A DNA stretch of 64,000 bases. Origin: Schizochytrium sp. TIO01 (lineage: Eukaryota; Sar; Bigyra; Thraustochytrida; Thraustochytriidae). Where the stretch lies: NCBI GenBank assembly GCA_004764695.1, contig SMSO01000035.1:556001-620000 (forward strand). The letters are read 5' to 3'. Below the pieces are notes generated by a model, which had not been told where the DNA came from, did not search any database, and saw only the letters and a list, made by a program, of their open reading frames with translations. Below, one piece after another: positions 1 through 64,000 of this stretch. The first letter of the stretch is position 1; every line of letters begins with the position of its first letter. Made by a program: the position numbers and the translations under genes.

Positions 1-281
1 TTTCTTTTTTTTGTCAAAACAAATATGTATGTCGAGGAAATGAATGCAAAATCATTTGTCACAATATGACTTGTGTTATGGCTAATATTTTTTCAGTGTA
101 AGAACGCATGGGTGCGATAGAATACATTGAGTGTAATCCCACGACAAATATGGAAACGTGCGCTACCCATTGTAAACAAATATATGATATGTTATTTATC
201 CTTCATGATTAGAACGATAAAATCTCTCTTTGTGTGAATGTATTGAAATTATACCTTTGTCTGCACGTTTAGTTCGTGTAC

Positions 282-1052
282 TCAAATTTGCATCTGAGGA
301 CGTCTTCCAAGGCCATTTGTTGGAGCAGAGGATGCGAGTAATCCTGCTTGTTCCGCACTATGGGAGTTATTTTCATTGCCAGAGATGTTTGTTTTACCAG
401 ATGTTGCAGAAGATGAGGTTGTATAGAAAGAAGTTACCTTAGAGCCATCTTCGTAGCCCTGTGATTGCATGCCACGCGTAATTACATTCAACCTAATTGT
501 CACCTCACCGACTGATTCAACTCGTGTTGCTTCACGGCCTTCTGATTTGGATACAAATCTAGAATCGTAAAACTCAGGTTGTAGACCTCTGACCCAGGCA
601 AGAAACTGTTGCAAGTACGATTTGCAGACAGGTCTGAAAAGTCTCACTTTGCGAGTATAGGTGCCAGGTCGAGTAGGGATATGAACAGATCCATATCCTC
701 GAGCAATATCACGACCCAAGCCATCTATTTTAAAAACACTGACCACTAGACGCGGCCAACCGTGTGCATTAAGACTTTTGAAAAGAATCTCGATCGGAAA
801 ATTCCACACAACAGCTGTATCTGGTCCTTCTACCTTGTTTGCAATCTGTGAAATTCCTTTGTCAACGCCTTGAATGATCTCCCAATGCTTTCCATATGTA
901 AAATCGTACTTCACATAAAGTCGATCCTCGCCTCGCAAGTTTCCTGACTCTACCTGACCTGTAGCGCTAACTAAGAACCCGATGCTACTGTTTTCATTTT
1001 TGTCTATCGCTGCTTGGGTTTTTAGTGACTTGGTGAGGGATAGCAGATCCAT
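282..1052 (-). CDS. B9D1: B9 domain-containing protein 1 (ciliary transition zone)
   Basis: The 256-residue product is almost entirely a B9 domain, a C2-like fold of the MKS/B9 complex (B9D1, B9D2, MKS1), which sits at the ciliary transition zone and gates entry of membrane proteins. Family landmarks are visible: a start like GFLVSATGQVESG, then DRLYVKYDFTYGKHWEII, VVWNFPIEILFKS, GWPRLVVSVF, and RGYGSVHIPTRPG in the second half. A serine/asparagine-rich tail of about 50 residues follows the domain and is probably disordered. I start at the ATG at 1052; the open frame extends 10 codons further but only to a TTG. It is divergent from the ODAD3-like gene at 2140, also a ciliary protein. The family call is firm. 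A short upstream exon cannot be excluded. Confidence 0.88.
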   Translation of the reverse strand: MDLLSLTKSLKTQAAIDKNENSSIGFLVSATGQVESGNLRGEDRLYVKYDFTYGKHWEIIQGVDKGISQIANKVEGPDTAVVWNFPIEILFKSLNAHGWPRLVVSVFKIDGLGRDIARGYGSVHIPTRPGTYTRKVRLFRPVCKSYLQQFLAWVRGLQPEFYDSRFVSKSEGREATRVESVGEVTIRLNVITRGMQSQGYEDGSKVTSFYTTSSSATSGKTNISGNENNSHSAEQAGLLASSAPTNGLGRRPQMQI

Positions 1053-2139
1053 CTGGGATAACTGCCTTATAAGTCTATACAATTGTGACTTAGCCGCGCC
1101 GTCCTACCGCCAGACGTTTTATCGTAGCTTGCAATTCCACGCCTCGTTGCGTAGCTTACTCAAATGCTTGAAGCGAAGGCTTACTTTCCAACCCTTCCTT
1201 TGTTCCCTCGGGCTGTTAACGTTTGTCAACCATACACCAACGAAGAAATTAGGTTTCTGCAATACAACTTTCGATTGCTGGCCCAGGAGGCCTCGTTCGG
1301 GCCCTTTATTAACGAGATCTACTATTTACTCTATGCTGGTCACCCTGGTTCTTTGTCTGACTCAACGGTTCTTGTTAATCCATGATATTCTAGGTTTAAG
1401 TTTTTGTGCGTTCAACGGATCTGCGATGTTCTCTTTTTGTGCTTTTCCCGAACTGTTGCACACCATAGCTCGCCTTTTAACTTGATTACCTATATTTGTA
1501 TAATAAATTAGTGATGTGAAAACACTCAATCTGTGAAAGTATTATATCAATTTGACTCACATGATCAACCTGTTAAGGAACATTAAAGAGTTAGAGGAGC
1601 TTATAGTTTGATTGGCGAAGTTTGTCTTATTTTCTCTTAACAAAGATTTTTCAAACCCTTTTTTTTTATTTGGTGTATTTCAAGGTTTTTCATTCTAATG
1701 GAGAAGGGGAAAATGGGAATACACAAAGCGCTCATCAAAACTAAATTATGTTGTGACATATTTTTCCTTTAACAGATAATTAATGAATAGTTTGTACTTA
1801 TGTTCCCAGAATGAAATGGAGGCCGCCAACTACCGCAAAAGGGCAAGTGTAGCCTGATAGAAACAAGGTGAAGTTGAAGTATCGCAATTGTGATCAATCA
1901 GCAGTAGCTGCATGCGAGTTCGCCTTTTGACGATTGCTGGATGGTTGTGACCCAATAAAGAGAGAGCCAGAGGACGTGCAAAATTTCTTACCAGGATCTG
2001 CTACTATCGATCAAGCAGAGACTGTATACATAAGAAAGTGCACCAAACCAAAACTCTGGCGACGTGAAGCACCTACAAGCTATATTCTAGCCTGTTAGAT
2101 AAAGATAGCTTTAAGTCATCTACCTCGGCTTGAGATAGC
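1053..2139. other. Divergent intergenic spacer between two ciliary genes
   Basis: About 1.1 kb lies between B9D1 (-) and the ODAD3-like gene (+). Short open frames exist on the plus strand but none resembles a known protein. The stretch must hold both 5' regions. I could not point to a convincing RFX X-box or other named site by eye. Confidence 0.5.
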
Positions 2140-4557
2140 ATGGGTGGAAGACGGGACGCAGCCGGTGCTGGCGATGCATCAGTTCCCAAAAGACTTGCGC
2201 CACTAGATCATATAAAAAATTTATACGATGGAGCGGCTGCAAATCTTGCCCAATCTGCGATGGGAAATGCCTCGCGCAAGATTTGTGCAAAGAAGGATCT
2301 TGTCGAGGCTGTGCGTGAGATGAATAGCAAACCAGGACTGAAGAAACTCGCTGCTGGACAAACTCAATCAGATGTACAACTCCGTTCAAGTGCCTCGCAG
2401 CCGGACACATCGAATTCGCAAGTTCGTGCTACATCAGCTGTTGTTGATAAACCTCGAGCTGAAAGTAACGAAAAACAATCTACGAACAAACCGCGACGAA
2501 ATGTGCGCACAGCTATGCCTCTCAGCCAGAAGCGGACATCAGAAAGAGGTGGTAGATTTAAAAGTGCGTCAGAAATTCTTCAAGAGACACTAAATTTTAA
2601 TGCAAAGAAGTACAATGACCTCAAAATTGCCTGCGAGGAAAAGGAGAAGCAACTTAATAAGCTCATTGATGAACTGGCCTCTTTACAAGTAGAGAACGAA
2701 TCTTTACGCAAAATGGAACTTCATCAAACCTCTGATACCTTACACCTAGACGAATTGAGCAACAAGATTGAAGAGGTTCAATCTCTACTAGAGAATAGAC
2801 AACATCGTCAAGCGGTGCTTCATCATATGAAATCACGCTTAGATGTGAACCAAGTAGCTTTCGATGCGCACATTAAAGGCATGGAGGAAGCCTTGAATGC
2901 AAGCTCTCGGGAATTTGAAGAGGTGAAACTTTTGATGCGACAACTTGAGTCAGGAAATGCCAACGCTCAAGACTCACTCAAAGCAGCGTCAGAACGCATT
3001 TCCAAAGAACGTGACCTACGCAACAAGCACTTAGCTCAGCGACGTCAAGAAGCTGCAAACGCAAAGCGTATGGAGGAATGGCGTGAAAAACGTGAAAAGG
3101 CCCGCATGATGCTTGATGCTGAGCTTGATGGTGATCTCAGCGAGGAAGGGGAGAGGCAACTAATTGCTGCTGTCAATAAAAGTACACAGCAGGATCAGGA
3201 GCTAGAACGAATCCATCGCCATGCGACGCAGGCTGTGTCAACATATGAGGAAGCATTCAATGCGATTCGCGAGGCAACTGGTGTCCGAACTCTTGATGAG
3301 ATGGTAGAAAAGTTTCTCGGACAGAGTGCTAACAAGCAGGCCCTTGTTGAAGAGCGCTTCGAAGTAGAGCAGCGTCAACGAAAGGTAAAGGAAGAGCTTG
3401 CTCGTGTTCAAACTGAGTTTGCAGAGTTCAAAGCAGCTGGAATAGGCGGCTCAGAGTTAAATCGGGAAATGTATGATAAGCTTGATAACAACATCTTAGA
3501 AGCCCGCCACGAGCTGAAAATTAAACAAGGAGTTAATGAGCGGCTGGAGAAGATCCTTTTGCAAGTTCGAGCTGGAATGCTTGGTCTGATGGGTCGATTA
3601 GCACCTTTTAAGCAAGTGCTGTCATTTGATGACGAGGGGCCCGGATTGGTTACCAGCTCCGTAGGTGGCCATGGAGGAGGCTCGGGTGGCAATAGAGGAG
3701 GAAGTGATATTCTCGAACTGACAATTGCATGTGAGAATAAGCTCACCCGGCTCTTAGATTGTGTTAATGCCAATTTGCAGAGTCAAACTCGTGGTATGCT
3801 CATGGCCAATGCCTTATCAGCTGTGCCAGCAAGTAGTCTTTCAGCAGCAGAAGCTCTCAGTGGCAGTGACAGCATCAGCTCAACGTCCATCATTGAGACA
3901 CAGGAAGGGGGAACTGCAACCACAGGGGTTGCACAACGTGGTGGGGAGACTGTGGCAAATCTTACGAAACAATGTAACCTAGCGCTAAGTTTGTTGGATT
4001 CCGGCGAAGAAGTTACTCATATTAACAACGTTCGAGTAAGACCTCGACGAGCTCTTGGAAATGGCGAGCTTGGCACTCCCTTGTCAACTGCTCGATCCAT
4101 GTACGAAGATGGCAATAGTTCAGATTCAGATTCTTCCTCACAGAGTCGCCTAGAAGACGAGGACAGCTCACGGCGAAATATCGCGCTACATAAAAAGTCT
4201 AAATCACGTAAGACGCAAATGACAGCTAGAACCACGACCATGCAGCGTTTAAGTGATGGAAAAGCCGATGCAGTTGGTGCTGCGGATGACGAAGAGGTAA
4301 AGGAAGAACTTGAAAGTCTGGAGGACGACGAAAATGTGGTTTGTGACGCTGCTGCGATGAAAGCACGTTCACGATCACGTATCCAAAAGGCGTTGGAACA
4401 ACAACGCGCACATGTAAAGCGACAGCGAACACTATCTACACTTAAGAGCAAGAGGGCTGGTCAAGATCAAGAGAGTTTGGATAGACTAGCCCAACCAAGT
4501 AAGCACCATCGTCGTGCAAATAGGAAAACTATCTACGAGCGACCTGATTTGGCTTAA
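2140..4557 (+). CDS. Outer dynein arm docking complex subunit 3-like coiled-coil protein (ODAD3/CCDC151)
   Basis: This is an 805-residue protein. Residues about 150-490 are strongly heptad-like, rich in E, K, L, Q and R, including EKEKQLNKLIDELASLQVEN. The best family landmark is at about 378-395, where an ATGV-x-TLDEMVEKF motif is followed by a second coil and a segment with VRAGMLGLMGRL, as in CCDC151/ODAD3 and Chlamydomonas ODA10-type proteins. These dock outer dynein arms on axonemal doublets. The first 140 residues and the region after 500 are low complexity: a Gly-rich patch, acidic Ser/Asp runs and basic stretches. The C-terminal 300 residues have no domain I recognise. The ATG follows an in-frame TGA, so the start is well fixed. 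Related docking proteins (CCDC63, CCDC114) are the main alternative. Confidence 0.68.
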   Translation: MGGRRDAAGAGDASVPKRLAPLDHIKNLYDGAAANLAQSAMGNASRKICAKKDLVEAVREMNSKPGLKKLAAGQTQSDVQLRSSASQPDTSNSQVRATSAVVDKPRAESNEKQSTNKPRRNVRTAMPLSQKRTSERGGRFKSASEILQETLNFNAKKYNDLKIACEEKEKQLNKLIDELASLQVENESLRKMELHQTSDTLHLDELSNKIEEVQSLLENRQHRQAVLHHMKSRLDVNQVAFDAHIKGMEEALNASSREFEEVKLLMRQLESGNANAQDSLKAASERISKERDLRNKHLAQRRQEAANAKRMEEWREKREKARMMLDAELDGDLSEEGERQLIAAVNKSTQQDQELERIHRHATQAVSTYEEAFNAIREATGVRTLDEMVEKFLGQSANKQALVEERFEVEQRQRKVKEELARVQTEFAEFKAAGIGGSELNREMYDKLDNNILEARHELKIKQGVNERLEKILLQVRAGMLGLMGRLAPFKQVLSFDDEGPGLVTSSVGGHGGGSGGNRGGSDILELTIACENKLTRLLDCVNANLQSQTRGMLMANALSAVPASSLSAAEALSGSDSISSTSIIETQEGGTATTGVAQRGGETVANLTKQCNLALSLLDSGEEVTHINNVRVRPRRALGNGELGTPLSTARSMYEDGNSSDSDSSSQSRLEDEDSSRRNIALHKKSKSRKTQMTARTTTMQRLSDGKADAVGAADDEEVKEELESLEDDENVVCDAAAMKARSRSRIQKALEQQRAHVKRQRTLSTLKSKRAGQDQESLDRLAQPSKHHRRANRKTIYERPDLA

Positions 4558-5590
4558 AATGTTCAACATTTAGAAGAAAAAAAATATGTTCAAGAGATCT
4601 GGCAAAACTAAGGTGTTTGTACGATTTGAATGGTGTACAAGCGAAGCACTGAGAAGCTTTCTCAGCAAAGGAGATTTTTCGTTTTTGTTTTTGTTCTTTG
4701 TTTTTAAATTAAACAAATAATCAAATTAGCCAGCTGTGCGTTTTCATCCTTCGTGTTTGGGTTGTTTAGTTCACGCATACTCGATTTAAAGTTTATGAAT
4801 GATAAGAGGTCAAATTTAGCAGTTAAAATTTAAAGCCGAAGGGCAGATAGGCTGCAGGTTCTATTTCGAGCGGTGAAAGACCATTTTCAGAAGAAAACTT
4901 TTACTGGCAGGTTTTACTCACCTGACTAAAAAACGTGCTGATTGGCTCGAACAAGTGAGCTTTTAGGAAAGAAATCTATTTAAAGATGCGTTAAAAGTCG
5001 GATTAGCAAGAAGTCTGTTCCTGCGAGTCTTCAAATATGCGACGTTAATTTGCAGGAGCGAACTTGAAAGATAATAATATAGTTCTGTATCAAGTATGAT
5101 ACTTAACTTCTCATGGATTTGTCATAATAAAGTACCTGTTATTCATGTGTACTTGAGCTCTCTTTTTCTTCAAATCCTTACTTTCGTATCTAGTACTGAG
5201 TGATTGGGCAACTTTTCCCAGCAATCTACCTATGCTAATAAAATAGGAGGTAAGTTTTCCTCAGTTCTTATTATTAGTTTGAATGTGAGAGGCCTAAGTC
5301 AAGGATCAATAGAGAAGCAATTAAAGGGTCACAAGAGGCTAGCCGACAAAGGTGAAATGGTGCTTTGCAATATCTATATAGGTTCTCTTGATGTAGGTTG
5401 TGAAACTTTGGAACTTGATGCATCGTCCGCTCTCGTGGATGCCCTCCTTTGTGAAAGTGGTATATTAACTTTTTTGTATTGCACTTGACTTGGTTTTGGT
5501 TAGGTATCCACTCTGCTTCTAACTCGCAAAGACGTTCATATACCAAGCAAGACAGACGGCACTCAGACTAAAGAGATGTTTACCTCTTTA
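4558..5590. other. Intergenic, no gene recognised
   Basis: About 1 kb of AT-rich DNA separates the 3' ends of the convergent ODAD3-like and uridine kinase genes. Frames of up to 94 codons on both strands overlap each other and resemble nothing known. I see no repeat or RNA gene. Confidence 0.5.
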
Positions 5591-6436
5591 TCACGCAATT
5601 TCTTTCTCAATCGCTTCGAGAGTCTTATCTAGAGAATGCGTTGCTGCAGGCTTTGGTGCGTTGGACGAAGAAACAGTCTTCTCAACAGAAAGGTCTCCGA
5701 TGTCGCTTGTAAGCTCGCGGGCAAAGGTGGAAGAGCCATCCTCGTTGATGCATGCATTCATATGTGCGATAAGCATATCCATGGCGACGTGTGAGTCATA
5801 TCCTCCCTCTGGAATGATCACGTCAGCGTAACGCTTTGTGGGCTCAACAAATTGTATGTGCATTGGGCGCACTGTGGTAAGATATTGATCAGCAACCTCT
5901 TCGGAGCTTCGGCCGCGCTCAATTGTATCACGTCGCAGACGCCGGATAAAACGAATATCGGCGTCAGTATCGACGAAGATCTTAATATCAATAAGATTAC
6001 GAAGATCTGGGTCAGAGAAGATGAGGATTCCATCCACAATAATTACGGGAGTGGGTTGGATCGTGACAAACTCGTTCCTTCGCCTAGAGTGGGTCGTAAA
6101 GTCGTAAACTGGCAGGTCCACAGCCTTGCCCGCCCGAAGTTCTCGCAAATGTTCGATCAACAGCTCCGTCTCGAGAGCCTCAGGGTGATCAAAGTTCATG
6201 TTTTTGCGCTCCTCAAAGGTGGCCTCCCCGAGGTCTCTGTAGTAGCTATCATGGGTAATTTTAGACACCTTCTCAGTGCCAATACGCTGCACAACAGCAT
6301 CTGAGATGCTTGACTTTCCGCTTCCAGATCCTCCAGCGATGCCGATTATTAGAGGCCTTTTTGTTGGGGTCGTGGAGCTTGTGGCTTCTCCAGCCGCAGA
6401 CTTGGCAGACTCTGTTTCAACGCGCAGTGAGCTCAT
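5591..6436 (-). CDS. Uridine kinase (uridine-cytidine kinase)
   Basis: This 281-residue P-loop kinase of the UCK/Udk family phosphorylates uridine and cytidine to UMP and CMP in pyrimidine salvage. The Walker A motif GGSGSGKS is at residues 35-42. It is followed by the substrate-side motifs HDSYYRDL, NFDHPEALET and VDLPVYDFTTHSR, then VIIVDGILIF (Walker B-like), then the lid region RFIRRLRRDTIERGRS. The first 28 residues are Ser/Thr/Ala-rich and unrelated to the domain; they may be a disordered leader. I start at the ATG at 6436; 12 more codons upstream are open but lack an ATG. The last 40 residues are low complexity. There is no fused uracil phosphoribosyltransferase domain, unlike plant and some protist UCKs. 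Confidence 0.95.
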   Translation of the reverse strand: MSSLRVETESAKSAAGEATSSTTPTKRPLIIGIAGGSGSGKSSISDAVVQRIGTEKVSKITHDSYYRDLGEATFEERKNMNFDHPEALETELLIEHLRELRAGKAVDLPVYDFTTHSRRRNEFVTIQPTPVIIVDGILIFSDPDLRNLIDIKIFVDTDADIRFIRRLRRDTIERGRSSEEVADQYLTTVRPMHIQFVEPTKRYADVIIPEGGYDSHVAMDMLIAHMNACINEDGSSTFARELTSDIGDLSVEKTVSSSNAPKPAATHSLDKTLEAIEKEIA

Positions 6437-8063
6437 CGAAGGTAAGGAAATAGAAGACGAAGCAAACAACAAGAAAGAAAGACTACCGAGGCCCTCGGCA
6501 GCTGGTTTTGCTGTTGTTGTCTTTTTTCTGTGTTACAGCAGCTAGTCTTTGCGGTGGTCTTGACACTTATCGAACGGGTCGCTAAGAATATGCTTTGTTT
6601 GGCGGCAAAGTCTTTCCCAATGATGCCGATGTGCTCTTCTACTGCTCTATGTGCCCACTGCTTGTGCTGCGCTCCTTCTGCTCTCTATTTGTTCTTTTTT
6701 AGTTATTGTCAAAAGCAATGGGATTGTTATTGTTATTTTTAAAGAATTATTTATTTATTTAGGATTATTTTTTTCATCTTTAGAAATCAAAATACAAAGT
6801 TCATTCACTGCTAAACTCTTGCACTACGAAGGTATTAAGTGAATAAATTTGTGATACCTGAGTGGCAAGTACTAATATCTACCTATTTATTTAGGTGTTA
6901 CCCAGGAATTTACTTTACTTTCTCAGTTAGCGCTAGCACTATTACAAAAGCTTTAATCAAAATAGTAACAGTAGTACCATTATACCATTATACCATTTTC
7001 CAGTGAACACTTAAGTATGTTATAGGAGCACCTCGTTCTTGATCAAATAATATTAAAGATCATGAATTTACTTCCTTTTCATTACTTCTTAGTAATTATT
7101 TATCATATTATTATTATTATTAATTTATTTATTAATTAATTTATTATTTAATTAATCTGTTGGTCGTGTTTCCAAGCTATCATAGGATAGTGTTCTACAT
7201 AACAGATTACTAGGCACCTCGATATAAAAACATTTTAAAAAGAAGGAAATCGTTGTATTGAATTACCCCAAAAAGCTACTGCATAGCCCATAGACTATTT
7301 CAAAGTTGTATATTTTGCATAGTATTACATACCATTAGGCACCTACTAGGAGGCAGGTAAGTACCTTCCTACTAAATACCTCGTACCTTCTGCCACTACT
7401 AGAGAAAGAGTGAGAGAAAACTTCTTTCTTTTCCGTGCAGGTGAAGGTAGTAAGTAGCTATGCAGGCTGTCATTACCTACTACAGTAGAGGTAGGGTGGG
7501 TACCTACTACCTTCCTACCTACCTAACTAGTAGGTAGGAACATCCACCCTTCAATTTGGTCAAGTCTCGAGTTCTCCACCATCCAGAGCTCTGACGATTT
7601 GAGGTGAACTGAGCAGAGAGCACTCAACCGCTATAGAGCAAATCACCTGCGGCACAAGCAAACAAATGCAGCAGTAGGTTGGAGCAAAATGATTGCATCG
7701 AGCGTATGGCGAGTTTTTGTGCAGTGACACCAATGAATTAATATTAATTTTTAAGCCCTTGGATGGGAGTCTTGAGAATGGCGCAGTTCAAGATAACCTA
7801 TCGAAAACAACTTCAAGTCCAAAGAGAACAAGCAAACATTGGCTCTTCCGTGCTCCTCGAGTCTCCAACTCCAACTTCAAGTGGTGTCATTCATTCAATG
7901 CTGCCGATTGCGCGTTTCTGAACACCTCAAGAACATCACTTCATCCCACAACTTACAAGCTTTCTTGCTTGCTTGCTTGCTGCTATCTCAGTTTCCTCCC
8001 CCCTTTGCGATGCTGTCGAGAAGGATCAATTGCTTACTCTTGAGGCTGCAGCGTGTTTAGATC

Positions 8064-8064
<1 letters not shown>

Positions 8065-8162
<98 letters not shown>
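8065..8162. repeat. TTGA tetranucleotide microsatellite
   Basis: About 24 uninterrupted copies of TTGA/GATT run over 98 bases. No gene overlaps it. Confidence 0.98.
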
Positions 8163-8260
8163 AAGCTTCTTTATAAACTCATGTTCCCAGAACGCAGAAC
8201 TCAGGAACTCGTATGATTACGAAACTTGACTTTAACTTCTAGGATGCACAAAAACAGATG

Positions 8261-8353
8261 TACGTAGGTATGTAGGTACGTAGGTACGTAGGTACGTAGG
8301 TACGTAGGTACGTAGGTACGTAGGTGCGTAGGTGCGTAGATGCGTAGGTAGGT
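8261..8353. repeat. TACGTAGG octamer tandem repeat
   Basis: Between 11 and 12 copies of TACGTAGG lie in tandem, with single-base variants TATG and TGCG in the first and last copies. The unit is related to the TAGGTA words scattered through other intergenic regions of the window. Confidence 0.95.
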
Positions 8354-8789
8354 TGTTAAGCTGCTTTCAATTGCTTTTTTAAAAGTTACCCAGGTATGTA
8401 AAAGCAAAGCTCTCATAACCTAAGTCTTGAACAAAAGTGATTGTTCTGGCTTGAGTTTTCCCTCAAATCAAAAGATCGAGAGAAGTGCCTTTGTCTAGTG
8501 ACAGTGGGCCTTCAAGTTCGGCGGTTCCCCAAGTAGCAACTAGACACCTACTCAAAATGTGTAGTTATTTTGGTGAGAGTTCGTTATCTCCGCTACCCCC
8601 TGTATTCAATGCTAGGAGACGGTTTCCAAAGGTTGATTTATATCATCCATTACCATTGTCAAAAACAAAATCCACATTATCACTCTCTCATTATTTAAAC
8701 TATCAAATGTGTAAAATTTGCAGCTTCCATGGCGAGGTGGAATCGGGGGTTTGAAAACTAACTCGCAACTCAAAGACAAATTTTAAATC

Positions 8790-9770
8790 AGGCCCTTGGA
8801 TATGTAGCGCTAAAGAATGCCTCTGGTGGCGTGGATATCACGATTGACTTTATGTGCGCATTTGGGTCATTTGAAAACCTTGAATGTGTTCCGAGCTTGC
8901 CGTGAATGGTACCACATTCATTGCATGTTTTGGAAGCGTAATCCTCTCTGCAAATAACGAGTTTACACCAGGGAAACGCTCGGGTTTGTGAATAAGCGCT
9001 TGACGGAAGCTTAAGTGGCCCCAATGAAAGGCGCGTCATTTGAATTGTATTGCTTCTGATCCGTCTTGTGAATTTGTTGACCATCTGGGAGGTTTCAAAT
9101 TTAGGCAAAATGATAACACGAAAGTTTTCACAAGGCAAAAGTGCAAGCTTGCGGTGAATCTTGGTAGTCGTGTTCTTGATTTTGAGGAGTGCGCAAAGGT
9201 ATTCGCGTCTCGAGGCATTTTGCCTTTTTTCTTTTGAGCCAATTTACCTCGTTGGATTCTATCGGGCGGCGACAGAGGAAAAGTATGATTTTTGCCTCTT
9301 CCGCTGTGCCCCACTTAATGGCTTGGCCATCGGCGTCGCGCATGGTCTGAAATGAGCGTATATCTGGGTCCAAGACAAGGACACTATGGTGCGCACCGGG
9401 TGCCTCATCTTCTGATTGGACCTTTTCTTCATGCAAAAGTAGAAGTAAACAATGACTCAGGCAATTCATTTGCACACGCATAGCATTGGTTACTTGGTCG
9501 GGGAACATACATCTTGATGCAGGGCCGCAACTGTGTACCTTTGGACAAGTCACAATCAAAAGCAACGCCAATGTGGTAAGCTCTTTTGGCAACGCCAAAC
9601 CATGTCTTGAGTTGAGAGAACTGGTCTTTCGCTGGATAGACACAAATTTCCCTTAAAATTACCAAATCATAATCTTTATTGGTCGTCTTACGTGCCTTTA
9701 CGCGCGCTCTCTTCCTCCTCGCTACGGCGTTGCCGTCTATTCTGCGCTGCTCGTTTTTCGTGATGCAAGA
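8790..9770 (-). pseudogene. TnpB/Fanzor-type RuvC nuclease, multiply frameshifted
   Basis: Family landmarks appear in the correct order but in different frames. The N-terminal segment REICVYPAKDQFSQLKTWFG (about 9645-9585) matches the opening helix region of TnpB. RuvC-I is VLDPDIRSFQT, with the acidic residue at 9368-9370. RuvC-II is VIILPKFETSQM, with the Glu codon at 9094-9096, followed by NKFTRRIRS. Next is the zinc finger half CREDYASKTCNECG, and then a RuvC-III-like NRDIHATRGIL in the +1 frame, ending at a stop at 8810-8812. About 67 codons separate the N-terminal segment from RuvC-I, much shorter than in intact TnpB, so there is also an internal deletion. The second cysteine pair of the finger is damaged. 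At least three frameshifts are needed, so it cannot encode a working nuclease. Confidence 0.8.
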
Positions 9771-10180
9771 CGGTCATGATATTAAGGAGGTCTTTTGTGA
9801 AGGCGTCGGAGTCTCCGGCATTTGCATCTTAGCCGTATACCATAAGTTTGACATTTTTCCTTTTGAGAAGGTGTTCAAGGAGGTTGACGGCGAACCCCAC
9901 AAGCCGGTCGCGGTGCAGGACCACAACCTGGCCGACTCCGCCGCTGTCGCAGGCGTCCAATATAGCGCGCAAGCCCAGCCTTTGAAAATGACCCCACTGC
10001 CAACGTCTCTGTAGACGGCAAATGCGTCTCGATATGCATGCTGGAGACCACCAACCTGGCGTTTGAAATATTTTTTCTGCTTGACAAAGGACAGTCTGGC
10101 GTAGATAATGGTACAGGCAAATGTTGCGTTGCTCGCGGCTGCCGGAACCGCAGCTACAGATGCGCCCAACATAGACACTT
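9688..10180 (-). pseudogene. IS607-family serine recombinase TnpA, frameshifted
   Basis: The resolvase domain is split between two frames. The first part reads IIYARLSFVKQKKYFKRQV, then DVGSGVIFK, matching the catalytic-serine strand (YARVSS in the family) and the DVGSG motif. Near 9980 the frame changes and continues GLRAILDACDSGG, VVVLHRDRLVGFAVNLLEHL and LMVYG; the HRDRL motif is typical of IS607 recombinases. A stop at 9826-9828 interrupts this frame, after which it resumes with DLLNIMTVLHHEKRAAQNRR and a basic/acidic tail to a stop at 9688-9690. The MerR-like helix-turn-helix expected at the N-terminus is not recognisable upstream. The motif order and the partner nuclease make the identification secure despite decay. 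Confidence 0.82.
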
Positions 10181-10200
10181 GCTTGTATGCGATTGCCCAC

Positions 10201-10703
10201 GGAAAAGGACCTAAAGAGTTCTTCTTAATATACCAAACCTCAGGTTGAAGTTCTTTACTGGCCTCTATTGAAGATCTGCTTTACTTGTAGTGCTTGAGCT
10301 CGGTGGTTCCTTGGCCATGCCATTTTATTACCTGACCTCCACTCCTTAACTGAGACCTTAATAATTATAATATGTAATTTTTATATGAAATAGTCACAAC
10401 CATTTAATTATTATATAAGTTTTACCCTTTTCGTAAGAAGGAACTACTACCCTATAGGTATTATCCGTAATCAAAAAATTACGTCATTTACAGTCAACAA
10501 GGTTTATTATGTTTATCATTTATTATGAGAAGCCCAGCCTGAACAGGTTGAACCTCCGCAGTACGTGGGAAAGCGTGAATAACCAAAGGTACAATCGCGT
10601 AGAAACCAATTTAAGTTCTGATTATCCTTTCCTCTCAAATCCCTTCGTCTCTATTGAAAGAAATAGGAAACATAGAAGAAGAGGACTGTACGGTTATCTT
10701 ACC
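10201..10703. other. Spacer upstream of the LCAT-like gene
   Basis: About 500 bases lie between the transposon relic and the LCAT start. The frame is open from an ATG at 10509, but residues encoded before 10704 look random and would bury the signal peptide, so I treat that part as 5' leader. The first 130 bases may hold the eroded N-terminus of the recombinase. Confidence 0.45.
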
Positions 10704-11996
10704 ATGCAGATCACGAAAATACTTCTACAACTAGTTTTCGCTTCGTTAGCTTTGTCTTCAGCTAGAGTATCTGGCACAAGAACACGGGTCCACGATGAGG
10801 CCGCGAGCGTCAAAAGACGGCCTCCAGTTTTGCTTATTCCTGGTGATGGTGGAAATCAAATTGAGTATAAGCTTGATCGCAAAGATCATATACCACACTG
10901 GTTTTGTCGTAAATCATCCCACGGATGGAAAAGGCTGTGGCTTGATGTACTTGACTTGTTACCAGGCGAAATAGACTGCTGGAATGAAAATATAAAACTT
11001 CATTTTAATGTTAGCTCTGGTAAGTTTTCGAATGCACCTGGGGTGGAAATTCGTGTTCCGGGATTTGGAACGACCACATCAGTCGAATATGTTGATCCAT
11101 GGATCAAGAGTGAGGCAGGCTATATGAATAGGCTTGTGGCTGTTCTTGTTGCGCATGGGTACACCCGTGAGAAAGACTTGGCTGCTGCACCTTATGACTT
11201 TCGTCTAGCTGTGATTTCTCACCCCAACTTCGTTTCTCGTACGATAAGGCTTGTGGAGGATCTCTATTTTCGAAATAATAACACCAAAGTTGCGTTGGTT
11301 TCACACTCAATGGGGTCTATAGTTACCTTATTCATTTTACAAAATCGCCCTCAAGCCTGGAAGGATAAATTTATACATTCTTGGACTTCCTTTTCGGGAA
11401 TTTTTGCAGGAACAGTGCTCGAGTACAAAGTCCTAGCATCAGGAGACAACTTCAATGTGCCAATTGTTTCTAGCTCTAGTGTTGTTACAGAGCAGCGGTC
11501 CTACGAAAGTAACTACTGGATGCTACCAACAGAGCAACATTGGTCGACAAATCCAGTTCTCATGAAAACCCCATTCAGGAATTATACTGTGCGAGATATC
11601 GACTCGTTCTTGAGAGATGTCGGCTATGCTCAAGGCATAAATCTAAGGAAGCGCACTTCAGGAATTACTAATTTGACCATTCCTCCTCAGGTACCTGTTA
11701 ACTTGTATATTGGTCGTGGTTTACCCACACCTCTTCAATATATTTATACAAAAGGGGACAATAAGACCTGGTTTAAAAACCAGCCTACTAAAATCCTAAC
11801 TGGTGATGGCGATAGCATTGTTAACAGTCTGAGTTTGGAGGCCCCCCTATCATACTGGCCTCAGCATCAATCGAATCATGTTTCTGTTCGATACTTTGAA
11901 AATGTCACGCATTCAGGAATTCTCACGCATACTGATGCATTGCAAACATTTGTACACCAGCTTCTTCATGGTTTTGATGAAAGTGCTCTTGTATAA
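10704..11996 (+). CDS. LCAT/PLA2G15-like lysosomal or secreted phospholipase/acyltransferase
   Basis: This is a 430-residue alpha/beta hydrolase of the lecithin:cholesterol acyltransferase family, closest in look to group XV phospholipase A2. A signal peptide (ITKILLQLVFASLALSSARV) begins at the chosen ATG, which has an ACC context; the frame is open for 65 further codons upstream. After cleavage come PVLLIPGDGGNQIEYKL (oxyanion region), the cysteine-containing lid WFC...DCW, and PGFGTT. The catalytic triad motifs are SHSMGS (Ser202), GDGDSIVN (Asp near 368-370) and THSGIL (His403). The APYDFR motif before the serine is also characteristic. Several N-x-S/T sites fit secretion. Expected reaction: deacylation or transacylation of phospholipids in an acidic compartment or outside the cell. 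The substrate cannot be told from sequence. Confidence 0.9.
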   Translation: MQITKILLQLVFASLALSSARVSGTRTRVHDEAASVKRRPPVLLIPGDGGNQIEYKLDRKDHIPHWFCRKSSHGWKRLWLDVLDLLPGEIDCWNENIKLHFNVSSGKFSNAPGVEIRVPGFGTTTSVEYVDPWIKSEAGYMNRLVAVLVAHGYTREKDLAAAPYDFRLAVISHPNFVSRTIRLVEDLYFRNNNTKVALVSHSMGSIVTLFILQNRPQAWKDKFIHSWTSFSGIFAGTVLEYKVLASGDNFNVPIVSSSSVVTEQRSYESNYWMLPTEQHWSTNPVLMKTPFRNYTVRDIDSFLRDVGYAQGINLRKRTSGITNLTIPPQVPVNLYIGRGLPTPLQYIYTKGDNKTWFKNQPTKILTGDGDSIVNSLSLEAPLSYWPQHQSNHVSVRYFENVTHSGILTHTDALQTFVHQLLHGFDESALV

Positions 11997-13808
11997 TTTG
12001 TCTCTTGACACATTTATAATAAACCTCACGTTGATTGGCTTACATCAAAACTCAAATGATTTCTTTGAACCATTGAAAGTCCCTGCTTCCGAAATTGATG
12101 TTATTTGGAACCCATTATCATGCCTTGAGTTTAGCTTATTATTATTTTGACCAATGTTAGTTCATAAACAAGCTATATGCTAGAATTGAATGAATAAATA
12201 AATAAATATTTATATAGATATATATAGATTTATAATATTAATAAAAGGGATAACCCAGACTACTTTGCAGACGTGTGTTCTTTCTATGTCCTTTTTGATT
12301 AGGTCCTCACATAATTTACAATTCATTAGTGTTGCTTTCCTCATGTACAATTGCAAGTATGTAATTTTTTTATATTAAGAAATATACTAATTACAAAACA
12401 TTTTTTTTAATAAATATATATAAATACTATGCTTGATGTATATCAATAATGACAATAACAAGAACAATCAGCTATCGCGACAGACATCCAAGCCTTTCAT
12501 ACGTTTTATTTCAATACCTTCGAGTTTTAACTATAGTTAGCGCTAATAAGTAGGTGCCTTTAATGCTCGCATACAAACTCCAGTAAAAATATGGTACCAC
12601 CCACATAGCGAAGTTAAAAATGCGAGCTGGGCCGACTTTTGGGCTCCTCTCCAAATACGAACATCACGAAAATTAGACATGTTGTCTTGGTTTAGTTTTA
12701 CTCTACTAGGCCCATATCCGATGGATTCGCTTCTTAACTATATTTTAATGATCACCATTAGATAAAAGGCCTAAAGCACCTTCATACAGGAAAGGGCAAA
12801 CTTGGCCTTAGATATGACAGAAAGGTTCGGTGCTGATATACTTTGAAAATGAAGACAAGTTACTAAGTAGATACATGGTAATGTAAATTAAAACACTTAT
12901 AGCAAGAGACAAACACCAGAATCAGAACAGTCACAAAGCCTATTGACAAGTAGTCGGTCAAGTCATACGATGACTTCCCTCGTCCTCAGTTAACTTTCTT
13001 CTCAGACGGAATATTTAGGATGTTTTATTTTTAATTAACGAAGGTTTTGTATAGGAAATACTAGGTTATCAGACATCTTTTTGGCATATACCACGTAATA
13101 AAGGTATATCTAAAATGGCTTTAACGCATATCAGCTACACCAGAGTCTGCTCTTTTAAGTTAAATAAGGTTCTCTAAGTACAATTCTGACTGCCTTTCAG
13201 TAAATTCTTATTGATATGATTTTGTTATGTTTATGCTACATTCCACTGTTAAAAGGATGTCACTATGGTAGCCCTGTATCTAGATAGGTTGCGATAGCAC
13301 TTACTTACAGTGAAAAGTAAGGACATAGAGGAGTGAATAGTAGCTACTATTTGCTACCCGTGGTCGTGAGTTCAAGGACTCCCAAAAAACAACATGAAAG
13401 ATAAGATAGGTATCTAAGCACGTAAGAAATGACATTTCTTCCTACCTGTACTATTAAGGTAAGGTATGAAAACATAGGTATAGGTATAGGTATAGGTTAG
13501 CTATACTATTTTTATTATTTCATATTTTTATATTTTTATTGATTGTATTACTAGTAGTATTTATTGATTTTTAATAATAATAATATTAAATATTAAATTT
13601 TAGATTACAATAATGGTAGGTAATTGAATAGTAAGTCATCGAATAATAATAATATTTGAAGAATAAATAACCATAATAAAGTTGAACTTGTACTAGGTAA
13701 GTACTAAAGCAGAAGAGTCAAAATAAAGAGAAAGAGACAAAGAGACAAACAAGCATTCAAAGACATCGGTCTAACAAAGCCACACCGGCCAAACGCCGAG
13801 GTGGCAAG
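11997..13808. other. AT-rich intergenic stretch, no gene recognised
   Basis: About 1.8 kb between two plus-strand genes is free of long open frames. It is A/T-rich, with runs such as AATAAATAAATA near 12190 and simple TAATAATAAT DNA near 13575-13675. A short ATAGGT repeat is at 13474-13497. I found no convincing tRNA or other RNA gene. Confidence 0.5.
13474..13497. repeat. Short ATAGGT hexamer repeat
   Basis: Four perfect tandem copies of ATAGGT. This is the same word family as the TAGGTA-rich patches elsewhere. Confidence 0.9.
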
Positions 13809-16409
13809 ATGGGCGAGTCCCACGGTGAACCCTCTTCTGGGCCTGATGGGGACCCGAGCGGCACTGTAGAGCTCCGAAGGCTCTCAGACGCTGCCGCAGC
13901 AATGGCTGCTTTGAGCGAGTCTGACTTTGGCTCCACCACCGCCTCCAAGCCCAAGAAAGACCGCTCTTCCGCTCCAACCACCTCATCCTCCTCTTCTACT
14001 CCGTCCTCTACAGTGGCACGCCTTTTTTCCAAGCCCGCCAACGACAATACTACCAACAGCAATAGCGGCATGGTAGAGACCAATTCCACTCAGTTTCGGC
14101 CTTCTAATTCATATGCTGGAGGAGCTGGAGAACGCGGCCTTGTCTCAGTGCCTTCTGGGGCCTCTGGGGGGGAGGAGATAAAGACAGTCACTCAAGCAGA
14201 GCGAGACTTCATTGATTCTGACCCAGCCTATGGCGCTGGTTTTGTCCGTGATGATGAGGATTCTAGCTCATATGACAGTCCCGGCTACGAGAGTGACGAA
14301 TACTCTGACCCTTATCAAGAGCTGGAGGATGCTGGTTGCTGTTCAAGGTTCTGCTTTGACGTTCAGAACCGTCTTATGAGCTTCCGTTGGAGGATTCGCA
14401 ACGCAGCACGCTCTTCGACGCGTCCAGGAAGACTGTTGGATCGGGACAATGCATTCCATCAGAGTTCTGGCAGACTGCACATCAGCCAAGTGGCCACAGG
14501 ACGCACTGCTGCGGAAATTTTGGCGTTATATAGTGATGATTGGTTCCATGTCATGCTCAGTCTTGCAACATGGCAACTGTTACTCATTATGATACTCATT
14601 TACACAACCAACTTACTTGTCTTTGCTGGATTTTATATGGTGGTTGACCGTCCAGAACAGTCATGTGGTCTAACTGCAGAAGCAGCTCAAGCAGTTTCTT
14701 TCCAGACAGCCTTTGCCTTTAGCCTCATCACTTCATCGACAATTGGTTATGGCTTTCCCTCATCTTCGGACCCATTTTTTCATGATTGTGTCTCCTTGGT
14801 TGTTGTGGTTTATTTTCAAATCATTGTGTCGATGGCAATCAATGCTCTGGTTGTTGGTCTCGTGCTTCAACGTCTTGGTCGTGCCGATAGCCGATCTCAC
14901 CAGGTTGTGTTTAGTGATAAGGCTTGTATTCGTTGCATTCATGGACACTTCTACTTTATGTTTCAGGTGTATGACCTTGATCGTCGCCACCCGGTTGTCG
15001 AAGCGCATGTTCGTCTCTATGCGGTTTTTCACGAAACAGATGGTGACGATATAGTTCATTATCAAACACGTTATATGCGTCTGCAAAACCCTAATGATGA
15101 CCTTGGTGGTGTCCTTTTTCTCAGCGTTCCATGTACTGTAGTGCACTGTATTGACCAGTGGAGTCCTCTCATGCCCCCTTCCCTCTCTCGTTTTACATGG
15201 GAGAACGAAAATGATGACTTCGTACACAATGCGTCTAATCGCTACATCTTCCCAGGTCTCATCCTTCGTGAAGCAGACACAGAAACAGGAAATCGGGATG
15301 GAACGTCCTGTCCTATTTGTGGTGAAACCTTCCCCACTGACCAGCATCTCTTGCGTCATATTCGGTACCAGCAATGGGAAGAACGAGCAAATGGTTTGCA
15401 GCCTGTCTTGGATCGCGATATTATGAATAAACTTTTTCCGCCTATCGAAAACGAGGATGACCTCGAGCAATATGAAGTCGCTGATGAGGACTCACTATTA
15501 AATAAAGGCATGAATGGGGATACTCCGATTTCTCTCCATGTCAATGGAGAATCACCATCAACGTCTCTTTCCCCGAACCAGAGTCTGGCCGATGCCCCAC
15601 GGCCTCTCAGTGCAGTAGAGGAACACCCCGTGGGCGGCACTGGAAATGGTAACTCTGATAGTAAATCAATCGCTCATAAGACTTCAGAGTCCAAAATGCG
15701 CGCCTCAAGTAGCCGCCGTCTTTCCAAAATGGAGCGAAAACGAATGGTACACCATGGCAAGCGCATGCGAATTAGCCGTATCTTGCGATTCTATGCTAAC
15801 CTTGACCTTCCAATTGGTCACCAAGATGTTGATATGAACCTTCTGCAAACCGAATATGAACTGGTTCCTGATCGCGATGATGCAACCTCTAAAGCCCCCA
15901 ATGATACGGATATTTTCGCAATGTTTGAAGAAATGGAGAAAGAAAGAACTAGTAAGGCTAGCAAACATAGCGTACTTGAGGAGGATGAAGGGCCATCACA
16001 ATCTCCCAGCGAGCAAGGTTTCCGCCTACGCAGGCACCGTAGCAGCAGGCGATTTAATCGAAGTGGAACAAGTACTCTCGATGATACGCCGCCTATAACC
16101 CCCCTTGGCGACCGAAAGTTCAGACAAAAAACTAAGTCTGTGGAAGCGTTTCGGAAATCAATTGAAGATCACGTTAATTCATCAGGTATCGAGGTGATTG
16201 TTTTAGTTGAGGGAATTGAAGCACGGTCATCAAACACTTTCCAGGCTCGCCATTCTTATACATTTGACAACATTGAGTTTAATAAGTTCTTCACACCCTG
16301 CATGAAAGTCTCTCCCTATGGTCATGCACAAGTGAACCTTAACTCCTTCCATCAAACTATTCCTGTGCCAAGTCACGTTGATGAAATTATTGGTATGTCT
16401 CATACATAA
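13809..16409 (+). CDS. Inward-rectifier (Kir) K+ channel with a large insertion in its cytoplasmic domain
   Basis: This 866-residue protein has Kir features. The first ~190 residues are Ser-rich and acidic. The first membrane helix is at about 253-277, the pore helix at 298-309, and the K+ selectivity filter TIGYG at 311-315. The second helix is at 327-354, followed by the Kir cytoplasmic opening VVFSDKACIRC, FMFQVYDL and VEAHVRLYAVF. The Ig-like domain is then interrupted after about residue 485. About 300 residues intervene, beginning with a CPIC...HLLRH zinc-finger-like segment (Cys501, Cys504, His513, His517) and continuing as a basic, Ser-rich disordered stretch. The Kir fold resumes at about 792 with VIVLVEGIEA, QARHSYTFDNIEF and a final NSFHQTIPVP. 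Expected role: tetrameric plasma-membrane K+ channel. A possible 3' intron would change the last residues (see findings). Confidence 0.88.
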   Translation: MGESHGEPSSGPDGDPSGTVELRRLSDAAAAMAALSESDFGSTTASKPKKDRSSAPTTSSSSSTPSSTVARLFSKPANDNTTNSNSGMVETNSTQFRPSNSYAGGAGERGLVSVPSGASGGEEIKTVTQAERDFIDSDPAYGAGFVRDDEDSSSYDSPGYESDEYSDPYQELEDAGCCSRFCFDVQNRLMSFRWRIRNAARSSTRPGRLLDRDNAFHQSSGRLHISQVATGRTAAEILALYSDDWFHVMLSLATWQLLLIMILIYTTNLLVFAGFYMVVDRPEQSCGLTAEAAQAVSFQTAFAFSLITSSTIGYGFPSSSDPFFHDCVSLVVVVYFQIIVSMAINALVVGLVLQRLGRADSRSHQVVFSDKACIRCIHGHFYFMFQVYDLDRRHPVVEAHVRLYAVFHETDGDDIVHYQTRYMRLQNPNDDLGGVLFLSVPCTVVHCIDQWSPLMPPSLSRFTWENENDDFVHNASNRYIFPGLILREADTETGNRDGTSCPICGETFPTDQHLLRHIRYQQWEERANGLQPVLDRDIMNKLFPPIENEDDLEQYEVADEDSLLNKGMNGDTPISLHVNGESPSTSLSPNQSLADAPRPLSAVEEHPVGGTGNGNSDSKSIAHKTSESKMRASSSRRLSKMERKRMVHHGKRMRISRILRFYANLDLPIGHQDVDMNLLQTEYELVPDRDDATSKAPNDTDIFAMFEEMEKERTSKASKHSVLEEDEGPSQSPSEQGFRLRRHRSSRRFNRSGTSTLDDTPPITPLGDRKFRQKTKSVEAFRKSIEDHVNSSGIEVIVLVEGIEARSSNTFQARHSYTFDNIEFNKFFTPCMKVSPYGHAQVNLNSFHQTIPVPSHVDEIIGMSHT

Positions 16410-17094
16410 GACAGTTGGTCATCTACATAACTGTGTTTGAACTAATCGCTTACTCTTAGCCACTTCATATTTCCTAGCTCCTTAACATAGCCCTTTCTTT
16501 TATTTCCCTGTCTTTTATTGTCTTTGTCAGTATTATCTCCGAAAGGACAACCAACAGCAGCAAAATATTTATATATAGATACAAATCTAAACCTGTCAAA
16601 TTGTCCTACTAGGGTTTTCTATTTCAATATTGAAGTTGTAGCAAGTCAATGGATTATTGATGTCGAGACCTTAAGCTTGCTTCTTGCACATTCACAGCAC
16701 GACACTCACAGCGCGAGGCAAACAAAGGAATAAGAAAAAATCAAATATGATTACATGCTTGCTATTAAGGGGAAGAGAGAAACGATGATCTCAAGAAATA
16801 GAGAAGAAAACGAATATGTGCTTCTGTGCTTCTCAAGAATTCCGAAACGGAGAGCATGGTGATTCAATTATGCTGTACAGAATCGGATGCCTCCCATAAT
16901 GCTAAAATTTGCTGTCGCAGTTCTATACCTACATATTTTGTATTTGATAGCTTAAGAAGTGGGAACACGACAAAATGTAGTATTCTTCAAACCATACTCC
17001 GAAGGAAATGAAGGAAATTAGAGTAAGAGAGTTGTTATAATCAGGTAAACGAGTCGTTCGACGTGTGGTGTCGTGTCGTTTTCTTTCACTTCGT
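16410..17094. other. Intergenic stretch; may hold a final exon of the Kir gene
   Basis: The 685 bases separate the convergent Kir and VPS13 3' ends. A pyrimidine-rich tract ending in CAG at 16530 precedes a 67-codon frame (16531-16733) that is in phase with the Kir gene through a GTATGT donor at 16393. Nothing else is recognised. Confidence 0.4.
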
Positions 17095-20000
17095 TTATAT
17101 GATATTTCTGATGAAGAAGACGGCTGCTTTTGCCTGATTCTCAGTCCAACAGTATATCATCATGGTATCCCGGGGAGTTACAATTTCTACAAGCCAATAT
17201 CGAAGTGCCACCCCAGGGGTTGTCTCTGTTGATGAAGTTTTTAAACTTTCGTCGCCTTCTTCGTCTTCAATGGAATGTTCCACAAAACGTATATCAATAT
17301 CCATAACAGAACGCAAAGGGACAACCCAAGTAGAGCGCTCCAAATCAAATGAGTGCTCCACGTATAGAAGATGTTGGTGCGTCGCAATCAAAAACATGCG
17401 CTTCCACAATGGTAACGTTGGGAAAGGACGTTTTGAATGAAACGTAAAGAAAGAAAACGTTTTGCTTGCTCGCCAAGCAGCCTCCACTGCTCGTACCTCT
17501 GCATCTTCATCAGAAGTAGCGAAGCCACCCCCAATTGTCTCATATGTGCCTGCATGTTGGCCAACCAAGACGGCCGCAGGGCCCAGCACAGCTCCTGAAA
17601 TAGTGTCAGACCGCCGAACATCAATCAATGAAGCATGCCACTTCAGTCTCAGCTCAGCTGCTACCGTAACTACGCCACTATCTCCAGAAGCACCTATAGC
17701 ACTGGTGTTTGTAGTACTTGATAGCAAGTCCCCACGATCCATACGAACGCTATCTGCAAGTAGAGGTTGTTCCAAAACTACGTGAGCCAAATGACCCTCA
17801 TCCAAATATACACCGCCATCAACCATGGCGATCACCTCCTCGCCAACAGCTTTTTGCAAGTCAAATGGCACTAGAAGCTTATTGGCTGTATCAAAGGCCG
17901 GGGCATTATCTCCTGGTAGTCGAATAAAGTATCGTGGTGGACGAATTCGATGGCGGCGAAATTTGACGGTGGGGTCGATCGTACTTTGGATAGCGACAGA
18001 AACGTGCTTGACTAGCTTCAACAACCCAGCAAGAGGCTTCACGAAGACGCCAGTAAAACCAAAAAATAAGCCCTGACCAAGACCAGTTAAACCCTCTTCG
18101 CGAAATCCGTTTACCGGAGCTACGACTAAACCAGCCATTCCTTGGATAAAACCTTCTTGAAATGATCGAGGTTTAAACCCTGTGTAACGATCATTTGACA
18201 ACGTTTCAAATAAAGCAGAAACACCGTTTGCAAAACCTGTTGCAGAGGTTGCAGCGCCTAAAATTGTTCGTCGAAGAAGACTCATAGTACCCTTTGCAAG
18301 GCCAGCTCCAAAATCTTTCGGGCTGCGCACAAGTCCCAAAGCTGGTTCGTAGAAAAAATCAAGCACTCCTGCTCCTAGATTTTGCACAAGCCCTCGAGGA
18401 TCTCCTAATAAGTCAACTGAACCCAGGATTAAGTAAGCTTGACGGAGGGCCTGCGAGCGATAATGCGCAAAGATGCGACCAAGAATTGTGTCCGGTGTAG
18501 ACAAAGAATTTTGTAGAACTAATGCATTCAAACGTAGTGGGGCGTTGTCTACATTTGCCAGTGAGGCACCCATTGCATTCAAAGCAAAGCGTAGTGGATT
18601 TACCGAACCAGCGTCTGTGGACCCAGCTTGGTACTGACCAGCAGCGTTGAATGTACCATCCTGCATTCCATGCATTCGACTCATGCTACTTCGAAAGCTG
18701 AAACTCACATGCATCTTGACTGGGTGTATTTGCAGCTCTTCAATATAGAGCTTGCGTTGGCTTGCTGGAAGCGACTCTGGACCACCAGCAGCAGGGCTAC
18801 GTTCCGAAATGTCAACTTGCTCCACGGGGCCAGTCGAGGTCCCGCTTAGAACATCACGTGGAAGTCGAAGCGAGCCATCTGGAGGAGTTCCGGTTGAGCT
18901 TATCGAACCATCACGCACCTTAGTGTTGTAAGTCTGGCCATCTCCGCTGCGCCATCGAGGCTGCACAGCATCATCATTAATCAAGCGACGCTCTTCCACC
19001 TCTCCTGTTGAAGTACTAGTGGAGCTTGACTGATTTGTCCAAGGTATTGCATCAGTTCTACTGGCAGCACCGCCCCGGGCACGAGACGATACAGACCGCA
19101 CTCCGTTAGAGCTTGATTGGTGCTCAGGTTCGATAAGAGATAGAGAAGATGCTACTTGACGACCACCTGACAACACAACATCCCGAGTTGCAATAACACT
19201 GCCACGAGCAAAGCCTTTGCCTGTTTCCTGGGATCCAGATCCAATTGAATTGCCCATAAAAGAGGCAGCAAGGGGTTCTGCGCTATCACCTTGCCAGCGA
19301 GATGCATTCTGTAACGTTGAACTACAACGAGTACTGAAAGCAAGAAGTGCAGTGAGTACATCTGGCTCAAGCTTAAGGTTCATCGGTAAAATACGAACAC
19401 TGACTTGACGAACAAAATCAAGGCTAGGGAATTTGCTTGAGCGAACCAAAGTAAATTCAGCAAAAGGTTTTCGCTCGTCATCATCGTTTGTACGCCCCAA
19501 TGATATCTGAGTAGGAAGATCTAGATCGCTATCATCAGATGTTGTACCATTTGTGAGACTTGGTGACGGATTTCTGCTCCCTCGGTCATGCGGTTGCTGA
19601 GTATACAGATGGGCAGGGTCTGCGGAAGCATCTTGGGTGACCATAGGGAGACTGGATACTGTTCGCGATCGTGTCACCCATCCCTCAGAAGAGTCATCAC
19701 CAAGTTGGTCGAATCGCATTGCTGTTCGATTCCAAGAGCGCGGTGCGAACATCACAGGATAAAAAGCGCCGTACAATTGATTGTCAGTTTGAATCCAGCC
19801 TACGCGAAGCTGCAAACGAGAAAGATCAGCAACAGACTCAATCCTACTACGAATCTCAAGAACGGTAATATATAAAAGCTCCCTTCGAGGCACTGACTCT
19901 ACAACGGAAATGCCAACACCACGAAGAGATAACTTCAGCTCCATCCAAGATGCTAGCATGTTCTCTTTTGCTTCCTCTAAAGGTTGCCTTGCAACCTTGG

Positions 20001-21078
20001 CACCCCCGCCACGGGAAACTTGCGAAGCAGAATAGTCGCCTGTGTAATTTTGTTTTCCTTGTGTAAGCTGAATCTGAGGGGGCTGTGTGCCTACAAAGTG
20101 AAGCTGCTCATGTTGAGGTTGCGGCTGTTGGCCCTGCAATTTTTCTTGCGATGAGATATGAACTGGCTGGCCATCACGTTTCTTATCTCGAACGCTCCGG
20201 TCTAACTGTTGGCTGCGCTGTTCATATTCCCTGCGCAGGGAGGGTGAGTTAGACTCTTCAAAGGACTCCTCTTCTTCAATTGTATCGTTGGCCCCAAAGT
20301 CATGGCTGCGCCGACGATTGTACAACACATCCAAGGTATCACTGGTATCACGCCGCAGACGAGGGGGCGCGAATGGTTCGTGTGAACTTGAGATAGTAGC
20401 ATCCGCATAGCCCATATCAATACCAAGTGAACTTGTTTCATCATGATGCGTTTCCAAATCAAGATCCGGACTCATTGGAGAAAGTTCAAATCGAGTTATC
20501 TTCTCTGCCGAGGGATGGACAATGGAATTGGATGACTCGTTTACTCCGTCTTTAAAGAGGTCCTCTAGTTTGACATCATCCACCCCAATTCGCTCGCATG
20601 AATTTGATGGAAACATAGTCCACCAGTTCTCATCTAGAGCGCCTGCTGCGGAACCATCTAGAACCTGAAAGGGAGAGCTTGAGTCTGTGGGCGCTTTATT
20701 ACGTGCATCAACAATAGAGAGGACACGAGTCGGGCCATCTGCATGAACACCAATAGTAATATGTGGTAGCTCTGTAGAAGGCGTCGCTAGCTGGAGACGA
20801 TCTAACTCAATATGACCTAGGGTTACCGGTCGTGACTCGGAGCTATTTCCCCCTACACCGCTTTGGTCCCAGAGCATACTCCATATTCCACCGAGCAGTC
20901 CAGCAAACTTGCCGGCAATCGTCCCTCCACTAATGCCAACCCTATGAGATTTATTTGCACTTGCACTGCCCGCAAGAGATTCTACAACAAGCATGCGTGA
21001 CAAGGATAGATCATCCCAGGTGTATGGACAGCTATGGTAAGGAAGAAGAACTTGTTGAGTTTGGGGAGGGGCACCACG
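17095..21078 (-). CDS. VPS13: VPS13-family lipid-transfer protein, exon 2 (C-terminal 1327 residues)
   Basis: This exon encodes the C-terminal part of VPS13. It opens, after the acceptor AG at 21079-21080, with a phase-0 segment containing LLPYHSCPYTWDDLSLSRM, matching the PYxWDxP landmark that follows the SHR-BD domain. Residues near the middle are disordered, Ser/Gln-rich inserts. The conserved VPS13 C-terminal domain follows: VDLLGDPRGLVQNLGAGV, FFYEP, GFANGVSALFETLSNDRY, GLTGLGQGLFFGFTGVFVKPL. The last ~140 residues look like the C-terminal PH-like domain (WKRMFLIATHQHLLYV, CWTENQAKAAVFFIRNII). VPS13 proteins form rod-like channels that move phospholipids between organelles at membrane contact sites; the C-terminal region binds the acceptor membrane. 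The junction with exon 1 restores an uninterrupted family match, so the intron is well supported. Confidence 0.93.
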   Translation of the reverse strand, partial: RGAPPQTQQVLLPYHSCPYTWDDLSLSRMLVVESLAGSASANKSHRVGISGGTIAGKFAGLLGGIWSMLWDQSGVGGNSSESRPVTLGHIELDRLQLATPSTELPHITIGVHADGPTRVLSIVDARNKAPTDSSSPFQVLDGSAAGALDENWWTMFPSNSCERIGVDDVKLEDLFKDGVNESSNSIVHPSAEKITRFELSPMSPDLDLETHHDETSSLGIDMGYADATISSSHEPFAPPRLRRDTSDTLDVLYNRRRSHDFGANDTIEEEESFEESNSPSLRREYEQRSQQLDRSVRDKKRDGQPVHISSQEKLQGQQPQPQHEQLHFVGTQPPQIQLTQGKQNYTGDYSASQVSRGGGAKVARQPLEEAKENMLASWMELKLSLRGVGISVVESVPRRELLYITVLEIRSRIESVADLSRLQLRVGWIQTDNQLYGAFYPVMFAPRSWNRTAMRFDQLGDDSSEGWVTRSRTVSSLPMVTQDASADPAHLYTQQPHDRGSRNPSPSLTNGTTSDDSDLDLPTQISLGRTNDDDERKPFAEFTLVRSSKFPSLDFVRQVSVRILPMNLKLEPDVLTALLAFSTRCSSTLQNASRWQGDSAEPLAASFMGNSIGSGSQETGKGFARGSVIATRDVVLSGGRQVASSLSLIEPEHQSSSNGVRSVSSRARGGAASRTDAIPWTNQSSSTSTSTGEVEERRLINDDAVQPRWRSGDGQTYNTKVRDGSISSTGTPPDGSLRLPRDVLSGTSTGPVEQVDISERSPAAGGPESLPASQRKLYIEELQIHPVKMHVSFSFRSSMSRMHGMQDGTFNAAGQYQAGSTDAGSVNPLRFALNAMGASLANVDNAPLRLNALVLQNSLSTPDTILGRIFAHYRSQALRQAYLILGSVDLLGDPRGLVQNLGAGVLDFFYEPALGLVRSPKDFGAGLAKGTMSLLRRTILGAATSATGFANGVSALFETLSNDRYTGFKPRSFQEGFIQGMAGLVVAPVNGFREEGLTGLGQGLFFGFTGVFVKPLAGLLKLVKHVSVAIQSTIDPTVKFRRHRIRPPRYFIRLPGDNAPAFDTANKLLVPFDLQKAVGEEVIAMVDGGVYLDEGHLAHVVLEQPLLADSVRMDRGDLLSSTTNTSAIGASGDSGVVTVAAELRLKWHASLIDVRRSDTISGAVLGPAAVLVGQHAGTYETIGGGFATSDEDAEVRAVEAAWRASKTFSFFTFHSKRPFPTLPLWKRMFLIATHQHLLYVEHSFDLERSTWVVPLRSVMDIDIRFVEHSIEDEEGDESLKTSSTETTPGVALRYWLVEIVTPRDTMMIYCWTENQAKAAVFFIRNII

Positions 21079-22841
21079 CTATATTATATTACTCGACATA
21101 AATAATTTACCGAACGATATGTTAGTCAAATTTATTCCCACAGCATACGTAGCTGAAATATTGTACATCCATGCCAACATCTTCTCGCTAGAGTATATCC
21201 CCCATCACCCTCTTGCCCAAAGGTCTACCGTATTTACGTATTGTCGGTCTTAAAAACTAAGAGAAAAAGCAGACCCAATTTCATTTGAATCTTCCACTTG
21301 GAAATGAGTAGGAGAAATGCTTTACCGTCAAAACTCTCCCAAAACTATGAACCACACTGATGTATAATCAATCAATTCAGCCCGGCAAACTGTTTTGGTG
21401 ATACCCTTTCTTACCCCTCCCACCAATCAAATTGAATTTGCGCTGCCTTCAGATATTGCCGGTCTTGAAAACCAAGAGAAAAAGCAGACCTCCATCCCAT
21501 ATAAATCTTTCACTTGGAAATGAGTAGGAGAAATGCTTTACCGTCAAAACTCTCCCAAAACTATGAACCACACTGATGTATAATCAATCAAATCAGCCCG
21601 GCAAACTGTTTTGGTGATACCTTTCTTACCCCTCCCACCAATCAAATTGAATTTGCGCTACCTTCAGATATTGCCGGTCTTGAAAACCAAGAGAAAAAGC
21701 ACCTCCATCCCATATAAATCTTTCACTTGGAAATGAGTAGGAGAAATGCTTTACCGTCAAAACTCTCCCAAAACTATGAACCACACTGATGTATAATCAA
21801 TCAAATCAGCCCGGCAAACTGTTTTGGTGATACCTTTTCTTACCCCTCCCACCAATCAAATTGAATTTGCGCTACCTTCAGATATTGCCGGTCTTGAAAA
21901 CCAAGAGAAAAAGCACCTCCATCCCATATAAATCTTTCACTTGGAAATGAGTAGGAGAAATGCTTTACCGTCAAAACTCTCCCAAAACTATGAACCACAC
22001 TGATGTATAATCAATCAATTCAGCCCGGCAAACTGTTTTGGTGATACCCTTTCTTACCCCTCCCACCAATCAAATTGAATTTGCGCTGCCTTCAGATATT
22101 GCCGGTCTTGAAAACCAAGAGAAAAAGCACCTCCATCCCATATAAATCTTTCACTTGGAAATGAGTAGGAGAAATGCTTTACCGTCAAAACTCTCCCAAA
22201 ACTATGAACCACACTGATGTATAATCAATCAAATCAGCCCGGCAAACTGTTTTGGTGATACCTTTTCTTACCCCTCCCACCAATCAAATTGAATTTGCGC
22301 TACCTTCAGATATTGCCGGTCTTGAAAACCAAGAGAAAAAGCACCTCCATCCCATATAAATCTTTCACTTGGAAATGAGTAGGAGAAATGCTTTACCGTC
22401 AAAACTCTCCCAAAACTATGAACCACACTGATGTATAATCAATCAAATCAGCCCGGCAAACTGTTTTGGTGATACCTTTTCTTACCCCTCCCACCAATCA
22501 AATTGAATTTGCGCTACCTTCAGATATTGCCGGTCTTGAAAACCAAGAGAAAAAGCACCTCCATCCCATATAAATCTTTCACTTGGAAATGAGTAGGAGA
22601 AATGCTTTACCGTCAAAACTCTCCCAAAACTATGAACCACACTGATGTATAATCAATCAAATCAGCCCGGCAAACTGTTTTGGTATTGACACAACCCTAC
22701 CCTATTTAAAATCCAATCTTCAAAGAAACCTTTGAAAAGATTTGTCCATTGTTCTTCAATTGAACCCACTCATTATCCCAAATTCCCCTTCCAAAAAAAA
22801 CTATTCTTGTACGTATGACAAGAACCAAAATAATAACCTAC
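21079..22841 (-). other. VPS13 intron (1763 bases) containing a tandem array
   Basis: On the coding strand the donor is CAG|GTAGGT (exon 1 ends at 22842) and the acceptor ATATAG|CGTGGT (exon 2 starts at 21078), both in phase 0. Splicing joins RLYQ to RGAPPQTQQVLLPYHS, which reads through the expected VPS13 order. Without splicing, the frame stops 18 codons after the donor. Most of the intron is a 214-base tandem array. Confidence 0.85.
21226..22683. repeat. About seven tandem copies of a 214-bp unit
   Basis: The marker GAAATGAGTAGGAG recurs at 21301, 21517, 21730, 21944, 22158, 22372 and 22586, giving spacings of 216, 213, 214, 214, 214 and 214. The copies are near-identical except the first (nearest exon 2), which is the most diverged, e.g. 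TTGTCGGTCTTAAAAACT against TTGCCGGTCTTGAAAACC. The array stops abruptly at 22683 in the word CTGTTTTGGT. It lies wholly inside the VPS13 intron. Confidence 0.97.
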
Positions 22842-25800
22842 CTGATATAGTCGAAGAGTTTGCAGAGAAAGATTATCAATACGATAGGGCGGCAGAGACG
22901 GCAGCTCAGGACGGAACGTAATGAAGATTGTCGAGCTTCCATTTGGATTAGCGCGATCAAGTGATACATCAACCCTAAGAATGTATACAGCATGCGTATG
23001 CTCATTTCGCAATCGAACATAGAATTCTCCTATGTTATCAATACTAAACCCACCACTCCAAATCCAACCATATTCGTCAAATCGAACACAAATCTCTCGT
23101 GGAGCACTAGCATCCCGCCAGTGATACGGTGTTCTCTCTCCAGGACGAATACTATCTGCTCGCTCAGATGCAGAAGTAAGCACAGAGGTTGAACCGTAGA
23201 GTCGCTGCGTGTCAATATTCTTGGCGCCGAAGAGGCGACCTACAACACCACCGAGCCCGAACATATCTATTGCACTTCCTGAATACGCCCCATGGCTCAG
23301 AGGACGTTGCTTCACTTTCAGTGTCCTGCCTAAGGCATTTATAAGAACAAAGCGAGGAGTTAAGGTAATCACCTTAGTACGTCTAAATTGCCCCTCTGCA
23401 ACGGCGATAGATACCCCCAAAACGAAAAGTTGACGAGGACTATCACTTTTGACGTTCCACTGCTGTTTTAGCTCGATCAATCCAGCAGTACCAGCAGAGT
23501 CCAAACCCATCGCCTGGGACCAACCAGAGTCAGCGGCCTTGACACATATACGCCCCTTCTTTCGACGTTTGTCTGTGTACGAAAACATGAGAGGTTCACC
23601 AACTCGCTTATCTCCGTGCAAAGCAGAGTCATCTAGGATATCAAGAAGCCCACCAGGTGCACGACGCTCGCCTGTTACTCCACGACGGTTAAGGTAGCGT
23701 TCACCAAGTTTCTGTCGCATACGTAAGCGACGCATGACAGCCATTGCATCATTCTGCCCAGCTGCGATGTGCCCGCCGAATGTTTCTGCAAGGCTGGCAG
23801 ACCTCGATGCTGACCGAACCAATAAGTGCAAGTCAGACAAGTTTACAATCCAGTAGGGTACATACAATACAAGCTTACGTAATCCTCCTGGGAGCACAGA
23901 TAACTCGGCAGACACAGTTAAAGTGCGACGATTTGAGTCCTTCAGCTGTATCGACTCTTCTCTCAGAATACCTACACGAGCATCGTCACGAATTGCAGAC
24001 CACTGAAGAGAACCGTCACCTTGACGGTCAACCCCAGCAGTGGTACCTTCCTCGACTTGTCGATCCTCAATCTTGGTTTTCCCTGGGGTATGCAAGGTGA
24101 TACTTGATGAGCTGCTCTGGCTTTTTGGCAGAACTCCACCAGCAGGGAGAGAAGGGGGGTGAACACTACACCGAATAAATGGAACACCATCAATTTGAAG
24201 CACAGAACTCCAATCAAAGCCAGAGAGGCGAATGGAGAGAGACAGCTCTGCCTCTGGACGGACACCTTGCCAGCGTAAGGAATTTCCTACCGGAAGTTGA
24301 CCATCTGCCGCAGCATGGGACGCGCCATCGGCGCGTAATCGATATGTCACTGGTGACGCGAGTAAATTTGACACCAACAGGGGTGCTTCGAAAGAGATTA
24401 TACGAAGGGATGTTCCTGTCTGGCGAGTTGAAGAAGAGTCTCCGAACTGTTGCTTGTTCCAAGGTCTCCGTCGGGGCAATTTCCGAGAAGGATCCCGGCT
24501 CCTCGAGCTGAAATGCTGTCCACTCATCGCAGCAGCGGCGGCAGCAGCAGTAGAGGCTACTGATGTCTTTTGGGAACTTGTGGAACTTTTTGTTACAGTA
24601 TTCCCACGAGTGTGAGATCCGGCTGCCCTCCATGTGATCGGATTGATTGTTGTAGATGTTGCAGATGAAACATCAGCACTGCCACTGCCATGGCGGCCAT
24701 CGGAATCCCAAGTAGAGTTCGATAACGCTTTAACAGCATCTGTACCTGATCGACAATCCACTGCACAATATGTCACAAGATGACCTTGAGTACTACCGTC
24801 TGGATTATACCCCCCTGCTGCAAAATCAAGTGTTGTTCGTATAGAAGAGTTTTCTGAACAATCTGGAGACAAATCACAGGGCAAGGAAACGGGGAGGAAG
24901 TCATACGGGTCACTGTACGCGGACGGGCGTACACTGACCTCGACAATATGAGCATTTATGAGCTCGGCGACATGCACGGGTACGGGAATGACTTCCCCAG
25001 GAGCTAATCGGTAAGTGAAAAGATCCGTGTTGGCTTGGTCTTGGGACACAGGGCCTTGGTGCGGCACCACAACCTCCATCGGCCCGACACAGTGATTACG
25101 CAGAAGCAAATTTGACCGAACGCACATTACTTTCGCAGAGCCCACGGCAACTACGTCGCACGTAATAGTGATTGCACGAACCTCAGGATGCTTCGAAGTT
25201 GCGCCAAGACGAAACAAGAATGAACCTTCTCGGTCGAGAGGTACATCACGAAGAGGATGCCATGGAGACTCTTGGACTCGAGAGTCTGGAGAGCGGATAA
25301 GCACTGATACGCGACGGCCTTCCGACTCGAAGCCATCCCGCCGGCCAGAGGCAATACTTAGACTCTCGAATTGAATAGGCATTTCAGATCCTGATTGAAG
25401 AGGCCGAATTTCCCCATCTCGAGTCCAGAAGGCAATTGGCAAGCCGGTTTCGTTGTAGATACGGAATAGGCTAACTGAGTCACGTTGAAATTCACCTCGA
25501 CCAACATGGGATTTCTCTGGGTTCCAGATTTGCGTAGCGCCGGAAACACCTTCAATAAAGGCCTCAGTAAAGTTTACATTGAGAATTGACTGGGAATCAA
25601 CGCTTGCAGACATGCGCAATCTCTGTCCGCGCTTTCCAGCCGGGACTAAACCGCGAATTTGAACCCTCCATGGTTCCAATAAAGGTTCCCAGGCGCCAAG
25701 GCGATGATTGTAGGAATCAGCTCCTATTGAGAAATAAGTGCGCGCCAGCAAGCCGTTCGGACCAACATCAATGTCACAGTTGGATCGGCGAGCAACGAGT

Positions 25801-28800
25801 TCTATAACAGGCGAGCTTTGCCCATGCATATCATCCACAAGGAGAAAACGAGCACCGCTAAAGTCAAGTGTGAAGTGTGCACCAGTAATTGATGCCCCAA
25901 GAGTTTTTTCTGTTAGCTCTCCAACTGCAGCTCGGGCAGCAGCACTTTTATCCTGGTTTGCCGTGTCAGTATCATAATGAGTCCCCAAAGTATTTGCTTT
26001 CTTTGTATGAGTTTGCGCACTGGTACCATTTTGAGTCGGCCCAGAACCCGAAGCGCCTTCCTCCATGATGCTTTCTAACTGAGATGAAAATCGCAAAACT
26101 CGTTGAGCAATATCGCCAACTGAACGAATCTCAAGATAAGTAATTTGAGAATCAATCTGCCCAACCCCTGCATCTAGAAGGTGAACCAGGCGTTCCGAAC
26201 CTTCGCGCTGCCCGACACGGTAGCGAATTGAAGATTGAAATGGCTGCACAAGAATTGAAGTTTGTTGCGCGGAATTCGTCGAAGCTCTTGATCCGTGTGA
26301 ACTTGCTGACCCAGGCCTGAATTCTCCAGCACGCATACCCAACCGCACTGAACAAGCAGTCATGTCAAGCATCCATTCAGGTCGCTTAGATACTGTGATG
26401 GTCTTGCGAGGGATGGTAAAAGAACTCCGTGTGATTAAGTCACGTTGCTCAAGGCGTGAGGAAAGGTTTGTTGTCAAGGTAAAGTTAAATGCTGCTGTCA
26501 ATGCCCGAGAGTCTTTTTGCTTTGGCCGTTCCATGATATGGACTTCTAAACCAATAACATCGACCTCAATATTTGTCACAGTCTCATGGACAATTGAACG
26601 AACAGTAAGCTGAGAACGAGTTTTAGGTCGCCTTATATTTGGAGATGCGATGCCTTGCTCCGATGTTTCATCGCCAGAGTCCGACGCCCAAGAGTAAACT
26701 GGGGCGACTGAAGCAGAATCAAGACCTGTGAAAATACGAGATGGTGGCATAGGGGACCGACCAGAGATAGACGACGCAGGTACAGTCGCAACTGCCATAC
26801 CAGTAGTATTTGGACCATCTCCCCGGGAGTTACCACTTCGAGCAAGAGAGGGGCGACTAATTACGCTACCTGGTCCAGCACTATTTCTGGATATCAGGGA
26901 TTTAGAACGTTCTAATCCAAAAGGAAGAGATGCCTTGTCTGTCACAGTGCTGCTCCCTCCCCGGCCTTGACTTGCTTGAGTTGTTGCAAGGTTAGTTTCC
27001 CTTCCCTCATCAGGATTCGAAGTGCTAAGATCAGGCAGTCGGGGAGGCCATAGGCCTTGCATCGAAGCATGGTCTTGCGCTTCGTTCATCCATTTTGTAA
27101 GAGCTAGAACAAGTGCTTCGACAAGGCATAATTGCGTATTTGCAATCTGCAATTTAATACTTTCGTCTGTTACAAAATGCACCAATGATCCGCGCTCTTG
27201 TTTTCGTTTAGGATTTCGTCGAATGGAGGACCAGTCTGCGTGAAGAAACGGGCTACCTTGCGGATCATAAATAGTTGCACCAGCATCAACCATGCTTTCT
27301 GCTGCATCACGAAGATGTTTCGGGCGCTCATCAAGAAGGAATAATCGCGTTATCTCCAACGTTCCAGAACGAGATCCACCTTTGGTTTGCTCATATGAAG
27401 CCAAAAATGGTCCCAGCTGCAAGTGAGCAAGAGACTCCACACTTGCTTGAGCTGCATTAATAATACGGCGATTCGAAATTCTTCTACTTTGAAAAGAACC
27501 CCCTGACCCAGGCGGTGGCGGCAACGCAACACGCTGGTACCCTTGCTGACGTTTAGTAGTTTGGGCTGATTTCGATGAGCTCCATAGAATTTCAAGAGAG
27601 GCACTTTCAAGCTCAAAATCTGCTGACAGAACCAAGGTATCAATGGCAGCACGTGTCTGTTGCAAGGAGTCATCCTTTGTAATTTTAGCTGAAATGAGTG
27701 GAGACACCTTCGGTGCGGGTGATGAGTGTGCTGTTGAGCATGTGCATTCTGAGATCTGAGAGCTCACCTCAGCCGGTACACGTCGAGGGGTTCCAGATGG
27801 CACCACCTCAGAACCATTGATATCAATATGAGACTTCATATTGGCAAGTTTTACTGAAATATCTTGCATGTCAAGACCAGATAAATGATCTAAAATACCA
27901 CTTATCGTGGCAACGTGGATATCAGAGATTCGCAATGCAAATCGTGACGCAGAAACCTTGGACTTGATTGCTTGTACTCCCGATGTGAGGTCGAGTGGGG
28001 TGAGTTTCCAAACCCAAATTCGATTTAATTCAGAAGGTACAAGCTCAGTTTGGCAAAACTGATCATGTACAGCACGACAAACCCACGCAGTGCCAATGTG
28101 TCGTACACTCTTGGCATGAATTCCAGTATCTTCGATAAGCTTAAATGTGACAGTATTGCCCGAGGCAGTAGTTTCTGGTACCTGCATAGAGAGATTTGAC
28201 ATATATAATGATACAGCTTCAACAGCATGCATGGCATGTGCCCCCCCTTGTTTATCACGCAAAAGCTCGAACTGTTCTTCTGCCCCACAATCACCAAGAA
28301 AAAAACGATTGTGCAGATCCACAGCATCAACATGAATAATCCCCATGGGAGTACCTTGTTGAGTGCTTGGGAATTCCAAAGAGCAGTCAAAGAGCAAAAT
28401 TTGAAGACTGTCGAGGCCAAAGAGTTCACCCTCTTTGCTTGCTGTCCCAGCACTACGTTTTGAGATTTTCTTATGAGAATCAGCATCACTCCCACGTAAT
28501 TTGGTGTCCATTGCGCCGCTTGGGCCGTCTTCAGATTCGGCATCTTTTTCGGTACTCTCAAGCTTTTGATCTTCCCGAATGACAAAATATTCCATATTTC
28601 GTGAGAGGGAACGAAGGAGTTCGCCTTCGTAGATATAATCCACCATTGCGTGAACAAAATCAACGTTGGCACGGCAAAAGAAGGAACGAACTTGAAATTG
28701 AACATCAGTGCGCAATGGCAACGCTGGTACTGGAACTTGCGCCGCCTCTTCAAGGTCCTCATTGGGGGCTATATCATGCTGACTAAACCCGTTGTGATGC

Positions 28801-31800
28801 TCATTTTCACTTGATCGGCAACCCCTATGTCTGCACCGAGGTTTCCCCATACCATGGCTTGATTGAGCTTTTCTGGGTAGTTTGCGACGGGAAGAGGGAA
28901 GTTGGTCTGCCACAGGTGTGCCAGGCCGAGGACTGCCAGGTGGGGATTCCCTGAGATACGAATCAAGAACTTCGTCCAAGTCCAAGTGCGGCTGATTGCT
29001 ACTCGGAGTATCGGTTGAACTATTATCATCAACTTCTATTTCTGTCACATCTGGATGCTTACTTTCATCTGTACCAGAAGCGACGTCCAAATCTAGTTCA
29101 CTGTCATGGGTTGCCTTTGACGGGGAGTCGACAATAAGTCGATGACGACGCCATGCATCAGAATAGAAGGTGCTCTGGAGGAGGAAGAGGGGTCGCTTGT
29201 CGTTTTCCCGCCGCTGACTACCAACCACCAGAACTCCAGGAGGTCGAGCTTCGTCTCCCAAAGATAATTCTTGTTCCGAGATTGTGAATGTTGCAGACTT
29301 TTCCGCGAAATTAGCCCGACGATTATTGTGATCAAAAGTGGACCCAATCCCAGTCAAACAATCCCGAAGAGCGAAATTTCCCATTCGAGCAGACATAGAT
29401 GATTGCCCATCTTCGCGAGTTGCAGCGCGCAGCTCAACTTCGCTGAACATAATTTCTGCCAATGGGGATTGTTTCACAGGCTTGGGAGGTAAAGGAAGAC
29501 CATATTGATCCACATCAATGTTCTCACGCACAGATGTTGTTCCAGAAGGGTTTGGCCCTTCAGTAGATAAATTTCGGGCAAGACGAGACCTCCGTAGTGA
29601 TCGATGCTTATTAATAGATCCAACAAAAGAAACAGTGAGTTGTTTGAGAGTGGCCTGCACCTGCGCTTGAATTCCATCCCTTGGAATGTTTGCGTCATTT
29701 CTATTCAGACGTGTTGGCAAGACTCCAGGTTCTTCACTTGTTGATGACGTCAAAGGTAAATGTTGAGTAGATAGACGAGGGTTCGAAGTAATCGAATTCC
29801 GGTCTCTCTGACTCTCTATTCCCGCATCAACTGGTTGACCAGAATTACAATTCTGAGTGTTACTACCTGCGTACATTGCTACTCGTCCAAACGAGTCAAG
29901 CAATGCACTTAATACAGGCTGTGAAAATGTTACATCCACAGAACCCATCACAACACGTAGATCTGCGCCTACTCCGCAATACAGAGGCGAATCTTTGGCC
30001 AGTGCTTGAAGTCCAACCGAAAATACAGAACCATCAGCCTCAATTTCGGAGTGCAGGCGTGGCCTTTCGATTCGCCCGCCACGTTGAGAATTATTCCGTA
30101 AACGTTGATGTAAGTGAGTTGGTGCTTGCTGGGCTTGTGCTTGTTGCTGTTGTATTACAGTCTGAGCGACTGCTCTGCGAACCAGTTGAGGAAATTGCGC
30201 TAGATGGTTTGCCATCCCTGGCCCTAGGCGAAACTCTGAAAGATCATGACCCATAACATCATGAATAGTTACACAGCGCATCGAGAAGTCCACAGATGTT
30301 TCCATGGTACGTAATGTAGCTTGAGTAGAAATGTTCTCCAGGAGAATAAGAATGATGCCTTCTTGCTCTTCGTAAAGCTCCATTTTAGTTGCATCGTCTT
30401 GATCATTGACAACGCTGGGCACAATACCCCGCTCTTCGTCATCCTCCGGGTCATGAATAGCAGCGGTACCTTCATCATCATCATCACCTTCACTTGCAAG
30501 CACCTCATCGAGAGCTTCATCAATAACGGATGATGAAGGAAACTGTTTCAATTTGGAAGTAGGGGCTTTCGTAGATGCATCTCCGTTAGTGCTCTGCTTA
30601 ACAGCTGCGTCAAGACTTTTTGTTGGAGTTTTACGATTGAATGGATATAAGGAAGTTGCGCCCTCCATGCGCTCTAGTTGTTCAATTTCGTCTAGCCATT
30701 CACGGATGTAAGGCTTAACAATGGGTTTTTGACGTGGAGACATCACAAGCTGAGCTGCCTCAGAACCATCTTGCGAGGAATTTGCGTCATTGGCACTCGA
30801 GGAAAGTTTTCCCTTTTTCTGCTCAGACGAGTGCAATACACTGTTTTTTGCTTTTATCTGTACATCATGTGCATTATCCATACCAAATGACCGGCGGCGT
30901 GCTCGCGCAGCATTGTGTGCAGTAGTTTGAGTTGTATGTGCGCCATTAGCAGAAGTAGACTTTGGACGAGTAACACTGATCATTACAAATGCAACGTTCA
31001 TGGAACACTGAAGATAGGAAATATTGATACGCTTGTTTGGTGCCTCTTCCATGCTTGAAGATGAATCAGCTTGAGGGCTTGCGTCGACACCGAGCTCGTC
31101 ACCTTGCAGGGCAGATACAAAGCTCGAGACACTCCCACTCTCAGAAGTTTGACGATGAAATGATGTATGCGCCACTGAACCAACGGTGGTGTAAAAGTCA
31201 TTGTCAAAGTCGTCTATGTCGTCTACTCCTCCATTCTCGTCAACACTCAACGCAAAGGCATCGTGATCAGTTCGCAAAGTTTCATGTAACGAAGCAGCGA
31301 TCGAAGCGGATTCCCAGTCAGAAGTATCTAATCTTCGCGATGAATGTTTGAGTGGAGAAGTTGCTGCACTAGCTCCCGAGGAAGTAGCAGCTTCAAAGAA
31401 ACTCTGAGACCGCTTTGATCCACCTCGAGGTGTGGTAGATCCCCCTGCTGCATTGTTTGAAGTAGATTGCCCGGGCATAGCCGAAGAAAAAGATTTTCCT
31501 TTGGTTGAGGTAGAACTTGAAGAAGGGAGCCGTAAAAAGCGGTCTTGTCGTAAAGCGGAATTACCTCCAATACTGCTGGACACAGACTCGGCGCTACTAT
31601 TTAAAAACAAAGTAGGCATTCGTGCATCACTGCCGCCATTAGATGAAAGCACCGCATTGTCCTGCCCTAGGACACCTACAAAAGCAGGACTTGAGCTTTG
31701 GTGCACTGGCGAGAGAAATTCGGAATATGAAGCCATCCGCGGGCTGGCTTCGCCGGCATGAGCTACCAAAGCATCTCCGACACCACCAATAACAAGTTCA

Positions 31801-34800
31801 TTCACATCTAAAGGCCGAAAATTAGAGCTTGATTTTGTTGGGGCATCAACTGTCTTGGAGGCAGACCCAGAATCAGAGACAGCTTGTAGAGAATTAGCTA
31901 CTTGAGCCATGACTTCAAATTTCTCTGGGCTCATTCGGATATGAAGCGAAGGGAGATTGGCAAAAACTTTGTATTGAGGCAGCGTACGGTCATACTGCAA
32001 TATGCTAACGCATAAGACCATATTGAATGTAAAGCGATCAATGACATGCATGTGTAGCCGACGTTGTTCTGTGCTTGAGCGCCAATTAACGCCCATACTA
32101 GTCGCCAGCACTTGTACATTCGAACAGGATATTTTGTATTCGTCAAAGAATCGACTCATATCACCTCCAGTTTTTGATTCTCCTATATGATTCTCTAAAT
32201 TGGTTCGTGCTCGCGACGAAAGATCACTACTTGTTCGGTTTGGGGGCATAGGGCGTTTCCCTAACTTTGATGATTTGTCCGTAGGCCTTGTGTCAGAGGG
32301 CGTGCGCGCTTCACGTTTCACAGGCGATAAAGCCTTATCACGAATTGTCATTCGGCCAAAGTCGACAAGGACAAGCTTAATGTCCTCCTCTGGCGTGCTA
32401 GCTGGTACTTGCTGAGGTAGAATTAGTAATGGCGCTTGCATGTCTACATCCATGGAAACCGAAAAGTGGTTTTGATAAGCATATTCCATCTTTGCTTTAT
32501 GACGTGAATGAACATTTGCGAAATCATTAATTGACGCGAGTTGGGCTTCTCGATAAGTATAAACAGAATCCGGAATACGAAAGGCAGTAGAGACACGATC
32601 AACACACGAGGGACTGTAGATCAATTCGAGAGGACGAAGCCGAACTCGAAGAGCAACATCTGCTCCAGTCTCGGGGCAATGGGAGTCAACTTCCAAAGAA
32701 AAAACTGCGGATGCACGAGTCCGGCTTCGGGTAGCTCGAGAGCGGCCTCGTGATGAGCGGACGCCCCATATTTCACTATTCGTGTCTAGCCCTACATGGC
32801 GTCCTCGGAAAGTACGATGAGCTGCAGATGATCCGTCCTCACTGAGCCCTTCAGGGTATGAAGTACCCTCATCAATTTCGCCTACACCACGAGGAACTCC
32901 TTCGTAATCTGAGTACATTGGCAAGAGCGACTCAGGCATTGGCAAGACATCATCGTTTTCCATCAGGCCAACGTTGCCGATCATGTCATAATTTCTACCA
33001 ATCATACTTGGCCAGCCACTAGTAGAGTGACGCCGCCGATCTGAAGTACGCCCCCCTCGTAGACGTTGTTGACGTTCGGTTGCTAGGCGCTTGTGATAGT
33101 TGAACTCCATGCGTTCTGCTGCCCCACTCCAGGCAGGCGGTGTCGCATGAGAAGCGCGTTCTACATCAGAAAAGGCAGAAACACCAGAAGATAAGTTATC
33201 TGCGAGGCCTCCATTCCCCCCGTCCTTGATTGAGACTATTTTAGCGAATCGATCATCTGCTGAACACCAGTCAAAGACCTCGAGATTTTCTAATGACAAA
33301 AGAGCGCGGTCAGTCCCATTTTCACGTTTGGAAACATGAACACTAGTTCCCAGAAAATGCGCATCCATTAAAAGCTCCGGAGTTGCTAGAGCATTCGATG
33401 GGTCTTTATTGTCCCAAAGCTGAAGTCTACATTCCTCCATGCGAAATCTAAGTACAGATTTTATGCGAACGCCCCGCGATTGGATACTCCGTGATCCAAC
33501 TCCATTGGCCCCACCTCGACTCACCTCCGCGCTTGATGCCATCGGAGGTCGTTGACCAGCAGCTGCATTTGCTTCTAAAATTTCGGTAGGGTCAAAGTTA
33601 AGCATCTCAAAAAGACGTTCTTGTTCTTCACGAGTCATTAAGGGGCGTTCCTCGCCATGAGCAGCAGCATTGGCAGCTGCGGAAGTAGCAGGCCTTTGTT
33701 GTGTATGTGAAGCTGCAGAGCTCCCACCTAAGCCAACAGCCCACCCTGCCCAGCCAAATACAGCGCCCGCCCAGCCAGGTGTGTCCTCCTGGGCAACTGG
33801 CTTGCCTGATGCACGACGCTCGAACTCGAGCAAATGTAAATGCGCCCGCTCTAACCGAAGTTGATTCTCAGCAAGAGAACGAAAGTACATGATATCCTCG
33901 ACATCATACCTGTCTTCAAGTTGCTCGAGTTCCTTTTGCTCGTGGGGGCTCAGTTCAAGATAGTCCGTAATAACAATTGAAGGTGCTGCATCTGTATCAA
34001 TTCCGAGGCCTGTGCTCTCATGATCTGTAGTACTATACTGCTCATCTCTTTTCTTAGACTTCATTGGTGTGCTTTGTAAGTCAGCAATGCGGCGGCCCCG
34101 ACGCATCATATCCCGTTGGAGTAGAATTGGTGAATCTACCATAGTAGAAGTTACATTTCCGTTTGCAGCAATCTGTTGAGTTCGTGTACGTTTGGGAGTT
34201 GAAACGGAGGCAGCAACCTCACTACGCGGTCGACCAGCAAGACTGCGTTTCCATAACTCAATGTACCGTAAACGGTCTTCACGTCGATGAGTAATATATT
34301 CTGCAGAAAAACGCCGCCTGCGTTCTCGGACGTCCTCCAAGGTTGCCCGAATCGCAAATTGCCACCAAATTCTAGGTGCATCTCGCACAGTCACACCCTT
34401 AGGGCGAAGCTCTGCATATGGATAGGACTTTTCAGCAGCATCAAACGCAGCAAGCATCTCCCATGCATCAAGGAACTGAAAGCGCTCCAATACCATTGTA
34501 ACCGGGTCGAGGTCAAGATCCAGAACGGTGTCAGGACTATCTGGAAAGCGCGGATCACGATTTGACTGCATTTTCAAAGTCAACCCAACAGGCTCAAGAA
34601 TGAAACAATGTTGTGCACCTGTGCCAAGCCGCGCTCGCGTCTTATGATGAGAAGCCGAAGCCATGGCTGCAGCAATTGCTGCAGCATTGCGAATCCGCTC
34701 CAAATCACTTTCCTCTGAACCTTCTCGGTCTGTGTTTTCATTTGGTGAGGGGGTCATGTACGTCCGATCGAGACGAAGTCTCGCTCGTCTCTGCTCTCTA

Positions 34801-35675
34801 TCTACAAGGCGAAAGTCCTCTTCTTCTTGCTGTTGGCGTTTGGGGATCATTCGCTCAAACACTGCAGCCATTTCTGCGAATGTGCATGTGCTGTAGTCTA
34901 AGCCCGGTCCATCGGAGCTGGTTCCAGGAAAGGGGTCCCAGTATACAGCAAAATGCTCGAGTTTGAATAATTTATAGGCAAGGAGCTTTTCTAGATACTT
35001 GCCAGATTCTTCGAGACGACGTTTGATTTCTGCGACTAAATCTACAAAGCAGGGGTTCCAATGTCTATCTGTTGATTGCATCTTTAGAGACTCCCATGTT
35101 ACACCAACTGAGAACGCATGTTTAGGATTAGTTACACGATCCTCATATCGAACGTGTACATTGCGGACATTGAGTTCAATGTTATCAACAATCTTGTTCA
35201 TTAAACGGGCTGTAAAACCACTTTTAGCCATTTCTTCAGCTTCGCTCATGTTGGCCCTGGCAATGGTGTCCGCATCGTCCTTGTCTCTGTTGATGCTGGA
35301 AAGACCTGATGATTTCCGGAGCTCTGCTCTTGCCAAATCTGCCTTTTTCCGTGCTTTTAGTTTGCGTTGGTAATCTCTGGCATTGTATTCAATGGATGGT
35401 TCCAGAATTAAAAACACTCGATCAATTGAGATTTCAACAGGTTGACTGCCAAGGTGAGTCCATGGAATTTTGATATCTACTTGGCCAATGAATCCTCGAC
35501 GTAATTTAATTGGCGCTTCCACCGTATCAAAGGCATCTTTTCGTATTTCTAATTCAGACAGTACCATGTGGCCTCCATAGACACTAGTACTTACTTTGTC
35601 TGGCCGAAAGCATCCTTCTTCGACATAGGAGCCTAATACACGATTTAGAAGGTTCGCAACCCAACCTTCAAACAT
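22842..35675 (-). CDS. VPS13: VPS13-family lipid-transfer protein, exon 1 (N-terminal 4278 residues)
   Basis: The start is the ATG at 35675; the frame extends four codons further upstream but only to a TTG. The N-terminus MFEGWVANLLNRVLGSYVEE, followed by VSTSVYGGHMVLSELEIRKD and the polar SIDRVFLILEPS, is the Chorein_N domain that scoops lipid from the donor membrane. Long Ser/Gly/Asp-rich inserts are scattered through the repeating-beta-groove region. Towards the end come the SHR-BD (DUF1162) landmarks, RKLVLYVPYWIVNLSDLHLL and FVLINALGRTLKV, then FRPELPSLPPYRIDNLSLQT just before the donor. With exon 2 the predicted protein is 5605 residues, above the 3100-4300 typical of yeast and human VPS13s; the excess is mostly low-complexity inserts. 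It is the only VPS13 gene in the window. Confidence 0.94.
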
Positions 35676-38600
35676 CTTGTGACTCAAGTGTTTAAGCTAG
35701 ATCTTGTATTACAAAAGCAACCAGAGTAATGATGAAATGATCCCAAAGAAGCTAGAAACAGGACAATGACACCAACTGAAGTAGACGGACCCCTTTGACA
35801 GAGGAAACAGAGCGAGTCAAAGATGCCTTACTTCAACCAAACTAAGTTTTTTGGAGAAAGTCTGTAGAAGCTCCTCAAAGGCACAGTTGTTTAGTTCAAT
35901 GGTTTTTTGCCGATGCTTACTCGTCGAGACGTCGATGTAAAGATAGAGCGCCTTAGTCAACGAAATATCTGGCGCTTAATCGCTGACCAGCTAGCTAGCC
36001 GGCCAGCCAGCCAGCCAGTTGTGCTTCTCTGACTCTGCCTCCGCCTCCGCCTCCGCCTCCGCCTCCGCCTCCGCCTCCTTGGGCTCTGCTGCATAGATGG
36101 CCTTCATTTTAGTCGCTTTTACTGCTACGTGCGCCCATACCTAGGTAGCCACTGGAGACTAAATGAAAGAGAGATAAGAAGGACAGAACAGAAAGAACGA
36201 GAAAAAAAAGAAAGAAAAAAAAAAAAAGAAAAGAGCCTCAGGCTGATGGCCAAATACGTCTCCCACTACAGCTCTACAATGACAGCAGACAAAGAGCACT
36301 TTTGGAAATAAAGGAAAACTCGATGTCTGGGAGACCAGTAATACTAGCACTTAGGACTATTTTAGTACTTTTGCTTACAAGCATATCCAAAGATAGTGAA
36401 TGCTAGAGACAGCTAGGCACCCAATAATACTAGTAGGCTATTTTGAATGTGTTCTGTTGTTCTTCTCTGAGCCTTTCGAGTTCTTTTTCTTCATGTGTCT
36501 TCTTGTTTTTGTTATCTATATGCTATCAGTAGTAGATAGGTATACCTACCTTTCCTATCGTGATGTGATAACTCATCATGGCTAAAAACTCTCTCATGGT
36601 CGATCGAAACCGTTCTAGCTAGAGCGCTGGGAAATTCAGTGTGCTCAAAATCACTACTAACCAGGTGCTACCTGCCGTGGCACGGCACCGGATTTGTCAT
36701 TCTCTTGTCAGCCCATCGCTGTAGAGCTAAAGAGAGAAAATGCTGTCAACTAACATTATTGACGCTTAGGATTGGACACTTTTAAGAAAACAGCTTGAAA
36801 AGCAAACCATTTTTGCATACGAGAACAGAAACAAAGCAAGCTACCCTGACTATTCTGACTGCTTCAGGCAGAAAGACTACGCGCTTGGCGGTTTGGGTTA
36901 CTACATTGTGATCTCGTTTCCGATCTTCAACTGCAAACTTGACTTCTAAAGGGACTACTTGCAGAGAAGTGTGGTCACTGCTATTAGAGTTCTTTAGAAT
37001 GGTATCTTCAACCCCCAAACACGAACTAATTCTAAGATAACGAAGCCTATGATTTTTTTGAAGAAGCAGCCTGATAAGAGGCCTTTATTTTCTGAAAGCT
37101 GATGACTCTGCAGTGGCGCAACGCCGATGCTTTGATGATTCGTCTTGCTGAGTGAAACCTCTGCTGTACTGTATATAACTAGTCAACCAAGAATACTGAA
37201 ACGTCTTTCTTCGTTCTCCCTTATAAACTTTCCCGTAAGGTTCTCTAAAAAAGAAAGAAAGAACGTGGCGCAGAACTTGAACGTAATTTTTGACAATGAA
37301 GCATGTTTGCAATTTCTACTACGAGGAAGCGCAATTGTCTAAATCTTGCATAGCTACTGTGCACTAGCTATCATGTGATCCCTGATTATACTGTTATTGC
37401 TACACAATTTCACGAACCTGCGAACTAAATATGTGGTAAACTATAGTGGGAAGACATTGACTCACTAAATTAATTGCTTCACTTGCAAAGCGACTGTTGC
37501 ATAAAGGCTCTAAGCAAAAGCCTTGTGCAGCAAGAAGATGCTCAAGTGTTAAGGAATTGGAGATTTTCTGCCTGGCAGCCATTGATGACGAGTTGAGACT
37601 CGATGAATATCTGTAGTAGGTAGCTTGCTTTAAACACCTAATGTATGACCGAATGATCTTTCAGAGTCTACCTAGTAGAGTTAGATTCATGAATATCATT
37701 ACGACTTTGAGGGATCATACCATGAGAAGCACACATTGGTATAATATAGTAGCGGAGTCACTGACCAATTCAAGCTAACTTTGCTCGCTGAGTAGTCGTA
37801 CTACTTCGTGGTCAAACACAAGCGAGGAACATTAGAGTTCAAGGCTTATTTTGGTCGCTACCACCCGTTTCATACAGATTAGAAGCAAAAGAATAAACAA
37901 AGAAGTTCGACTAATCAGGCTGGTGATGAATGGTGGTCCGAAGTTATGGCGGGCAAATTCAATCAGACGTTGTGGAAGATTGGAGGCATTTGTGTAATCT
38001 CTGCCACCAACAATAGATTCGCGTCAAAACCCTACTTTGAAAGATAGGTAGGTACTACGGAATGAAGGTAATAAGTTGTATGTACTAGTATTTACTAGGC
38101 ACTTACTATCTACCTACTTACATAAACCGGCACTCTCAAAAAAATTTAAAATGAGAAGATTTACTCACACTAGCCGGACTCTGCTGTTCATTCTTTGACT
38201 TAGAAATATTGTTGCACTCATTATGGTAGACTAATTTTACTGAGTACAAATTCGTTGGGATGCCATAGTAGCATGAGAAACATGCAATGTTCCCAGAATT
38301 TAAAACGCCTCAATTTGCCTGCAAACCAAGGCTTCAGAAGGACTTTGCTCGTTTCGATTGACATATCTTAGAGCAAAAACTGTGCAAAGAATCACCAATA
38401 GGACAATCCAATGCATACCAAAAAAGACAGGAACACTTGAATGTAAAATTTGTCATTCTCCATCCTTATTCAGGCTCGAGAATTTACGTAGTATAACCAG
38501 TTCTTTTCAAAATATACTTGTGAAACATCTATTCAATGGTCGTTGAGGTAGTAACAAACTGTCAAACACTACACTCGCTTCACAGAGACAAGAATCAAGA

Positions 38601-38911
38601 AACCAAATATTTATCTCACTATGAATCGTGAATAATACAGCTGACTTAATTGAAAGAACAAATCATGCAATTCGGCAATGCCCCAGCAAAAGGCGATGGA
38701 GAAAGAGTTCTCGGGAAGCAAACGTACACAAATTGAGATAACTGAGCAAAAAGAATTCTTTAAAAAACTCTGATTTTATTTTGATTGTCTAGCACCTAGC
38801 ATCTAATTATACGGGAAGCACTAAATAAGATAGTAGAATGCTTGAACAGTAGAATCATGAGATGATAATCAAATTTTCATCGTTTATTATCTACCTTTAT
38901 GAATCAGTGAT
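35676..38911. other. 3.2-kb intergenic stretch, no gene recognised
   Basis: This is the longest gene-free interval. Near the VPS13 start it holds CCAG repeats (about 35995-36018), a GCCTCC array (36037-36078) and a purine-rich run near 36200-36235. Frames of 60-78 codons on both strands look random. TAGGTA-type words recur near 36535, 37615 and 38045. No RNA gene was identified. Confidence 0.5.
36037..36078. repeat. GCCTCC hexamer microsatellite
   Basis: Seven tandem copies lie about 360 bases upstream of the VPS13 start codon, preceded by CCAG tetramers. This is the most G/C-rich patch of an otherwise AT-rich region and may lie in the VPS13 promoter or leader. Confidence 0.95.
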
Positions 38912-39841
38912 TCAAAGGTTCGCACTTCTTTTTCCGATCGGGAAAGCGGTATGTTGTGGACTGCGGACTTCATGCTCGAGTTGAAATGCCATCTTATTTG
39001 TGCTTCCCTCCAATGGGATGTCTTTCAAACGAAACTGTTTTGTTTTCAAAACATCCTCTTCAGTTTTGCTAGATGCGAACTCCATTGGCCCTCCTTCAAA
39101 ACGCGGGTTGATATATACTAGGTTTTCTTTAGTTGCTCTGCGAAATGCTTGCTCGAGCTTTTCCTCGGAATCAACATAAATGGCAACGTGAAACTTTTGA
39201 GTCTCCAATGTATCATATGCAGTAGATGGAAAAGACTTCGTGCTTTCCTCAAATACCAACTTCTGGTTGTGTGCAAACGGTACGACACATCGTGTAGGTG
39301 TCTCCATAGTGGCATTACAAAACAAATATGTGTTATAAAATCGCGCAATAGATGAAGCACTTCCTGGTGGGCACGCAAGAACGACTTTACGAAGGGACAC
39401 CATTTTGTGTGACCCACATGGATGAGTTCCAGCAGCCAATATTTGCCTACTTTCTTCAGACTTCACCTTTACAATGTGGAAAAGATTGCCAAATGGCCCT
39501 TGCACCCAAGTTGCAGTATCGGTTTCAGGAGTTATCTTGATTTTACCTCGGAGGGCATCCATGGAATCCAAGCGCTTTACTAGATCTGCAACATTCTCTG
39601 CTGTCCCGAACTCGATCCAACCATTCACTACTTGTGCTGTCTTCACAATACGTCGATCTACAGGACCAAACCTGTATGGCAAGTGCATTTGGCTCAGGCC
39701 CATATTGACGTGTAGTAAACGAGTCCGATCTTGCTTGATGTTCTCTTGACAGCCAAGTCCCTTGACATAAAAAACCCTCGCAAGGTCAACATCAGGGATA
39801 TTGAGATTGAGATGCTCAAGCAATACGAGCGGGTCACTCAT
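38912..39841 (-). CDS. VOC (glyoxalase/dioxygenase-fold) protein, two modules
   Basis: This is a 309-residue protein. The first half is a vicinal-oxygen-chelate module: LLEHLNLNIPDVDLARVFYVKGLGC (His10 in the usual metal position), LLHVNMGLSQMHLPY, and a paired strand ending WVQGPFGNLFHIVKV. The second half (from about 140) repeats the plan more loosely: VSLRKVVLACPPGSASSIARFYNTYLF and later KFHVAIYVDSEEKLEQAFRRA, followed by a Phe/Pro-rich stretch. Members of this fold isomerise, open rings or bind metal and small ligands. Metal ligands are not complete enough here to name a reaction, so glyoxalase I activity should not be assumed. The start ATG is unambiguous. Confidence 0.75.
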   Translation of the reverse strand: MSDPLVLLEHLNLNIPDVDLARVFYVKGLGCQENIKQDRTRLLHVNMGLSQMHLPYRFGPVDRRIVKTAQVVNGWIEFGTAENVADLVKRLDSMDALRGKIKITPETDTATWVQGPFGNLFHIVKVKSEESRQILAAGTHPCGSHKMVSLRKVVLACPPGSASSIARFYNTYLFCNATMETPTRCVVPFAHNQKLVFEESTKSFPSTAYDTLETQKFHVAIYVDSEEKLEQAFRRATKENLVYINPRFEGGPMEFASSKTEEDVLKTKQFRLKDIPLEGSTNKMAFQLEHEVRSPQHTAFPIGKRSANL

Positions 39842-40712
39842 TCTGCTTGTGGGAGCTGCGTTCCTCAGGGTTTGAGCCTATGCTCCGTTTGAGTTAACGT
39901 GATCTGCAAACTAGGTAGTAGTTTTTGTCAAGCCACTATAGCAGTGAACCTGTATACGTCTTTGAATTTGCTAAACCTTGAAGATCTAGAAGTGTTGTCA
40001 ATTGTCCAAGATGATGACAACTCCTTCGCATGAGACACGTTTGAGTTTTGGTGCAACCTTGGCATGCATGCAGTTTCTGGTTAGCATGTAGGGCATGAAG
40101 CTTACTTTACCTGTATGCAAATTTAAGCTACTCTTACTGACCTGTTATTCAGAGGATGCTCCTAGAAGTCTAATAGCCCACCCACACTCAGACTCTAAGT
40201 ATAACTACTACTACTGACATACTAACCCTGTACTATTATAATGGTACTACTAGTACTACCTTCGTAATTTTGTAAGCAAGACAAAAAGTCAAAAAGCGTT
40301 CGAAGTTCACGCAAAATCAAAATTTTAGCGGGGTACATATTCAACGGGAAAACACTAATGGATTTCGTATTAGCACATATGACAATCTCAATAGTTCTAA
40401 ACTATTCAAGTTCTCTATATAGTTTTTTTAAGTTAAAAAAATAAATAGATATAGGGCCTATATAGAAACTTTTATCCCATAGATTATGGCGCTAACTTGA
40501 GTTTTGACCCAGAGAATCTATAGGAGCAGCCTCTAAATCTGATTGATGTAGGTAGGAACCTAGGGTAACTAGCGCCTAGCTAGACTTGTTGAAGTAGAAT
40601 GACCAGTAGTCAATACATACCTAATACTACTACTTCTAAACTTGGAAGAACATGAAAAGTTGTTTGTAATTTAAGGAAGTTTTAAGGTGCTAAGGTGGAC
40701 TTGAAGAGATTG
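39842..40712. other. Intergenic stretch, no gene recognised
   Basis: The 870 bases between the VOC gene and the Ulp1-bearing transposase are AT-rich. If the transposase belongs to a complete element, its 3' end should lie here. I could not match an inverted repeat with the other side (46218-46700) by eye. Confidence 0.45.
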
Positions 40713-43700
40713 TTAGTAAGCGTTATGAGGAGACGTTACTGCGTTAGGAAGCCTTGGAATCTTGATGGAACTCTCAGACATAGTGTTAAGGGAATCGTCA
40801 ACAGCTTGAGAGGATTCTTCAACAATCGCAACGAACTCTTCTTCGAGTTCTCGAGGCTTGAAGTCAAGGATGAAAGAGCTTAATAGCTCCTCTCTTGTCG
40901 AAGAAGCTTTCGCAAGCGTGAAATTGATGGTATCTTGAAGTATGTCAGCAAAAGTAGCAAATTGCAACCTCCGATGTTCCATCAGGTCAGAATTTCCATT
41001 GGATGGCATAATACTTTCTGCAAGTGCTGCAATAGCGTTATCACCATGCAAAAGGCCATTGATTACAGCCATAACATGCACTCCGCAGTCATAGCCATTT
41101 TCTTGATGACCAGACAATTTCTTGACTGACCAGTTAGATTCATCCAACTCCAGCTGTCGGAGAATGCTCTTATTCCTTTCGTCATGACGACCATCATCAC
41201 TGTTTTTGAGAGGGTCATAAGAATAGAGAGTTTTATCCTCAACACACAGCATCACCAAGGTCCAATGGCTCTGAGCTAAAAGGGGCATCATGATTCTCTT
41301 TACATGGGGAGGGAATAGCAGAGTGGGTAATGAATTACTATTCTTGAACTTGACAAATTCACGTTGCTCGTGAGAACTCTTGAAAAATTTTCTCAAGGCT
41401 GTATCCAAGTCCTCCTTAATACTTGTGTGGCGAAAAGATGTAAAGAAAACCGTCTCGCGACGTCGTTCTTCAACGCTCACCTGTTTCACCTGAAGCATTT
41501 GCAAGTAAAGATCCATCAAAAAGTTTGAGACGCACTTTGTAGGAGATACTGAGCTCGAGCTCATCATTGCATGGTCAAGCAAGAGTTTCAACTGAATATC
41601 AGACTTGACACATCCTTGGGTACGTATCTGAGGAAATTCTGGCAAAGAAACTGGCAAAAGGTCACTCGTATGAAGCATATCAGCCATCTTCTTTAAGATC
41701 ACTACATAGTCATCCCTAAGAGATTTCTCAGCAGGTGACATGTTGCTGTCTCTGATAGGAGACAAATAAGAAGGATAATTCTTAAACATGTGCCGCGGTA
41801 GCTTTAGTAGCTCATCCTCTCGCCAAATTTTGATCTCTCCGTCGCAAGAGCCATTGGATGGCGCATGAACCTTTGAACGACGGTGGAGGCATCTACTACA
41901 AAAATATCGATGGTTTAGCTTCGAGGAACATCGCCAAGACTTCCCGTGTATGAGAACATCCCGGAGATCAAGAGGATCAGCAACACCAGCAGGACGAGCC
42001 CTGTGTAAGTCAACCCAGGGAGCGTAAGGAGAAACCCCCGGTGAACAGTCAAGAGCAACTGCACAGTCATCACGTTTGCCTAAATGAGAACTTCTGCCAA
42101 GCAACTCTAAAAGTACTTCATGTTGATAACCCGACTCGCTGCGGCGCAAAGACTCTTGAAGAGCGGCCGCCTGTTCTGAGCTAAGCGATATTAACGGGGG
42201 TTTCTCGAGCGTCCTCAAGTCAATCGGCCTTGCACCAGAACGTAAAAAGGCGGATTCCACCTTTGCATGGCACTGGCTTGCTTCGTAGGGGATTTGTGAT
42301 TGCACCCTGCACTTGCGTATCATATCGCGAATATTCCTTTCGCTCTTCTCGGTCACATCGGTGGGTTTGATATCAGGGATGATGCCTTTAAGAAGAGATG
42401 GCTGGCGTACGAATGAGTTCCATAAATGTGTAAATACTCGTGCACTTTTAGTGCTGCCAGCTGATGCCTCAAGAGTAAAGCCATACTCTCTAAGAAGAGT
42501 TGTGAAGAGTTTTCGCTCATTTCTCTCTGCAACACTGAGATTAGGACCACTAGGAAATGGCGTCGTTGGCTTCAAGAGATACATGCCAGAAGGGCGGCTT
42601 CGCTTTGTATGCCTCTTTGCGACTTCATCAGCATCTCCGTCCTTGGGTATCGGGGCGCTAAGATTCTTCGCAGCAAAACTCGTCTCAACCTGCTTGCTAT
42701 AGGTCATCTGAGTGCATGTGCTCTTTTTGATCATGAGTTGGACAGGGCTCAACTTGAAGGCAAACCATGAGAATCTTCTTGGCGAAGAATAGGAGACATG
42801 AGCTTTAGCTGCTGCAAACGCAGACAGTATGTCGTCATCCTTAATCACGTCGGGCGGGGTTCTGGCCGGCGGAGATCGAGGTTTGCGATCTACTCTGCTC
42901 CTCGTAGGTGCAATAACGTGCCCAATTGATACCTTAAATTTTGCTTGATTTCCGATTTCTGCATCACTTGGTACTTTACTGACTTTATATTCTCCACCAG
43001 TCAACGTCATCGTCAAAACTTCAACTTGAAATAGGTGGCCAACAGCCTCTGTTATATAAGCCACAACACTGCTAAGCTGGAGCTTTTCGTTAGGCTTTGC
43101 TTTTTTACTGACTTCCTCCAAGAGCTTGATGGAAATTCCTGCACCAGCTGGAGAAGCAAGAACTTCAAGCCCCAAATTTTTCAGAATCATTTGCTTTAAT
43201 GCTTGCTTGCCTTTGACAAATTCAAGGTTGCTTATGAGCGAGCGTAATTTAGACAAGATGTCCGGCTGATTGTTATATGCCATTGCCATGAGGATAGCCC
43301 AGACTTGCTCCACAAGATTCAAAGGCTTCATTGGTGGTTCGCATTTAAGTGCCTTTTTTATATTTAGGCAACAATCCTTCACCTCAGGCACCTCTACACT
43401 ACTTGTGTAAGGGCCAACCTGGGGTGATTCTTTTTCTGACCTTGTGTTACAAATATCATTATCACCAAGAAGAGGGAGAAGTGATAGGCCCATGCTTAGG
43501 GCTGGGTCAACAGAAGCGGGTAAGACTGTCTCTGGAAAAGGTACATCATCATGAGGATAGTGGACACGAAATAAACTGTTGATACGAAGGCGATGGACCA
43601 AAGATGAGTGTAGGTCAACTCGAGGCATTTTCTTATGGATTGGATGTAACTCTGAGGCCCGGAGGCGGTTTGCCCTTAAAGCTGCATACAGTAAAATGGT

Positions 43701-46217
43701 ATCTCCTCGAAGTACACTGACACATCTGCTTCCAATCAATTCATTCAAGACTCGATGGAAACGTTCACGAGCACTAGTTCCTCTTGCTGTAATATGTTTG
43801 CCATCAGTTGTTGCTGTGTAAATGAATTCATTGAATGTAGCGTCAGGATCACTGAGGCAATCGTATTCAACATGTCTGAGCATGTTATTAAAGAATTCCA
43901 AAAGATCATCCCCTTTTGAACTATTGCTATCACAATCGGGGTTTGAAGACTTTGCCTTTGAGCGAAAAAGTCTCACAGCTCTGCGATTAGAAGGCAGTTT
44001 GCTATGTAATGTTGTACCGCGCCCTGTTCTACTTAGGAGTGCTCTTACTTCTTCTTCCAGTTTCTCTACACTTTTGTTTTTACTCCTTCTTTTGACTTTC
44101 TTAAAGAAATCTGTGCGTAAATTTTCCATAGCAGCCTCAGCGTCTGTCTCAAGAAAAGCATACAGAGTAGATGTAATGCGGATGAACAAATCATCTTTGT
44201 TTGGTATGCGACGCTCAATCTCACGACGTCGCTTTCTATTTAAATTAATCACCTCATCATCACCATCTTCTTGGATTTTCCCCTCCTCTACATCTCCGTT
44301 ATCTTCCTCGTGCTCGATTTCTTTCAGAGATTCTGAAAATAGACTTTCATTAGGGGAAAAAACTGCAGCACTCAAGCAATTAAAGAATTGTTTACGCAAA
44401 GGGTGGCTTGGAGGGACGTTCATTACATCTTTAAAGCGGTTAAGCCAATGGAAAGCATTGAGTTTGACCGGGACATTGGGCCAGATTGACTTGATTTGAC
44501 TACGAACTAAGCAACAATTATCAGTATAAATGATCTTTGGAGCATAGCCTTTTTCTCCAGCCATCTCTTTCCGATGATTATCAAAATCTTTTAGCGCAAT
44601 AAACATTTCACCAGCCAATTTTTCCCCTTCACGAAGTCCCTGGACCCAAACGATTTGATTAAATTCATTTGCAATCGTCATAATGGCTGCAAAAGGTTGA
44701 ATCACGCGAACTTTACCTTCGTCATTCCTTATTGTCACCTTTATTTGCTTTGCGAACTTAAAAGTGCAGTCAACTCGAAGAATGTTGGCTTCAGCACTTA
44801 CTATCTCACGTAGCATTGGTCTTGCCATTTCGGTGAATAAATCAGTATTTACATCATCTAAGAAAAAACGATGAAGCTGAAAACCATTGTATCCATCGGG
44901 ATTATCAAAATTACCAAATGATTCGGGGCCTTTTGACTTGTCACGAGAAGCCATGGCCTCCTTCACTTTGGTCTCTTCCTCAGTGATTTCCTGTCGTCTA
45001 GCTTTATTACGCAACTCCCGTTCTTCCTTTTCGTGAACAAGTTGCTTCACTTCACTAACTGTTAAAGAGGAACTATCCTCCCACAGTTTCTTTACAGCTT
45101 TGTGTGCCTTCTGAAGAGCAGATCTTACACGTATTGGCCTAAAGTTTTTCCCAGAAGCAATTATGGCAAAATTTTCTTTCAACCATGCATTTTGATCCTT
45201 TGACTGGACATAGTCTTCTGTCAGCATCATCACATCGGTGACAAGCATAGGCTCTCTGGATTTCGCGCGATCTTCATCAAAGCGCCAACCCACCTGACTG
45301 AGTTTGCTCTTGAGGTGTGGGGTCAAACCAGAACAACTTGTCGGCAAATCCTGCAGTTTCCACTTCGCCAAAGTACAAGCTCGTAGCTCTCGGTCATGCC
45401 GGCGTTGAGAGACAAACTCAATGTCAGCTTGACCATTGATTCGTTTCTGCCACGCAAAGAGTCCAGCTACGGTATTAGGTTCAGCTACCTTTGGTGGATG
45501 GCGTGCGATGTCAGGATCTAGATTAGCAAGGTAGTACTCCTCGCGAACCTGCTCAAAGCGACGCACATGGGCACCCAGGACACTATCAAGAGCTTGCTGT
45601 CCACACCTTACCCAGATATCATATGAGAACTTCGCCAGCGGCCTCTCAATCATATACTTCTTACGATTTATTACAAAGAAGCGGTGCCGAGTTAATTCGG
45701 GACAGGTTCTCAAGAAATCGTCTGTCGTGTTCCGGAAAGTCCTTCTACATCCGCTGTATCTGCATTGGTATTGTCGACCAACCAAAAGCCAGGTTGCCTC
45801 AAGAGCAACAACCTCGCGAGTGTCTTTAATGTCGACCCATTTACCAGTTCGATGGTCAACTGAGTGATCACAATGCGGACAGAATAGTTTATCTTGCATT
45901 TCGTGAAACATCTTTGCTGGATACCAAGTTCCAACAGCTCTAGAATAAAAGTATTCCTTATCATACCGATTAGCACGGTCCGGCTTTCGCGAAGGCCACC
46001 ACAACCAAGCTTTCTTATTACTTGTGTCAAACCGTTCACGAGCATCTCCGATCTTCATATTAGAAACCTTCATGGTGCAATCTTTAATAAATTTAATTTC
46101 GTATTCTCTAATGGACTTGCTACGACGATCTATATTAGGTTGGTCACGAGATTCATCCTCAACCTCCAGATCTGCAAACTCATCAATAGGCATGCCAATA
46201 TCCTCCTCCGTCATCAT
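40713..46217 (-). CDS. Giant DDE transposase with zinc-rich N-terminus and C-terminal Ulp1-type (C48) protease
   Basis: This is an intact frame of 1834 residues (ATG at 46217; the preceding codons reach only a GTG). The N-terminal ~250 residues carry FCPHCDHSV, YQCRYSGCRRTF and FFVINRKKYMIE, resembling the DUF6729-type zinc region found in many protist and animal repeat proteins. A MULE/Zisupton-like DDE core follows, with candidate catalytic residues Asp483 (RVDCTFKF), Asp566 (YTDNCC) and Glu818 (RGTSARERFHR). The C-terminus is a SUMO/Ulp1-like cysteine protease: HWTLVML (His1651), SYDPLK, and GYDCGVHV (Cys1711). Such proteases accompany several MULE and Zisupton-type transposases. It reads away from the piggyBac-like gene at 47616. 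The absence of stops over 5.5 kb suggests a recent or still mobile copy. The superfamily is not certain. Confidence 0.78.
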   Translation of the reverse strand: MMTEEDIGMPIDEFADLEVEDESRDQPNIDRRSKSIREYEIKFIKDCTMKVSNMKIGDARERFDTSNKKAWLWWPSRKPDRANRYDKEYFYSRAVGTWYPAKMFHEMQDKLFCPHCDHSVDHRTGKWVDIKDTREVVALEATWLLVGRQYQCRYSGCRRTFRNTTDDFLRTCPELTRHRFFVINRKKYMIERPLAKFSYDIWVRCGQQALDSVLGAHVRRFEQVREEYYLANLDPDIARHPPKVAEPNTVAGLFAWQKRINGQADIEFVSQRRHDRELRACTLAKWKLQDLPTSCSGLTPHLKSKLSQVGWRFDEDRAKSREPMLVTDVMMLTEDYVQSKDQNAWLKENFAIIASGKNFRPIRVRSALQKAHKAVKKLWEDSSSLTVSEVKQLVHEKEERELRNKARRQEITEEETKVKEAMASRDKSKGPESFGNFDNPDGYNGFQLHRFFLDDVNTDLFTEMARPMLREIVSAEANILRVDCTFKFAKQIKVTIRNDEGKVRVIQPFAAIMTIANEFNQIVWVQGLREGEKLAGEMFIALKDFDNHRKEMAGEKGYAPKIIYTDNCCLVRSQIKSIWPNVPVKLNAFHWLNRFKDVMNVPPSHPLRKQFFNCLSAAVFSPNESLFSESLKEIEHEEDNGDVEEGKIQEDGDDEVINLNRKRRREIERRIPNKDDLFIRITSTLYAFLETDAEAAMENLRTDFFKKVKRRSKNKSVEKLEEEVRALLSRTGRGTTLHSKLPSNRRAVRLFRSKAKSSNPDCDSNSSKGDDLLEFFNNMLRHVEYDCLSDPDATFNEFIYTATTDGKHITARGTSARERFHRVLNELIGSRCVSVLRGDTILLYAALRANRLRASELHPIHKKMPRVDLHSSLVHRLRINSLFRVHYPHDDVPFPETVLPASVDPALSMGLSLLPLLGDNDICNTRSEKESPQVGPYTSSVEVPEVKDCCLNIKKALKCEPPMKPLNLVEQVWAILMAMAYNNQPDILSKLRSLISNLEFVKGKQALKQMILKNLGLEVLASPAGAGISIKLLEEVSKKAKPNEKLQLSSVVAYITEAVGHLFQVEVLTMTLTGGEYKVSKVPSDAEIGNQAKFKVSIGHVIAPTRSRVDRKPRSPPARTPPDVIKDDDILSAFAAAKAHVSYSSPRRFSWFAFKLSPVQLMIKKSTCTQMTYSKQVETSFAAKNLSAPIPKDGDADEVAKRHTKRSRPSGMYLLKPTTPFPSGPNLSVAERNERKLFTTLLREYGFTLEASAGSTKSARVFTHLWNSFVRQPSLLKGIIPDIKPTDVTEKSERNIRDMIRKCRVQSQIPYEASQCHAKVESAFLRSGARPIDLRTLEKPPLISLSSEQAAALQESLRRSESGYQHEVLLELLGRSSHLGKRDDCAVALDCSPGVSPYAPWVDLHRARPAGVADPLDLRDVLIHGKSWRCSSKLNHRYFCSRCLHRRSKVHAPSNGSCDGEIKIWREDELLKLPRHMFKNYPSYLSPIRDSNMSPAEKSLRDDYVVILKKMADMLHTSDLLPVSLPEFPQIRTQGCVKSDIQLKLLLDHAMMSSSSVSPTKCVSNFLMDLYLQMLQVKQVSVEERRRETVFFTSFRHTSIKEDLDTALRKFFKSSHEQREFVKFKNSNSLPTLLFPPHVKRIMMPLLAQSHWTLVMLCVEDKTLYSYDPLKNSDDGRHDERNKSILRQLELDESNWSVKKLSGHQENGYDCGVHVMAVINGLLHGDNAIAALAESIMPSNGNSDLMEHRRLQFATFADILQDTINFTLAKASSTREELLSSFILDFKPRELEEEFVAIVEESSQAVDDSLNTMSESSIKIPRLPNAVTSPHNAY

Positions 46218-47615
46218 GATCTTCACAGAATTAATCCGTAGTTGAAGTTCTGCGAACCATCAGCTGGAGACCCAGATTGAATAAACTCGTTACTAAGTTC
46301 TTGTAATAGTAGTTGACCCAAATTCTATGCACCCCTATATCCGTTAGTTAGTATTCTATATATGAGAAACAGGATCATTATATTTGTGAGGTAAATCTTC
46401 TCCCCACTAGCCAACACGACTGTGATTAAAGCGTAGGTTCTCTCCCATTCACAGAAAGATTAATCCTTCTATTATTTTCTTCTCCCCCCTATTACACTGA
46501 TCAAAAAATCATAGTAATCTACTATTAGTTAGATAGCTTAAACTAAATTTTTCATTATAGAAAGGCCAGGACCACCCACTTCTGTCTCTTGCAGTATCAC
46601 TTAACTGGTTCTAGATAGCCAAAACGAGGACGACAATTTTTACAAACTGATTTAGCTTCCCTATATTAACATGGTCATCAATGTACAAGATAGTTTTTCG
46701 TCATATTCGTCAACATGCAAAGTAACTTGAGCCACCTTAAAAAAATACTACTTGCAGAACCCCTTTTGTTTTTGCGGAACCCCTTTTTTTACTTCTTTTT
46801 TTTTTCTCTGTACGGCATGTACAAAACAGGGGGTGTTCTGGCGAGGCTATGCGAAATTTTTCTAAACGTCCATGTTAGCATTACATGATTTCCCACTGAT
46901 ATTGTTCTGATTGAAGAAAATAGAATGTGACAGTGATGACCTGGACCGGAGACTTATCAGAACTATACCATGAAGATCTCTATTTATTTACTCCAAGTTG
47001 GGTAAAAATTATCGTTTCTAGTCCGAGATTATCAGTGTATTTTTGTTTTGTAAAACTTGGGGGTCTTACAAAACAATCACTCACAAGGATCATTCTTTTT
47101 TCTCTATGACGCTATAACCCTGGCTATTTTTGAAAGAAAAAAAAAATCGGATAAACTTTTATTTTTCCGGTAGAATATTTCAGGACTTATTACGTCCCGG
47201 TAAATATGTACCTACTTGAGTCATTGATCAATTCAACAGTCTAGCTCTGTTCGGGATGAAACTCGTTTAGTTTACCCCCCTGACCTCAACTGTCCATATA
47301 TTATCGCGTTCTCATGATTCTCCGATTGATAGTTGAGTTTAGGACCAACAATGACATTCTCAGTGGTGTTTAAGTGGTGGTTAGGTTAACAGGTACTTGA
47401 CACATGGTTGTTAGGTTCTCCCACGGTACCTGTTCTACCAGACAATTAATACTGATAAACATCAATATCTTGCGCCAGCATGTAGTGCCAGCAGTACCAA
47501 CAAAAGTACATCAGACCTTACTTCATCGTCCACTTGCTAGTCTACTTGGGATCTATCAGCACTTCCCTCAGCGAAGGGGTCCATTGGCGCTTGAGTTTAA
47601 CGTCAGCTGTGTGTC
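46218..47615. other. Spacer between two divergent transposase genes
   Basis: About 1.4 kb must contain one end of each element if they are separate. It includes a direct repeat of GAACCCCTTTT words near 46758-46790 and a GGAC...GTCC motif near 47183-47198. I found no inverted repeat or TTAA-flanked end that matches the far side of either element. Confidence 0.4.
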
Positions 47616-50600
47616 ATGTCTCTAGATGACGTCGAGAATGACAAGGACTCAATCTACGTTTCCTCTGATGAGTCTTCTTCTGATGAAGACGAGAACGATC
47701 TCTATGAGTGTTCATCGACAAGTACTCCTGGCCATGAAAACTGGACCTTTCAATCTTACTCCACTGAAGGCGCAAAGTACCACAGCAACCTATCTGGGTC
47801 TCAACTTGGCATGGACGCAGTCCAACTCAAGTACAATTGCTCAAGCGAATTAATGCTCCCCAAGGTTCAAAAAGAAAGTTCGGAGATTACTAAAAGGATT
47901 CGAAAGGTTCTTCGTGTTGACAAGAACTACAAATTTACCAGGCTTGATAGTTTCAAGATTTGTTTGCCGCCAGGCTGGGTGATTGCAGTTAAGGAATGGT
48001 TGAATAGTCTTAGCTCAAACGCATCTCCGCCATTTTCTATCACGGATCAAGATTTCCGTGCCTACCTTCTCGTTGAAATTTCTCTGCGAGTTGCAGGAAA
48101 GTCGTTCGAGGAGTGTCTTGAGGACCCACCAGGTCATTGGACTCCAGCCCATGCGGTATCCTATTCAAAAGTTCGAAAGGCAATGAGCCTGGACAAGTCC
48201 AATCGGGCAACAAAAGGGTCACGCGAGGCTAGAGTATGCTCCTCAAGTCCGATCATCCATGAAATGGGAGATGCTGCTCAGCGCCATTGGGTGAAGATGT
48301 TCTTTGTCCCTAAAGCCACTTGGATCGATCTTGATGACGACAAGCTTCCCTATGGTTCTCCTCAGTGGGAGCATTTTGGAATTCGTACTATTACAACGAA
48401 AACAAAAAAACAGAAACCCGTGATACATCTTGTGTGCTCTGCGGGTACAGGTCTGCTCCTAGTACCACGGTTAGAGACTTCCCACTCACCTGTTCATAAA
48501 ATTGTAAGCAAGGCAATAGATTCTCTGAATGAGGGGGAGTCAGGAGAAAGCCCTGATGCGTCTGTGTCTTCAGAGCTTCATGTATTCATTGATCGTGGTT
48601 ATCTGGCATTATCGAAACCTCAGGATATGGATCGTGCAACAAACATAACTCAAATTCTTCAGTCAAAGGGAGTCAAATTTCTAGGAACTTGTCGCAAGAC
48701 CTCGTCATTCCCGTTTATAGATGTTGAAGGACCAGTTCCTGCCACGCCTGTGAGGGGAAGTCAAACTATCATTAACAGGAATGGCCGTCGAAGCACCTAC
48801 ACCGCTCAAAGATACCAGAATGGCGATTTTGTTGCTGCGATGATGATGCGTCACGGTGCGGGAAAGCATAGAGTTGCACAACTCATCACGAACGACCGTT
48901 GTTTGGCTGACCAAGTTTGGAGTTACGAAGTACTTCCTGCTGGAGTAGATTGGAACTCACCAGGTGGTGTAAAGCGTGTTCCACATGCTGAGATTGAGAT
49001 AGAGCCGTGTGACATGAGTACATATAAGATGGAGGCACAAGCTAATCATAAAATTAATCTTGTGAACGCCAATATCTTCTCAATAACAATTTCCCAAAGA
49101 ACACCTGACTGGTTTATGGCTCGGCAGTTTAGAATTACAAGCACCGGTGCTTTTACCTGTATCAACTTTAAAAATGCTCCATTCGTTCATTCGGATGAGC
49201 TTATGGCCTTACACCACGATGTGAAATCGTTCGCTTGTCTCGACCCGCAACGAATTATCTCATTATTCCCCCGTCCTAATAAGCGTTCCTCTTGTTCATC
49301 CGAAGGGGCTCAGAAGCAATATAAAAGGAAGCGTCAAGGGGAGGGTCTTATTCTTGAATATACATACTGGATGCAATGTATGAACAAAGATGAGCTTATC
49401 CAAAAGTTACTTTCTTTGGATGTAGGTGCAAAGACTGATGGCAAAAAGATCGAACTAGCCAAGCGGATCGTAGACATCCTATCAAGAACTATAGATCATG
49501 AAACGGTCTCAAACGGAGAACTATCTTCCTTACAGGAAGACATACACCCTCAGCATGCATCTCAGGAGTCCACTACTCAAGACCTGCTGGAAATGAGTGA
49601 CAGTAGTGACATTGGGGACAGCTTTCCCTTGCACAATTCTGAAACGATTGATGATAACCATACATGCACTTTCGAGGAACGCCAGAAATCATTTCTTAGA
49701 ACAATCACACCAAGTTGGTTTATGAAGCCTATTCAAAATGGGTTTTCGAATCATAAAAACCCACTGGCTATGGGGATTGAAAATGAAGCAGACGTGGCGA
49801 AAGATCTTTCCAGATGGGTTAAGAAAGCAAGTTCCAATAAATTCTGTATTCTCCAGCTACGCAAATATGGTCTGGTTATTAATCGGGAAGTCCAATTTGT
49901 AGCAGACTCACCCGACGGTGCAGCTGTTCTTTTGAGGAATACAGAGCTAGAAGGAAACAATTTTGTTATAGATGATGTATTTGCCTTAGAAATCAAAACA
50001 AGTACAAATGCCAAAACTATAGATGAGTTAAAGTCTCGAGTTGCTGGTCAGAGTGCGTGGCACGAATGCAAATGTGGAACAAGTGAGTTCGAGTCGTTAG
50101 TCCCAAATCCGTCGTTTCGAACTCAGTGTATCCATCATGCAGCTACTTTAGATGTCCCTTACACCCTCCTTATATATGCCACAACTGAGGAAATCATGCA
50201 AGGAGTGCTAATCAAAGTCTCATGTGCCCAGCGCCAGGCATGGCGTGAGTATTTCAAAGCGTTGAGTGATGAATACATGGGCTTTGCTTATGGCAATCAA
50301 CTTGGTAGGTTTCCTCGTTTTGCACCAGACCAATCTCCAGACTGGGGTTATGCTGTGGATTTACACAGTGCCGAACTCGCTTTGCAGCTTTGGCGGAGGC
50401 ATAGTGACGACGTGTTGGTCAACGGAACCCCACCGCCTTGCAAACGCCTACTGCCTTTGACTGTTAGTGTCTGGAATAAGATGATGGGCGGAGTTGATAT
50501 CACTAGAAAAACTATCAATGGAGCGAGCATTCGTACTTCAAAGCTGACTCCTAATGCTTTGGTTTGTTTAACATTCATTGACTATATTTTATACAACTCG

Positions 50601-50765
50601 TTTCGAGCGTATCAGCTCCTCTCAATGGAGCATCGGAACCTCACATCGAAGTGTAAAACAATTACGGAATGGTCAATGCAACGCAAAAATCTGTGCTGCT
50701 ATAGAGGCTATCTAAGTAGTCTCGCGGAAGAAATTAGTCTCAATGGAATCCCTTTACCCATTTGA
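47616..50765 (+). CDS. piggyBac-type DDE transposase with inserted SAP-like and YqaJ-like nuclease domains
   Basis: This is a 1049-residue protein with an acidic Ser-rich N-terminus. The piggyBac (DDE_Tnp_1_7) core supplies candidate catalytic residues Asp238 (WIDLDDDKLPYG), Asp326 (VFIDRGYLAL) and Asp961 (WNKMMGGVDITRK), then FIDYILYNSFRAYQLL. The last two acids are normally about 100 residues apart, but here the gap is 635. The insert begins RTPDWFMARQFRITST (495-510), which is how YqaJ/lambda-exonuclease-like domains start. A SAP-like helix pair follows at 589-622 (MNKDELIQKLLSLDV, GKKIELAKRIVDIL). The PD-(D/E)xK motifs come next: GIENE (722, 724), SPDG (Asp767) and EIK (Glu792, Lys794). 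The transposase and nuclease signatures are both clear. The expected zinc ribbon follows in another frame. There are no internal stops. Confidence 0.85.
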   Translation: MSLDDVENDKDSIYVSSDESSSDEDENDLYECSSTSTPGHENWTFQSYSTEGAKYHSNLSGSQLGMDAVQLKYNCSSELMLPKVQKESSEITKRIRKVLRVDKNYKFTRLDSFKICLPPGWVIAVKEWLNSLSSNASPPFSITDQDFRAYLLVEISLRVAGKSFEECLEDPPGHWTPAHAVSYSKVRKAMSLDKSNRATKGSREARVCSSSPIIHEMGDAAQRHWVKMFFVPKATWIDLDDDKLPYGSPQWEHFGIRTITTKTKKQKPVIHLVCSAGTGLLLVPRLETSHSPVHKIVSKAIDSLNEGESGESPDASVSSELHVFIDRGYLALSKPQDMDRATNITQILQSKGVKFLGTCRKTSSFPFIDVEGPVPATPVRGSQTIINRNGRRSTYTAQRYQNGDFVAAMMMRHGAGKHRVAQLITNDRCLADQVWSYEVLPAGVDWNSPGGVKRVPHAEIEIEPCDMSTYKMEAQANHKINLVNANIFSITISQRTPDWFMARQFRITSTGAFTCINFKNAPFVHSDELMALHHDVKSFACLDPQRIISLFPRPNKRSSCSSEGAQKQYKRKRQGEGLILEYTYWMQCMNKDELIQKLLSLDVGAKTDGKKIELAKRIVDILSRTIDHETVSNGELSSLQEDIHPQHASQESTTQDLLEMSDSSDIGDSFPLHNSETIDDNHTCTFEERQKSFLRTITPSWFMKPIQNGFSNHKNPLAMGIENEADVAKDLSRWVKKASSNKFCILQLRKYGLVINREVQFVADSPDGAAVLLRNTELEGNNFVIDDVFALEIKTSTNAKTIDELKSRVAGQSAWHECKCGTSEFESLVPNPSFRTQCIHHAATLDVPYTLLIYATTEEIMQGVLIKVSCAQRQAWREYFKALSDEYMGFAYGNQLGRFPRFAPDQSPDWGYAVDLHSAELALQLWRRHSDDVLVNGTPPPCKRLLPLTVSVWNKMMGGVDITRKTINGASIRTSKLTPNALVCLTFIDYILYNSFRAYQLLSMEHRNLTSKCKTITEWSMQRKNLCCYRGYLSSLAEEISLNGIPLPI

Positions 50766-51126
50766 CAATACTTGTTCTATGTCTGACATAGAATTCTGCT
50801 GGAGAGCAACTGATAACACCATTTCGCCTACTTCTACAGCCTCGCTAGAATCGCCGCAACGGCATCAATACAGTAAGTCACGACTCCCAGAACTTCTACA
50901 AACTCGTTTAGTTGGACAGCATGAATGCGTGGGCAAGTTCAAGAAGAGGGGAGCCTGCATTATGTGTTGTGTTGATTGCGAACGGGGATCGGCGCCAGAC
51001 CATCCATATCGTAATCCACGGAAGACCACTCGATGGTGCCAAACTTGCAATGCTTACATTTGTAAGCATTGCAATATCAAATTTCATAGCGAGGAGCAAA
51101 TTACGATTCCTCATTTCCATACATAA
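50743..51126 (+). CDS. piggyBac-type C-terminal zinc ribbon in the +1 frame
   Basis: The 127-codon frame overlaps the last 23 bases of the transposase. Its second half reads LVGQHECV, GACIMCCVDC, then WCQTCNAYICKHCNIKFH. This is the paired-cysteine zinc ribbon that ends most piggyBac transposases and binds the element ends. In intact relatives it is fused to the core. Here it is one frame off, so it is a frameshifted tail, a product of ribosomal frameshifting, an unrecognised intron, or a separately translated protein. A pyrimidine-rich tract ending CTACAG at about 50841 could be an acceptor, but I see no good donor. Confidence 0.7.
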   Translation: MESLYPFDNTCSMSDIEFCWRATDNTISPTSTASLESPQRHQYSKSRLPELLQTRLVGQHECVGKFKKRGACIMCCVDCERGSAPDHPYRNPRKTTRWCQTCNAYICKHCNIKFHSEEQITIPHFHT

Positions 51127-52166
51127 AAATTATCCACACAAAAAATTGATATTACATTTAGCCTATATAAAATCTTCATTTATCGCGAAATCTTCATCTA
51201 TAGATGTTTCTCCGACTTGAGCAACGCAAAAATAAACTACTATTGTTTATATTAACTAAACTATTACAATAACCAAAATACCCAAACTCTTATAAGTTTT
51301 TGCAAAGTTTAGCTTTTAAGGACGTATTAATTACGTCCTTTAAATCTAAAGGCCTATTTGCCCTATTAGGCCGTTTTATCGGGGTTGTGAGCCAGTTTTG
51401 GACAAGTAGCGTGAGCTCAATACGCTTGCTTCTGCAAATAAATCGTGCTCAATTTAGGAAAACAGTTGTTTCAACATGATCATACAATCCAATTTACGAT
51501 TTTAGATCTTTATAGGGGTTTTCGGTGATTTTAGTCAAAAATAGTTTACGGACATAATTTGGGACATTTTGGATATAGCCAATTTTTTTAAAAAAAATAT
51601 AAAATTTTTAAGATATAAATTAAATTTTAAAATAGCTTCTTCTTCAAGTTTTTTCAAGTGATTGTATGGTTTGGGCTTGAATTTTGGCCGACTCAGAAGA
51701 CTGATAAAGGTTGTTCCCTCTGACTGTTGATATGGCTCACTGAGTGATTGTTATTATTTCTTTCAAGATAAAAATATTTTAACACATCACTTCAGAGTAG
51801 TACTATTAAACCTCGTATTTTGTAGGTCCCCGGCCTAAGTAATCAATGAGTGCTTGGGCTTGAGCTTTTATCCAATCCAAAAGATGTAACTGGCTAGTGA
51901 GAGTCCAACACACATTCAACCTACTAAAAGACTATTTTAAATTTCCAACAATTATAAAAACTAGAGATTAGATAGGTAGGTACCTCCTACCTACTTATCT
52001 ACCTAACTAAAACTATATTTACATTACTATGTATACTTCTTCTTCTTCTTCTTCGAGAAATAAAAAAGAAAGATATAAACTTGTTATAAGCGGTGCTCAA
52101 ACATCCTCGTGAAGAAGCTTGTTGTTGAGCTTAGCTTCGCTTGGGGCTGATACTCTAGCTACGACG
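51127..52166. other. AT-rich intergenic stretch
   Basis: About 1 kb without a gene. It contains the inverted repeats at 51318-51372, a very A/T-rich run near 51575-51640, TAGGTAGG/CCTACC words at about 51973-52005, and a CTT trinucleotide run at about 52029-52052 just before the amidotransferase gene. The right end of the piggyBac-like element should be here. Confidence 0.45.
51318..51372. other. Two adjacent inverted repeats downstream of the piggyBac-like gene
   Basis: AAGGACGTA and TACGTCCTT (9-base arms, 5-base spacer TTAAT) form a near-perfect palindrome at 51318-51340. GGCCTA/TAGGCC with a 10-base loop follows at 51351-51372. Internal inverted repeats near the ends are common in piggyBac elements, but I could not tie these to a terminus. 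Confidence 0.6.
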
Positions 52167-54626
52167 ATGGTTGAAGGTCAAGAGATAAAAGTTCTACGGG
52201 TAGCAGTTCTTGTCTGCGAAGATACAGAAGAATGGAATGACCTTGGATCGATCTGGGCGAAGGCCATCTTTGGTGGTTCCGACTTAACAGACCTAAACGA
52301 GGAAACCCAGCATAATACTCCTGTGCAAGTTCGCCACGGTGGACAGGATAATGCAAGTAGCTTGCTTAGTCATCTCCATGCCAAGGACCAACAAGAAGGT
52401 CTCGTCTCGAACAATGATTCGGATAAATGCCACAGTGGCTTGAACTCAGTACATGAAGTGATATTTTTTAACGCTTTCGAACGAGAGCTACCGCGAAAGG
52501 ATCTATTATTTCGCTCAGGTCAGGATGGTGGCATTGATGTGGTCATCATAACGGGCTCAAGACACTCCGTTAATGATCCAGAGCAAGCAGAATGGGTTAA
52601 CCCACTTGAAGATCTTGTACGGCTTCTGGTTAAAGGTCGCCCAAACGGAACAAATGAGACAATGCTTGCACGACCACGCATTGTTGCGGGTTGTTTTGGT
52701 TGTCAGCTCGTAGCACGGGCTCTCGGAGGGCAGGTTGCTCCAAATCCTGATGGGAAATTTGTATTTGGGGCAGAGACAATTGTTCCTTCTCCAGCTATGA
52801 GCCTTTTCCCTTGGGCTCCGATCCAGGCTAACCCAATGAGAATCCTCGAATCGCATGGTGAGTGCGTTGAAAGCTTACCACCCGGCGCTGTCCTTCTTGC
52901 TAGTTCTAAGTCTTGCAAGCACGAGATATTTTACGTGCCTGTTCTTGCAGAAGGGACATCATTTGGTGGGAGCGGAGGCATCCTTGCCATGCAAAGTCAC
53001 CCAGAGTTTGAGCTCATTCACATGTTTGATCGAATTCTTCCGTCAATCGATGCCGCTGGCCTCCTAAGCGCTATGGAAGCTTCCACTGGTATTTCGTCCA
53101 TGGAAGAAGAACCTCTTGATGATGACCGGCTTCTTGGTCTCATTCGTAGTTTTATTCAAGGCGAGCGCATTGATATTATGAAGCATTTCTCAACAAACGA
53201 TTCACCGGAGCTTCTTGATATAATCAGTAGTATGCGAGAATCATTCCGGGATGAAATAGCTCGAGTGACGAGTACATACGAGGCGACATTAGCCAACCTT
53301 CGTGCAAGGAGTTCGCTAGACGGGAACGACGATGGCGTTGACAATGTCTATAATACTTACTCACAGGAAAGCGATGTAAACCAATATGCTTTAGCGGAAG
53401 CGCTTTTGCGAGGCGAAGCCAAGCTTCCTGGTGCTCTAGGTAGCCAATTTCCACCGGGTCTTGGCCACCGGGCAGCTATGATACATGTCAACAATACTTC
53501 CCTTGTTCCTCCATTCTCGGACCAGAACGAAAATGTTCAAACCTACTCAGGCATCCATAGTATGAATATATTGTGCTGTGCGGGAGCTTTTTTCAACTCC
53601 TTTCAACGACCATTACTGCTTAGTGGAGCTGCAGATAAATTACTATGCATCGTGGATCCCAGCACAGGCCAAATGCCGGTTGCTCCATATGTTTGCTCAG
53701 CACCAGTTTTGTGTATACGAATCCGTCCAGGTTTTGAGACAGGTGATCACGTTCTCGTCGCATGCATGGATGGGAAGATTGAATTTTTGCACATAGTTTC
53801 AAAATCAGCCATCTCGAAAGAAGAGAGTTTTAAGCCAGACAAGCAAATAGCGAACTCGAGTTCAAATTATAGTTGGGCAAGCTGGGAATCTTCAGATCAA
53901 ATACAGAACCATGGGAAAATGGCCACTGCCCTGGCATGGTCCATTGATGGGCAATGGTTTGCAACTGCTGGACGCGATAACAAAGTACATGTCTACACAT
54001 TCAATCAAACTGGAGATATCGTACATTCTCAGACGATGCAATGTGCGGATTGCCCTGAAGCTTTGACTTTTGTCCCATGTTTTGGGAGCACCTGCCTCGC
54101 AGTAGCTGTGCGAGGCGAATTTCGCATGCAATATTTATGTGTTGCAAGAGTTGAGCCCCAAGCAACTCTCCCTGTTGGCAGTATCGTTCGTGTGAACATG
54201 AACGCAAAGGGAGACGATTTTGTATCGTTTACGGTGCTGGATATGGCATGTGCACCCGGGGGTGTGCCAATTCTTGCAGTTGCCACTGATAAAAGTCGAA
54301 TAATTCTTTTCAAAGCGGGATCTTCACAACAGCTGCGAAATCTCTATGGCCACACGTGCACAGAATTTTCCCGCTCAAGAATTGCCTGGGATCCATCCGG
54401 ACGGTTTTTGATTTCTAACTCTGAAGGTAACTCAGCTATCGTGGTTTGGGATGTGGTTACTGGTGAGAAAATTCAAGAATTACACGGTCACACACAGTCG
54501 GTGCGTGACGTTGCTATCCTGAATACCAATTGCGGGGTGTTATCATATAATGTTCTATCCTGTTCATTCGATAAAACTATTCAACTGCATCCACTTCAGG
54601 AGTCTAACATACCACCCTTAGAATAA
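52167..54626 (+). CDS. Class I glutamine amidotransferase domain fused to WD40 repeats
   Basis: This is an 819-residue protein. The first ~300 residues form a class I glutamine amidotransferase domain of the stand-alone GMP-synthase-like type: LRVAVLVCED, VVIITGSRHSVND, the nucleophile elbow AGCFGCQ (Cys176), and the QSHPEF motif (His278, Glu280). A short helical linker follows (ELLDIISSMRESFRDEIARV). The C-terminal half is a beta-propeller with several degenerate WD40 blades: ATALAWSIDGQWFATAGRDNKVHVY, RIAWDPSGRFLISN...IVVWDV, ELHGHTQSVRDV and VLSCSFDKTIQLH. The catalytic triad looks complete, so hydrolysis of glutamine or a related amide is plausible, with the propeller as scaffold. The frame opens 16 codons earlier at a TTG; I use the first ATG. 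I know no characterised protein with this architecture. Confidence 0.82.
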   Translation: MVEGQEIKVLRVAVLVCEDTEEWNDLGSIWAKAIFGGSDLTDLNEETQHNTPVQVRHGGQDNASSLLSHLHAKDQQEGLVSNNDSDKCHSGLNSVHEVIFFNAFERELPRKDLLFRSGQDGGIDVVIITGSRHSVNDPEQAEWVNPLEDLVRLLVKGRPNGTNETMLARPRIVAGCFGCQLVARALGGQVAPNPDGKFVFGAETIVPSPAMSLFPWAPIQANPMRILESHGECVESLPPGAVLLASSKSCKHEIFYVPVLAEGTSFGGSGGILAMQSHPEFELIHMFDRILPSIDAAGLLSAMEASTGISSMEEEPLDDDRLLGLIRSFIQGERIDIMKHFSTNDSPELLDIISSMRESFRDEIARVTSTYEATLANLRARSSLDGNDDGVDNVYNTYSQESDVNQYALAEALLRGEAKLPGALGSQFPPGLGHRAAMIHVNNTSLVPPFSDQNENVQTYSGIHSMNILCCAGAFFNSFQRPLLLSGAADKLLCIVDPSTGQMPVAPYVCSAPVLCIRIRPGFETGDHVLVACMDGKIEFLHIVSKSAISKEESFKPDKQIANSSSNYSWASWESSDQIQNHGKMATALAWSIDGQWFATAGRDNKVHVYTFNQTGDIVHSQTMQCADCPEALTFVPCFGSTCLAVAVRGEFRMQYLCVARVEPQATLPVGSIVRVNMNAKGDDFVSFTVLDMACAPGGVPILAVATDKSRIILFKAGSSQQLRNLYGHTCTEFSRSRIAWDPSGRFLISNSEGNSAIVVWDVVTGEKIQELHGHTQSVRDVAILNTNCGVLSYNVLSCSFDKTIQLHPLQESNIPPLE

Positions 54627-54724
54627 TGATAATTCAATCAGTCAAAGTTTATCCAAGCTTTTATCACGTGATCATGGTGCCATATTCTGCGCATTGTTGT
54701 AGTTTTCCTTTTCATTCTTGCAAT

Positions 54725-54743
54725 ATATATATATATATATATA
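54725..54743. repeat. Short AT dinucleotide run
   Basis: About nine AT units in the 240-base spacer between the amidotransferase fusion and the convergent small CaaX protein. Confidence 0.9.
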
Positions 54744-54868
54744 CTTATGTTATCGTATTAGGTCGAATATGTTGTCACCGATGAGAAGGTTCTAAATTGC
54801 TTTTATCTCCAGTAGGTTGGCACTGGAACTTTAATAAGTTAAACCTGAGAGAAGTTTTCCTACTCACC

Positions 54869-55327
54869 TCAAAGAATTACACAACATATCTGGTCCCCGC
54901 TTTTTGCTAATTCTTTTAATGGCTGATCCCCGACAATACCAGCAGAACGGAGAATTGGCATTACGTCCCGGCTGTCTGTTTCATTTTTCCATGGGCGAGG
55001 TATGTCGCTTTCTCCATCCGGCAGCATTGCCTCAAACAATTGAAGTTTACTATCTTTTCTAACAAATACTCCAGATTCGCTGACTAATGTCGAGGAGGAA
55101 TCTGGCTTCGTTATCTTATGCATTACGGAGCGCGGTGATCGTAACTCAACTTTAGCTATCAAGTCGCGTCTTTGAGCAAAATTTAATGGCTCATCCTTTT
55201 CTTCTTCATTCAAACTTCCCGCATCAGAATCAGATTCGCTTTGGTCTGCTTCATCATCGTCAAGGCGAAAAACCCCAACACCGTCAGAATGTAGGGAATC
55301 TTGCCTTTCGCTCAATAGTGATGTCAT
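54869..55327 (-). CDS. Small acidic protein with a C-terminal CaaX box
   Basis: The 152-residue product has no domain I recognise. Residues about 20-50 are a run of Asp, Glu and Ser, then LNFAQRRDLIAKVELRSPRS and a basic patch. The tail, PILRSAGIVGDQPLKELAKS, could form an amphipathic helix. It ends ICCVIL, a CaaX motif whose final Leu predicts geranylgeranylation, with an adjacent Cys that could be palmitoylated. If real, the protein would be membrane-anchored. The start is a clear ATG. Support for it being a gene is its length in AT-rich DNA, biased composition and the terminal motif; no homologue is recognised. Confidence 0.55.
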   Translation of the reverse strand: MTSLLSERQDSLHSDGVGVFRLDDDEADQSESDSDAGSLNEEEKDEPLNFAQRRDLIAKVELRSPRSVMHKITKPDSSSTLVSESGVFVRKDSKLQLFEAMLPDGESDIPRPWKNETDSRDVMPILRSAGIVGDQPLKELAKSGDQICCVIL

Positions 55328-57008
55328 TTTAGCCCACCTCTCCCTCCCTTGGCAATTTCGTCTTTGAGGAAAAGAAAAACAAATCGCTTTATCAAACTTG
55401 AAGTCAAGAGCAAGAGCCTATGTGGTCTTCTTCGCTTCCAGAAACTAGACGATCCAGCTGAATAGGTGTTTGCTGTGCCTCCTAAAGGTTTGTTCAAGTT
55501 AATGCTCCTCTGTAAAAAACCATAGCTTTAAATTGCACTTGGACTATGGATAGGTTGTTAGTTCTATACTGATCATATAGTGACATTGGGAGATGGGCTG
55601 TACGATATGTTGTAGTATAATGTCTCTTAAATGATTCAAAGCACACAAGCCTGGTCAGATAACTGAGTCATAGATCCCGCGCCTCTCATCTAGGGACTGG
55701 ACAGAATCCTGGTAAGAGAAACTTTGGGTTTTAAATGTTAAGGTTAGCGTCAAGATGTGAACCAGGGAACAAACTATTAGTCGGATGGATAGGCTATGCA
55801 GAGATCTCTTAGATCATGAAACACCAAATGGTGTTGGATGTTCTTGGAGTTTGCAATTGAATTCGTAAAGTTATGCTTTTCAGGGGAAGTGCCTTTCTTA
55901 TTCAGAGATGGATATAATCAGTTATATAATTTGTGTGTGCCTATGTACAGAGTTTCTGCGCTGCTACACTGAGTCCATTTTTGCGGGACAGTGTGTGCTG
56001 TACTGCGGTATTGACTTTTGAAACTTGCTTGTATAAAAATTACAATATAAAAATGTTGGAGAGAGAGTAGGCTAGGTTATCTTGTAGCAAAGTTGGTAGG
56101 CTTAAATAGTTACCTACGGTCATATCCTAGTTAACACCTGATGGTAGACTATGTCTACCCGAGAATTGAAGCTTTCTCACAAGCAAGTGATCAGCATTGA
56201 AGTCTATCCCCATACATGCTGTCAATGATTGATACAAATAAGATCTCAAAACAATGGATGTGGATAGTGCAGCATGTGTGGTTTAATCACATATCTATCT
56301 ACCTTCTGACTCATAAGAACTAACTTTTTTACTTTTGAGTAAATATCAAAATGGAAAGCAAGGAAACCTCACTGCTTTCTTGCAGCTTGTAATTTAACAT
56401 ATTCGAACACTACAAATCTACGGCACCGTTCTTGCATCATGATAAAAATAGTTCTAACTACGTGCAACCATGTCTTATCCTACAAAGTTCTTACCTATAA
56501 ACGCTGTCTTACCTTCCTTGTTAAAGTGCACACATAATACTCGCATCTATTTACACAGAGAAGAAAATATGTCAACGGATGTATTGAAACTTTGTATTCT
56601 TCAATAAGCAGGTAGATGGGATAACTAGCAGATCCTTTTTTGTATACGGTGACCTTATAGAGTTTTTTTATTTATTTAAATAAAGCCTTTGGTAGTACCT
56701 ATCTACTATGTATCTAAGTGTTTCTACTCCCTCTTCGGCATTTCTTTTTTAAAATTATGTATTACTTTTTAAAATAGCTTGGCTGATTTGTTGAATCATA
56801 ATGTAAAGTGTGTACCAAGCATAACGAGAGATTGTTGAATCTAACACAATTAAACTATGATAGAATGGATGCTTATTGCTAACTATACTCACCATCAAGT
56901 AAAACTGCAACCTCTTACAAGAGCAAATGCAGTTCTGCATGTTGCTCCTTATTTCATAAGTGGCAACTTACCGTCTGCAACAAGTTTTGACTATTGTAGA
57001 TTGATAGA
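55328..57008. other. Intergenic stretch, no gene recognised
   Basis: About 1.7 kb lies between the divergent CaaX-protein and LRR-protein genes. It is AT-rich and without long frames. A frame open from 56857 overlaps the start of the LRR gene in another phase and looks random. Confidence 0.5.
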
Positions 57009-57668
57009 ATGGACGGAAGCATTGTGCAGAGCGGTGATGCTCGTGAGACTAATGCACGAATTACAGCTTGTGCAGAGTCGGGTAAAGACGAATTGAATCT
57101 GGCTAGCCTCAACTTGGAGCTCTTCCCTGGGGATGTCTTTGGCGTTTGCTTTATCCGTACATTGAATCTACGGGGAAACAAATTGGAATACCTGCCCAAA
57201 ACAATGGACCTCCTGACAAACCTCGAGATTTTAAACATATCAGAGAATTCTTTGAGAGCTCTCCCTGACACACTTGGCAATTGCTCGAAGTTATGGAAAC
57301 TACAACTGCAGCACAACAAGCTTACTGAGTTACCAGATTCGATACGTAATCTTTCAAATTTGCGTGAGCTTTACATCAACTATAATCGTTTAACTGTTTT
57401 GTGTGATGGTGTCACAGAGCTTGTGCAGCTTGAATCATTGGATGCGCGACACAATTCTATCGAATCTTTACCACAAAACTTTTCTACAAAATCACTTCCA
57501 AACCTCCGCATGGTCAATCTGGAATTCAATCCGCTGCCGACAATGCCTTGGTCCATTCAATGCCTACAAGATATGTTCCCAGTTTTGACGAATGCAGAAG
57601 AACGGCGTCGCCTGGTGAAAAGGAGCCTGCGAACACGAAAGAGGGTTGCAGAGCGACTTCTTGTCTAA
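57009..57668 (+). CDS. Leucine-rich repeat protein
   Basis: This 219-residue protein is almost wholly leucine-rich repeats of the ~23-residue 'typical' class. About six repeats are visible: RTLNLRGNKLEYLPKTM, LEILNISENSLRALPDTL, LWKLQLQHNKLTELPDSI, LRELYINYNRLTVL, LESLDARHNSIESLP and LRMVNLEFNPLPTMP. It ends in a basic helix (AEERRRLVKRSLRTRKRVAER). There is no signal peptide or membrane segment, so it is probably cytosolic, in the style of Ras-suppressor/SHOC2-like or ciliary LRR proteins. LRR solenoids bind protein partners; the partner is unknown. The start is the first ATG in frame. Confidence 0.85.
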   Translation: MDGSIVQSGDARETNARITACAESGKDELNLASLNLELFPGDVFGVCFIRTLNLRGNKLEYLPKTMDLLTNLEILNISENSLRALPDTLGNCSKLWKLQLQHNKLTELPDSIRNLSNLRELYINYNRLTVLCDGVTELVQLESLDARHNSIESLPQNFSTKSLPNLRMVNLEFNPLPTMPWSIQCLQDMFPVLTNAEERRRLVKRSLRTRKRVAERLLV

Positions 57669-58031
57669 GTCATTCTCTGAAACCCAATTGCAATAGAAGC
57701 TATTGACTAATAGAGTAAGTACACACAATTAACTCGGGTTATCATCATGAGCAATATCTGAAATCATTTAATAGATTTTTTTTAGTTCTTTTCTTGGTAG
57801 ACTATTCGGAACTATCGATTTGCTCGCATAACCTTACTTTTTCCAATTTCTACTTGCTGAGTCTCTCTCCATCAAGCTTACGAACTATTTGATTTTTCGA
57901 AAATTATACAATATTTCATTTTTATAGATGTAAAACAAAATTTTGGGTAGTCCTAGCGAAAACTCATTTAATCTTGATCATTCACTATCTAGAAACAAGT
58001 TTTTCGTTAACAACATGACAAGATTAGTTGC
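57669..58031. other. Short AT-rich spacer
   Basis: The 363 bases between the convergent LRR and IQ-motif gene 3' ends hold nothing I recognise. Confidence 0.5.
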
Positions 58032-61000
58032 TCATGACTCGCCTTTCTTTGTTGTGTTAACCAAAACTTTCATATGTGTTTCGACACCATCAAAAATAAC
58101 CTGTACATCTTCGAGAAGCTGCTTTGCTTTCTCCTCGATTTGTTCACCAGACAAGCTCTGAATGAAGCACATATCTACAGAAGTAGATGCTTGCTGAGAT
58201 ATTGTAGGGCAATATGCCCGAATATGGACACCGCGCAAGTTACTTTCATTGTCCTTGTCAACAAGTGCATGTCCTGTGAGAACAGTGTACATGCCACTAA
58301 GCTTCGCAACCTTTTTCGCCAGCAATCTTCCGCTAACCACGCTAGGCAAAATAAAAAGTTTATTGTTGTTTGTTGCGTTGTCTGGCGATGTGGGTTCTTG
58401 GTACGGATGGTGGTCGGATCCTTGAATATCTTCAATGGTAATTCCTACCCCAGACTCAACCATACGCTGGAGATGAGCATCTGCTTGCTCAGTCGGATCT
58501 AAGCCCTCGAGTATTGCAACAATCGCAGTCTGCTTTTCAATTTGGTCATACATATGTTTTATGATCAGTTTTGACCGAAGTAAGTCAACAAGTAACTGCT
58601 TGGTGATCAAAGATTTCTTTTCTCCTTCAAGAGCAGCTTCCAGGATTGGTGCGGTCTCTTTAACAATAGGGATGCGTATATGAGCCTTAAGGCCAAGTCC
58701 TGGCTCATATACCTGCACCCAGAGGGCCATCAGAGAGGATTGACCAGATTGATCAGTCACCACACCTTGGTCCTTTTCTTCTTTTTGTAATTTACTACCC
58801 ACGTCCGATTCAGCAGTTTTTGGAACAAGCTGAGCAGAAACGATGACAGAAACATTATTCGCAGTGAATATTCCCGTTGAGAAAAGTTTTTTGACTCGAT
58901 TTTGAGCATTTGTTGAAACACTTCGAACGGGTGGTGGTGCTGAAAATAGTTTCTCTCGTCGAAGCTTGGTCCATGGTAGAAGGAGAACATCAGGGATCTG
59001 GGGATCAAGATTACGACGTATCCGAAGAAGAGGAATCAACACCCGGAGCATGTCTTGACGACGGTGAACGTCGAGCATAAGACGGTCACCCTCAAGTGCT
59101 TCAATCAGATCTGGTCCGCGCAACTGAAGCAACAAATTTGTTTGCCTTAGGGGATTGTATGCATAAATCCTCAAGCCTGGCGCCCGACCGCCTCCTTGCT
59201 CCTTGTATAAATCGTCCATATCACTTTCAAAAAATGACACAATGTTGAGCTCAACAATATTTGAAGTGGTCTCATGTAGGATCGGAATAGAAACACCCAT
59301 GCTGAGGAGTTTAAATCCTCTCTCCTGCGACACATCATGTTGTTGACTAGGAAGAATAAGAACAGTCCCATCCTTCTCAGAACCAGATTCTGTAATTTTA
59401 CTATTGTTTGCTTCAAGGTCTGCAAATTGACTCTTGTTGATTGGAGTGACTTTGTCAATGGTAAAAAGACGAGATTTTGCAATGCATAATTTGAGGGTTT
59501 CAGAGCTCGGGTCGACAAATAATCGTTCCTGGAGGAGGAAACGAATTAACTCATTTTCTTTGTCTTTGCCAAGCAGATCTTGTTTAGACCCCACTGCACT
59601 ACGCAGCAGGTCAACGCTGTCTAGAATTATAGCAGAGCGGTTCTCAGTGGCAGGTTCATATGCATCAAGACGGTAAGAGAACTGGGGAACCACGGCATGA
59701 CTAAACATGTTGTCCATAGATATAGAAAGAGCCTCTTGTCGCCACACCTCAAAGACAACGTATCTTCCCTCGTTCTGGCCAATTTTGTGGCCATGACGAT
59801 ATACAAGCTCGCCAGATGGCTTGGAAGATCTTTCGCCAACGGGAATACTTCTGGTAGCATCTAGATTTTCCACCACTACCTCCGCAGAGATCACATCTGG
59901 GAGCAACGACATTGCAAAAGGCTGCTGCCCTCCGGTCGACTTGGCTGCACTCTCAGATTTACCCGATTCTCGATCTGGAAGTTTTGTTTCGGCACTACTG
60001 ACTATAGTGTTTGTTTCAACATGAAGTGCCACCAACCGCGCTGGATCGCCTGTATTGGCTGATCCATTGTTTCTATCTAATTCTGTGGCCCCTGTCTTCG
60101 TCAAGGTAGACTCGGTTGGAATGGAAGTAGCGCTTGTTTCCTCAAGGCGCAGTGTAGCCGCAAGATTCATAAAACAAGACTCGGTGCACTCAAACACCGC
60201 ATTTTGTCCAAGTAGTTGTTCGACTTGAGCTTCAGAAAGACCGAGACGGTATCTAGTTCCAGTGACCCTATCATAAGCAAGAATATCAAGCAGTTCACTT
60301 GATGCAGTATCTTGACGAAAGTTCGCGAGTAATGTGTCATCAGCAAGGTCATCTTCGTAGAAGCGTTCATCATCCTGACCCTGAATTCGGATTAGCGTCG
60401 GTGAAATACAGAACTCAAGAACCAGCAGAGGCCCTCGAGGTTTACTCGGGTCATTATCAGGAGAGGATTCCAGCCTCAGAACTCTACTTGTGAGCTTGTG
60501 AATACTTTTATCGAGTACAGCTATACGTTCATCAGTTTCAGATGACTCTGAGGACCCACTCATAGTTCGTCCAAATCGAGAGATGCTGTTTGGTTTATGT
60601 AAGTGCAGACGGCCGAAGAGTCGCTCAAGCCACCCGGCCCGGTCGCCTTCATTCAAAGTCCCTAAAAGTAGCATACGAGCTCTAGCAGATAACAAAAACT
60701 CTGAACGATAACTTGTAGGAGGGTAGTATGTTACAACGCGTAAAGCTTTTGTTGCAGAAGCAACATGAACAGAGACAACATGTTTTTTCCCAGACAAAGA
60801 AATGCTTCCCTCAAATATCTTTCTACCTGGTACCACGCCATGGTGAACCAGAAGATCTGATGGACGACGAGAAGTCGCTCGTCGTAGCATAAGACGGTCG
60901 ACAATATGGAGCATCATCTTGTTTCCTCGTTTGGACAATAGGTCCCTACGCTCTCGGCTTGATGATGTCAAACTACAAATTTTTTCGACTAGTTCAGAGC

Positions 61001-64000
61001 CTACCTTGACACTGTAGGATTTAGAAGAGTCCGCATCATATGCATCTAAGAGCAACTCTCCAGGAGCAAGCTCTGAAGCAGTAATTGTTGCCATGATTGA
61101 TTCTAGTTTCCGAGTCGTTCGTAACAAACGTTGGCGTTTACGTCGTAGGCATAACCTAAAAGGAAGAGCTGGTGCCCCAAAGTTGCGTTGGCGAGGACGC
61201 TCGAGCGCAAGAAGCTCGAGAAGTCGGCGATAAAGGGCGATATCATCGCGTGGGGGGCGCCGGGGGTCCCTCATTTCCACAGAATTAGGACCCAAGAGTT
61301 TGTTAATATCCTTCAGCGGGACTACAGCAAAATAGTTGGCGCTGTCTCGAGGGGAATAAGCGAGAAAAAAGAAATCTTCCGAGATCGGATCTCTGTGAAT
61401 TGCAATGACTAACCGAGTCCTTTTTGATTGCTCAAAAGCAGCCTTTTTAGCCTTCGGAGCAAGATGCGTTGTAGGAGAATCGTACATCGGAACTGTAACT
61501 GATGCGTTATACACACGTACGTCTCGCAAAACTACAGACAATAACTGCACAAGGGCAAGTTTATAGCCATCACTTTGCATTGCAAGATCTCCATTAGCCT
61601 GTGTCGGCCAATGGTCTTGTCGAGGCTCGTAATCTCTTGGAAATTTTTGAATCCCATCTCGAACAGAAATGACAGAGGAAAACACTGTACTCGATGCTTT
61701 AGAGAGGGGATCGGGCGGACCACCCTCTTGGTCAAGAAGTCGAGCAAAGCGGACCACGGAGCGTATCCACCATAGAAGAGTGCTTAGAATTGGATTGTTG
61801 GCTATTGCAGGGTGCTGGACTCCACCCTCTTTCGGGAATGATGGGTGCTGAAAATACTCTTCAATTGCATTCAAGTTATCAGATGGAATTCGATGGATGT
61901 CTAAGTTTGCCATACGCTCGGATAGATTCCCCAATCTCAAATCTAATAATGGCAACGCTTGCTCCCAAGTAACAGCTCCTACTCGATTGTCTGGACCGGA
62001 GAAGTTTCTGTGCGGCGTGAGAGCGATAATTAAAGCTTCAATTATCATCACGATCCCGGGAGGAGGATCTCTGATCTTTGCAAGGGCAGTAAGTTGGCGA
62101 ATGCTAGATGGCGAAGCGAGCAGAAACTCGGCAGAGCACCGATCCTCCAACAACATTTTAAGGACATTACTAGGAACACCTCCTGTCAAAGGACTAGGAG
62201 ATTCATTACGATCTAGTGAAGAATCACCAGAGTATGAGTACCTTCCTTGCTCGGTGCCAAAGGATTTGTCCCGATCATCCCGATCGTTTACTCTACCATT
62301 TCTATCTTCAAATTCATTCGTCTTTCGCTCATTAGTGTTAAAAGCTGCATCAGAAAGCACAGCACGAGCTACAGTATCGATACCTGTGAACATTTCTTCC
62401 TCTGCTATGATTGCTGGTGGCCAATTTCTACTTTCTGCATTTCGGGCACCCTGGTTGAGCTCTCGAGGACCACGGTTGCGATCGTCACCTTTAATAAGAA
62501 TAAACATAGGTCGAGGCTCAAGGGTCGAGCGAGCAACTGTGAAGCGACGATTGAACGCATTTCGCTCCCGGGCAGCCATACCAACGCAAACGTCGAGAAT
62601 TATTGAATGACCTCCATTGAGAATTTCTTGAAGAATCCCGATGTCAAACTTATCATGAGATACATGTACAAAAGTGCCAGGTAGAAGTTTTTTTATTTGC
62701 ACACAAATTTCTTGGCGCGCACCTAGCGGAATGTCATCGGAGACAGCAACAAGCAGGGGTCTTGGCCTGCTGATGCGGCAGCGTAAAAGTTCTTGCGGGA
62801 CATAATTGTCTGGATCAATTACGTCACTGTCGTAGTCGGTTTCAGAAGGCTCCCAGAGCTCTAAACCTGTTGGATCGTCCGCGTGAAGAACAGCTTTCCA
62901 CTCTGGCCAATCATAGGCACCTGGCTCAATGAACTCTGGAATTATTTCTTGACATGCCACTATATACTGAAGCCACTGTAGCAAAAACTGTGCAGCACGT
63001 GATCCACGTTCAATAAATGCCATACGTTTGACTGTCATATTAGGATCATGCATATACCGGCGCACTGCGATAATTCGGTCCTCGTGCAAATACATACATC
63101 CCATACGCGCTGCAACTGCCAAAGTCTTTACCTTTTCTAAGAAGTAGCTCCGGCGAAGACCACGTTTACACGCCTTCCAGTTAATTAAACGCTCTTGTAG
63201 AGGATCAGGAGCTCGTGTCCCCCGTGCTGTCAAGATGAGGCAGCACTTTACCATAGCAAAAGCTTCGGGTTCAATTTCATCAGCTTTGGCCGCTGCCAGC
63301 TCAAGAACATCACTCTGAAAGAATGAATTGGTCAATGAGATAGCTGCCATACCGAGTTCGCGAAGACGATGTTTATTAATTGCTCGTCGTCGACCCCGAA
63401 GCCCACGATATGTCTTTTGAATTTGAGTCGCAGCTTCCTTTCGGCGTTTTGCAGTCTTGATTTCCCACACTCTCTTGCGCGCTACATGACCTCTCCATAA
63501 ACTTTCGATTAAAACACTAGCGTCTCGACGCCTTCGAACTAAGTTTGCTCGTCGCTTGCCTTGGTAGCCCCGCCAAGCGCTTTGAATGCGAAGAGAACTA
63601 TTAGAATATAGTGAAAAGGTGCGATTATAACGGAGTCTTCCCAACCTACCACGTACAACTCTTTCGATTTCTGTGGCAGCCGAATCCTCAATTCTAATAA
63701 GAGGTTGAATAGGAGGCTCTTCTAGGTACAAGTCACTCTCATCAATGAGCTCCCCGGTATGATCTTCTAGATTCTCACCTTCAGGAATATCCACTGCGGC
63801 TGCAAAAACATCGCCCTGTCTCTGTTTCCTTTCGATAGTTTCCTGGCGTATTCGAAGCTGGTCTTTCCTCTGTCGTTCGTGGAATTGTTTGCGGACAACC
63901 TCCTTTCGTTCGACCATCATTTTGCGGTTAATAAGATCAGCTTGCCTTCGTTCCACTTCAAGCTCTGTTTGGGAAATGAATGAAGCTTTCACAAGGGCCG
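58032..64000 (-). CDS. Very large IQ-motif protein (partial, N-terminus beyond the window)
   Basis: The frame is open to the right edge with no convincing start, so only about 1990 C-terminal residues are present. Near the visible N-terminus is a charged coiled coil (KMMVERKEVVRKQFHERQRK), then three to four IQ motifs that should bind calmodulin: IQSAWRGYQGKRRA, IESLWRGHVARKR and IQKTYRGLRGRRRA. A helical region follows (AMVKCCLILTARGTRAPD, LINWKACKRGLRRSYFLEKVKTL). A P-loop-kinase-like stretch is next, with LLVAVSDDIPLG and SIILDVCVGMAARERNAFNRR. The last ~1100 residues appear to repeat a loosely conserved beta-rich module about six times. I cannot assign it to a named family. IQ motifs plus coiled coil suggest a calmodulin-regulated cytoskeletal or ciliary scaffold, which is inference only. 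Confidence 0.8.
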   Translation of the reverse strand, partial: ALVKASFISQTELEVERRQADLINRKMMVERKEVVRKQFHERQRKDQLRIRQETIERKQRQGDVFAAAVDIPEGENLEDHTGELIDESDLYLEEPPIQPLIRIEDSAATEIERVVRGRLGRLRYNRTFSLYSNSSLRIQSAWRGYQGKRRANLVRRRRDASVLIESLWRGHVARKRVWEIKTAKRRKEAATQIQKTYRGLRGRRRAINKHRLRELGMAAISLTNSFFQSDVLELAAAKADEIEPEAFAMVKCCLILTARGTRAPDPLQERLINWKACKRGLRRSYFLEKVKTLAVAARMGCMYLHEDRIIAVRRYMHDPNMTVKRMAFIERGSRAAQFLLQWLQYIVACQEIIPEFIEPGAYDWPEWKAVLHADDPTGLELWEPSETDYDSDVIDPDNYVPQELLRCRISRPRPLLVAVSDDIPLGARQEICVQIKKLLPGTFVHVSHDKFDIGILQEILNGGHSIILDVCVGMAARERNAFNRRFTVARSTLEPRPMFILIKGDDRNRGPRELNQGARNAESRNWPPAIIAEEEMFTGIDTVARAVLSDAAFNTNERKTNEFEDRNGRVNDRDDRDKSFGTEQGRYSYSGDSSLDRNESPSPLTGGVPSNVLKMLLEDRCSAEFLLASPSSIRQLTALAKIRDPPPGIVMIIEALIIALTPHRNFSGPDNRVGAVTWEQALPLLDLRLGNLSERMANLDIHRIPSDNLNAIEEYFQHPSFPKEGGVQHPAIANNPILSTLLWWIRSVVRFARLLDQEGGPPDPLSKASSTVFSSVISVRDGIQKFPRDYEPRQDHWPTQANGDLAMQSDGYKLALVQLLSVVLRDVRVYNASVTVPMYDSPTTHLAPKAKKAAFEQSKRTRLVIAIHRDPISEDFFFLAYSPRDSANYFAVVPLKDINKLLGPNSVEMRDPRRPPRDDIALYRRLLELLALERPRQRNFGAPALPFRLCLRRKRQRLLRTTRKLESIMATITASELAPGELLLDAYDADSSKSYSVKVGSELVEKICSLTSSSRERRDLLSKRGNKMMLHIVDRLMLRRATSRRPSDLLVHHGVVPGRKIFEGSISLSGKKHVVSVHVASATKALRVVTYYPPTSYRSEFLLSARARMLLLGTLNEGDRAGWLERLFGRLHLHKPNSISRFGRTMSGSSESSETDERIAVLDKSIHKLTSRVLRLESSPDNDPSKPRGPLLVLEFCISPTLIRIQGQDDERFYEDDLADDTLLANFRQDTASSELLDILAYDRVTGTRYRLGLSEAQVEQLLGQNAVFECTESCFMNLAATLRLEETSATSIPTESTLTKTGATELDRNNGSANTGDPARLVALHVETNTIVSSAETKLPDRESGKSESAAKSTGGQQPFAMSLLPDVISAEVVVENLDATRSIPVGERSSKPSGELVYRHGHKIGQNEGRYVVFEVWRQEALSISMDNMFSHAVVPQFSYRLDAYEPATENRSAIILDSVDLLRSAVGSKQDLLGKDKENELIRFLLQERLFVDPSSETLKLCIAKSRLFTIDKVTPINKSQFADLEANNSKITESGSEKDGTVLILPSQQHDVSQERGFKLLSMGVSIPILHETTSNIVELNIVSFFESDMDDLYKEQGGGRAPGLRIYAYNPLRQTNLLLQLRGPDLIEALEGDRLMLDVHRRQDMLRVLIPLLRIRRNLDPQIPDVLLLPWTKLRREKLFSAPPPVRSVSTNAQNRVKKLFSTGIFTANNVSVIVSAQLVPKTAESDVGSKLQKEEKDQGVVTDQSGQSSLMALWVQVYEPGLGLKAHIRIPIVKETAPILEAALEGEKKSLITKQLLVDLLRSKLIIKHMYDQIEKQTAIVAILEGLDPTEQADAHLQRMVESGVGITIEDIQGSDHHPYQEPTSPDNATNNNKLFILPSVVSGRLLAKKVAKLSGMYTVLTGHALVDKDNESNLRGVHIRAYCPTISQQASTSVDMCFIQSLSGEQIEEKAKQLLEDVQVIFDGVETHMKVLVNTTKKGES

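Follow-up and report, generated by a model that had tools for sequence, protein, structure and literature searches.

The window, the whole 64,000-nucleotide stretch of DNA analysed here, holds recombinase-like and nuclease-like fragments on its minus strand, and the question they raise is what kind of element left them and how its two genes were arranged. A preliminary description had read them as the relic of an IS607-type transposon with a Fanzor/TnpB gene. Comparison with L037, an intact copy elsewhere in the genome and the reference for element coordinates and for the TnpA and TnpB proteins, bears this out, as the two proteins match the window in tblastn at E 7e-37 (tnpA) and 4e-60 (tnpB). 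In blastn, bases 6-942 of the L037 element align with window 10434-9538 at 71% identity and bases 1348-2205 with 9506-8684 at 69%. The degraded element therefore spans 8684-10434 of the minus strand, and the first limits of 8790-10200 were too short. Between the two blocks, about 405 bp of tnpB (reference 943-1347) have been lost. The motifs named earlier were found on the minus strand, with YARLS, DVGSG, HRDRL and HHEKR in the tnpA remains, and tnpA precedes tnpB on one strand in the window and in the same-genome copies, as in IS607 elements. On the profile check that had been proposed, Pfam Resolvase (PF00239) scores 25.8 bits on window 9700-9981 (cut-off 23.3), and the broken open reading frames (ORFs) tested singly all stay below Pfam cut-offs, two of the five having no match. 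That the resemblance is due to chance, or the DNA to bacterial contamination, is scarcely credible in view of the two E values, some 70 related places on contigs of up to 9.8 Mb, and the surroundings of the relic, which lies between microsatellites and an LCAT-like gene. The window copy is a dead element, and its parts are collected in Table 1.

Table 1. Parts of the relic, in window coordinates.
Feature	Position	Strand	Basis
Whole relic element	8684..10434	-	blastn to L037; right end 8684, left end ~10434
Left end and 5' leader	10324..10434	-	alignment with 19 recent copies
ATG equivalent to the tnpA start	10323	-	placed by eye
tnpA remains: MerR-like HTH and serine recombinase	9670..10323	-	tblastn E 7e-37 over 10206-9670; PF00239
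Remnant of the tnpB-frame N-extension inside tnpA	9977..10120	-	tblastn, 52% identity to TnpB 38-85
tnpB remnant: remaining N-extension, basic stretch, YPAKDQ (start of the core)	9507..9998	-	tblastn, 62% to TnpB 79-243
Internal-deletion junction, ~405 bp missing	9507..9537	-	gap between blastn blocks
tnpB remnant with RuvC-I, DPG decayed to DPD	9191..9505	-	tblastn, 50% to TnpB 371-477
tnpB remnant: RuvC-II region, displaced Glu (E-DYASKT-C), zinc finger CNECG	8875..9210	-	tblastn, 51% to TnpB 477-587
tnpB C-terminus, RuvC-III NRD	8786..8866	-	tblastn, 63% to TnpB 592-618
Putative guide-RNA scaffold, decayed, and right end (..AATGAGAG)	8684..8779	-	aligned with 26 other right ends
Right flank, predicted position read as guide	8664..8683	-	right-end position and TnpB/Fanzor biology (PMC10711439, available text)

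The element class, IS607 with Fanzor2, is a known kind, and the assignment is as good as certain. TnpA of L037 scores 144.9 bits with NF033518, the NCBI IS607 model (cut-off 110), and 72.5 bits with PF00239; MerR_1 reaches 17.1 bits in L044, below its cut-off of 21.6. In the recent copies and the window alike, tnpB lies downstream of tnpA on the same strand. RuvC-I reads IALDPGVRSF in copy L001, and its DPG has become DPD in the relic. A displaced catalytic Glu six residues before the zinc finger defines Fanzors, according to the available text of PMC10711439, and this Glu is present in L001 (E-SYTSKT-C) and in the window (E-DYASKT-C). RuvC-II had earlier been placed at ILPKFETSQM, whose Glu is off the canonical place; some 50 residues before the zinc finger, the canonical Glu position holds Pro (ILLPKFETS, read by eye). 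DPG together with the displaced Glu makes the nuclease, more exactly, a Fanzor2. Against NF038280 it scores 62 bits, below the cut-off of 350 for canonical IS607 TnpB. Fanzor1, which is carried by non-IS607 eukaryotic transposons, was rejected because the element holds an IS607 TnpA. In a tree where this family is the only eukaryotic Fanzor2 and several controls are long-branched, TnpB groups with cyanobacterial pro-Fanzors (support 99/97); a mis-trimmed control row, L104, also falls inside that clade. The relic adds a further example to a known element type, and its best explanation, which we hold with high confidence, is a dead IS607/Fanzor2 copy of a family that has probably multiplied recently and whose tnpB frame overlaps tnpA.

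Fanzor2 IS607-type elements are described from Acanthamoeba and giant viruses, and Fanzor2 also from Phytophthora (PMC3627910; PMC10711439; available text). Those elements and the present family share a TnpA serine recombinase, a Fanzor2 with DPG and displaced Glu, and a eukaryotic host. No terminal inverted repeats are reported for the known elements in the available text, and none were seen by eye in the flanks and ends of the recent copies here. The copy number in this genome exceeds the one or two Fanzor2 families per species in Table 1 of the literature as available (Bao & Jurka 2013/Yoon 2023). The best solved relative by both sequence and fold is the mimivirus Fanzor2 (TnpB-like L79, PDB 9b0l), which has the YPTKDQ block in common and 520 residues against 618 here. 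Homology of the N-terminal extension of our TnpB to the mimivirus protein was rejected, as the extension has no sequence match to 9b0l; the fold alignment between the two starts at model residue 88, which sets outer limits only. A search of IMG/VR with one query piece found no relatives of the mimivirus protein.

The assembly (64.06 Mb in 37 contigs) is eukaryotic by gene content, and the host is apparently non-photosynthetic, with no match to chlorophyll a/b protein or DAP epimerase in its genome. A hand count gave about 70 related places, taken as places more than ~10 kb apart and pooled over DNA, protein, domain-model and resolvase-model searches. The DNA search with the relic returned at least 76 matches, the relic itself included (40 of 197 candidates scored), and the protein search at least 95 (78 of 372 scored); profile searches of the genome gave 34 matches for the TnpB domain model and 27 for the resolvase model. 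Fourteen of the 34 lie in open frames of 615-682 codons, and a fifteenth open frame, of 632 codons, matched the TnpB domain in part. Nineteen recent copies were fetched along with the window region. They are 89-99% identical to L037 over aligned parts and differ in their flanks, and a distance of 1-11% from L037 makes recent movement likely. A full tnpB ORF (at least 598 codons from the first Met) is found in 14 of the 19, a 232-codon tnpA ORF in nine, and both in eight, so the intact relatives foreseen elsewhere in the genome do exist. Among the recent copies, pooled and uncorrected pN/pS stands at 0.37 in tnpA and 0.40 in tnpB.

One tnpA nonsense codon, at codon 167, is common to six of the 19 copies, and five of these six have a whole tnpB. 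Four of the six (L041, L043, L045 and L054) also have in common a 310-bp insert in tnpA, positioned upstream of the first tnpB-frame AUG. Since tnpA-dead copies have spread, TnpA probably acts in trans; it is possible that gene conversion spread the shared stop instead. An intron was rejected as the identity of the 310-bp insert, which has no GT-AG borders and by eye resembles a nested insertion; it contains (TAACC)n repeats. New copies adjoin or sit within the ends of old ones (L050, L044, L053, L010), and an inverted right-end fragment lies upstream of L010. At G000:C30:8395848-8395948, a right end (87%) has no nearby match in the tnpB searches and is possibly a short non-autonomous copy.

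With flank junctions placed by hand, left flanks tend to end in CAG (C in 14, A in 13 and G in 17 of 18) and right flanks start with A or T in 18 of 18; a clean CAG is absent from five left flanks (L037, L038, L044, L048 and L055). The insertion preference is C-AG|W, mostly without target duplication. Repeats between the two flanks are at most 6 bp in 14 of 17 copies and 8, 9 and 13 bp in the other three, the maximum among 272 mismatched pairs being 8 bp. Target-site duplication as a rule was rejected, given 14 of 17 copies without a direct repeat above this null. Copy L050 is inserted inside the left end of an older copy, and its flanks, joined with one AG, align across the junction with old copies (best with L020, by eye). 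This fits an exchange over AG at both ends with no duplication. The crossover would thus be AG and not GG, the dinucleotide given for IS607 itself in the available text of PMC6188088. As to the termini, the first 3-4 bases of the left end are more variable than surrounding positions: L043 and L054 differ at nine of 2,250 aligned positions, yet three of these fall within the first four bases, the copies being otherwise 99.6% identical. In L047, the left terminus is replaced and a 13-bp direct repeat, AGAAGAAACAAAT, stands across the element; this left junction is aberrant or imprecise.

In the cycle that we envisage, the serine recombinase TnpA, whose head is a MerR-like DNA-binding domain, would release the element as a circle, which would then integrate at C-AG|W through exchange over the common AG dinucleotide. 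Fanzor2 (TnpB), loaded with an RNA ending in the right flank, would cleave the empty site that this RNA matches, behind a CAG-like motif, and repair would restore the element. Conserved downstream DNA had been anticipated at the right ends. Conservation was borne out as to position: across 27 aligned copies the last 100 bases are conserved as far as the right end, less so in old ones. Folding exceeds that of shuffled sequences in two recent copies (z -3.6 and -3.8) but not in two old copies or in the window copy (z -0.5). A drawn structure that includes a pseudoknot is formed in 88% of cells, and sliding it lowers the figure to 33-45%. Covariation as proof of a guide RNA was rejected: in the scaffold it is not above shuffles, the automatic consensus fold has five pairs only, and Rfam gave no family match in the three loci searched. 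Position and the biology of these nucleases nonetheless suggest that a guide RNA is encoded at the right end. Copies in this genome range from dead to intact and so form a natural series; every one has a right flank of its own, which would be a separate guide if this holds.

These ends also bear on whether the window copy could still be mobilised in trans as a non-autonomous element. Both of its ends are recognisable, and tnpA-dead copies have multiplied (the six with the codon-167 stop, the four with the insert). Its left end, however, has no CAG junction by eye, its scaffold does not fold, and its closest DNA relative among the matches listed is 78% identical over part of the length, which marks the copy as old. 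We consider mobilisation very improbable and retain the reading of a dead copy.

Where our analysis departs most from the preliminary description is the overlap of the two genes, which had been called slight. In the window about 450 bp are shared, with tnpB-frame similarity from 10120 and tnpA similarity to 9670. In L037, where tnpA occupies 82-810, the tnpB frame has already opened at base 107; not one stop occurs in +1 of tnpA, against 3.7 expected from shuffles of synonymous codons (P 0.003), a null that keeps codon counts and not codon pairs. The relatives assembled were 31 bacterial loci (29 cyanobacterial), one viral contig and one phage. Six of 32 loci (L063, L065, L066, L070, L087 and L090) had no tnpA match and were dropped, and near-identical rows were omitted. 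Across the 22 non-redundant elements counted, 71.6 stops are expected in +1 (sd 5.4) and 8 occur (0 of 1,000 shuffles); two Poribacteria and the viral contig account for every one of them. For +2 the count is 200 against 196.7, and tnpA carries 14 stops in its own frame. In two cyanobacterial genomes, the best-matching places (five at 48% identity or more, one at 35%; partial pieces set aside) are open for 531-616 codons, and most weaker TnpB matches in the same genomes for ~330-510, one reaching 578.

A held-out sample, drawn afterwards, covered 194 genomes of the phylum; counting the starting genome, 15 of them had a match with E no higher than 1e-40. Four of 19 loci were omitted as near-duplicates and one for having no tnpA match. 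The 14 non-redundant elements have 16 stops in +1 against 57.8 expected (0 of 1,000 shuffles) and 125 against 146 in +2. The motif search confirmed DPG and displaced Glu in six of the 14 (8 stops against 24.4); the eight unconfirmed elements have 8 against 33.4. Of the 16 stops, 15 fall in the first 12% of tnpA and the other in L123, where tnpB is in a different frame. Two comparison sets showed no such depletion. Fifteen plasmid IS607 elements (16 regions fetched; L108, with tnpA unannotated, went unused) have 161 stops in +1 against 170.9 and 174 in +2 against 211. Seventy flanking ORFs of the same contigs, mechanical ORFs that may include spurious ones, have 675 against 651 and 654 against 702.

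The retention of the tnpB frame through tnpA in the pro-Fanzors and in this Fanzor2 family, and not in the 15 other IS607 elements, is lineage-specific. Cyanobacterial pro-Fanzor IS607 elements have a related TnpA, a tnpB frame open through most of tnpA and, in most loci that gave a motif-search result, DPG with the displaced Glu; they differ from the present family in being bacterial, at 26-43% protein identity, and in having a broken tnpA in several cases. The remaining IS607 elements (H. pylori IS607, ISXfa1 and the 15 plasmid controls) have the same gene order and TnpA family. The displaced Glu is shown to be absent in six of the 15 controls, whose +1 stops are about as many as expected. 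In the other nine, including L093, which has no annotated tnpB, the regular expression for that Glu returned nothing either way, and the controls are therefore safely named other IS607. Where tnpB is annotated in the controls, it overlaps tnpA by 0-29 bases. The two ORFs of IS607 elements often overlap, as an eLife paper states, its available text giving no extent. For known Fanzor2 IS607-type elements, the extensive overlap seen here is unmentioned in the sources as available: the accessible text of Yoon et al. 2023 (PMC10711439) has no mention of overlap, N-terminal, start codon or frameshift, and that of Bao & Jurka 2013 (PMC3627910) no mention of overlap. A full tnpA/tnpB overlap was reported in none of the paper listings that the literature search returned.

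Codon sharing at common TnpA residues was compared with shuffles. A thinned Fanzor group (11 elements, no pair above 0.74 in TnpA identity) gave z 8.8, with more sharing than the shuffles predict; unthinned rows gave higher overall values (25.7 for +1, 19.1 for +2), and the thinned set was relied on. Sharing peaks at TnpA 124-152 (z 5.5) and 158-186 (z 6.5), is weaker at 81-123 (z 3.7) and 187-205 (z 2.8), and is z -0.3 in the MerR part. In the controls (13 elements, with L037 as ruler), z is 0.3 overall and 2.1 in 158-186. The two peaks correspond to TnpB residues 83-145, where four columns (two Trp, one Ser and one Leu) are invariant in 11 aligned sequences. TnpB residues 1-195 are predicted to be mostly disordered. 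Amino-acid identity in +1 is hardly above that in +2 (z 1.96 against 1.72; 46 pairs below 60% TnpA identity), and purifying selection on the +1 protein is not seen among recent eukaryotic copies. In L129, on a Trichormus variabilis plasmid, a stop interrupts the catalytic motif of tnpA, yet upstream of the annotated start the tnpB frame stays open for 176 codons. RefSeq begins this TnpB at 1765 and the frame is open from 1237; the conserved extension runs upstream through the dead tnpA (1201-1765).

Could the open +1 frame be a by-product of codon or codon-pair bias in tnpA, the extension being untranslated? The +2 frame, too, has fewer stops than shuffling predicts (7% fewer in flanking ORFs, 18% in control IS607 and 15% in the held-out set), the recent eukaryotic copies are without +1 selection, and the shuffle ignores codon pairs. 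Depletion in +1 is, however, 9-fold in the 22 elements and 3.6-fold in the held-out set, and is absent from the 15 control IS607 elements and the 70 flanking ORFs. The frame moreover stays open in tnpA-dead elements, and synonymous constraint is uneven along tnpA, with none in the MerR part. We judge a codon-bias origin improbable and selection on the overprinted tnpB frame very probable. The frame is kept open and a part of it is probably constrained; from cyanobacteria to this eukaryote, tnpB lies in +1 of tnpA over most of tnpA. Constructs that start TnpB at its core would omit up to ~190 residues whose translatability selection seems to maintain, and at least one public annotation (L129) likewise places the start at the core.

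We infer that TnpB translation begins near the tnpA 5' end. Among the 12 eukaryotic copies inspected (19 in the set), the next AUG after that of tnpA belongs to the tnpB frame in 11, an arrangement that leaky scanning would require; short upstream AUGs are present in the eukaryotic copies. A conserved tnpB ATG was rejected as proof of a start codon, being derivable from TnpA's conserved Tyr-Val. A programmed +1 frameshift early in tnpA would instead fuse the TnpA head to TnpB, which would then need no start codon of its own. The 15 of 16 residual held-out stops in the first 12% of tnpA could mark the position of a shift site, and several cyanobacterial elements have no in-frame tnpA start codon near the expected place. 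Against this, no common slippery sequence was seen by eye, most listed elements have a tnpB-frame ATG near the tnpA start (though the Tyr-Val codons can supply it), and in 11 of the 12 eukaryotic copies the tnpB-frame AUG comes next after that of tnpA. A frameshift is unlikely on balance, and we favour a separate start of TnpB near the tnpA 5' end, from which one capped mRNA could yield both proteins. Whether the eukaryote does so by leaky scanning is an evenly balanced matter.

Yoon et al. 2023 (PMC10711439, available text) ask what fitted this one TnpB lineage to eukaryotes, and the preservation of the frame bears on that question. We tentatively propose, at somewhat less than even confidence, that the whole Fanzor-founding lineage overprints tnpB on tnpA, the two proteins beginning close to one 5' end and most of tnpA being read in two frames, and that part of the TnpB head (~83-145) is functional, as the codon constraint suggests. 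With both starts so placed, a single capped mRNA in a eukaryote could yield the two proteins by leaky scanning, which an ordinary bacterial tnpA-tnpB operon could not do. If true, this would be a pre-adaptation and could explain why no other TnpB clade became established in eukaryotes.

Other repeats and possible mobile genes lie in the same window. Microsatellites of TGAT and ACGTAGGT adjoin the relic at 8068-8160 and 8270-8350. A 1,049-aa ORF at 47616-50765 of the plus strand has no Pfam match; by eye it resembles a piggyBac-like transposase. On the minus strand, 40713-46226 encodes a 1,837-aa ORF with a C-terminal Ulp1-type protease (PF02902, 44.5 bits) and DUF6729 (27.4 bits), which looks like another transposon gene.
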